Source: a virus. Taken from it: a stretch of DNA of 29,903 nt. The position numbers and the translations under genes were made by a program. Shown piece by piece: positions 1 through 29,903 of this stretch. Position 1 is the first letter of the stretch. Every line of letters starts with the position of its first letter. The notes under the pieces are model-generated. The model was given only the letters and a program-made list of their open reading frames with translations, did no database searches and had not been told where the DNA came from. The stretch covers positions 1 to 29,903 of the IMG/VR virus record IMGVR_UViG_3300021963_000472; one strand, 5' to 3'.

Positions 1-6
1 AATCAT
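1..6 (-). CDS. Start of a gene cut by the left edge of the window
   Basis: An ATG at 6-4 overlaps the TGA stop of the methyltransferase (5-3) in an ATGA arrangement, the junction used repeatedly in this genome. A strong AAGG-type ribosome site lies in the end of the upstream gene. Only two codons are visible, so the product cannot be told. From gene order (terS, terL, accessory genes, then here) a portal or other head gene would be expected, but that is inference. Confidence 0.5.
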
Positions 7-536
7 GGCTTGACCTTTGTAAGAACCACATACATGGAGTCCACAGCCCTTGGGGTGCGGATAATTTCGTCTTGTGGCAATTCTAGTGCTTCTCCCACCT
101 TTGAGAGACGCATTTCCAGTGTTGTCAGCTCAAACCGATCTGGCCAGCCCAAGTACCAGTGCCACTCGGTGTAATACTTCCAAGAATTCTCATTAAATGC
201 CCTGACGTGGGTTGGGTCTTGCCAAGCGCCAAGACTCAGGTCATACGGCACATGGATGCGCATCTGGCCGCCCACCTTCAGCAGCTCTTTGCAGTTGGTC
301 ATGGCATCGACCAGGTTGGGGATGTGTTCCAGCACATCATTGGCCAGAATCACCTCAAACATACCTGGCACGATCTCCAGCTGCCCAAAGCGCGTCTCTA
401 GCGTGTCGCCCCACTTGATCTTGCTGATATCGACCAACCAGTCGGGATTCTTGCTGGCCTGTATATCTGCATTGAGATACTCAGCGCACCAGTCTTTGCC
501 AGAGCCTAGATTAAGAATCAAACCAGGCACTCGCAT
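3..536 (-). CDS. SAM-dependent methyltransferase, class I (type 11-like)
   Basis: A 177-residue protein with the layout of a class I methyltransferase. It has a glycine-rich SAM loop LNLGSG at residues 8-13, an acidic post-strand-2 motif NADI at 22-25, NDVLEHI at 66-72 (motif typical of Methyltransf_11), and LKVGGQMRIHVP at 86-97. These are enough for the fold but not for the substrate. Its start overlaps the end of the preceding glycosyltransferase by 26 bases, so the two are probably co-translated. Methyltransferase and glycosyltransferase pairs of this kind usually modify sugars or surface polymers, so modification of a virion or host surface glycan is a reasonable inference. DNA methylation is less likely because no DPPY-type motif is present. 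An alternative GTG start lies two codons downstream. Confidence 0.8.
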   Translation of the reverse strand: MRVPGLILNLGSGKDWCAEYLNADIQASKNPDWLVDISKIKWGDTLETRFGQLEIVPGMFEVILANDVLEHIPNLVDAMTNCKELLKVGGQMRIHVPYDLSLGAWQDPTHVRAFNENSWKYYTEWHWYLGWPDRFELTTLEMRLSKVGEALELPQDEIIRTPRAVDSMYVVLTKVKP

Positions 537-1206
537 AACTTGGCCTGTTTTCTCTCAGCCATGGCAGCGCATCCTCATGCAGTTTTTGCGCGTTAAAGCC
601 AATGGTGTTTGAGCCAATGTGGTGGACATAGCTTGCACTTACATAGTGGCCATAGCCCTTTTGGATTAAATCCATACAATGAACATCATCGCTGTACCAA
701 TTCAGAGGGGGAAACTTTGCCTCCTCAAATGCATCACTTGATATCCATGCAAATATGGGGCTGATCTCTTGGACCAATTTAATGTGGGCCTCAGATGGGA
801 ATTTGTAGAAGTTCAGCTTCTCAGGCTGATCAGTGATCCGCACATTCTGACAAGGTCTGGCAGCGTCACACCTTGCCGCCACCCACCCAGCTTTGTAGCT
901 GTTCATGGTCCTGACAATGGCCACATCCTCCATCAGCACCTTCACGCTGGTGGGGGTCAGCACAATGTCGTCATTGGCCACAATGCACGATGACCAGTCT
1001 TTCATGGCCGCCTCGATGATCTCGTTGTAGTCCTCGCCAAAGCTCCTTGGCTGGCCATAGATTTTGAAGTCAGCCTGGAAACTCTCAATCACCGACTCTG
1101 GGCCGCGCAAATACACCGGACACTCTGGCGCGTACTGCTTGATGGATTCCAGCAGCACGGCCAGGCCATGACCCTTGACAGTGGCAATGACGATGGGGCA
1201 GATCAC
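511..1206 (-). CDS. Glycosyltransferase-like protein (GT-A fold, family 2-like)
   Basis: A 231-residue protein beginning ICPIVIATVKG, a typical first strand of GT-A glycosyltransferases. A DXD-like NDD occurs at residues 78-80 inside a hydrophobic strand, a second acidic SDD at 172-174, and HHIGS at 195-199, placed like the late metal-binding histidine of this fold. The start is GTG at 1206-1204, overlapping the TGA of the upstream gene as GTGA, which makes translational coupling likely. The donor sugar and acceptor cannot be read from the sequence. It lies between terL and the (unseen) portal region, where freshwater and marine phages often carry sugar-modifying accessory genes. Confidence 0.7.
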   Translation of the reverse strand: MICPIVIATVKGHGLAVLLESIKQYAPECPVYLRGPESVIESFQADFKIYGQPRSFGEDYNEIIEAAMKDWSSCIVANDDIVLTPTSVKVLMEDVAIVRTMNSYKAGWVAARCDAARPCQNVRITDQPEKLNFYKFPSEAHIKLVQEISPIFAWISSDAFEEAKFPPLNWYSDDVHCMDLIQKGYGHYVSASYVHHIGSNTIGFNAQKLHEDALPWLRENRPSYASAWFDS

Positions 1207-1673
1207 TCCTCTCCCTCATCTTCCATGTCTTCGCCCTCTTGCTCGCCAGTGTTCGGGCCACCGACCACCCATGCATCGCAAGTGCGACTCGCTGCACACT
1301 TGAAGTCAAAGATTTCGCAGTAACCCAGATCGGCCAACTTGATTGTTCCCCATGGGTCAGCTTCCATGCCAATGCCTTGGGCAATGCACTCTTTGATCTT
1401 GTCAGACACGTTGAATGCCGCACAATTTCCGCACAGAGACTGCTTTGCGTCATCCATGCTCACATCCCACTGGTCAGCCTTCTTGCGCCAAAAAGCCTCG
1501 TTTGGCAGCTTGGGATTCTCAGGACCATAGCCTGCGCTGGTGATTGCCTTGGCGCGGTTTTTTAGGTTGAGGGTAATGTCTTGCGTGGGCAATGGGCAGT
1601 TCTCACCACCCTCCATGTCCTCGCCTTCTTCCCTGTCCATGACCTGGCTCATGGTGCGTTGTAGTGTTGCCAT
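1203..1673 (-). CDS. Cysteine-rich phage protein with acidic ends, possibly Fe-S or zinc binding
   Basis: A 156-residue protein with seven cysteines (26, 81, 84, 96, 119, 126, 132). The core C-G-N-C-x2-F, then C96, then G-Y-C-x2-F resembles the order of cluster ligands in high-potential iron-sulfur proteins, though the spacing is not canonical. Both ends carry the acidic motif EGEDME (about residues 17-22 and 147-152), giving a symmetric acidic N- and C-terminus. The start ATG overlaps the stop of the DUF6496 gene as TAATG. It lies just downstream of terL in the head module. The family looks like a conserved phage protein of unknown role. The metal-site reading is inference; a disulfide-stabilised structural protein is the alternative. 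Confidence 0.75.
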   Translation of the reverse strand: MATLQRTMSQVMDREEGEDMEGGENCPLPTQDITLNLKNRAKAITSAGYGPENPKLPNEAFWRKKADQWDVSMDDAKQSLCGNCAAFNVSDKIKECIAQGIGMEADPWGTIKLADLGYCEIFDFKCAASRTCDAWVVGGPNTGEQEGEDMEDEGEE

Positions 1674-1855
1674 TATTTTTTCGCCTTGTTCTTTGCCGTG
1701 CGCTGACCGCGCATGGGCATCTTTGCCTCAGACATTGCAATGGCAATGGCCTGTTTAGGATTCTTAACAATTTTGCCAGTGCCACCACTGTGGAGCTTGC
1801 CGGCCTTGTATTCTCCCATCACCTTACCAACTTTTTTTTGCGCTTTGGTCATCAT
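1673..1855 (-). CDS. Small basic DUF6496-like protein
   Basis: A 60-residue, strongly basic protein (KKVGKVMGEYKAGKLHSG, then KQAIAIAMSEA and a Lys/Arg tail). This is the pattern of the DUF6496 family found beside phage head genes. The frame is open further upstream to 1963, but the start at 1855 is chosen because AGGAG sits seven bases before it and the extra N-terminus would run back through the terL terminator into terL. Two ATG codons in a row (1855 and 1852) are available. The phrase KNPKQAIAIAMSEA recurs in family members from memory. Function is unknown; the charge suggests nucleic acid contact. Confidence 0.8.
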   Translation of the reverse strand: MMTKAQKKVGKVMGEYKAGKLHSGGTGKIVKNPKQAIAIAMSEAKMPMRGQRTAKNKAKK

Positions 1856-1872
1856 GGATATTCTCCTGGTTG

Positions 1873-1904
1873 AAAAAAATAGTTGGGCGGAATTTTTTCG
1901 CCCA
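1873..1904 (-). terminator. Probable intrinsic terminator after terL
   Basis: Read on the minus strand, TGGGCG (1904-1899) and CGCCCA (1889-1884) form a 6-bp stem with a 9-base loop, followed by ACTA and seven T (1879-1873). It sits 17 bases after the terL stop and ahead of the DUF6496 gene. The stem is short, so partial termination is more likely than a full block, since the following genes have no obvious promoter of their own. Confidence 0.55.
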
Positions 1905-1920
1905 GCTTTTCTGGCATCAA

Positions 1921-3330
1921 TTATGCAACCCGCGACAGATTTCTGCGCAGGGGCTGAGACCACTTGCTGCCTGATGCTGACCCGTACATCCCCATGATTG
2001 CGTCACTGGCAAATGTCAGGACAAAGGCATCGGCCTTGTCGGGGCTTGGCAGACCCCTTCGCTTGATCTCGTCTTTCCCCTCAATGGCGATCTTGCCGTT
2101 TGAAGTGAATGAGTACCGCACTGTGGCCAGTTCAGCAATCAAGACCTCATCCTTTGGCATCTTGCAATCTCTGGCCTCAAGCCACGCCCTTGCTTTGTAC
2201 CAAAGCTCTGCCTTCAGATTTCTGTACGTTCCACCCATGGCCGGTGATTCTGAGACATTGATCCCTCTGGCCGGCAGGCCCAGCTCCCGTAGCCGGTCCA
2301 CCACCCCAGCGCCAAGGCCGATTGAATCGACCAGTATTTCCTTGGGCTGCTGGCTCGGTGGCAGCGCCTGGTACTCGGCCACCACCGCGCCAGTCAGTTG
2401 CATCAGGTCTAAATTTTTCCATGTCCGGATATTCTCAGTCACCGCATTCCCTTGGCGCTTGCATAGGGCGCTTCGGTCTGATCCAAACCTTGCCACATCC
2501 AAGCCCCAGAGCATGGGCGCGTAGTCACTTGGCGCCACATCTCGATTGACCGCGCTCTCCAGCAAGTCCATGGCAATCACAGTGTCATCATCGCCCTTGG
2601 GGAATTCACCGATCACCCTGATCCGGTAGACGTTACTCTCCTCGCCATAGCGCATGGCCATCTCTTTGACGTACTCATCCGACACCCTTGGCGAGTCAGT
2701 ACACGCCACTTGAAACGTGGTCCACTCATCAGCCAGGCGCGTATGCGTGTCATAGAAAAACCCACTAGACCTCACCGGATTACCCAGTAATAGCGTCACT
2801 GCGTTGTGTCCAGACATCGATCCAGCCGCAGCCTCGAACACTTGCTCTGGCACACCAGAAGCCTCATCGGCCACTAGCATCACATTCTCAGAGTGAATTC
2901 CCTGCAAAGCCTCTGGCTGCTCTGCCCTCGATGTCCTGGCCGAAATAAACATCTCAGTCGGTGCAGCGTTGAACTCAATCCTCTCTTGCTTGACAGTCAG
3001 TAACCCCTGCAAGGGCAAAGGCATCGCATTGATCCACCTCTTCAGCTCCGCAAACATCGCGTCATAAAGCTGGCTGCTCGTTGGCGCTGTGACCACCACC
3101 TTGACGGGACTTCGCGTCATAAAGTACCAGAGCATGGCCCAGCTGCTTGCCGTACTTTTCCCCACCCCGTGGCCACTTCTCACAGATATCTTCCTATCCC
3201 CCCGTGCTATTGCACCAAGAAACTTCACCTGCCATGGGTCAGGGTCTACCCCCAAAACCTCACGCACAAATAGCACGGGGTCCGGCTGATACCTCTGTAC
3301 CCACTGACTGAAGACATTTTCTTTACTCAT
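1921..3330 (-). CDS. terL: Terminase large subunit (packaging ATPase and nuclease)
   Basis: A 469-residue protein that powers DNA entry into the prohead and cuts the concatemer. The ATPase half shows Walker A GHGVGKS at residues 53-59, Walker B MLVADEA with D155/E156, and a coupling motif LLLGNP at 180-185. The nuclease half shows the three acidic positions expected of the RNase H-like fold: D278 in WGLDVARFGSDRS, D335 in ILVDSIGLG, and D431/D434 near SPDKADAF. Length is normal for the family. The ATG at 3330 overlaps the stop of the small upstream gene as ATGA, so terL is the last member of a coupled train of tiny genes. terS lies about 1.2 kb upstream, separated by the candidate origin and the five tiny genes. 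Confidence 0.97.
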   Translation of the reverse strand: MSKENVFSQWVQRYQPDPVLFVREVLGVDPDPWQVKFLGAIARGDRKISVRSGHGVGKSTASSWAMLWYFMTRSPVKVVVTAPTSSQLYDAMFAELKRWINAMPLPLQGLLTVKQERIEFNAAPTEMFISARTSRAEQPEALQGIHSENVMLVADEASGVPEQVFEAAAGSMSGHNAVTLLLGNPVRSSGFFYDTHTRLADEWTTFQVACTDSPRVSDEYVKEMAMRYGEESNVYRIRVIGEFPKGDDDTVIAMDLLESAVNRDVAPSDYAPMLWGLDVARFGSDRSALCKRQGNAVTENIRTWKNLDLMQLTGAVVAEYQALPPSQQPKEILVDSIGLGAGVVDRLRELGLPARGINVSESPAMGGTYRNLKAELWYKARAWLEARDCKMPKDEVLIAELATVRYSFTSNGKIAIEGKDEIKRRGLPSPDKADAFVLTFASDAIMGMYGSASGSKWSQPLRRNLSRVA

Positions 3331-3530
3331 GGGTGGATGGTCTCATAGATGGCCCAAGCCTTGGGACTCATCGCCCACTTATGCGCAGACAGCTCATCAG
3401 TCCTGACCAGTATCAGCAAGTGATACGTCATCGCCAGGTCAAACCTCTCCTCTTCAATAGCCTCCATCATCCGAATCTTCAAATCCAGCAACACCACCGA
3501 CAAGTGCAAAGCTGTCAACAAATCAGTCAT
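3327..3530 (-). CDS. Small helical protein translated just before terL
   Basis: A 67-residue protein, predicted to be mostly helical and acidic in its first half (TDLLTALHLSVVLLDLKIRM). The start at 3530 is chosen because its ATG overlaps the TGA of the upstream gene (ATGA), and its own TGA overlaps the terL ATG in the same way. An upstream extension to 3647 is open but would be antisense-like overlap of the Cys gene in another frame. No family is recognised. Its position locked between two coupled genes suggests dosage linked to TerL. Confidence 0.7.
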   Translation of the reverse strand: MTDLLTALHLSVVLLDLKIRMMEAIEEERFDLAMTYHLLILVRTDELSAHKWAMSPKAWAIYETIHP

Positions 3531-3724
3531 TTCATCCTCGCTTGCTTTAGGTTCTGGCCCGTGATCCTGTCGGTCCAGCACGATGCACACACCCACTTGG
3601 TCGCACTCATCTCCACCCCACCCTCTGGTGGCTTCATCACAGCGCATTTATTACAAAGCTGTAATTTGTGGCCATGGCAGTTGCCATTGAGCCTGACGTG
3701 ATTGTTTACAAAGTTACTCTTCAT
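3527..3724 (-). CDS. Small zinc-ribbon-like protein with two CxxC knuckles
   Basis: A 65-residue basic protein with two cysteine pairs, C-N-K-C at about residues 24-27 and C-A-S-C at about 46-49, the layout of a zinc ribbon. Histidines lie before the first pair (HGH). It overlaps both neighbours by four bases (ATGA at 3724-3721 and at 3530-3527). Phage zinc ribbons of this size can bind nucleic acid or partner proteins, and no more specific role can be read. The pair spacing of about 18 residues fits a single zinc site. Confidence 0.7.
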   Translation of the reverse strand: MKSNFVNNHVRLNGNCHGHKLQLCNKCAVMKPPEGGVEMSATKWVCASCWTDRITGQNLKQARMK

Positions 3725-3861
3725 TTTCTGGCCGGACAGTTTCTACCCTGATCACAATTTCCATTGCATGGTGGACATTGTTTCTTATTCATATAATCCC
3801 TGTATAAAATAAACAAGACAAATATTACATTGAATATCAGTATTGAATAAATAATAATCAC
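3721..3861 (-). CDS. Membrane-anchored Cys-rich microprotein, 46 residues
   Basis: Residues 2-20 form one hydrophobic segment (IIIYSILIFNVIFVLFILY). It is followed by RDY and a polar tail with four cysteines in C-P-P-C-x3-C-x6-C. The GTG start at 3861 overlaps the upstream TGA as GTGA, and its TGA overlaps the next ATG as ATGA, so the reading frame is bracketed exactly by its neighbours. An internal ATG at 3792, preceded by AGGG, would give a soluble 23-residue Cys-rich form and could be a second start. The gene is strongly AT-rich compared with terL. No family is recognised. Confidence 0.6.
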   Translation of the reverse strand: MIIIYSILIFNVIFVLFILYRDYMNKKQCPPCNGNCDQGRNCPARK

Positions 3862-4019
3862 TGTATTTTCTGCACTTTATTATTTGGGTGCGTTAGCCAC
3901 TTATCACCCAATATTCTCAATGCCTTAATATACTGTCTCTGATTATGTCTATTAGTGCTATTAGGCACATAATCGACATTAAACAATTGCCTGACTTTAG
4001 TTAATAACGTGATATTCAT
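3858..4019 (-). CDS. Small basic protein, 53 residues
   Basis: A short basic protein starting NITLLTKVRQLFNVDYVPN and ending in a Lys/Gln-rich tail. It contains RHNQRQYIKALRILGDKWLT, which looks like one amphipathic helix with basic faces. The ATG at 4019 overlaps the upstream TGA (ATGA) and its TGA overlaps the GTG of the next gene (GTGA). Coding density and exact overlaps support it despite its length. The sequence is AT-rich, unlike the later genes. Function is unknown; nucleic-acid binding is possible from charge. Confidence 0.65.
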   Translation of the reverse strand: MNITLLTKVRQLFNVDYVPNSTNRHNQRQYIKALRILGDKWLTHPNNKVQKIQ

Positions 4020-4180
4020 ATTATCCCCACGATTAAGTTAATGTCCACCCATGCGTGCCAGACAATTGTGCCATCCAAGCTCATTAGCTTGCAGAAGATT
4101 TTTTTGTCTTGAGCCTCATCAGTGTCTAAGACTATCCACTCTTGACCTTTGAGGACCACTGTCGCCAGCTTTGATTTCAT
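4016..4180 (-). CDS. Small conserved-looking protein, first gene of the pre-terL train
   Basis: A 54-residue protein (KSKLATVVLKGQEWIVLDT, later SLDGTIVWHAWVDINLI) that reads like a small beta-rich fold. It has a good ribosome site, GGAG seven bases before the ATG at 4180. It is the first gene after the promoter-like sequence at 4213-4240, so it opens the train that ends in terL. It overlaps the next gene by ATGA. No family is recognised. Confidence 0.65.
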   Translation of the reverse strand: MKSKLATVVLKGQEWIVLDTDEAQDKKIFCKLMSLDGTIVWHAWVDINLIVGII

Positions 4181-4212
4181 TCGTTTGCTCCGTTGTTTGT
4201 GGAGTGTGTATT

Positions 4213-4240
4213 TTGATATATTTTTTGCGTTTTATGTCAA
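4213..4240 (-). promoter_or_regulatory. Sigma70-like promoter for the small-gene/terL operon
   Basis: On the minus strand a consensus -35 TTGACA (4240-4235) is followed after 16 bases by TATCAA (4218-4213), four of six matches to the -10 consensus. A second TTGAC occurs just upstream (4249-4245), giving a short direct repeat that might be a binding site. The first gene starts about 25 bases downstream of the predicted transcript start. Confidence 0.6.
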
Positions 4241-4359
4241 CTAGGTCAAAAGTTTTTTAAAAATTTTTTTTGTAGGTGTTTAGTGCCGCCACTGCCGCCC
4301 CCGCCAAGCCGGCCAAGGGGGGGGTCGCGGCCACCGACCGCCAGCCGGACACCGCTGGG

Positions 4360-4460
4360 TTATCCACGGATTTTGGTCAACTTTATTCACAGATTCCTGT
4401 GCATAACTGATCATGTAATACTTTAATGCACTTAATTCTGTGGATAACGACTTATCCACT
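4360..4460. other. Candidate replication origin: five DnaA-box-like sites
   Basis: Five 9-mers match or nearly match TTWTNCACA. They are TTATCCACG (4360-4368, +), TTATTCACA (4383-4391, +), TTATGCACA (4406-4398, -), TTATCCACA (4447-4439, -, perfect) and TTATCCACT (4452-4460, +). The last two form an inverted repeat, GTGGATAA and TTATCCAC with a 4-base spacer. Five such sites in 101 bases is far beyond chance for 9-mers of this specificity. Known biology: host DnaA binds such boxes at chromosomal and plasmid origins. That this phage uses them for initiation is inference. Confidence 0.65.
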
Positions 4461-4507
4461 TAACATAATGGTCGTTGTATAAAGTGACTGAATGCTTCGG
4501 TATTCAT

Positions 4508-5026
4508 TTACTCAGAATCGTCTACTGATACGATGCTTCGCTTACGCAGGGCATCAAGGGCCATGCTTCCCAGGTCGATGTTGACCAGTGGCTGCTGCTT
4601 GTCACCATACTCGTCTGGAGCCTGCTTAGAGGCCAGCCAGCGCCTTGTGTCCACTCTCAGCTTGGCCACCTGCGCCTCTTGAGGCGTGGCCGTGTCTGCG
4701 ATTTCTAGCGTTTCCTCTGCTAAACTTCGGCCACCACGCGCCCGCGCACGCGCAAGGGCAGAAGCCCGCGCCTCGCCCCCTCTTTCAATCCAATCGTAAA
4801 AAGCCGTGTGACTTACCTTCAACGACCTTGCCAAGCTGAGAATGGTCTCACCTTCGGAGAGTCTGTCTAGGATGGTAATTTCGCCACCGGCAGCGTGAAT
4901 CTTTTTGTTGACATCAGTAGCTTCTTTGCGTGCAAGAGCTGCTTGCTCTTTGAGACCCATTTGCCTTTCGGCAATGTTGTCTGCCACTTCTGCAAGTGTT
5001 TGTGCTTTACGTTTTGGTTCGGCCAT
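4508..5026 (-). CDS. terS: Terminase small subunit
   Basis: A 172-residue protein that should recognise the packaging site and regulate TerL. Residues 59-80 (ETILSLARSLKVSHTAFYDWI) form a helix-turn-helix. Residues 124-143 carry RVDTRRWLASKQAPDEYGDK, which matches the conserved C-terminal motif of Sf6-like small terminases (RVD..W..SK..P..YGDK). The N-terminus is basic and helical. The start ATG lies inside the last 20 bases of the VRR-NUC gene, with GAGG about nine bases upstream. It is separated from terL by the candidate origin and the tiny genes, which is unusual since the two subunits are normally adjacent. Confidence 0.88.
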   Translation of the reverse strand: MAEPKRKAQTLAEVADNIAERQMGLKEQAALARKEATDVNKKIHAAGGEITILDRLSEGETILSLARSLKVSHTAFYDWIERGGEARASALARARARGGRSLAEETLEIADTATPQEAQVAKLRVDTRRWLASKQAPDEYGDKQQPLVNIDLGSMALDALRKRSIVSVDDSE

Positions 5027-5387
5027 TCAGATAATCCTCAATTGTTTTGATTGCTTCGGCAGCTGATCTGGCGACTACTGCTCGATACCCTTTTGCATTT
5101 AACTGCAAATTTACAGCACTTTGTTTGCTTGAGACCACACCGGCCTTGGTCTTCATCTCCACAAACAGCGCATGAAACCCGTTTTTAGGCTCTAAGACGC
5201 ATAAATCTGGCATCCCTGCCAATACCCCTTCACTGTGCAGCCTAACGCGCTCTTGAGGGCTTCTATCACCTCCATTGGGTATTGCTGCAATGATGACATC
5301 GGGATAGAACGCTCGAATGTGCTGCACCACCTTGACCTGGTCAATGTGTTCAATGCTTTTTCGCTTGCGCTTTATGTCAACCACCAT
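5007..5387 (-). CDS. VRR-NUC domain nuclease
   Basis: A 126-residue single-domain protein of the VRR-NUC (PD-(D/E)XK) family, structure-selective nucleases that resolve replication or recombination intermediates. Visible motifs are AAIPNGG at residues 34-40, EGVLAGMPDL (catalytic D61), FVEMKT (E77 and K79), and SSKQ with Q89. The frame is open to 5510, but the domain starts at MVVDIKRKRK. The ATG at 5387 or GTG at 5384 fits with GAGGA just upstream, overlapping the preceding gene by 16 bases. It overlaps terS at its 3' end. Similar stand-alone VRR-NUC genes accompany DUF2800/DUF2815/SNF2 sets in many phages. Confidence 0.9.
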   Translation of the reverse strand: MVVDIKRKRKSIEHIDQVKVVQHIRAFYPDVIIAAIPNGGDRSPQERVRLHSEGVLAGMPDLCVLEPKNGFHALFVEMKTKAGVVSSKQSAVNLQLNAKGYRAVVARSAAEAIKTIEDYLNGRTKT

Positions 5388-5671
5388 TCCTCGGATTCTA
5401 CTGCCGAGGGTTTGGCCTGGTACATGTGGCATCGGTGCTTGACATCGGTCGGGAATGCTGCGAGGCCAGTTTGGCCGCACTGGTGTTCGGACCATGTGAC
5501 AGTTGCCCATCCATTCCTGATCTTTGCCTGGTCAAACATCCACTGGAGTGGTTTTGCGTTGACCTTCCGATGTCTTTCCATCTGCTCTGCTGGCATTGAT
5601 TTTCGCTGCTCAACCAAGTCGAGGTGACGACAATTTTTGCACCAGACTCTATCGTCCCATTCATCAATCAT
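5372..5671 (-). CDS. Small Cys-rich protein, probable zinc site
   Basis: A 99-residue protein with WCKNCRHLDL near the N-terminus, and later QCGQ and RHRCHMYQ. The pattern CxxC-H...C...C-H is consistent with one zinc site. A strong AGGGGG ribosome site lies directly before the ATG at 5671. The start overlaps the end of the preceding frame by eight bases, and the 3' end overlaps VRR-NUC by 16 bases. No named family is recognised. Small proteins with this CKNC.H pattern occur in phage replication operons, where they may bind nucleic acid. Confidence 0.75.
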   Translation of the reverse strand: MIDEWDDRVWCKNCRHLDLVEQRKSMPAEQMERHRKVNAKPLQWMFDQAKIRNGWATVTWSEHQCGQTGLAAFPTDVKHRCHMYQAKPSAVESEEWWLT

Positions 5672-5909
5672 GCTTTCCCCCTAAAAACACCCCAAAGTCG
5701 AAGGGACGCCCTATAGCATTTGGTCCCTTCGTCCCTTCGACTTTTGACATCAAAAAACCTCTCATGCGTGATGTCAGAATGCGCACTAAAGTGCGCATAT
5801 CTGACAATACACTCCGAGCAATTGACTCGACGAGACCGAGGAGACCATCGAAGGGACCGTCCCTTCGTCCCCCCGACTTTGTGCCTATATTTTGAGCAGT
5901 TTTAATCAT
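5664..5909 (-). CDS. Possible 81-residue protein over a palindrome-rich region
   Basis: An open frame from an ATG that overlaps the primase-helicase stop as ATGA (5909-5906) and ends eight bases into the next gene. Those junctions are the ones used by real genes here, which favours translation. Against it, the DNA is full of inverted repeats that keep several frames open on both strands, and the protein has no recognisable family. Its sequence contains repeat-derived EGTKG and GGRRDG segments. It could be a genuine small basic protein, or a decoy frame that passes ribosomes on to the next gene. Confidence 0.4.
   Translation of the reverse strand: MIKTAQNIGTKSGGRRDGPFDGLLGLVESIARSVLSDMRTLVRILTSRMRGFLMSKVEGTKGPNAIGRPFDFGVFLGGKHD
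5694..5744. repeat. 15-bp inverted repeat with tandem GTCCCTTC units
   Basis: AAAGTCGAAGGGACG (5694-5708) and CGTCCCTTCGACTTT (5730-5744) are perfect inverted arms with a 21-base spacer. The right arm is preceded by another copy of the unit, so GTCCCTTC occurs twice in a row at 5723-5738. There is no T-run, so it is not a simple terminator. A related double unit recurs at 5859-5882. Confidence 0.85.
5772..5806. repeat. 35-base near-perfect palindrome
   Basis: TGTCAGA then ATGCGCACT (5772-5787) pairs with AGTGCGCAT (5790-5798), one bulged A, and TCTGACA (5800-5806). Sixteen of sixteen left-arm bases pair, with a two-base centre. This is a strong hairpin in single-stranded DNA or RNA, or a binding site for a dimeric protein. 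It lacks a T-run. It is centred between the two GTCCCTTC repeat groups. Confidence 0.9.
5849..5882. repeat. Second GTCCCTTC repeat group with a 19-base palindrome
   Basis: CGAAGGGAC (5849-5857) and GTCCCTTCG (5859-5867) form a perfect palindrome around one C. The right half runs on as GTCCCCCCGACTTTG, a degenerate copy of the unit at 5731-5744. The group therefore repeats the layout of the first one about 125 bases away. Confidence 0.8.
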
Positions 5910-8044
5910 GTCAACTGGACCCAAAGGTTGGCCAATTCGGTGTCATTGAATGTCTTAAAGATGGCCGTTCCGACCGCCTTTTTGACATCACTTCTGTCAG
6001 AGCCTGGAACTTGTTGGTAGATTTCTGACCACTCCAGCATGTAGTGATTGGCCAGTTCTGGTGGTGGAAATTTGGGGCAATGGCTGCCTTTTCTGATGAT
6101 GACTTGCTGGTGCTTGTTGATGACTGACTGGACATAGTTCACGGCCTTGTCGCATTTGTCCTGGATGCGCTGCTGCTTTGTATCGTTAATCCTTTCAGCC
6201 TGGGCCTGCTTTCTGTCTTCAGCACTTGATATTTGTGGTGTGACGATGATGCAATTGACATCTTGCATGTTGCCGTGCCGGTTGATGACCGCCTCATGGT
6301 GCATCTGAGAGATGAGAAGCACTTCTCTGAAGACTGGCTCATAGCGTGTCTTGATAAGCCTGAGATATCTGTTGTTTTCCTCGTCCATGAAAAGAACAGC
6401 TGTCAGTGTCGCGTCTCCAGTGTAGGCGCTCGCGCCTCGGGCCATGGCGCTGTCATCTTCCTTGGACATGGTCTTGGCCGTGTGCGTGATGATGCAGATT
6501 GATGTGTTCAGCTTTGTGAAAATGGTCTGCTTAAGAGCCGCCATGAAAGCGCCAACTTGGCTGTTGTCGTTCTCATTTTCAATGTCCAGCGTGGCATTGG
6601 CCGTGTCGATAATGACCCATGGCCGTTCATTGTTGATGGTGTTTTCAATGACATTGTGGGCCAATTCAATCACCTCATCGGCTGTCGACCTGATTGACTC
6701 AATCAAAATGAAATAATCATTTAACTGAATCGGGTCGATATTCATGTGCTTTGAATATGCGTAGAGTGATCTTTTCACCTGGGCAGTATCTTCAGACACA
6801 TAGATAATCTTTCTACGGGCCTCGCACTTAATCTCGCTGTTGAGAATAAACCCAGCAGCAGTTAATGCAATAGACAGCATGGCCGTGGTCTTGCCGACTC
6901 CAGGTTGTCCAGCAATGACTGAGAAGCTGTGGGCAAAGAATCCATCGACCAGGTAGTCGATTGGATCGAGCTTTGTAAGGTTTAAGCTGACTGGCTGCCA
7001 GCGCGATTTGGGCTTCTCTTCTGGGGTTGATGGCTGCTCAATGTACTTGATGCCAAAGTCTTCAACAGCTGATTTGCGTTCAGTTTGCTTTGTCGGCTGC
7101 TGCCACCCATGGTCCATGGCGTGCTTATAGAGCGTGCCAAGTTTGACCCCGTCCTTTTTGCCAAATGACTTCCAGTGGCTGTCTAGGTCCTTCTCGCCTT
7201 GGTATTTACTGCCAAGGCTTGACCAGGAATACCAGGCGTTTCGGCCTTGCTCACCAAATTCTGAGTGCAGTGCCTGGCCAATGGCAATCCAGTCTTCATA
7301 GTCAATGTCTGGGTTGATGGCGTTGAGCGCATCGACTGCCTTGTCAAAGTCGCTTTGGCTGCCCTTGGACAGCATTGAGGTGAAGTCAAAGGATTGGCTT
7401 GGTGCTATTGGCTTTGGCTCTTGGATTTGGATGCCAGCTGCGGCTAAAAATTCTTTAACTGTGCAGCCAAGCTCAATGAGGCTTCCACGCATAGAGTCGC
7501 CAGTCAGCATGACGTTCTTGCCTGCGCTGCCAGGATGGCCAAAGATTTCGATCTCTTGGTGATTGCCAAGGTCAATCTTTGGCGGCAGTGTCTCGTCTGG
7601 CTTGGCCAAGAAAATGATGTGGCCGCCCTTCTTGCTGTGGCTGCGCTCGGTAAGTAGGCCACGATCTTTCGCCTGGTCCATGAGCTTGACCATGCGAATG
7701 TCACGGGGCGCTGTCGAGCGTTTTGTGTCCAGGTCCAGGATGGTCAGCACCAGCTCGTTGAACGGGTCATAGGTCATGCGGCTTTGCATGAATATGCCCC
7801 AATAATCTGCCCCGTTTGGTGGGTAGATCATTTGGTTCAATAAAGAGCAATTGACCAGCTGATCATGGTCAATGTCAGCGCCAACACCAGTGCCGTTCTT
7901 TGAGACGGGGATTTTGGCGTGCGTGCCGTCTGCTTTGGGTTTTGTTTTAAAGCCACAGAAGAGAGCTTCTGGGCATGCGTTGGCAATCTCTATTGCCACA
8001 GCGTAGGATGGATGGGCCTTGGAGGCCAGCGACTCTTTAGACAT
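5906..8044 (-). CDS. Replicative primase-helicase (primase-polymerase, PriCT-2 and RecA-like ATPase)
   Basis: A 712-residue multidomain protein. Residues 1-200 look like an archaeo-eukaryotic primase/prim-pol domain, with catalytic-type LDLD (D104, D106), GGH (140-142) and EIFG (166-169). Residues 235-314 match the PriCT-2 linker (DYEDWIAIGQALH, W..WS, and a final HGW). Residues about 360-600 are a RepA/AAA_25-like ATPase with Walker A AGQPGVGKTT (378-387), Walker B WVIIDT (476-481) and a sensor-like IITHTAK (518-524). It should prime and unwind phage DNA at the fork. The Shine-Dalgarno is weak (GAAAG). A small gene precedes it, and it overlaps the next frame by ATGA. No phage DNA polymerase is seen nearby, so host polymerase use is possible. 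Confidence 0.9.
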   Translation of the reverse strand: MSKESLASKAHPSYAVAIEIANACPEALFCGFKTKPKADGTHAKIPVSKNGTGVGADIDHDQLVNCSLLNQMIYPPNGADYWGIFMQSRMTYDPFNELVLTILDLDTKRSTAPRDIRMVKLMDQAKDRGLLTERSHSKKGGHIIFLAKPDETLPPKIDLGNHQEIEIFGHPGSAGKNVMLTGDSMRGSLIELGCTVKEFLAAAGIQIQEPKPIAPSQSFDFTSMLSKGSQSDFDKAVDALNAINPDIDYEDWIAIGQALHSEFGEQGRNAWYSWSSLGSKYQGEKDLDSHWKSFGKKDGVKLGTLYKHAMDHGWQQPTKQTERKSAVEDFGIKYIEQPSTPEEKPKSRWQPVSLNLTKLDPIDYLVDGFFAHSFSVIAGQPGVGKTTAMLSIALTAAGFILNSEIKCEARRKIIYVSEDTAQVKRSLYAYSKHMNIDPIQLNDYFILIESIRSTADEVIELAHNVIENTINNERPWVIIDTANATLDIENENDNSQVGAFMAALKQTIFTKLNTSICIITHTAKTMSKEDDSAMARGASAYTGDATLTAVLFMDEENNRYLRLIKTRYEPVFREVLLISQMHHEAVINRHGNMQDVNCIIVTPQISSAEDRKQAQAERINDTKQQRIQDKCDKAVNYVQSVINKHQQVIIRKGSHCPKFPPPELANHYMLEWSEIYQQVPGSDRSDVKKAVGTAIFKTFNDTELANLWVQLT

Positions 8045-8059
8045 CGATGAATCTTTCGA

Positions 8060-8194
8060 TTACGAATCATGTGAAAGCGCATCGGCAGGCAGTGATTCAG
8101 TCTGCTTTTCGGGAGCTACCCTAGCCGTGGCTTCAAATACTATAACACCTTGGTTTAGAATGACCACTGAAATTCCTTTAGGTTGGGGTTTCAT
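8060..8194 (-). CDS. Possible 44-residue protein upstream of primase-helicase
   Basis: A short frame (KPQPKGISVVILNQGVIVF, then an acidic-polar tail ending SHDS) fills the gap between the DUF2800 and primase genes. AAGG lies eleven bases before the ATG, which is only a fair ribosome site. It ends 15 bases before the primase start. The alternating hydrophobic strand and normal codon choice favour a real gene, but there is no family match to lean on. Confidence 0.45.
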   Translation of the reverse strand: MKPQPKGISVVILNQGVIVFEATARVAPEKQTESLPADALSHDS

Positions 8195-8220
8195 TTTGAG
8201 AGTTGCCTTGAGTTGAATTT

Positions 8221-8261
8221 GCCCTGGTCAGAGTTTGCGCTTGGACCAGGGCTTTCTTTTT
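8221..8261 (+). terminator. Plus-strand intrinsic terminator inside the minus-strand replication operon
   Basis: GCCCTGGTC (8221-8229) and GACCAGGGC (8244-8252) form a perfect 9-bp stem with a 14-base loop. It is followed on the plus strand by TTTCTTTTT (8253-8261). No plus-strand gene is visible upstream. On the minus strand the same hairpin lies 21 bases after the DUF2800 stop without a T-run, so it may instead protect or process that mRNA. Confidence 0.6.
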
Positions 8262-8281
8262 GGGGCAATGAGGGATGGATT

Positions 8282-9295
8282 CTATTCCTTGGATTTTTCT
8301 TTGACTAGGGAAGCCGCAGCCACCTTCTCACCCACTAGGTCTTCGGAAACCTCGACCCCGAGTTTCAAGACAGCACTGGGCGACTTCAGCTCCCACACTT
8401 TCAAGTTGTCTTTGAATGCTTCCATGACCAGCTTCTCATCCTTCCAGAATTTGGTCTTGCGGCCTGCACGCATGGTCCAGCCAGTGATTGCTTTGCCTTC
8501 AGTGATCTGAGCCTTGGCAGCAGACTGCACGGCATCGGCCCATGCGGCCACGAGAGCTGCGTTGTCCAGCATCTCAGGGGTAACAGTGGTGTCAGGCTTG
8601 AAATCGTTTCTAGCGACCTCTTGGACCTTCTGGCGCATGGATGGGCAAATGGTCTTGGCCTTGCAGTACCGGCAGGCATCGGGTGATGGGCTTGTAGGTG
8701 CGTCTGAAGTCAGCGCCAGCTCGGCAGCTTCAAGCAAGCGCCTGCCATGCAGCTCCAAGTAGTTGCCAGACACTGTCCACTTGCTGTGGCCGACACGGGG
8801 CTGGTAGATGTGCATGGTGCATTCGATGGTGCTTGGCGCCTTGAGCTGCCTCATGGCTCCAAGGGCATAGGTCAGCAGCTGCTTGTTGTCGGTGGCATCC
8901 ACAGCCACTCGGCCAGTCTTTAGGTCCACGACATGAAGATGGTCCCCATCGACCAGGACTGCATCAGCCGTGCCACCAAGCGCTGGGTGCAGGGATTTGA
9001 GGCCCTCATCTAGGTTGACCTCGATGAGCTTCTTGCGCGGGTTTTCGACCAGCGTATTGACAAAGTCGGCATAGCCTTGGGCCATGGCCACATGGTCTTG
9101 ATCAGTGCCAGTTGGCACTTCCTTGCCTGACAAAATAAGCTCTGACAGCTCATGGATCGCTGTGCCAATGGCAGCCGCCTCGCCTGCTGGCTCATAGGGC
9201 ATGAGGGATTCAAGGCGATAACTGCCTGGGCACTGCATGAATCTGTCTGTTCGGGATGCTGAGAGTCGGGCGTGTTTTCGGGTTTCGTGTTGCAT
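8282..9295 (-). CDS. DUF2800 family Cas4/RecB-like nuclease with Fe-S site
   Basis: A 337-residue PD-(D/E)XK exonuclease-like protein. It has SRTDRFMQCPGSY near the start (C22), GTAIHEL with H49, GGTADAV with D111, VVDLKTG with D124 and K126, QLLTYA with Q139 and Y143, and a C-terminal C208-x2-C211-x5-C217. The one-plus-three cysteine layout is that of the Fe-S cluster in Cas4/AddB-type nucleases. AGGAG seven bases before the ATG supports the start. It lies between the SNF2 helicase and primase. Together with DUF2815 and VRR-NUC it forms a set common in phage replication and recombination modules. DNA end processing is the likely role. Confidence 0.9.
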   Translation of the reverse strand: MQHETRKHARLSASRTDRFMQCPGSYRLESLMPYEPAGEAAAIGTAIHELSELILSGKEVPTGTDQDHVAMAQGYADFVNTLVENPRKKLIEVNLDEGLKSLHPALGGTADAVLVDGDHLHVVDLKTGRVAVDATDNKQLLTYALGAMRQLKAPSTIECTMHIYQPRVGHSKWTVSGNYLELHGRRLLEAAELALTSDAPTSPSPDACRYCKAKTICPSMRQKVQEVARNDFKPDTTVTPEMLDNAALVAAWADAVQSAAKAQITEGKAITGWTMRAGRKTKFWKDEKLVMEAFKDNLKVWELKSPSAVLKLGVEVSEDLVGEKVAAASLVKEKSKE

Positions 9296-9307
9296 GGTTT
9301 CTCCTGG

Positions 9308-10537
9308 TTAAATGATTTGTGAAATGATTTTCTGCTTTTTTATGACGCGATCTAGCACAGTGTGGTCCAGTGATGCGCGCACTGTCAGCAGATAGATCAA
9401 TGGCTTGATGCCGTTTTTGTTGATGTTTTCGACTCGGCTGCTGGCCTGCTCCAAGGCACTGGTCTGCCAAGTTGGCTCGACAAAGACAATCGTGTCAGCA
9501 GTGGACAGATCGATGCCTTCACCACATGAGCTGATGTTGCCAATAAAGCACTTGGTCCGGCCAGACTGGAATGCGTCAATGTTCTTTTGGCGCTGGGCCT
9601 TAGGCGTGTCACCCACCACCATGACGGGCTTGTGTTCTTTCAATCCCTCAGTCAGCATGGCCACCACTTCCTTGTGGTGCGCGAAGACCACCACCGGCTC
9701 ATTAGCTTGGAGCAAATCATCGATGAATTCAATGGCCAATGGAGCTTTGCGAATGCCAGCCTCCCGCATGATCTCTGACAGACCCTCAAAGGCCAGCAAG
9801 GCATTGGGGTTTGCAATCAAGGCATCGGCATCAAAACTTTGCTCGCGCTTGTCCACCGCCAAGTCAAAGGTGATTAGGCTGACCTGTGGCTCCTTGTAGT
9901 CCATGAAGATGTCTTCTTTTTTGCGTCTGAGCATATAGGGCTTGACCAGGGCTTTAAGCTCTGGGATGTTGGAAGCACCAGAGACATCAAGGCCGCCCCA
10001 TGGTGGACTCCATGCCTTTGCGTATCTGTAGACAAAGTCAAACCAGCCGCCCCTGTAGATGCCAAGGCCGTGCAGGATGGGCCACAGCTCTGCTGGGCGG
10101 TTTGGCACGATGGTGCCGCTGAGTGCAAAGACGTAGTCAATCTTCTTCATGGCCACCATTGCGGCCTTGGTGCGCTGTGCTTTTGGGTTTGATAGCCGGT
10201 GGCACTCATCGAGAACTAGAGTGTTATATCTGTCAATGTGTGTTACACCATATTGCAAAACATCGTAGTTGATGATGGTGACATCTGCTGAATTTGGCAG
10301 TGCAGCCTCACGTTTTCCATTGATGACATGGACCGATACATTGGGGGCCAGCTTGCTGAAAGCCGCCTCCCAGACTGTCTTGGCAATGGCTGGGCAAACG
10401 ATCAGGGCTGGTAGGTTTTCTAGGGCAGCAGCTGCTGTGGGTAGCGTCTTACCAACCCGTGGCTGGTCGGCCAGGATGGCCCTGCGCCTGGACAGCAAAA
10501 AGAGCTTGGCCTCTTGCTGATGGGGGAATAACTGCAT
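9308..10537 (-). CDS. SNF2-type DNA helicase/translocase
   Basis: A 409-residue superfamily 2 ATPase. It has Walker A ADQPRVGKT at residues 23-31, motif II DECH at 110-113, motif III SGT at 140-142, motif V SCGEGIDLSTAD at 337-348, and motif VI around Q364-A-S-S-R. The compact two-lobe layout without extra domains resembles the core of SMARCAL1-like annealing helicases seen in phages. It should remodel replication forks or strand-exchange intermediates. GAGG lies eight bases before the ATG at 10537, which follows a good minus-strand promoter (10566-10594), so this is the first gene of the replication operon. Confidence 0.9.
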   Translation of the reverse strand: MQLFPHQQEAKLFLLSRRRAILADQPRVGKTLPTAAAALENLPALIVCPAIAKTVWEAAFSKLAPNVSVHVINGKREAALPNSADVTIINYDVLQYGVTHIDRYNTLVLDECHRLSNPKAQRTKAAMVAMKKIDYVFALSGTIVPNRPAELWPILHGLGIYRGGWFDFVYRYAKAWSPPWGGLDVSGASNIPELKALVKPYMLRRKKEDIFMDYKEPQVSLITFDLAVDKREQSFDADALIANPNALLAFEGLSEIMREAGIRKAPLAIEFIDDLLQANEPVVVFAHHKEVVAMLTEGLKEHKPVMVVGDTPKAQRQKNIDAFQSGRTKCFIGNISSCGEGIDLSTADTIVFVEPTWQTSALEQASSRVENINKNGIKPLIYLLTVRASLDHTVLDRVIKKQKIISQII

Positions 10538-10560
10538 TTTCGTTTCCTCGTTTTAACTTG

Positions 10561-10590
10561 TTGCGATCATATCTGCATTTGTGCTAAAGT
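10561..10590 (+). promoter_or_regulatory. Candidate plus-strand promoter for the ssDNA-binding protein gene
   Basis: TTGCGA (10561-10566), 18 bases, then TAAAGT (10585-10590). A second option further down is TTGACG (10602-10607), 17 bases, TAAACC (10625-10630). Either would drive the DUF2815 gene. The first overlaps the minus-strand promoter face to face. Confidence 0.45.
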
Positions 10591-10594
10591 GCAA
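10566..10594 (-). promoter_or_regulatory. Sigma70 promoter of the replication operon
   Basis: On the minus strand, TTGCAC (10594-10589), a 17-base spacer and TATGAT (10571-10566) make a strong sigma70-type match. The predicted transcript starts about 20 bases before the SNF2 helicase ATG. It overlaps base for base the candidate plus-strand promoter, so both could not be occupied at once. Confidence 0.7.
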
Positions 10595-10614
10595 TTTCTG
10601 TTTGACGACAGAAA
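10595..10614. promoter_or_regulatory. Inverted repeat before the DUF2815 gene, possible operator
   Basis: TTTCTGT (10595-10601) and ACAGAAA (10608-10614) are perfect 7-base arms around TTGACG. The repeat lies between the divergent promoters and the DUF2815 start. It shares TCTGTTTG with a site upstream of the GIY-YIG gene (11476-11483). A repressor site or a leader hairpin are both possible. Confidence 0.5.
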
Positions 10615-10647
10615 CGTAAAAACCTAAACCCTTAAAAGGAAAAAACC

Positions 10648-11214
10648 ATGACCAGAGTTGTAACCGGCAAAGTTCGTTTCTCATATTTCTCAGCATTGAC
10701 TGCTCGTAAGAATGAGATGAACGGCAAAGAAGAGTTCTCCACCCAGGTGCTGGTCCCAAAGACAGACACCGAAACTGTCAACCAATTGAAAGCGGCAGCC
10801 AAGGCCGCATTGACCGCCAAATTTGGGGACAAAATCCCAAAGACTGTGCGCAATCCCTTGCGTGATGGCGATACAGAAGTCAAATCGGATGGATCACCAC
10901 TGGGGCCAGAGTATGCAGGGCATTACTTTTTCAACACCAAGTCCACTAATAAGCCTGGTGCAGTGGATGCCCATGGCCATGACATTCTTGGATCACAAGA
11001 TATTGTCTCTGGCGACTATGGCCGCGTGTCTTTGAATGCTTACGCCTATGACCAGGCAGGCAACAAGGGTGTGTCGTATGGTTTGAACAACATCATGCTT
11101 TTAAGCAAAGGTGAATCGCTTGGTGGTGCAAAGCTATCGGCTGCATCTGACTTTGGCGTGGTGGCCGGCAAGAGCGCGCCAGCTGCTGCTGCCTCAATCG
11201 ACAGTGACTGGTGA
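10648..11214 (+). CDS. DUF2815 single-stranded DNA-binding protein
   Basis: A 188-residue protein of the DUF2815 family, OB-fold single-strand binding proteins related in role to T7 gp2.5. Family hallmarks are the opening TGKVRFSYFSALTARK, the phrase FSTQVLVPKTD, a central YAGHYFFNTKS, and LNAYAYDQAGNKGVSYGLNNI. The C-terminus is acidic with a last aromatic residue (SIDSDW), like protein-docking tails of other SSBs. AAAGGA lies seven bases before the ATG. It is the first gene of the plus-strand early block and lies divergent from the helicase operon, so SSB and helicase expression may be balanced at the shared promoter region. Its 3' end overlaps the convergent Xre gene by 21 bases. Confidence 0.9.
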   Translation: MTRVVTGKVRFSYFSALTARKNEMNGKEEFSTQVLVPKTDTETVNQLKAAAKAALTAKFGDKIPKTVRNPLRDGDTEVKSDGSPLGPEYAGHYFFNTKSTNKPGAVDAHGHDILGSQDIVSGDYGRVSLNAYAYDQAGNKGVSYGLNNIMLLSKGESLGGAKLSAASDFGVVAGKSAPAAAASIDSDW

Positions 11215-11394
11215 TTCTTGAATCAGTTTATTGAGCGCCAAGTGCAATTGATTGACTGATGTCCACAATGGCTCCACAGTCCCACTCAGCCACCGGCTGA
11301 CCTGGGACTGTTGGATGCCAGCCTCCTCGCACACCGCAGCCATGGTGATCTTGTGAGCCTTGGCCCTTGCGCGTATTGTGTGAATTGATTCCAT
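11194..11394 (-). CDS. Xre-family transcriptional repressor (Cro/CI-like)
   Basis: A 66-residue protein made almost entirely of one helix-turn-helix domain. IRARAKAHKITMAAVCEEAGIQQSQVSRWLSG contains the classic Xre turn with recognition helix QSQVSRWL (split here: residues 8-26 and 27-38). It should bind the divergent promoter region at 11401-11460. The ATG at 11394 lies only six bases after a -10-like TAGAAT with no ribosome site, which suggests a leaderless mRNA as for lambda cI from PRM. It has no cleavage or oligomerisation domain, so it resembles Cro more than CI. It is the only minus-strand gene inside the plus-strand early block, opposite in direction to both neighbours. Confidence 0.85.
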   Translation of the reverse strand: MESIHTIRARAKAHKITMAAVCEEAGIQQSQVSRWLSGTVEPLWTSVNQLHLALNKLIQESPVTVD

Positions 11395-11400
11395 GGCCGC

Positions 11401-11430
11401 ATTCTAATTGCGGTATATGTAAAAAAACAA
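11401..11430 (-). promoter_or_regulatory. Promoter of the Xre gene, probably giving a leaderless mRNA
   Basis: TTGTTT (11430-11425), 18 bases, TAGAAT (11406-11401; five of six matches). The expected transcript start coincides with the A of the repressor ATG. Confidence 0.55.
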
Positions 11431-11432
11431 CA

Positions 11433-11460
11433 TGGACAGAATTACTTCTTGCAAGATAAT
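11433..11460 (+). promoter_or_regulatory. Promoter of the GIY-YIG/early operon
   Basis: TGGACA (11433-11438), 16 bases, GATAAT (11455-11460); five of six matches in each box. Its -35 box is only two bases from the -35 of the opposing Xre promoter, so one bound repressor could affect both. Confidence 0.6.
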
Positions 11461-11469
11461 TTAATTCAG

Positions 11470-11486
11470 TCACAATCTGTTTGTGA
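11470..11486. promoter_or_regulatory. Inverted repeat in the GIY-YIG leader, possible operator
   Basis: TCACAA (11470-11475) and TTGTGA (11481-11486) flank TCTGT. It lies just after the predicted transcript start of the early operon, a natural place for an Xre operator. Confidence 0.45.
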
Positions 11487-11501
11487 TGACGGAGACAAAT
11501 T

Positions 11502-11981
11502 ATGAGTTACACAAATTGGACTGTTGAGAAACTTGAAGAGCTGGCAAAGCAATACACCAGAAAAGTTGATTTTCAGGATTTTCATGGTGGTGCTTATGCT
11601 ACTGCTAGAAAACTTGGAATCTGGACACGAATCAGCGCCCACATGGAAACAAATCACAAAAGAAACATTGTGTATTTGGCCAAAGTTTTAGACCCTGAAT
11701 TTGAAAATGTTTACAAAGTTGGCATTTCCTCTGATGGTCGAATCATGCAGCGCATGTATGACAACATGCGCAAATCGGGTTTTGACTTCAAAGTTATCAG
11801 ATTTACAAAAATAGAAGTTGAAGCTGGAAAAGTTGAAAAAGAGTTGCTGGCAATTGGGACAAAGATTGACCAGCAAACAAAAGAGAGACTGGGCCGCTTT
11901 GATGGCCACACTGAATATGTATTTATGGCAGAAGAGCAAATTGCAAAGTGCCATAAAACATTAGACCAATACGCTATTTAA
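11502..11981 (+). CDS. GIY-YIG family nuclease (T5orf172/MUG113-like)
   Basis: A 159-residue protein. Residues 1-48 (NWTVEKLEELAKQYTRKVDF and a following YATARKLG) resemble the short DNA-binding repeat often found beside homing-type nucleases. Residues 55-145 hold a GIY-YIG-like core: VYLAKV at 57-62, VYKVGISS at 70-77, R80, a helix with glutamates at 106 and 113, and GHTEYV near the end. The family cuts or nicks DNA. It is more AT-rich than the genes around it and has no partner, consistent with a mobile or recently gained gene. GGAG lies eight bases before the ATG. A role in host DNA breakdown is an alternative to homing. Confidence 0.8.
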   Translation: MSYTNWTVEKLEELAKQYTRKVDFQDFHGGAYATARKLGIWTRISAHMETNHKRNIVYLAKVLDPEFENVYKVGISSDGRIMQRMYDNMRKSGFDFKVIRFTKIEVEAGKVEKELLAIGTKIDQQTKERLGRFDGHTEYVFMAEEQIAKCHKTLDQYAI

Positions 11982-12001
11982 ACCACAAACGAAAGAAACC
12001 G

Positions 12002-12094
12002 ATGAAACAGAAAATCATTACAGCCCTGATCGAATGGACCTTGGCCATCATCATCTTTGGTGGCATTGGCGTGATGTTGGCTTGGCGCGGATAG
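12002..12094 (+). CDS. 30-residue single-pass membrane microprotein
   Basis: The peptide begins MKQKII and continues into one hydrophobic helix (ALIEWTLAIIIFGGIGVMLAW) ending in RG. It has a lysine-positive start and a short tail. A weak GAAAG ribosome site precedes the ATG. It sits in the 120-base gap between the GIY-YIG gene and the next early gene, in the same direction. No family is known to me. An early membrane peptide may affect the host envelope or exclude other phages, but that is speculation. Confidence 0.55.
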   Translation: MKQKIITALIEWTLAIIIFGGIGVMLAWRG

Positions 12095-12102
12095 GATCAA
12101 TT

Positions 12103-12375
12103 ATGTTGACACAAGACGAAATTATTGAGCTGATTGAGGCCAATGGCCTGACCTTGCATGGTGACATTGAACACTTCGCTTCCCTTGTTGCTGATCGTGT
12201 TTATGCCCAATACTTAAAACAACCAACACCCAGCCAGACTGGCGTAATCTCAATAACAATTTCAGAGCCAGTTGCATACCTTTGTGAGAACGCAGCTGGT
12301 CACCGATATTTCCGATGGAAAAAACCTTCAAGCGTATATAAGCCAATTGCGCTTTACACAAAGGACCAAGCATGA
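12103..12375 (+). CDS. Conserved early phage protein, unknown function
   Basis: A 90-residue protein. Its N-terminal phrase LTQDEIIELIEANGL followed by IEHFASLVADRV matches a motif common in small early proteins of tailed phages. The C-terminal part (EPVAYLCENAAGHRYFRW, ending in YTKDQA) resembles another widespread phage module. The start at 12103 has AGGA six bases upstream; the frame is open from 12034 but that would overlap the membrane peptide. Its stop overlaps the next ATG as ATGA. Confidence 0.75.
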   Translation: MLTQDEIIELIEANGLTLHGDIEHFASLVADRVYAQYLKQPTPSQTGVISITISEPVAYLCENAAGHRYFRWKKPSSVYKPIALYTKDQA

Positions 12376-12647
12376 CATACAGCCGCACACCTAACTGCCC
12401 CAAAGAATTGTTCCAGTTCGAGTGCTGCATTGAAGATGTGGACCTGGTCTGCTTCTTGGAATACAGCCCAGAAGAAAAGGGATCAGTTGATTCCTTTGGC
12501 GCACCCTATGAGCCAAATATTGAAGAGTGCATGACCCTCAATAATGCATACATCGCTGGCACTGATGTCGATGTCGCCCACATGTTTCTGCAAAGCCTGG
12601 TTGATCATATTGAGGTGTCTGCACTGGAGAAGTTCAATGAACGATAA
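12372..12647 (+). CDS. Small acidic early protein, unknown function
   Basis: A 91-residue acidic protein with cysteines at 9, 18, 19, 27 and 53. The ATG at 12372 overlaps the upstream TGA. It contains FECCIEDVDLVCFLEYSP and a helical end (FLQSLVDHIEVSALEKFNE). It looks like a small alpha/beta fold. No family is recognised. It overlaps the next gene by 11 bases. Confidence 0.7.
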   Translation: MTYSRTPNCPKELFQFECCIEDVDLVCFLEYSPEEKGSVDSFGAPYEPNIEECMTLNNAYIAGTDVDVAHMFLQSLVDHIEVSALEKFNER

Positions 12648-12819
12648 AGAACTACCCCTGGCCCTTGAAGCCTGTCTTGACCTGGTCCGCGCCATGGTCG
12701 ATCCGGAGATTTATGGGTACGCCATCAATAAGGATGTCAGAACCCATGCATACGTTGTCAAAACAATGCTGGAGCGCTTAAAAGCCCGAATGGAGACCAG
12801 CACATGGCCAGAGGCTTAA
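12637..12819 (+). CDS. Small helical early protein, unknown function
   Basis: A 60-residue protein (NDKELPLALEACLDLVRAMV, later YVVKTMLERLKARM), predicted all helical. GGAG lies seven bases before the ATG at 12637. The same frame is open further upstream but without a ribosome site. It overlaps both neighbours (11 and 16 bases). Confidence 0.65.
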   Translation: MNDKELPLALEACLDLVRAMVDPEIYGYAINKDVRTHAYVVKTMLERLKARMETSTWPEA

Positions 12820-13190
12820 AACCCCGTGTAGAGCCTGCCATCGAGGCAGCGCTTCAAAAGAAAGGCAATCTGTCAGACCTTGACTTGGCCAAGCTGTGCT
12901 TTTGTGCCAGACGCAGTGCTGCGAGGATTCTGTTTGACTTGCACCGCCATGACTTGGTCTATATCTCTGGATACACCAGAGTGAGCGCCAATGGCCAGTG
13001 GCGGCCTCTGTGGTCATGGGGTGATGGTGAAGACGCTCAAGCACCTGGTCCCGTGCCAGGCTCAGAGCGCATCAAAAAATACCGCGAGAAAATGTCAGCA
13101 GATGACAAAGACTTTGGCTTGGCCAGACGCAGGCAAAAAAGACGGGTCGTTAAACGCGACCCACTTGTGGCCGCGTTTTTTGGGGGTTAG
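12804..13190 (+). CDS. Winged-helix DNA-binding protein
   Basis: A 128-residue protein. Residues about 10-72 read as a winged helix: EAALQKKGNLSDLDLAKLCF is helices one and two, RRSAARILFDLHRHDLVYIS the recognition helix and wing, and QWRPLWSWG the final strand. The C-terminal 50 residues are basic and disordered-looking (ERIKKYREK, ARRRQKRRVVKRD). It is likely a regulator acting on phage or host promoters. GGAG lies eight bases upstream of the ATG. Its last 12 codons contain the operon terminator. It abuts the convergent ejection-protein gene with no base between the stop codons. Confidence 0.75.
   Translation: MARGLKPRVEPAIEAALQKKGNLSDLDLAKLCFCARRSAARILFDLHRHDLVYISGYTRVSANGQWRPLWSWGDGEDAQAPGPVPGSERIKKYREKMSADDKDFGLARRRQKRRVVKRDPLVAAFFGG
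13153..13181 (+). terminator. Early-operon terminator inside the end of the winged-helix gene
   Basis: AACGCG (13153-13158) pairs with CGCGTT (13172-13177), with inner CCAC/GTGG pairs, followed by TTTTTT (13176-13181). The hairpin is within coding sequence and stops plus-strand transcription just before the convergent late genes end. The minus-strand side lacks a clear T-run. Confidence 0.65.
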
Positions 13191-15194
13191 TTATTCGGCC
13201 AACAAGCCTGGCACAAATTGACCAGCACTAGTAGACACGCCAGCTGCACGGGTTTGCTGCTGTAATGCTCGCCTTCTAAGCTCATCCATCACTGGTGACA
13301 GGCTGGTCAAAAGTTGTTGCTGCTGTGCAAAACTAGGATTTAAAACATTTCTCGCTACTTGCTCGGCCACATTCTCATTCATGCCTTGGAGCCTTGGAGC
13401 CAACTGGCCCACCAAGTTTAGACCGCCACCGATAAGGTCGCCACGCATTAGTTGACTGCCAGCAGAGATGATCTCAGATGGTGCAGGCCCAGCCAGTTCA
13501 GCAATATCTTGTGCAATTGGCGTTGTTTGTGAGCCACCCTCAATGCGTGATCGAGTGATTGCCATTTGGCGCTCACGCTCAAGATTTTTAACAAAAGCCT
13601 CGTATTCGCCTTCAGAGTTAAATACTGTGCGCATACGATCACGCATTTCGCGGGAATTTAAGTATTTGTTGGCAATGTCTGACATTTCCGGTGTGGCATA
13701 AATGTCATCTCGCACAGACTGAATTGCACCTAAACGATACATCTGCCTTTCTGAATCGTCTGAAAATTTGGCAAGTTCTCTGTTTATTTCTGACGGTTTT
13801 TTCTTTAGAAACTTTTTTGATCCAGCTTCAAGCGCGTCATTTAATACAGACTCATCTGCAAAGATTTTTACCGCTTTGCCATAGACTGGCACTTCTTTTT
13901 TAATTGCATCAAGCAAATTAACGCGCAATTCATCAAGGTCATTTGCACGATTAGTTTTGCCAGCTTTTCTTGCTTCATTTGCAATGCCGCCAACATATTT
14001 GTAAGCCTTGTCTAGCATGACCATGTCGTTGTCAGGCAAATCTGCAAACTGGGGCAATCGTCTTGCATCGCCAATGGCCTGCTGGATGTCCTTTGATTTG
14101 GTCAGCAAATTATTAAGTTCGGGCGAGCTTATCTGTCCAGCGCTTCTGGCCTCGTCATAAAGTGGGGCTGCTAACTTGGACCGATTACTGATAATTTCAT
14201 TGGCCACCTCTTGAATATCACGCGCACCTACTGCTGTGAGGTCAGTGATGTCTTGTGTAACCCTTGGGCCTGCACCCCTGGCACGTTCAATCAGCATTTG
14301 GCGCGTTTCAGTTTGTGCGGATTGTGGAATGGCCATAGCGCCACGGGCCAAGCGCCTCATTGACTCGCCACCATAATCTGCCAAGGTTTCGTCTTTTGCA
14401 CCTAGTGTGAGATTTCTTAATTCTTGTTGACGCGCCAATTGCGCTGGGTCGATCCCCTCTTGGGCCAGCTTCTTTGCAATAAGTTCTTGCGCTTTGTTTA
14501 ATGCATCTTCTGGCCGAGTCGGTTTGAAAACTCTTTTAATCGCCTTACCACCTGAGCTTACCGCCTGAGTAACCACTGGACTTGCACCACCAAATGCCGC
14601 ACCAGTTGCACCGCCTATACCAGCGCCTGCTAATCTTTTTTCCAATCCACCTTCAGCGCCACCAGCGCCAGAAACAGCACCTGACGCAGCGCCATACCCC
14701 GCACCACGCAAGGCAATGCCTCCAAGAGTTGGCACTTTGGTTGCCATGCGTGTTGCACCGGCAATGGCAGCTGGGGCTGTGGCCCCACCAGTAAATGGTG
14801 CGGCAATGAGCGCAGCAGCTGTGGGGGCTAAACCGCCAATCATCTCACCAGCAAATGCTCGACCAGGGTATTGCTGCTCATACTCTTTAATCCCAGCTCG
14901 GACTCTTGCCAGTTGGTTTTCATATTCTTTGTTTGAAAAAGACCCAGACCGCAATGCCGCTTCAATTTCATCGGCAAAGTTGAAACTAAGACCTTGCAAA
15001 ACTGACCGACCAAACCCAGCCTCTACGGGTGGACCGCCTAACTTTCTGGAGCTTGCGACTGCTGCTTCAAATTTGGTTGGGGTAAATCCTTCAGATTTGA
15101 GATAGCCGATAACATCATTTGCAGGCGCATTTTGCTCTTGCATTCTGCGCACATTTTCTTGCAATCTCTCAATATTTGACATCGTGGCCATCAT
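13191..15194 (-). CDS. Large internal virion / DNA ejection protein
   Basis: A 667-residue protein. After a short helical head it has FADEIEAALRSG and YPGRAFAGEMIGG, phrases I associate with ejection proteins of podoviruses. Residues about 118-215 are Gly/Ala-rich with hydrophobic stretches (GGLAPTAAALIAAPFTGG, GIGGATGAAFGGAS), as expected for a protein that inserts into the host membrane during DNA delivery. The rest is long charged helices. The ATG overlaps the upstream TGA by one base. It is the last gene of the late operon. Assignment rests on composition and position rather than a catalytic motif. Confidence 0.75.
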   Translation of the reverse strand: MMATMSNIERLQENVRRMQEQNAPANDVIGYLKSEGFTPTKFEAAVASSRKLGGPPVEAGFGRSVLQGLSFNFADEIEAALRSGSFSNKEYENQLARVRAGIKEYEQQYPGRAFAGEMIGGLAPTAAALIAAPFTGGATAPAAIAGATRMATKVPTLGGIALRGAGYGAASGAVSGAGGAEGGLEKRLAGAGIGGATGAAFGGASPVVTQAVSSGGKAIKRVFKPTRPEDALNKAQELIAKKLAQEGIDPAQLARQQELRNLTLGAKDETLADYGGESMRRLARGAMAIPQSAQTETRQMLIERARGAGPRVTQDITDLTAVGARDIQEVANEIISNRSKLAAPLYDEARSAGQISSPELNNLLTKSKDIQQAIGDARRLPQFADLPDNDMVMLDKAYKYVGGIANEARKAGKTNRANDLDELRVNLLDAIKKEVPVYGKAVKIFADESVLNDALEAGSKKFLKKKPSEINRELAKFSDDSERQMYRLGAIQSVRDDIYATPEMSDIANKYLNSREMRDRMRTVFNSEGEYEAFVKNLERERQMAITRSRIEGGSQTTPIAQDIAELAGPAPSEIISAGSQLMRGDLIGGGLNLVGQLAPRLQGMNENVAEQVARNVLNPSFAQQQQLLTSLSPVMDELRRRALQQQTRAAGVSTSAGQFVPGLLAE

Positions 15195-16726
15195 CAGTTC
15201 CTTGGTAAAAGGTTGTATGTACTGTTATATGAAGCTGGCTTTTTCTTTTTGTCTTTTTCTTTTTCTTTAGCAGCTTCAGCAGCAATTTCTGCTGGTGTTT
15301 TGATCCGCTTGAATGGGTCAAAAACAATTTGATTTGGGTCTAATTTGTTTTGTGTAGCAATTAGGCCGTATCTCTCTGATATGTCTTGCTGCAATGGTCT
15401 TTGAGACTCAATCAGATTTCTTGACTGAGCATAAAAGTCTTGCCTAACATTGTCGGCCAAGGTCTCTCCGGTCAAAGCCTTGTTGTACATAGCTCTGACC
15501 CTGTCTGAAACTCCACCAGCATTTGCCGCTGTGGCCTGTTCACCCTGCATAACAGTTGAGCCTGGGTCTAGGATTTTCATGTAGCCATAAACCAATGAAA
15601 TGTCTCCAGCCGCTGACGGGTTTAATGCCGCTGCTTCAACTTTTCTAAAGGCTTGAGCCAAATCTGTAAACGGCTTCATTTCAGTTGTGAAAGTAGCCCT
15701 TAAATCTTTTTCTCTTGCATATGATTTTCCAGTGCCAGGGATTAGTGGCACTGGTCCAGCCGCTGCCGGAGCCGCTGCCGGAGCTGCTGCCGGAGCTTGG
15801 CCTGCCGCTGCTGGGGCCGCACCAACCACTGGGGCTGGAGCTGCACCAGCTGCTGGGCGAGGTCTAGCACCAGCGCCACCACCAACAACATAAAACCCAT
15901 CTTCAGCATTCCCCACAACTTGTGGCGCTAAAGTTTTGGGGATTACTGATCCAGGCGCTTGAGCATAAGGGTCAATAAATTGAATTCCAGCACCCGTGTC
16001 AACTTTTTCCGGTGGTATCAATGGAGATACACCGCCAACTGGTTTGTAAGTGCCATCATCGTAATATTGCACTAAAGCAGGCTTTCTGTCAGCACCTAAT
16101 ACTTGCTGTGGCGGACCAACCGGCTTGGCCGCTGGGGCGATAGGTGCTGGAATAACACCGCCAGTTTTGGTCTGAATGTAATACTTATTGTCTTTACCTA
16201 AAAATGGTTGACCCACTGTTTCTTGTGGCTTCATAGTTTCAAGCAAATACTGAGTACCCTTCTCACGGCCAAGAGTGCGAACTAAGGCCATTTGCTGTGG
16301 ATTCAGATTAGCCAATGGATTGATTGGTGCAGGCGCTGGCTCCATTATCGAAACTGACTCACCAGTCAATGGCTGCATTGGTGCAGCTTGTGGCGCTTCA
16401 AACAATTTGTAAAAATCAGCTTCAGCTTTAGCTGCGCGTTGGCTTTCTTTCAGCTTTTCACCAAGCATTAAATCTTGCAATGATCCGGCTCTAGCCTGCT
16501 GATAACCTTGCTGGCCTGCCTGCAAAGCTGATCCAAGTGCTTGGCCCATGCTGATTGGGACTGCACTTCGGCCACTGGCCTGCAAGAGTGCACCGGCTGC
16601 TGACAGTGCAGCATTACGGCCCAAGAGCTTGCGCTGATCTTCTGTCAGCAATGCATCAAGACCCGTTGGCACACCGCCACCGCCAAACATATTGCCTAAA
16701 CTTGCAAAATCAAATTGAGTAGCCAT
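15194..16726 (-). CDS. Internal virion protein with Ala/Pro-rich linker
   Basis: A 510-residue protein. The N-terminal 100 residues are helical and Gly/Ala-rich. Residues about 285-330 are a low-complexity Ala/Pro linker encoded by 12-base repeats. Residues about 340-455 form a domain with FRKVEAAALNPSAAGDISL, MKILDPGSTVMQGE and RQDFYAQSRNLI. This LDPGS-V-GE domain recurs in virion proteins of many podoviruses. The C-terminus is a Lys/Glu-rich coil. GGTGG supports the ATG at 16726. It probably forms part of the ejection complex with its neighbours. Confidence 0.8.
   Translation of the reverse strand: MATQFDFASLGNMFGGGGVPTGLDALLTEDQRKLLGRNAALSAAGALLQASGRSAVPISMGQALGSALQAGQQGYQQARAGSLQDLMLGEKLKESQRAAKAEADFYKLFEAPQAAPMQPLTGESVSIMEPAPAPINPLANLNPQQMALVRTLGREKGTQYLLETMKPQETVGQPFLGKDNKYYIQTKTGGVIPAPIAPAAKPVGPPQQVLGADRKPALVQYYDDGTYKPVGGVSPLIPPEKVDTGAGIQFIDPYAQAPGSVIPKTLAPQVVGNAEDGFYVVGGGAGARPRPAAGAAPAPVVGAAPAAAGQAPAAAPAAAPAAAGPVPLIPGTGKSYAREKDLRATFTTEMKPFTDLAQAFRKVEAAALNPSAAGDISLVYGYMKILDPGSTVMQGEQATAANAGGVSDRVRAMYNKALTGETLADNVRQDFYAQSRNLIESQRPLQQDISERYGLIATQNKLDPNQIVFDPFKRIKTPAEIAAEAAKEKEKDKKKKPASYNSTYNLLPRN
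15759..15794 (-). repeat. Three 12-base tandem repeats coding for an Ala/Pro linker
   Basis: Units GCCGCTGCCGGA, GCCGCTGCCGGA and GCTGCTGCCGGA (plus-strand reading) lie head to tail. They extend the APAAA linker of the 510-residue virion protein, and length change by slippage is likely. Confidence 0.85.
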
Positions 16727-16735
16727 ATTTCCACC

Positions 16736-17185
16736 TTAATCCAATAAACCTCTGAGGCGGGTATTGACCACATCGCCTCTGCTCATCATGTTAGTTGATC
16801 CTGTATCTGGTGCAAGTAAAGATGCAGCCCTCATGGCCCGTCTTTCTTGACCAGGCTTAATGGCTAGTTCTGCCACCGGAATGCCACTTCTATCCATGGC
16901 CACCGCCACATTGTCAAAGCCTTTGGCCTGATCGTATGCATAGCCAAATAGCGCCATGCCCACATCTTTCTCAGACCCTTGGTCAATGATCTTGACCTTT
17001 GCTGGATCACTGGTGATCACAATGCCTCGGCTTGTCTCAGCCACTGTCAGCCCATCAGGAATGCGCGAGGGCATTGGTGATCCAGGCGTGATCAGGATGG
17101 TGTCACGCTTGCTTGATGGATCAAGCAAAGCCATGAGCTGCGCGTCAGCGTAGCGTTGTGGCTCTGGGGTTGGAGTGTTTCTCAT
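16736..17185 (-). CDS. Small virion-module protein, unknown function
   Basis: A 149-residue protein with no known domain. A Pro-rich start (RNTPTPEPQRYADAQL) leads to a compact alpha/beta middle with repeated ITxG/ITSDP strands. The C-terminus is helical (GQERRAMRAASLLAP, RGDVVNTRLRGLLD). It lies between two ejection-type genes, with one base after the upstream stop and nine before the next start. A small virion component or chaperone of its neighbours is likely. Confidence 0.7.
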   Translation of the reverse strand: MRNTPTPEPQRYADAQLMALLDPSSKRDTILITPGSPMPSRIPDGLTVAETSRGIVITSDPAKVKIIDQGSEKDVGMALFGYAYDQAKGFDNVAVAMDRSGIPVAELAIKPGQERRAMRAASLLAPDTGSTNMMSRGDVVNTRLRGLLD

Positions 17186-17186
17186 G

Positions 17187-18140
17187 TCAGATCAAGGATG
17201 CCAATGCACCAAGAGCTGCACCAGTGCCGCCAGTGAGACCGGCAACACCAGCCAATTGAGAGCCAGCCAATGCACCGCCTAATAGGCCAGCACCGACATT
17301 CTGGCTATATGGCGTTGTCGCCACTTGGCCAAGATTGGCAGGCTGCGCACCCAGTGAAGACTGGACCACACCAAGGCGCTGCAAACCAATGTTGCGAATG
17401 GCATCCATTTGCTGCTGGTCCAAAGCCTGACGCGCACCGCCAGCGCCCATGACAGCTTGAGCGCCACCAAGACGCAATGCTTGTTGTTGTGCAGCCAAAT
17501 TACCGAGCTGGCTTGCACCGCCCAAGCGCAATTGCGCACCTTGCAAGCCGGCTTGCTGATTGGCAATGTCGGCTGCTGATCTGCGCGCAATGTCGGCCTG
17601 CTGCATGGCCATGGCTTGGTTAAATGCCTGCTCGTTCAAAGTTGTCCCAAGGTTGGCAGCCTGCTTGGCAAACCCTTGGTTAGTCAAAGCCTCGGCCACA
17701 CCTTGGCGTGATCCACCAAATGCACGGGCAGCAGTTGCACGTTCACCAGTCTGCTGGATGGCAGCGCGTCTTGCAGACTCCAAGTCAGCCAATGCGTTGG
17801 TGCGCACTTGCTCTGTGTATGGGTTCATGTAAGAACCAATAGTGCCTGCACCTTGGCCAAGACCTAGATTAGTCTGCTGCGCTGTAAGTTGTGCAGGCTG
17901 ATAGACGCCGCCATAAGCGGCCATCTGCGCTGCCAAGTCTGTGCCAGTGATGCCTGGGCCAGCAAGGCCGGTGTTAACCAGAGCCTCCTCGCCCGCCTGG
18001 TACATTGGGTTGTACCCAGCAAACTGCTGGACCGGCAATGCACCGGCCACACCTTGGGCCTGCTGAAAGTTGGCCAAGAATGCTTCTTTGATCTGAGGAT
18101 CAATGGAGCTTGTGCTTGTAGTTGTTCCACCTTTTGACAT
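17187..18140 (-). CDS. Ala/Gln/Gly-rich virion protein, ejection complex-like
   Basis: A 317-residue protein with very high Ala, Gln and Gly. The phrase NPYTEQVRTNALADLESARR followed by TGERATAARAFGGSRQGV is a hallmark I recall from podovirus ejection/structural proteins of aquatic phages. The C-terminal 40 residues are hydrophobic and Gly-rich (AGLLGGALAGSQLAGVAGL), suited to membrane insertion. AGGAAAG precedes the ATG. Confidence 0.75.
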   Translation of the reverse strand: MSKGGTTTSTSSIDPQIKEAFLANFQQAQGVAGALPVQQFAGYNPMYQAGEEALVNTGLAGPGITGTDLAAQMAAYGGVYQPAQLTAQQTNLGLGQGAGTIGSYMNPYTEQVRTNALADLESARRAAIQQTGERATAARAFGGSRQGVAEALTNQGFAKQAANLGTTLNEQAFNQAMAMQQADIARRSAADIANQQAGLQGAQLRLGGASQLGNLAAQQQALRLGGAQAVMGAGGARQALDQQQMDAIRNIGLQRLGVVQSSLGAQPANLGQVATTPYSQNVGAGLLGGALAGSQLAGVAGLTGGTGAALGALASLI

Positions 18141-18150
18141 ATTCTTTCCT

Positions 18151-19218
18151 TTAACCCAGTAAAGACTTTAATTTCTTGGCAGGCACTTTGCCTTCGTTGA
18201 TCATGTCCAAGAGTCCACGGCCATACTTATTGACTGAAGACTTCTTGATCACATATTCACCGCGATCTAGGTATCCAGCGCCATCATCTGGACCAGGTGG
18301 GTTCATGCCAAACAAGCCATCGACCATGCCGCCTTGGTTATAAGTGCCACTGACACTTTCACCAACGCCCCCGTCTGTGGCATTACCATCACCACCGCTT
18401 TCAATAATAGTATTCCCAGTAGCCAGTTTTGCTGCCTCGGCCTTGGCCAAATTGGCAGCCGCAATCTGGTCATATAGACCAGGGTTGTAGCCACCCATTG
18501 CTTGGCCTGCGACCACGCCAGCGTATGGATTGCCCATGGGCTTCATCTGGCCCATGATCAGACTGTAAGGGGATGCGCCACCAGCCATCACGGCTGGGTT
18601 GTATTGCGCGCCAGGTGCAATGGATTGGTAGTTCTGAAAGTTCTGCGCAAAGCCTTGGGTCGCATTTGCAAATGGCATTGTGCCTGCACTGGTCTGAAAG
18701 CCTGTGGTCTTTGTAGCCTGCTCTGCTGCCAACTTGGCTTGACTGGCCAAATAATCCTGATAAGCCTTTTCATTGGCAGCAATCTGCTGCTGATTCTTCA
18801 AAGCATTCAAGCGCTGCTGCTCGGCCCATGCAAGTTCATTGGCTCTTTGCTGGGCAGCCCAGTTGGTCGTGTTGGTCTGCTGCTGCGCGGCCCATTTGAT
18901 TTCATTTTGTTTTTGCTGATTAGCCCACTGCGCTTCACGCGCTGCCAGCTCATCCATGGCTGCCTGGTTGTAGGCAATCTCAGTGGCCGTTGTGGGCGTT
19001 GCCGCTTCCATACGGGCTTGAATGATCGCAGGCGTTGACTGAGTGGCACGGGCCACATCAGCAGCGCTGATCTGATATTGATTCATCAAGCTCTCAAACT
19101 GAGCATCGCTCAAGCCTTGAGCCTCGCCCTGTTTGATTGCGTCAACAATGCTTTTGTCGTATTGCTCTTGACTGATGCCGTTAGCCAATGACCATGCTAG
19201 TGCCGGTGAAGTTGCCAT
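18151..19218 (-). CDS. Virion protein with WAxQQ coiled-coil repeats
   Basis: A 355-residue protein. Residues about 95-145 repeat a unit of roughly 11 residues beginning with W-A-x-Q-Q (QWANQQKQNEIKWAAQQQ, then NWAAQQ and AWAEQQ), forming an amphipathic helix. The C-terminus DDGAGYLDRGEYVIKKSSV and YGRGLLDMINEGK matches a motif that closes many phage virion proteins (D-G-E-Y-V-I followed by a short helix). AGGGGA supports the start. It is likely part of the same ejection or internal core complex. Confidence 0.75.
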   Translation of the reverse strand: MATSPALAWSLANGISQEQYDKSIVDAIKQGEAQGLSDAQFESLMNQYQISAADVARATQSTPAIIQARMEAATPTTATEIAYNQAAMDELAAREAQWANQQKQNEIKWAAQQQTNTTNWAAQQRANELAWAEQQRLNALKNQQQIAANEKAYQDYLASQAKLAAEQATKTTGFQTSAGTMPFANATQGFAQNFQNYQSIAPGAQYNPAVMAGGASPYSLIMGQMKPMGNPYAGVVAGQAMGGYNPGLYDQIAAANLAKAEAAKLATGNTIIESGGDGNATDGGVGESVSGTYNQGGMVDGLFGMNPPGPDDGAGYLDRGEYVIKKSSVNKYGRGLLDMINEGKVPAKKLKSLLG

Positions 19219-19228
19219 ATCTATTCCC

Positions 19229-19597
19229 CTAAAGTTCCTTTGCCATTACAGACCATTGTGGACTGTAACCCTCATTTTTTAAAAATGTCTTGACCCAGCC
19301 TCTTCGGCCTGCCAAGGTCACTCTGGTGCAGCCAATAGACTTGCCCCAGGATTCGATCAATGGTCTCATCCTTGAGAGTTCGTCTAGGTCTCCACCAGCT
19401 AAGAAATAGTGCAAATTCTTTAGCCTGGGATAGACAACGATCTCGGTTAATACCACCGAGTCCTTGGCCGGCCACAGCTGTAATCTGTGACCCTCGACCA
19501 TCTCAGCGACATCGTCAAAATTGTGTGTGCCTCCGCTATATTCTAATGCCGCCTCCACATGGTGGCGCAGTCTTTCCAGTTGTTCTTGGTCGCTCAT
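19229..19597 (-). CDS. Conserved tail-module protein, possibly GNAT-like
   Basis: A 122-residue protein with strand-helix order LTEIVVYPRLKNLHYFLAGG, then a helix ending in ESWGKSIGCTRVTLAGRRGW and KTFLKNEGY. The GC-R-x-GR-x-G-W...GY ending resembles the second half of GNAT acetyltransferases, but no Q/RxxGxG/A loop is evident, so catalysis is doubtful. It overlaps the start of the preceding gene by ATGA. It may be a structural relative that lost the cofactor site. Confidence 0.6.
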   Translation of the reverse strand: MSDQEQLERLRHHVEAALEYSGGTHNFDDVAEMVEGHRLQLWPAKDSVVLTEIVVYPRLKNLHYFLAGGDLDELSRMRPLIESWGKSIGCTRVTLAGRRGWVKTFLKNEGYSPQWSVMAKEL

Positions 19598-21072
19598 CTC
19601 TTTCCAGAGGGAATAGCATCAAGTCTCATTATCCCAATGCGCCAGTCAGCCAATACCGCACCAGTCACCTTCACATTGACCTGGCGAGCCGCAAAGCGCA
19701 CATCAGTGGGGTTGGCTGCCGTGTATGGGCCAAATGTAGATTGCGTGCCAGTGGGGTAATTTCGGGTTTTAAATGACACCACCGCCTCACCCAGTGTCTG
19801 CTCATCTGGCACTACTTGCCTGACAGACATGATGTTGTCGCCATTGCCCAATTGGACTGGGCCACTTTCGGCATAGATGCTGGCATCGTCATAAGAGAAA
19901 CCCACCTCATGCTCATAGACGTAGCCGTCAGTAGAAACCGCCATGGGGTTAGTAAACACTCCGGCATCAGTGCCAGCAGTACGGGCCAATGAGCCTATGT
20001 TCCAGTGATTTTCTCTGTAATTGAAAGTGCAGTAGCTGTCATTTTCATTGCTTGAGCTGCTAGGGTAATACCACCAAATCTCACCATACTGGCTGTTGTG
20101 GACCGCATAGACCTTGGATGACTGATTGAAGTTCATATTGCCAAAGACATAGTCCGACACATCACTTGGCAGTGGCTTGACATAGCCGTCATAAATCCAG
20201 AAGCCTGCCTTGCTCATCCAAATGGCAGCAGTGTCAATGGCCGCCACAGACTGGGCTGAAATCAATCCGCAGCCACTTCCAGCCTTCTCAAAGCCATAGA
20301 CAAATGGAGCGCCCACATACTGGGCCGTGTGGACATCCACATCGGTGAAAAGCAAATTGATACCCTTGACCCGCTTGCCGGCAATGAGAGTGCCAGGTGT
20401 GGCCAGCTCATAGTCGCCAGCCTGGTTGTCGCCTGCCGGTGTCCAAACTGTATTGTTCTCTTGGTCGCACCACTGCACTTTTCTTGGATTGCCACCAGCG
20501 CCAAGGGCGAACATGATTCGCTCGGCAGTCACCAAGACCGCCTTATTGCTTGTAGGCGCGTTGGTGATAACCGCTGCTATGGTGGGTGTGCTAAAGCCTA
20601 ATTGCCACTCATAGAGCTTGCCATCGGCATTGGAGCAGGCAATTAAATACTCACCCCAAGTGTCCATGGACCATGTGGTGGCCGGAGTGATTGACCCCAA
20701 ATCAGGTCTGGCCACGCCATAGCTGAATTTGCCGTAATCACTGTAACCATAGCCCGTCTTGACAATGGCATCTGCAATGCCGGCTGTAAAGCTGGTCGGT
20801 GTGATTTCCTTGATCGTGCCAGACTCGCTCATGGCGTAGAGCTTGGAGTGCGTGCCAAGGCCGGTCCAGCGCGTGGCGCTATTGTCGCGCCAGTTTAAGA
20901 AGCCTCGGCACATTCCGCTGATCTGGGTCGATGAGCGCTTTCTCCAGCCACCCATGGGCCGCAAAGTGTTCTCGTACCAGCGCACCAAGTTCGCATCAAA
21001 CCATCGGCCTGCTGACTGGTACTCTGTGCCGTTTCTGTAGATGCCTGGGGGTAATTTGAGTGGTATGTACAT
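19594..21072 (-). CDS. P22 gp10-like packaged DNA stabilisation / tail hub protein
   Basis: A 492-residue beta-rich protein. The opening LKLPPGIYRNGTEYQSAGRW and later WYENTLRPMGGWRKRS match the conserved N-terminus of podovirus DNA-stabilisation proteins that close the portal channel and carry tail spikes. Repeated WSMDTWGEYL, RKVQWCD and FWIYDG blades suggest a beta-propeller. No clear ribosome site precedes the ATG at 21072. Its stop overlaps the next ATG. Confidence 0.8.
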   Translation of the reverse strand: MYIPLKLPPGIYRNGTEYQSAGRWFDANLVRWYENTLRPMGGWRKRSSTQISGMCRGFLNWRDNSATRWTGLGTHSKLYAMSESGTIKEITPTSFTAGIADAIVKTGYGYSDYGKFSYGVARPDLGSITPATTWSMDTWGEYLIACSNADGKLYEWQLGFSTPTIAAVITNAPTSNKAVLVTAERIMFALGAGGNPRKVQWCDQENNTVWTPAGDNQAGDYELATPGTLIAGKRVKGINLLFTDVDVHTAQYVGAPFVYGFEKAGSGCGLISAQSVAAIDTAAIWMSKAGFWIYDGYVKPLPSDVSDYVFGNMNFNQSSKVYAVHNSQYGEIWWYYPSSSSNENDSYCTFNYRENHWNIGSLARTAGTDAGVFTNPMAVSTDGYVYEHEVGFSYDDASIYAESGPVQLGNGDNIMSVRQVVPDEQTLGEAVVSFKTRNYPTGTQSTFGPYTAANPTDVRFAARQVNVKVTGAVLADWRIGIMRLDAIPSGKR

Positions 21073-21080
21073 GATGACAA

Positions 21081-21728
21081 TTATGTAATGTTTGACACAA
21101 AGCTCATCGTGACGATGGCCGATGGAGTGGCTGGCCGTGTGGGGCTTGTTCCAGCAGCGTATTGCTCAATGGAGACACCAACATCGCTCACCCGCCACAT
21201 TATCTCAATATAGTCAGTGCTGTTCATGCTGACAAAGAAATTCAAGGCTGCAATGGTGTGACTTGGATCGCCTGATGATTTTCTGGGGGACAGATTGAAT
21301 CTACTGTTTGAGTTGTCAATGTTTGTCCCATTCTTTCTAAACCAGATTTCAGCGTCTTGCGTGTCATTGGTCGTGTTCTTCATTTGAATGGAAAACTGAC
21401 AGTTCCAGATTCCAGCATCTGCCACAGTCAATCTCGATCCACTAGCCAAAGTCACATTATTAGAAAAGTCTGTCGTGTTCAATGTGATGGCATAGGCCGT
21501 GGTGGTGTTTGCTGCCGTTTGATTCGTTGAGTCTTGAAAAGCCCCATAGGGGTTGTTCATAAACTTGCCGCCCCTTGGTCCAAACAGAGACCCAAGGATG
21601 GTGGTCAGCTTTCTAAAGTACCCATTCAAAGAGCCATAGTTCTCATTAAAGTGCCTGCGCTCATACCCTTCTGGGGGGAAGCCCAGACTGGGTATTGATG
21701 GGGTCTCTAATTGCTGCTTTGTGGTCAT
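21081..21728 (-). CDS. Virion surface protein, jelly-roll type
   Basis: A 215-residue protein. After a helical head, residues from about 85 form a beta sandwich: ADAGIWNCQFSIQMKN, DAEIWFRKNGTNIDNS, then NFFVSMNSTDYIEIMWRVSD. This order is typical of C1q-like or head-decoration domains in phage tail proteins. The ATG at 21728 is preferred over the TTG two codons upstream. It follows the endolysin stop by six bases, so lysis and tail genes are interleaved here. Confidence 0.7.
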   Translation of the reverse strand: MTTKQQLETPSIPSLGFPPEGYERRHFNENYGSLNGYFRKLTTILGSLFGPRGGKFMNNPYGAFQDSTNQTAANTTTAYAITLNTTDFSNNVTLASGSRLTVADAGIWNCQFSIQMKNTTNDTQDAEIWFRKNGTNIDNSNSRFNLSPRKSSGDPSHTIAALNFFVSMNSTDYIEIMWRVSDVGVSIEQYAAGTSPTRPATPSAIVTMSFVSNIT

Positions 21729-21734
21729 GGCCAA

Positions 21735-22328
21735 TTATGTCAGGACAGACAGCGCATGGTTGATGTGTTTGATCCGGTCATCCAGGCCAATAAAACCGCC
21801 ATTGATCTTTTTGGTCATGGTTTTATAGTCCTGGCTGTCTGCATACTGGTTGAGCTTGTGGGTGTCCCAAAACCATCCCGCAGTCAGCGCAGCATACTGA
21901 GGTGTGGCCACCAGCTCTGGCTGCATGATCAGGTCCACGCCAAGCGCCTTGCCTGCGTGGTGGTAGTTGGCCGACCCAGTCAATTGAATGCAACCACGGC
22001 CTCTAAACCGATACCCATCCCCAGAAGCCTCATCCCTGTTGCCCATGCGGCTGCTGTAGACAGTGTTGGCAATAAGCTTGGGGTTTCTGGCGCAGGCTTG
22101 GGCTTTGGCAGCGTCAAAGCGCTTGGGCCAGAGCTTTTGCAAAGCCTCGGCCCTGTAATTCAAGTTCTCTTCCAAGATTCTGAAGTTGCCACACTCATGG
22201 CCACACTGGCCAATAAAGGCAGCCTGGCGCAATGGCGTTGAAATGTCAAAGCGCTGGAATGTCTCATTGAGTGCATCGACCCACTGTGGGCCGATGTGCA
22301 GCCGTGCCAGTTGTGCTTCATTGACCAT
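21735..22328 (-). CDS. Endolysin, glycoside hydrolase family 19
   Basis: A 197-residue GH19 (chitinase-type) lysozyme that cuts peptidoglycan sugars. Motifs are FIGQCGHECGNF with catalytic E45, LNYRAEAL, GYRFRGRGCIQLTG at 105-118, and INGGFIGLDDR near the C-terminus. There is no signal peptide, so holin release is needed. GGAG lies eight bases before the ATG at 22328, overlapping the Rz end by 11 bases. Confidence 0.93.
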   Translation of the reverse strand: MVNEAQLARLHIGPQWVDALNETFQRFDISTPLRQAAFIGQCGHECGNFRILEENLNYRAEALQKLWPKRFDAAKAQACARNPKLIANTVYSSRMGNRDEASGDGYRFRGRGCIQLTGSANYHHAGKALGVDLIMQPELVATPQYAALTAGWFWDTHKLNQYADSQDYKTMTKKINGGFIGLDDRIKHINHALSVLT

Positions 22329-22815
22329 TGACCAAACTCCTTACTTCGTTATAAGCATCAATGCAGGCATTGAGCTGGGCCGTGTTCCTGTCGCCTTGGG
22401 CCACTATTTCGGCAATGGCTTGGAGGGTTTCTCGCTCGGCATCAGGAGCTGGGTCAGCCGGTCTGTCAGGTTGGCTTCCTGTTTCTTGGCTATCTGTGGG
22501 GGCAGTGGTGGCACTTGCACTGGCTTGAACACAACTGGGGGCTGAGATGCGCACCCTACCAGCGCGAATAGCACGATCAAGGGCAGACTGCTTTTGATTG
22601 ATGACATTGGTGGTCTCCTGTAACTTGGTTGCGTTTGCATTCAATTGCTCATTAAGTTTTTGCTCGGTAGCTCTGGATTCCTCATTCTTTTGGGCAATGG
22701 CAATCTTCATGTCATTGTCGCGCTCCAGCCACCCATAGTGGTGGCCCACTCGGTATGAGCCGAATAGTGAGACCAAGACACCAATAATGAGCCAAGGTAA
22801 GGGTATTGGCAGCAT
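22318..22815 (-). CDS. Rz: Inner-membrane spanin subunit (Rz-like)
   Basis: A 165-residue protein with an N-terminal membrane helix (residues about 6-22, IPLPWLIIGVLVSLFG), then a periplasmic coiled coil (DMKIAIAQKNEESRATEQKL, ANATKLQETTNVI) and a cysteine pair in the linker and C-terminal region. This is the form of an i-spanin, which pairs with Rz1 to fuse inner and outer membranes at lysis. Its ATG overlaps the holin stop as TAATG. A complete Rz1 frame is embedded within it. Confidence 0.85.
   Translation of the reverse strand: MLPIPLPWLIIGVLVSLFGSYRVGHHYGWLERDNDMKIAIAQKNEESRATEQKLNEQLNANATKLQETTNVINQKQSALDRAIRAGRVRISAPSCVQASASATTAPTDSQETGSQPDRPADPAPDAERETLQAIAEIVAQGDRNTAQLNACIDAYNEVRSLVNGQ
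22404..22607 (-). CDS. Rz1: Outer-membrane spanin lipoprotein (Rz1-like), embedded in Rz
   Basis: A 67-residue lipoprotein in the +1 frame inside Rz. After MSSIKSSLPL it has a hydrophobic signal ending in lipobox LVGC|A, then a proline-rich stretch (QPPVVFKPVQVPPLPPQ), as in lambda Rz1. The start at 22607 is chosen because the extension to 22640 adds polar residues before the signal peptide. Full embedding in Rz is one of the known arrangements for spanin pairs. Confidence 0.88.
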   Translation of the reverse strand: MSSIKSSLPLIVLFALVGCASQPPVVFKPVQVPPLPPQIAKKQEANLTDRLTQLLMPSEKPSKPLPK

Positions 22816-23351
22816 TATTCTGACTCCTGTCTGGCAGCTGCCAGTTGAATGCGCTCATGGTCATCCTCAAGATGGTCCGGTGGCGTGTCTGGTGGTGGAC
22901 CAGGAGTCCATGACTCATCAAGCTCTGGGTTGGTCCATGTCGGCATCGCGCCAAAGGGCTGTGATGGAATGCCGTTGGTGCTAGATGTAAACCCGTGATT
23001 GTTGCTGTAGCCGTATTGTTGGCCATAGCCTTGCATGGGCTGGCACATCGGCTGGCCCATGGGCTGCATGGGTGGTGAATTGCCAAAAGCCTTGGCAGCA
23101 GACCCCACAGCCTTTTTGCCCATCACCGCACCAATGCCGCCAACAATCAAAAGAACAATGTCGTTGAGCATCTTGGTGTAAGCCTGGTCAATTGGGGCCA
23201 TGCTCTTGATGGGCTGGGTCACAAAAGTCACTGAGTACAAAAGCGCCACCACAATGAAGCAAAGAATGCAAGTGACCGCAATGACCACAAAACCCCAGAC
23301 TCTGACCTCGATCTCGTCAGGGGTTAGATTTTGCTTCTGGCTGGACATCAT
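22815..23351 (-). CDS. Probable holin with two membrane helices and long polar tail
   Basis: A 178-residue protein. Residues about 17-44 form a strong membrane helix (VWGFVVIAVTCILCFIVV and on), and about 64-80 a second (DIVLLIVGGIGAVMG). The rest is Met/Pro/Gln-rich (PPMQPMGQPMCQPMQ), then Pro/Asp-rich. Position directly before Rz and the endolysin plus two helices support holin or pinholin-like function. The long tail is unusual for a holin. A membrane virion protein is the alternative. Confidence 0.6.
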   Translation of the reverse strand: MMSSQKQNLTPDEIEVRVWGFVVIAVTCILCFIVVALLYSVTFVTQPIKSMAPIDQAYTKMLNDIVLLIVGGIGAVMGKKAVGSAAKAFGNSPPMQPMGQPMCQPMQGYGQQYGYSNNHGFTSSTNGIPSQPFGAMPTWTNPELDESWTPGPPPDTPPDHLEDDHERIQLAAARQESE

Positions 23352-23520
23352 TCACCTTCTTTTCAAGTATGGGCGCGACCAGGTACTCTGGACACTGCTG
23401 AGTAAATAAGCACTTTGGCTTCTGACACTCTGGTGCGTGGAAATGGTCAGGATTCTGGCACTTGTACCGATAGCGGTCTTCGCAGCCAGTCAGCAGTAAC
23501 AGAAGCAGTAAATATCTCAT
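23317..23520 (-). CDS. Small Cys-rich lipoprotein in the lysis cassette
   Basis: A 67-residue protein with a signal peptide RYLLLLLLLTGC ending in a lipobox (LTGC). It is followed by four cysteines in EDRYRYKCQNPDHF, ECQKPKCLF and QQCPEYL. From memory this small lipoprotein is conserved in several phage lysis regions. With Rz1 it gives the phage two lipoproteins. The ATG overlaps the upstream TGA (ATGA), and the 3' end overlaps the holin by 35 bases. Confidence 0.8.
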   Translation of the reverse strand: MRYLLLLLLLTGCEDRYRYKCQNPDHFHAPECQKPKCLFTQQCPEYLVAPILEKKVNDVQPEAKSNP

Positions 23521-23672
23521 TTGCCTAATCCTATCCTACCAAGCAGTAGATTAACGATCCGGTCCGACAAGTCATCGGGCAAAAACTTCAGAAAACCAAG
23601 CACCCATAAAGCCACACACCCGTAAACGAATATCTTGAGGCAGAGGTCAAAGGTCTTCTGATATTCATTCAC
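23517..23672 (-). CDS. 51-residue membrane protein
   Basis: One hydrophobic helix (KIFVYGCVALWVLGFLKFL) lies between a polar N-terminus and an acidic-then-amphipathic end. A GTG start at 23672 overlaps the TGA of the upstream gene (GTGA), with AAGGTG upstream. A TTG start at 23699 in the same frame is possible but less fitting. It may be an antiholin or accessory lysis protein. Confidence 0.6.
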   Translation of the reverse strand: MNEYQKTFDLCLKIFVYGCVALWVLGFLKFLPDDLSDRIVNLLLGRIGLGK

Positions 23673-24169
23673 CGACCACACCTTCTGGTGGTTGCACAAA
23701 ACTCCATCAATTCATTGATGCCAATGGCCACCAGGAACAAGACAAAAGCCACACCGCCAATGATCATGGCCAGCTCATTCATCTCTTCCTCTTTCTTTTT
23801 TGCCGCTTTCTCTGCCTTCTCTAAAGACCGCAGTTCTCTCGCGTCATCGATGTCCATCTGGTCCTGACGGGCCTTGATCTTGTTCCAGACATCAATCTTT
23901 CCAGATTGCATGAAGAGCATCTTCAGCTCTTCCTCAAAGGCTCTGGCCTGCTCCAGTGCCATCTCGATCTGGAGCGCCTGGCCCATGTTTGAGCCTTTTT
24001 TGTTTTTCTTGGCATCGAGCAGGGCCTTAGTGGCCACACTCTTGGCATCAAACATCTTGCCAATCATTGGGGCAAGTGAGCCTAGATCATTGGCCACCTT
24101 GCTGGCCTTTTTGACCATGCTGATGGCGTTTTGTATCCCCGCCAGGGCTGTTAGAGGGTCCACGATCAT
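23669..24169 (-). CDS. Helical protein with C-terminal membrane anchor
   Basis: A 166-residue protein: a helical N-terminus (VDPLTALAGIQNAISMVKKA), a long charged coiled coil (residues about 65-135, with RSLEKAEKAAKKKEEE), and a membrane helix at about 138-155 (AMIIGGVAFVLFLVAIGI). The start at 24169 is chosen from the ATGA overlap with the upstream gene. The same architecture recurs in podovirus genomes near lysis genes. Function is unknown; a spanin-like or lysis-timing role is possible. Confidence 0.7.
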   Translation of the reverse strand: MIVDPLTALAGIQNAISMVKKASKVANDLGSLAPMIGKMFDAKSVATKALLDAKKNKKGSNMGQALQIEMALEQARAFEEELKMLFMQSGKIDVWNKIKARQDQMDIDDARELRSLEKAEKAAKKKEEEMNELAMIIGGVAFVLFLVAIGINELMEFCATTRRCGR

Positions 24170-24288
24170 TTCCGTTCTACCTTTTCCCACTTAATGCAGA
24201 CAACCCTCCGATTGTAGACATCACCGGTCCAAGTCCACCTAGTGCATCTGTACTCAATGGCTGCCAATAGGACCAGAGCATAGATCAT
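24166..24288 (-). CDS. 40-residue conserved small protein
   Basis: The peptide IYALVLLAAIEYRC leads into RWTWTGDVYNRRVVCIKWE. The C-x-RW-x-WTGDVYNR-x-VVC-x-x-W core matches a small phage family I recall. The ATG at 24288 and the stop at 24166 both fit ATGA overlaps. A hydrophobic start followed by a two-cysteine beta hairpin suggests a secreted or membrane-attached peptide. Confidence 0.65.
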   Translation of the reverse strand: MIYALVLLAAIEYRCTRWTWTGDVYNRRVVCIKWEKVERK

Positions 24289-24377
24289 GGCCAAAACAAA
24301 ATGATGACAGTGAAGCACCAAATGATGGTGGCCACCAGTGAGGCCGCAGCAATGATTGCCACGGCCCAATCTTTCAT
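24285..24377 (-). CDS. 30-residue single-pass membrane peptide
   Basis: MKDW is followed by one long hydrophobic helix (AVAIIAAASLVATIIWCF and on) ending in FWP. Exact ATGA overlaps at both ends fix the frame. Holin-sized or smaller; it could be a pinholin-like or antiholin peptide. Confidence 0.6.
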   Translation of the reverse strand: MKDWAVAIIAAASLVATIIWCFTVIILFWP

Positions 24378-24571
24378 AGCCCGAATATTTTCTTAACGAA
24401 TTCGGCAGCCACACCTGGGCCAAACAACACGCAAAGAATTACCCCATACAAAAGGTATTCAATCTTCGTCATGCGCTTATCACCATCACGCAGTGACTTG
24501 TCTATGTTGTTGTATCTTTCAAGGCAAACAACTTCGTGAATAGACAATCTCTTGTCAAGATCAGCATCCAT
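24374..24571 (-). CDS. XhlA-like membrane protein
   Basis: A 65-residue protein: an acidic/basic helix (DADLDKRLSIHEVVCLERY, SLRDGDKRMTKIEY) and then one membrane helix (LLYGVILCVLFGPGVAAEF) with a basic end. This helix-plus-anchor form resembles the haemolysin XhlA family associated with phage lysis. A GTG at 24577 overlapping the upstream TGA (GTGA) is an alternative start. Its stop overlaps the next ATG. Confidence 0.65.
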   Translation of the reverse strand: MDADLDKRLSIHEVVCLERYNNIDKSLRDGDKRMTKIEYLLYGVILCVLFGPGVAAEFVKKIFGL

Positions 24572-24573
24572 GA

Positions 24574-24723
24574 TCACTCAGCAGCTGGTGCTTCTTTAGA
24601 AACTTGCGCTTCTGCCTGCTCTTTAATCTTAAGAATTAAAGGCCATACGCCAGATTTACTTGGTAACTCACCAAGTGTTTGTAAGACAAAATTTATCTCA
24701 TTCACATCAAGTTCTAGCTTCAT
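24574..24723 (-). CDS. 49-residue conserved phage protein
   Basis: KLELDVNEINFVLQTLGELP, then a helix, ending SKEAPAAE. The opening matches a small helical protein seen in many tailed phages near tail or lysis genes (from memory). AAGGA lies five bases before the ATG. Function is unknown. Confidence 0.75.
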   Translation of the reverse strand: MKLELDVNEINFVLQTLGELPSKSGVWPLILKIKEQAEAQVSKEAPAAE

Positions 24724-24731
24724 GTTATTCC

Positions 24732-24917
24732 TTAGAAAGCCCAACCAGTTCCGTCTTCAGAACCAATCTCTGCTGCATAAGTGATAGCAGATGCTTCACG
24801 CTTTAGTTGAGCAATTAACTGCTCATCAGTTGCGTCTTCCTCAAGTTGTTGTAACTTCTTAAAACCCGCTTTGTAACGGGCATATTGTTCTGCTGTGAGT
24901 TCTACGATTAGTTGCAT
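24732..24917 (-). CDS. 61-residue protein after the tail fibre
   Basis: A helical protein (QLIVELTAEQYARYKAGFKK, QLIAQLKREASAITYA) with a perfect AAGGAG ribosome site. It lies 18 bases after the tail fibre stop. A small chaperone or tail assembly protein is possible by position only. Confidence 0.7.
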   Translation of the reverse strand: MQLIVELTAEQYARYKAGFKKLQQLEEDATDEQLIAQLKREASAITYAAEIGSEDGTGWAF

Positions 24918-24935
24918 GATTGCTCCTTTGGTTAA

Positions 24936-27083
24936 TTAAACTGAAGTGATTGTTTGCCAAGCAGAACCGCTGTAAACACAGAGCTTTGCGAGTGTGGTGT
25001 CGAATACTATTAAACCCGCAGCAGGGCTAGAAATAGCGTTCTTCTCTGTAGTGGTCATGTTGGGCATCCTCACGCCCTTGGTAGTGCTTTGAACGTCTAG
25101 CAGTGCTGAAGCATTTGCAGTTGCACCAATACCAACATTTCCTGTGCTTGAAATACGTAAACGCTCTGTATTGTTAGTACCAATAGCCAAGAAATTGTTA
25201 TTGGCAACAAAAATCTTACTACTGCCATCAGCAGTTAATTGCCCAATCTCTAAACCATTAGCTTGTCCAGCCGCCAACAATCGCATGATTGAGTCACCAG
25301 AACCGCCAATCTCTAACTTGTTGGTTGTTGTGGTTGTTCCGATACCTACGTTGCCAGCAAAGTAGTTAGCGGCAGTACCTGCGGCATAGAAGTTCCAGCG
25401 TCCTGTACCTGATGCAATACCACTATAAAAACCAAAGTTGTTTGTACCGCCTGTTAATGAAGATGCCGCAAAAAACCCGTATTGATTTGTTGGAGCCGTT
25501 CCTGAATATGGGCCTTGATTTGCGTAATAATGCACAATATTTGTTGTACCTGTACCAACGCCATTGATTGCATAAGTACCATACCCATAAGCCGAAACCG
25601 TAACAGTAGCATCAGGGTTAATTCGTGCGTTAACTGTGTATGCTGATGTAGCACCTGTTAGGGCTTTTGTAATGTCAAGCGTAAAACCTGCTGTTGGCGT
25701 TGCACCAATACCCAATGAACCCGCTAAATAGTTATCAGCAGTTCCTGCCATGTACAGGTTATAACGACCTGTACCGCTTGCAATGTTTCCGTAGAAGCCG
25801 TAGTTGTTTGTTGCGCCTATAAGAGTGTTTTCTGCGGCAAAACCATATTGGCTAGTTACTGTTGATCCCGCCCCAATTGTCCCTTGATTGGCGTAATAGT
25901 GCGTTAAGTTAGCAAGAGTAAATGCGGTAGCGGCAGTTTGGCTTACTGTAGCGTAATAAAATGCTTGGCTAGTTGCATCTGATTGCACAATTCCATTATT
26001 AAATATACCTCTACTATTGACTGAGCCTGTTATATTTTTTGAAATAGTTAATGTACGACCTGCGGCTGGTGTTGCACCAATCCCAACTTGACCCGCACTA
26101 TCAATACGCATCCGTTCAGTAGGACTTGATGCACCATCAGCAGTGGTGGCGAACAACAAACGTCCGGGCATATCACCTGTGCCGGGAGTTCCGTCAACTG
26201 CGGCTGTGATTGTTGCGCCTGTGGTGAAGTTAGTGCCGTCAGAACCTGCAAAACCAATATAACCAAGCGTATCCGATGAGTTAACGACTGTTTGCGTTCC
26301 AGTGGTTGCGCTACGGCTTTTTGACAACACTAACGCAGGGCCGTCAGTATCCGCAGAATAGCGATAAAAACCGCCAGTGCCAGATGTGTTGTAGAGTTGC
26401 AAGCCCGGAGCAAATTGTGATGTCCCATAAACAGTGTTGTAACTTGTCAAACTACCAATGCGTGTTTGACCATCTGCCGCCACAACAAAAGGCGTTGAAT
26501 CAGGGTTCGCAGAATCTTCTACAAGAAGTGCATTACCTGAACCTGTTTGAGTAATACGCAGAGCGGCAGATGATGTGTTTGCAGATATAACACCGCTTGT
26601 CGCTGTTAATGATGTAAACGCACCAGTATTGGCTGTGGTAGCACCAACAGTTCCATTGATATTGATAGAGGCAGTACCAGTAAGATTAGTAACAGTACCG
26701 CTTGATGGAGTACCAAGCACACCACCATTAACCAAAGGTGCGCCAGAAGAGCCTACATTGACCGCTAGAGCCGTTGCTACACCTGTTCCTAGACCAGACA
26801 CACCAGTAGAGATTGGAAGCCCTGTAGCGTTTGTTAATGTTGCGCTAGTAGGTGTTCCAAGGATAGGAGTCACCAAAGTGGGACTTGTTGACAACACATT
26901 GTTGCCTGATCCTGTGCTTGTGCCAACACCGGTGCCACCCTTGGTCACTTTAAGTAATGGGCCGGCATCAAACAATGCGTCAATGGTGTCTAGGTCGGCA
27001 TTGACCTTTGTTCCCCAGGTGTCGGTGGATGCACCGACTTCGGGTTTTGTAAGTAATAGATTCGTGGTGGTTGTATCAGCCAT
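24936..27083 (-). CDS. Tail fibre with internal repeats
   Basis: A 715-residue fibrous protein, probably trimeric and receptor-binding. The N-terminus ([36 protein letters not shown]) is the usual attachment region of phage fibres. The middle has many short T/S/G-rich repeats and at least two copies of a block containing HYYANQG, YGF(Y/F), IASGTGR, N(Y/F)LAG or NYFAG, and GIG. The C-terminus ([32 protein letters not shown]) is a common fibre tip. Codon choice here (many GTA, ACA, GCA) differs from the ejection genes, suggesting a transferred module. Confidence 0.9.
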
Positions 27084-27091
27084 ATTTCACC

Positions 27092-27853
27092 TCATGCGGC
27101 AATTTGCCAAGATTCGCTATTATCCGCAATTGGAGACCAAGATTCACTGGTGTCATCAATTGCGGCCCATGTTTCTGATGTGTCTGTGATCGGTGTCCAG
27201 GTCTCTGAGTTATCAGAGATTGCATTCCATGTCTCAGCCGTATCACTCTCTGCCACCCATTTTAGATTGCCATCGACAGTCATGGATGACTGGCAAGTGA
27301 AATCAAGCGCCAGGCTTAGTCTGCTATTTGCGTTTATAGATACAGAAGATTCAGCCTCAATCGTAATCGCCTGACTAATCACCACGCTGGTGGACACAGT
27401 CATTACGCCAAAGTCTTCAATCAGAATCTGTATCAGTGGGACCCTGATGGCCGCCACAGACATGGCGCTTTCATCTACTGATGTGAATGCACCAATGGCC
27501 ACCCTAATGGCCGCAAAGCTCGTGCTAGAGCTTGCCGCAAAGGTCGATGCACCTATGGCATACCGCACCGCATTTGCGGCCATGGTGCTGGCGCTTGATA
27601 CTGTGGCCTGCGCCACCGCCACTCTTTGTGCAGCAGCTGATGCACTGCTAGATGCTGAAACCGAGAATGATGCCGTCTTGACGACATTGGCCGCGACTGT
27701 CTCTGTGCTAGAGGCTGAAACAGAAAACGCACCTATGCAGATGCGTTTTGCTGAAAATGCCGCAGTGCTAGACGCGGCAAAGGTTGCTGCCCCAAGGCTT
27801 ACGCCATAAGACCAATTCCCTTTGCCATACGGGCCAAGACCATAGGCTGCCAT
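27092..27853 (-). CDS. Ser/Ala-rich tail protein with five decapeptide repeats
   Basis: A 253-residue protein. The N-terminal 130 residues repeat a Ser/Ala-rich unit of about 23 residues (FSVSASST...AANVV; ATVSSASTMAANAV). The last 51 residues are five copies of a decapeptide of the form (S/T/D)D(T/N)SE(T/S)W-x-x-I. It lies just upstream of the fibre gene in the same operon, so it may link the fibre to the tail. No catalytic motif is seen. Confidence 0.75.
   Translation of the reverse strand: MAAYGLGPYGKGNWSYGVSLGAATFAASSTAAFSAKRICIGAFSVSASSTETVAANVVKTASFSVSASSSASAAAQRVAVAQATVSSASTMAANAVRYAIGASTFAASSSTSFAAIRVAIGAFTSVDESAMSVAAIRVPLIQILIEDFGVMTVSTSVVISQAITIEAESSVSINANSRLSLALDFTCQSSMTVDGNLKWVAESDTAETWNAISDNSETWTPITDTSETWAAIDDTSESWSPIADNSESWQIAA
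27095..27247 (-). repeat. Five diverged 30-base repeats coding for decapeptides
   Basis: SDTAETWNAI, SDNSETWTPI, TDTSETWAAI, DDTSESWSPI, ADNSESWQIA. The W and the preceding S/T are invariant while the DNA has drifted, indicating selection on the protein. Confidence 0.9.
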
Positions 27854-27854
27854 G

Positions 27855-28253
27855 TCATGTCAGGGTAACGTCAAGGTCGCCAGCTGGGATGCGCAGCACA
27901 TCGCCATCATTGATGGTGCGAGCTGTACTCAGCGCTGCCCAAGCTAATAGATTGCCAGATGTGGATGCATCAAAGATGCCTGCCCAGCCAATTGATCCCC
28001 AGTTGCCACCGCTTGCAGCTGCAAACTCAATGGCTGCGTCATTGGTTGCGTTTGTGGGGCTTGTGCCAGAAACAGTGATCGTGCCAGTCACCACCCGCGC
28101 ATAGGCGTTACCAGACACCTCAGTGCCGCCACCCGTGTCACTGGGCGCAGCCGTGAATAGACCGACATACCAAGCCGTGGGGCGTGTGGCAGAGCCAGTG
28201 GTCAGCAAATACGTTAAAACTAGGTTTTCGGTGTAGTCGGTAAAAGATGACAT
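27855..28253 (-). CDS. Tail structural protein
   Basis: A 132-residue beta-rich protein. WYVGLFTAAPSDTGGGTEV followed by AYARVV matches the core of a family of small phage tail proteins (L-x-LFT-P-GG-TE-(V/Y)-YARV). It lies between the adaptor and the repeat-rich tail protein. Confidence 0.75.
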   Translation of the reverse strand: MSSFTDYTENLVLTYLLTTGSATRPTAWYVGLFTAAPSDTGGGTEVSGNAYARVVTGTITVSGTSPTNATNDAAIEFAAASGGNWGSIGWAGIFDASTSGNLLAWAALSTARTINDGDVLRIPAGDLDVTLT

Positions 28254-28261
28254 ATCAGTCC

Positions 28262-28885
28262 TTATCCAAAAGTCTTTGCACGGGTCAGCAATGCACCACC
28301 AGAAGATGCACCGCGATCATCAGCTGTTTGTAAATCGTTCAAGGCTCGCTCATAGAGTGTTGCCCATGTCTGGATTCTCGCATCATCTTGCAAGTATGGC
28401 GCAGCCTGCAAGAGTGATCCATAAAGATAAATGTCAGGGCTTGAAGACAAAAGCCAATTGCTGGTGTTGGCATTTGATAACTTTGCCAACTTTGCGTAAT
28501 AGGTCAGCTCTGTTGTGTAGTTACTGTCTGGTGTTGGGACAATTCTGAATTGGCCACCAACAATGCCAAAAAATTTGGGTTTGCCACTGGCCGTGTGTTT
28601 GGTCATCTCAGCATCTAGCGCGTCAATGCTCAAAAACGACAATGGGGTTTGTGGGTTTGTGCTTGTGAGCTTAAGGGATTTAGTCTCTAAGAAGTCACTT
28701 GGCACTGCGCCATATTGCGCATCAAAAGACGCATTGGCCCTGACGATCATCTGCCTGGTGCGCAGCGTTCTTTCGATTTGCGCCTCGGCCAGAGAGATAA
28801 AGTCAGGGATGGCCGTGGTCAGGTCCGACCGATTAAGCCAGTCACCAATGGATGTCTTTAATTCTGCGTATGTAGTCAGTGCCAT
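28262..28885 (-). CDS. Head-tail adaptor (SU10-like)
   Basis: A 207-residue helical protein. ALTTYAELKTSIGDWLNRSD, then IPDFISLAEAQIERTLR, is the typical start of SU10/P22 gp4-type adaptors that sit under the portal. The start at 28885 is chosen because it overlaps the upstream stop as TAATG; a longer frame to 28924 adds an unlikely N-terminus. Confidence 0.85.
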   Translation of the reverse strand: MALTTYAELKTSIGDWLNRSDLTTAIPDFISLAEAQIERTLRTRQMIVRANASFDAQYGAVPSDFLETKSLKLTSTNPQTPLSFLSIDALDAEMTKHTASGKPKFFGIVGGQFRIVPTPDSNYTTELTYYAKLAKLSNANTSNWLLSSSPDIYLYGSLLQAAPYLQDDARIQTWATLYERALNDLQTADDRGASSGGALLTRAKTFG

Positions 28886-29535
28886 TATTGGGCCTCTTTT
28901 TCCATTTCCTCTTTCACAATCCAAGTGTGTTCATGGCGAAATTCAAACGTGCCAATGTGGCCAATTTCTTTTGAGACATCATGGTCGATGTAGACTTTAT
29001 AGCCAAGCTCTTGCGCTTTCTTACAAAAGAACACATCTTCACCCATGTAGCCCCGTGTGGTCTGCCAAGGCATATCAAACCATGGCTCGCTCATGCCCTC
29101 AAACACCTCGCGCTTGATCAGCATTATGCCCGTTCCAATGCTTCCCACCTCTTCCAATCCAGTGGATTCTGGCATGGTGTAGACGGGGATTCGTTTGCCA
29201 TTTTCGTCATAGTTCTGGGCAGTTGGGCCGGTGGGCATTCTGCGCCTGGCACAGTTGGCAGCCACAATCTCTTTGTCGTGCTTTAAGAGTCGCTGGACCA
29301 TGTCCTGGGGGAATGTCATGTCAGAGTCAATAAAAAGGATGTGTGTGCAGCCTTCTTTCATAGCATCCAAGCAAAGGTCAGCCCTTTGGTTTTGGATAAT
29401 CGTGCCTTGCATCAATTTCAGACTAATTGCATCTGTGGTGTTGAGTGTGTGATAGGCCACCATATTGACCATGCAGTAGGTGTAGTTGGTGTGGACCTGA
29501 TCACGGGCCGGTGTGCATACAGCAATGTAGTTCAT
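28885..29535 (-). CDS. Glycosyltransferase, GT-A fold with DXD
   Basis: A 216-residue protein. FIDSDMTFP carries the DXD metal site (D70, D72), GTGIMLI is at 134-140, GEDVFFCKKA (E166, D167) supplies the catalytic acid pair, and H193 is placed as the last metal ligand. It is more complete than the other glycosyltransferase at 511-1206. Lying between two structural genes, it may glycosylate a virion protein or alter host surface sugars. The ATG overlaps the upstream TGA. Confidence 0.85.
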   Translation of the reverse strand: MNYIAVCTPARDQVHTNYTYCMVNMVAYHTLNTTDAISLKLMQGTIIQNQRADLCLDAMKEGCTHILFIDSDMTFPQDMVQRLLKHDKEIVAANCARRRMPTGPTAQNYDENGKRIPVYTMPESTGLEEVGSIGTGIMLIKREVFEGMSEPWFDMPWQTTRGYMGEDVFFCKKAQELGYKVYIDHDVSKEIGHIGTFEFRHEHTWIVKEEMEKEAQ

Positions 29536-29849
29536 ACTTTTCCAGGTCTTGTCCTAAAGAATTGATTGTCGCTTGAATTAAGCCAGCGCTTCATGTATTC
29601 CTGGTCATCGATCTTGCCCTCGGCCTTCATCTTGTAATAAAGGGATTCGGGGATGGATGCCACCAAGTGCCACTCACCAGTCCAGTTGGCTTTCTCATCC
29701 ACAGCGTTGTAGATGGCCTTGTTGGCCTCAATGACATCGGTCACATCTTGCTGGGTCTGGATGGTGACTTCATCGGTGTCGGTGTTGTAGTGCCAGGTGC
29801 GTGTGATGCCTTGCTGGGCGTTTACATCAAATAATTTTTTTTCGATCAT
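29532..29849 (-). CDS. Small conserved protein of the head-tail module
   Basis: A 105-residue protein. KKLFDVNAQQGITRTWHYN, then a central TIQTQQDVTDVIEANKAIYN, then FFRTRPGKV at the end. This order is a recurring small podovirus protein near the capsid gene (from memory). No ribosome site is seen: the ATG lies only three bases after a T-run of the terminator. Translation may depend on the structure or on read-through. Confidence 0.8.
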   Translation of the reverse strand: MIEKKLFDVNAQQGITRTWHYNTDTDEVTIQTQQDVTDVIEANKAIYNAVDEKANWTGEWHLVASIPESLYYKMKAEGKIDDQEYMKRWLNSSDNQFFRTRPGKV

Positions 29850-29852
29850 GTT

Positions 29853-29881
29853 AAAAAAGGGCCAAGTTTCCCTGGCCCTTT
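29853..29881 (-). terminator. Intrinsic terminator before the right-edge operon
   Basis: On the minus strand AAAGGGCCA (29881-29873) and TGGCCCTTT (29864-29856) form a 9-bp stem with an 8-base loop, followed by TTTTTT (29858-29853, partly in the stem). It probably ends the transcript of a gene to the right of the window, as is common after major capsid genes, limiting read-through to the tail genes. Confidence 0.8.
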
Positions 29882-29903
29882 CCGTTTACCTTCGATTAAG
29901 AAG

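Follow-up and report, generated by a model that had tools for sequence, protein, structure and literature searches.

A putative host XerCD site with a phased DnaA-box array between the terminase genes of a freshwater tailed phage

Analysis of a 29,903-nt IMG/VR virus record (the window, meaning the whole stretch of DNA analysed), in which most genes lie on the minus strand, revealed that a DnaA-box cluster at 4360–4460 adjoins a 28-bp dif/psi-like Xer core, together making up the two halves of a putative composite host-factor site of ~130 bp. The phage carrying this element is freshwater, tailed and apparently lytic; both halves are conserved at fixed spacing among its relatives, and in a sister clade the module is replaced by a serine resolvase. 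Our preferred reading, held with moderate confidence and drawn from sequence comparison, is that the element is a multimer-resolution or circularization site for host XerCD equipped with a phased DnaA-box array, and not a replication origin. Host XerC and XerD would recognize the Xer core, most likely keeping the circular phage genome monomeric or, alternatively, circularizing or resolving terminally redundant or concatemeric copies. Host DnaA would bind the phased boxes, probably shaping or timing the recombination complex, and replication would probably begin ~1.2 kb away at an iteron locus linked to a primase-polymerase (PrimPol) gene.

The Xer core and the adjoining DnaA boxes

The Xer core (4458–4485, minus strand) reads ACTTTATACAA-CGACCA-TTATGTTAAGT and has an 11-6-11 layout consisting of a XerC-type arm (4475–4485), a central hexamer (CGACCA, 4469–4474) and a XerD-type arm (4458–4468), and thus conforms to the definition of Xer sites as two 11-bp arms around a centre of 6–8 bp. 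Scored with a position weight matrix built from 26 dif sites of beta- and gamma-proteobacteria given in PMC2731167, the core reached 22.7 bits, compared to 11.2 for the next best independent site in the window and to best scores averaging 5.9, with a maximum of 17.9, in 60 simulated windows. Relatives were collected as terminase loci from IMG/VR, giving ~130 gaps between terS and terL for comparison and 73 dereplicated gaps for alignment; phage and plasmid collections contained no close nucleotide relatives of the window. Across the 73 relatives the arms of the core are nearly invariant and the centre is variable (CGACCA, TGACCA, TGGCCA, CGTCCA and others), the pattern expected of recombination sites, and in some relatives the arms come closer still to dif (ACTTCGCACAA...TTATGTTAAGT).

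The XerD arm, down to its unusual AAGT end, exactly matches that of the Rhodoferax ferrireducens dif site listed in PMC2731167, a hint that the host may belong to the Comamonadaceae. A scan for terL in a bacterial genome collection found only two relatives, both weak leads in metagenome-assembled genomes (MAGs) and one of them on a 3.7-kb contig, neither of them a demonstrated prophage. A search with a dif pattern based on that of Rhodoferax gave no match in 398 genomes from the phylum of a Gammaproteobacteria MAG, and the published Limnohabitans and Comamonadaceae phages showed no sign of belonging to this lineage. In a separate observation, one IMG/VR contig (3300020044_000658, G025) contained a second, inverted copy of the Xer/DnaA element that was 93% identical (1–114 and 34573–34686); lying near opposite contig ends, this 114-bp inverted repeat is probably an assembly chimera.

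A preliminary description of the window had reported five 9-mers matching or nearly matching TTWTNCACA in a cluster between the terminase genes, and both the sites and their position were confirmed. Exact matches occur at 4383 (plus strand), 4398 (minus) and 4439 (minus), and single mismatches at 4360 (plus; TTATCCACG) and 4452 (plus; TTATCCACT). The number of exact matches in the whole window was ordinary (four, with 3.4 expected), but the clustering exceeded chance, since three exact sites, and five with up to one mismatch, fell within 101 nt, compared to no more than two and four, respectively, in 200 first-order Markov windows. The cluster lies between terS, encoding an Sf6-type terminase small subunit (4508–5026, minus; PF20901, 1.2e-20; phrog_1482), and terL, encoding the large subunit (1921–3330, minus; phrog_2, 3.3e-44), in a non-coding gap that ends on its downstream side at a small ORF of 54 aa (4016–4180, minus) conserved in the relative L002.

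The five sites differ in how well they are conserved. The boxes at 4439, 4398 and 4383 are strongly conserved at constant positions while TerS drops to ~55% identity. Box 4 (4439–4447, minus; TTATCCACA), an exact consensus match at a fixed offset from the XerD arm, is exact in 49/73 relatives and has one mismatch in 23/73; its first base varies between T and A, with A in 23 relatives. Variation in the box at 4398 is mostly a C/G change at the position where the consensus has N; in the box at 4383 it is chiefly the first base that differs (nine relatives). Box 1 (4360–4368) is weaker, with zero to two mismatches among relatives. The 9-mer at 4452–4460 overlaps the XerD arm, and its conservation is not that of a DnaA box: its only invariant part is the AGT that belongs to the arm, while the other half varies. 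Inverted pairing, described previously for one pair, is real and involves two: the sites at 4439 and 4452 stand back to back, and boxes 2 (4383–4391, plus) and 3 (4398–4406, minus) form a 24-nt near-palindrome at 4383–4406, TTATTCACAGATTCCTGTGCATAA, whose 6-nt middle is conserved too and whose pattern, TTATSCACAGGAATCTGTGGATAA, has an exact match in 114 IMG/VR contigs. The conserved boxes look like genuine DnaA sites, in keeping with the C/G change at the consensus N.

The two halves of the element are also held at a constant distance. Boxes 4, 3 and 2 start 21, 62 and 77 nt from the XerD arm, and this conserved spacing, which the preliminary description had proposed looking for, was found for all three boxes in 88/93 distinct sequences; the remaining five had no other offset, one box in each being too altered for the search pattern. 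The offsets stay constant although the sequence of the 32-nt spacer varies among relatives, which suggests a single nucleoprotein unit with helical phasing.

Neither the window nor nine long Xer-bearing relatives yielded a detectable tyrosine or serine recombinase, so that recombination at the core would need host XerCD. Genes for ParA, integrase, resolvase and family A or B DNA polymerases were likewise not detected in the window and ten long relatives, except for a resolvase in MW202879; in domain searches PF13614 and PF00589 were missing from all 11 records and PF00239 was found solely in MW202879. The plasmid-like flavour of the earlier suggestion is strengthened by the adjoining Xer site, but the evidence stops short of a classical phage-plasmid, and the failure to find par genes or lysogeny functions also counts against the composite Xer/DnaA reading.

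It is possible, though on balance doubtful, that host DnaA serves as an accessory factor for synapsis or timing of host XerCD recombination at this phage-borne site, coupling genome resolution to the replication initiator; if so, it would add a new kind of protein to the known Xer accessory factors. In the open-licence literature we came across neither DnaA boxes described as a Xer accessory sequence nor such a site in tailed phages. At plasmid Xer sites a sequence of ~200 bp that binds ArgR, ArcA and PepA adjoins the XerC arm (PMC11724359), whereas the XerC side of the window core is terS coding sequence and the boxes lie on the XerD side, a difference that argues against the composite reading.

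The PrimPol-linked iteron locus and the DnaA cluster as candidate origins

The replication origin is likelier to be the iteron locus at 5672–5905 (minus), a putative primary origin made of CGAAGGGAC and GTCCCTTCG repeats, than the DnaA cluster. This locus directly follows the gene for a 712-aa PrimPol-helicase (5906–8044, minus; PF08707, PF13481), which combines an archaeo-eukaryotic primase-polymerase domain with PriCT-2 and a RecA-like helicase and retains invariant D104/D106 and S137..H142 motifs, as in archaeo-eukaryotic primases. Searching the PDB by sequence gave no match, and only the predicted fold of the N-terminal part, in a model of moderate confidence, pointed to a known enzyme, the best Foldseek matches being the NrS-1 primase-polymerase. 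The PrimPol-helicase is likely the phage initiator, and its NrS-1-like domain, as modelled, probably explains the lack of a DNA polymerase noted in the preliminary description, which was borne out in that no family A or B enzyme was found in the window or in ten long relatives. Just upstream of the PrimPol-helicase start, the window also contains an Rfam match to int-alpA RNA (8067–8131, minus; 37.3 bits, gathering threshold 35.8).

Three observations favour the iteron locus. A repeat-rich stretch follows the PrimPol-helicase gene in nearly all compared phages (for example at 7113–7410 in L002), and its repeats co-vary with the primase clade, being CGAAGGGAC in the window and CTAATGCGG, TAAACCGGT, GTAAAGCGG, CGACCGGAC or others elsewhere. 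Coding-strand GC skew, averaged over 20 relatives, flips at this locus, ~1.3 kb upstream of the cluster. In most clades, though not in that of the window, the locus also contains two to four DnaA boxes at fixed positions. The combination of a PrimPol-helicase with iterons is a plasmid-like arrangement.

The preliminary description had instead suggested that replication may start at the cluster through host DnaA. On this view the cluster would be an origin, primary or secondary, at which DnaA would bind the boxes, melt the nearby A/T run and load a helicase, with the Xer site a mere neighbour, as in plasmids. We regard this as unlikely, although the interpretation is partly supported. The cluster combines three near-perfect boxes with the conserved spacing and orientation expected of a DnaA-dependent origin, clusters of boxes beside the terminase genes recur in the deep relatives L164 and L165, and the window's own clade lacks DnaA boxes at the iteron locus. 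The switch in strand composition expected of an origin, however, falls at the iteron locus and not at the cluster, the iterons co-vary with the PrimPol-helicase, and a large sister clade without the cluster still has DnaA boxes at its iteron locus.

Of the flanking sequences that had been read as an unwinding region, the nearby A/T run would suit an origin. The GC-rich block (about 4284–4357, minus, with a conserved C-run/G-run core at 4298–4324) and the A/T run (about 4248–4271) are present as previously described, but both persist in relatives without DnaA boxes, which counts against an origin here: the GC block occurs in 131/132 loci with a Xer core and in 44/45 with a resolvase, and an A/T run, counted at a length of 13 or more, in 127/132 and 44/45, respectively. 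Being independent of the boxes, the two features do not support an unwinding element driven by DnaA. The GC block showed no significant folding excess as an unusually stable single-strand structure and gave no terminator call.

The terS-terL slot in sister phages and other readings of the gap

Phage MW202879.1, whose TerL is 76% identical, lacks both the Xer core and the DnaA cluster and carries between terS and terL a serine resolvase gene, 'gamma delta resolvase'; L062 resembles it in each of these respects. A query with the MW202879.1 resolvase matched 51 IMG/VR contigs, which together with MW202879.1 form the sister clade. None of the 51 contained the Xer core, and exact DnaA boxes were missing from all of them in the stretch running from terS to 600 nt beyond the start of the resolvase, whereas those showing the iteron locus retain the DnaA boxes there. 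Among the relatives originally collected through terS, terL and the primase, a resolvase was found only in L062 and the distant L164. The slot is most simply read as the place of the phage resolution function, either as a site for host XerCD or as an encoded resolvase. Just after terS in resolvase-bearing loci (e.g. L319 and L062), at the place of the Xer/DnaA module, a palindrome, AGGGTTAACCCT, is conserved and is a possible resolvase site.

How often the exchange took place bears on whether boxes and core work together. A single change suffices on the TerL tree, so the joint loss of boxes and core could be a coincidence and is weak evidence for joint working; on the TerS tree three changes are required, and supported branches force two of these. 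In deep relatives the two halves occur apart, which counts against the composite reading and leaves Xer accessory function or timing, a secondary origin, or regulation as possible roles for DnaA. L166, whose primase is only 39% identical, has a very dif-like Xer core upstream of terL (GCTTTATATAA-CGTTCA-TTATGTTAAAT, 11914–11941, minus, 27.6 bits) with no DnaA boxes nearby; L165 has five exact boxes in ~110 bp (7436–7546) directly before the terminase genes and no Xer core; and L164 has three exact boxes alongside its resolvase. These three phages rule out a strict rule that boxes always accompany a Xer core. In phage C72C1, the slot offers no more than a weak Xer-like site.

It is improbable, in our view, that the boxes titrate host DnaA as a datA-like sink or regulate transcription, for example of late genes through the terS-terL gap. 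High-affinity boxes with an invariant inverted pair, lying in non-coding sequence upstream of terL and the genes for structural proteins, would suit such a role, but only three or four boxes are present, no convincing promoter or terminator was found at the cluster, and the fixed phasing to the Xer core would be left unexplained.

There is a slim chance that the whole gap is a packaging signal (cos or pac) whose conserved blocks are terminase sites. Every contig bearing the box palindrome encodes a TerS homologue, every class of locus conserves the GC block and A/T run, and in the related phage phiM5 a terminal repeat lies immediately before terL. The Xer core and boxes, however, are unchanged while TerS diverges to ~55% identity and are missing from sister phages with similar TerS, so that the GC block and A/T run, which may serve packaging, are the better candidates for such a signal. 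Very improbable is the proposal that the core is an attP through which the phage integrates at host dif by means of host XerCD, in the manner of CTXphi or VGJphi, given that its dif-matching arms, including the XerD arm shared with Rhodoferax, and the lack of a detected phage integrase are set against central hexamers unlike the common dif centre TGTATA, two bacterial terL relatives with no demonstrated prophage, and sister phages in which the replacement is a resolvase and not an integrase.

Comparison with known recombination sites and origins

The results describe freshwater tailed phages that form a widespread clade, in which no recombinase, integrase or classical DNA polymerase was detected and which carries putative plasmid-style docking sites for host XerCD and DnaA by its packaging genes. 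The exchange for a resolvase in the sister clade suggests that genome monomerization or circularization matters even for lytic-looking phages, and the composite site provides a natural setting in which to ask whether Xer recombination can be governed by DnaA. A cluster of DnaA boxes, in turn, need not mean an origin.

Among known systems, cer and psi keep plasmids monomeric, and Cre-loxP does so for P1. With cer of ColE1, psi of pSC101 and the xrs sites of large plasmids such as R27, the window site shares two 11-bp arms, a variable centre, a single copy per replicon, protein-binding sequences close by and, presumably, the use of host XerCD. It differs in its setting, the terS-terL gap of a tailed phage, and in its neighbouring sites, which are DnaA boxes next to the XerD arm in place of ArgR or ArcA and PepA sites on the XerC side. 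P1 Cre-loxP is likewise a site-specific recombination site of a tailed phage for monomerizing or circularizing the genome, a function that the window site may share; the window phage, however, has no recombinase of its own and would rely on host XerCD, and the arms of its site are dif-like, not lox-like.

The serine resolvases of the sister phages (gamma-delta/Tn3-type; MW202879.1, L062 and others) are found in this same terS-terL slot of phages that are otherwise alike, as an encoded enzyme compared to a bare site for a host enzyme, and have no sequence in common with the Xer/DnaA module. Origins of iteron plasmids that contain DnaA boxes, such as those of RK2, P1 and pSC101, resemble the locus after the PrimPol gene, which has iterons, joined in most relatives by DnaA boxes, yet they use a winged-helix Rep and not a PrimPol-helicase as the initiator, and the iteron locus of the window's clade has no DnaA boxes. 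Finally, the IMEX phages CTXphi, VGJphi and TLCphi also carry a dif-like site for host XerCD, whereas the window site belongs to a tailed dsDNA phage and has a centre unlike dif, with no integrated copy found.
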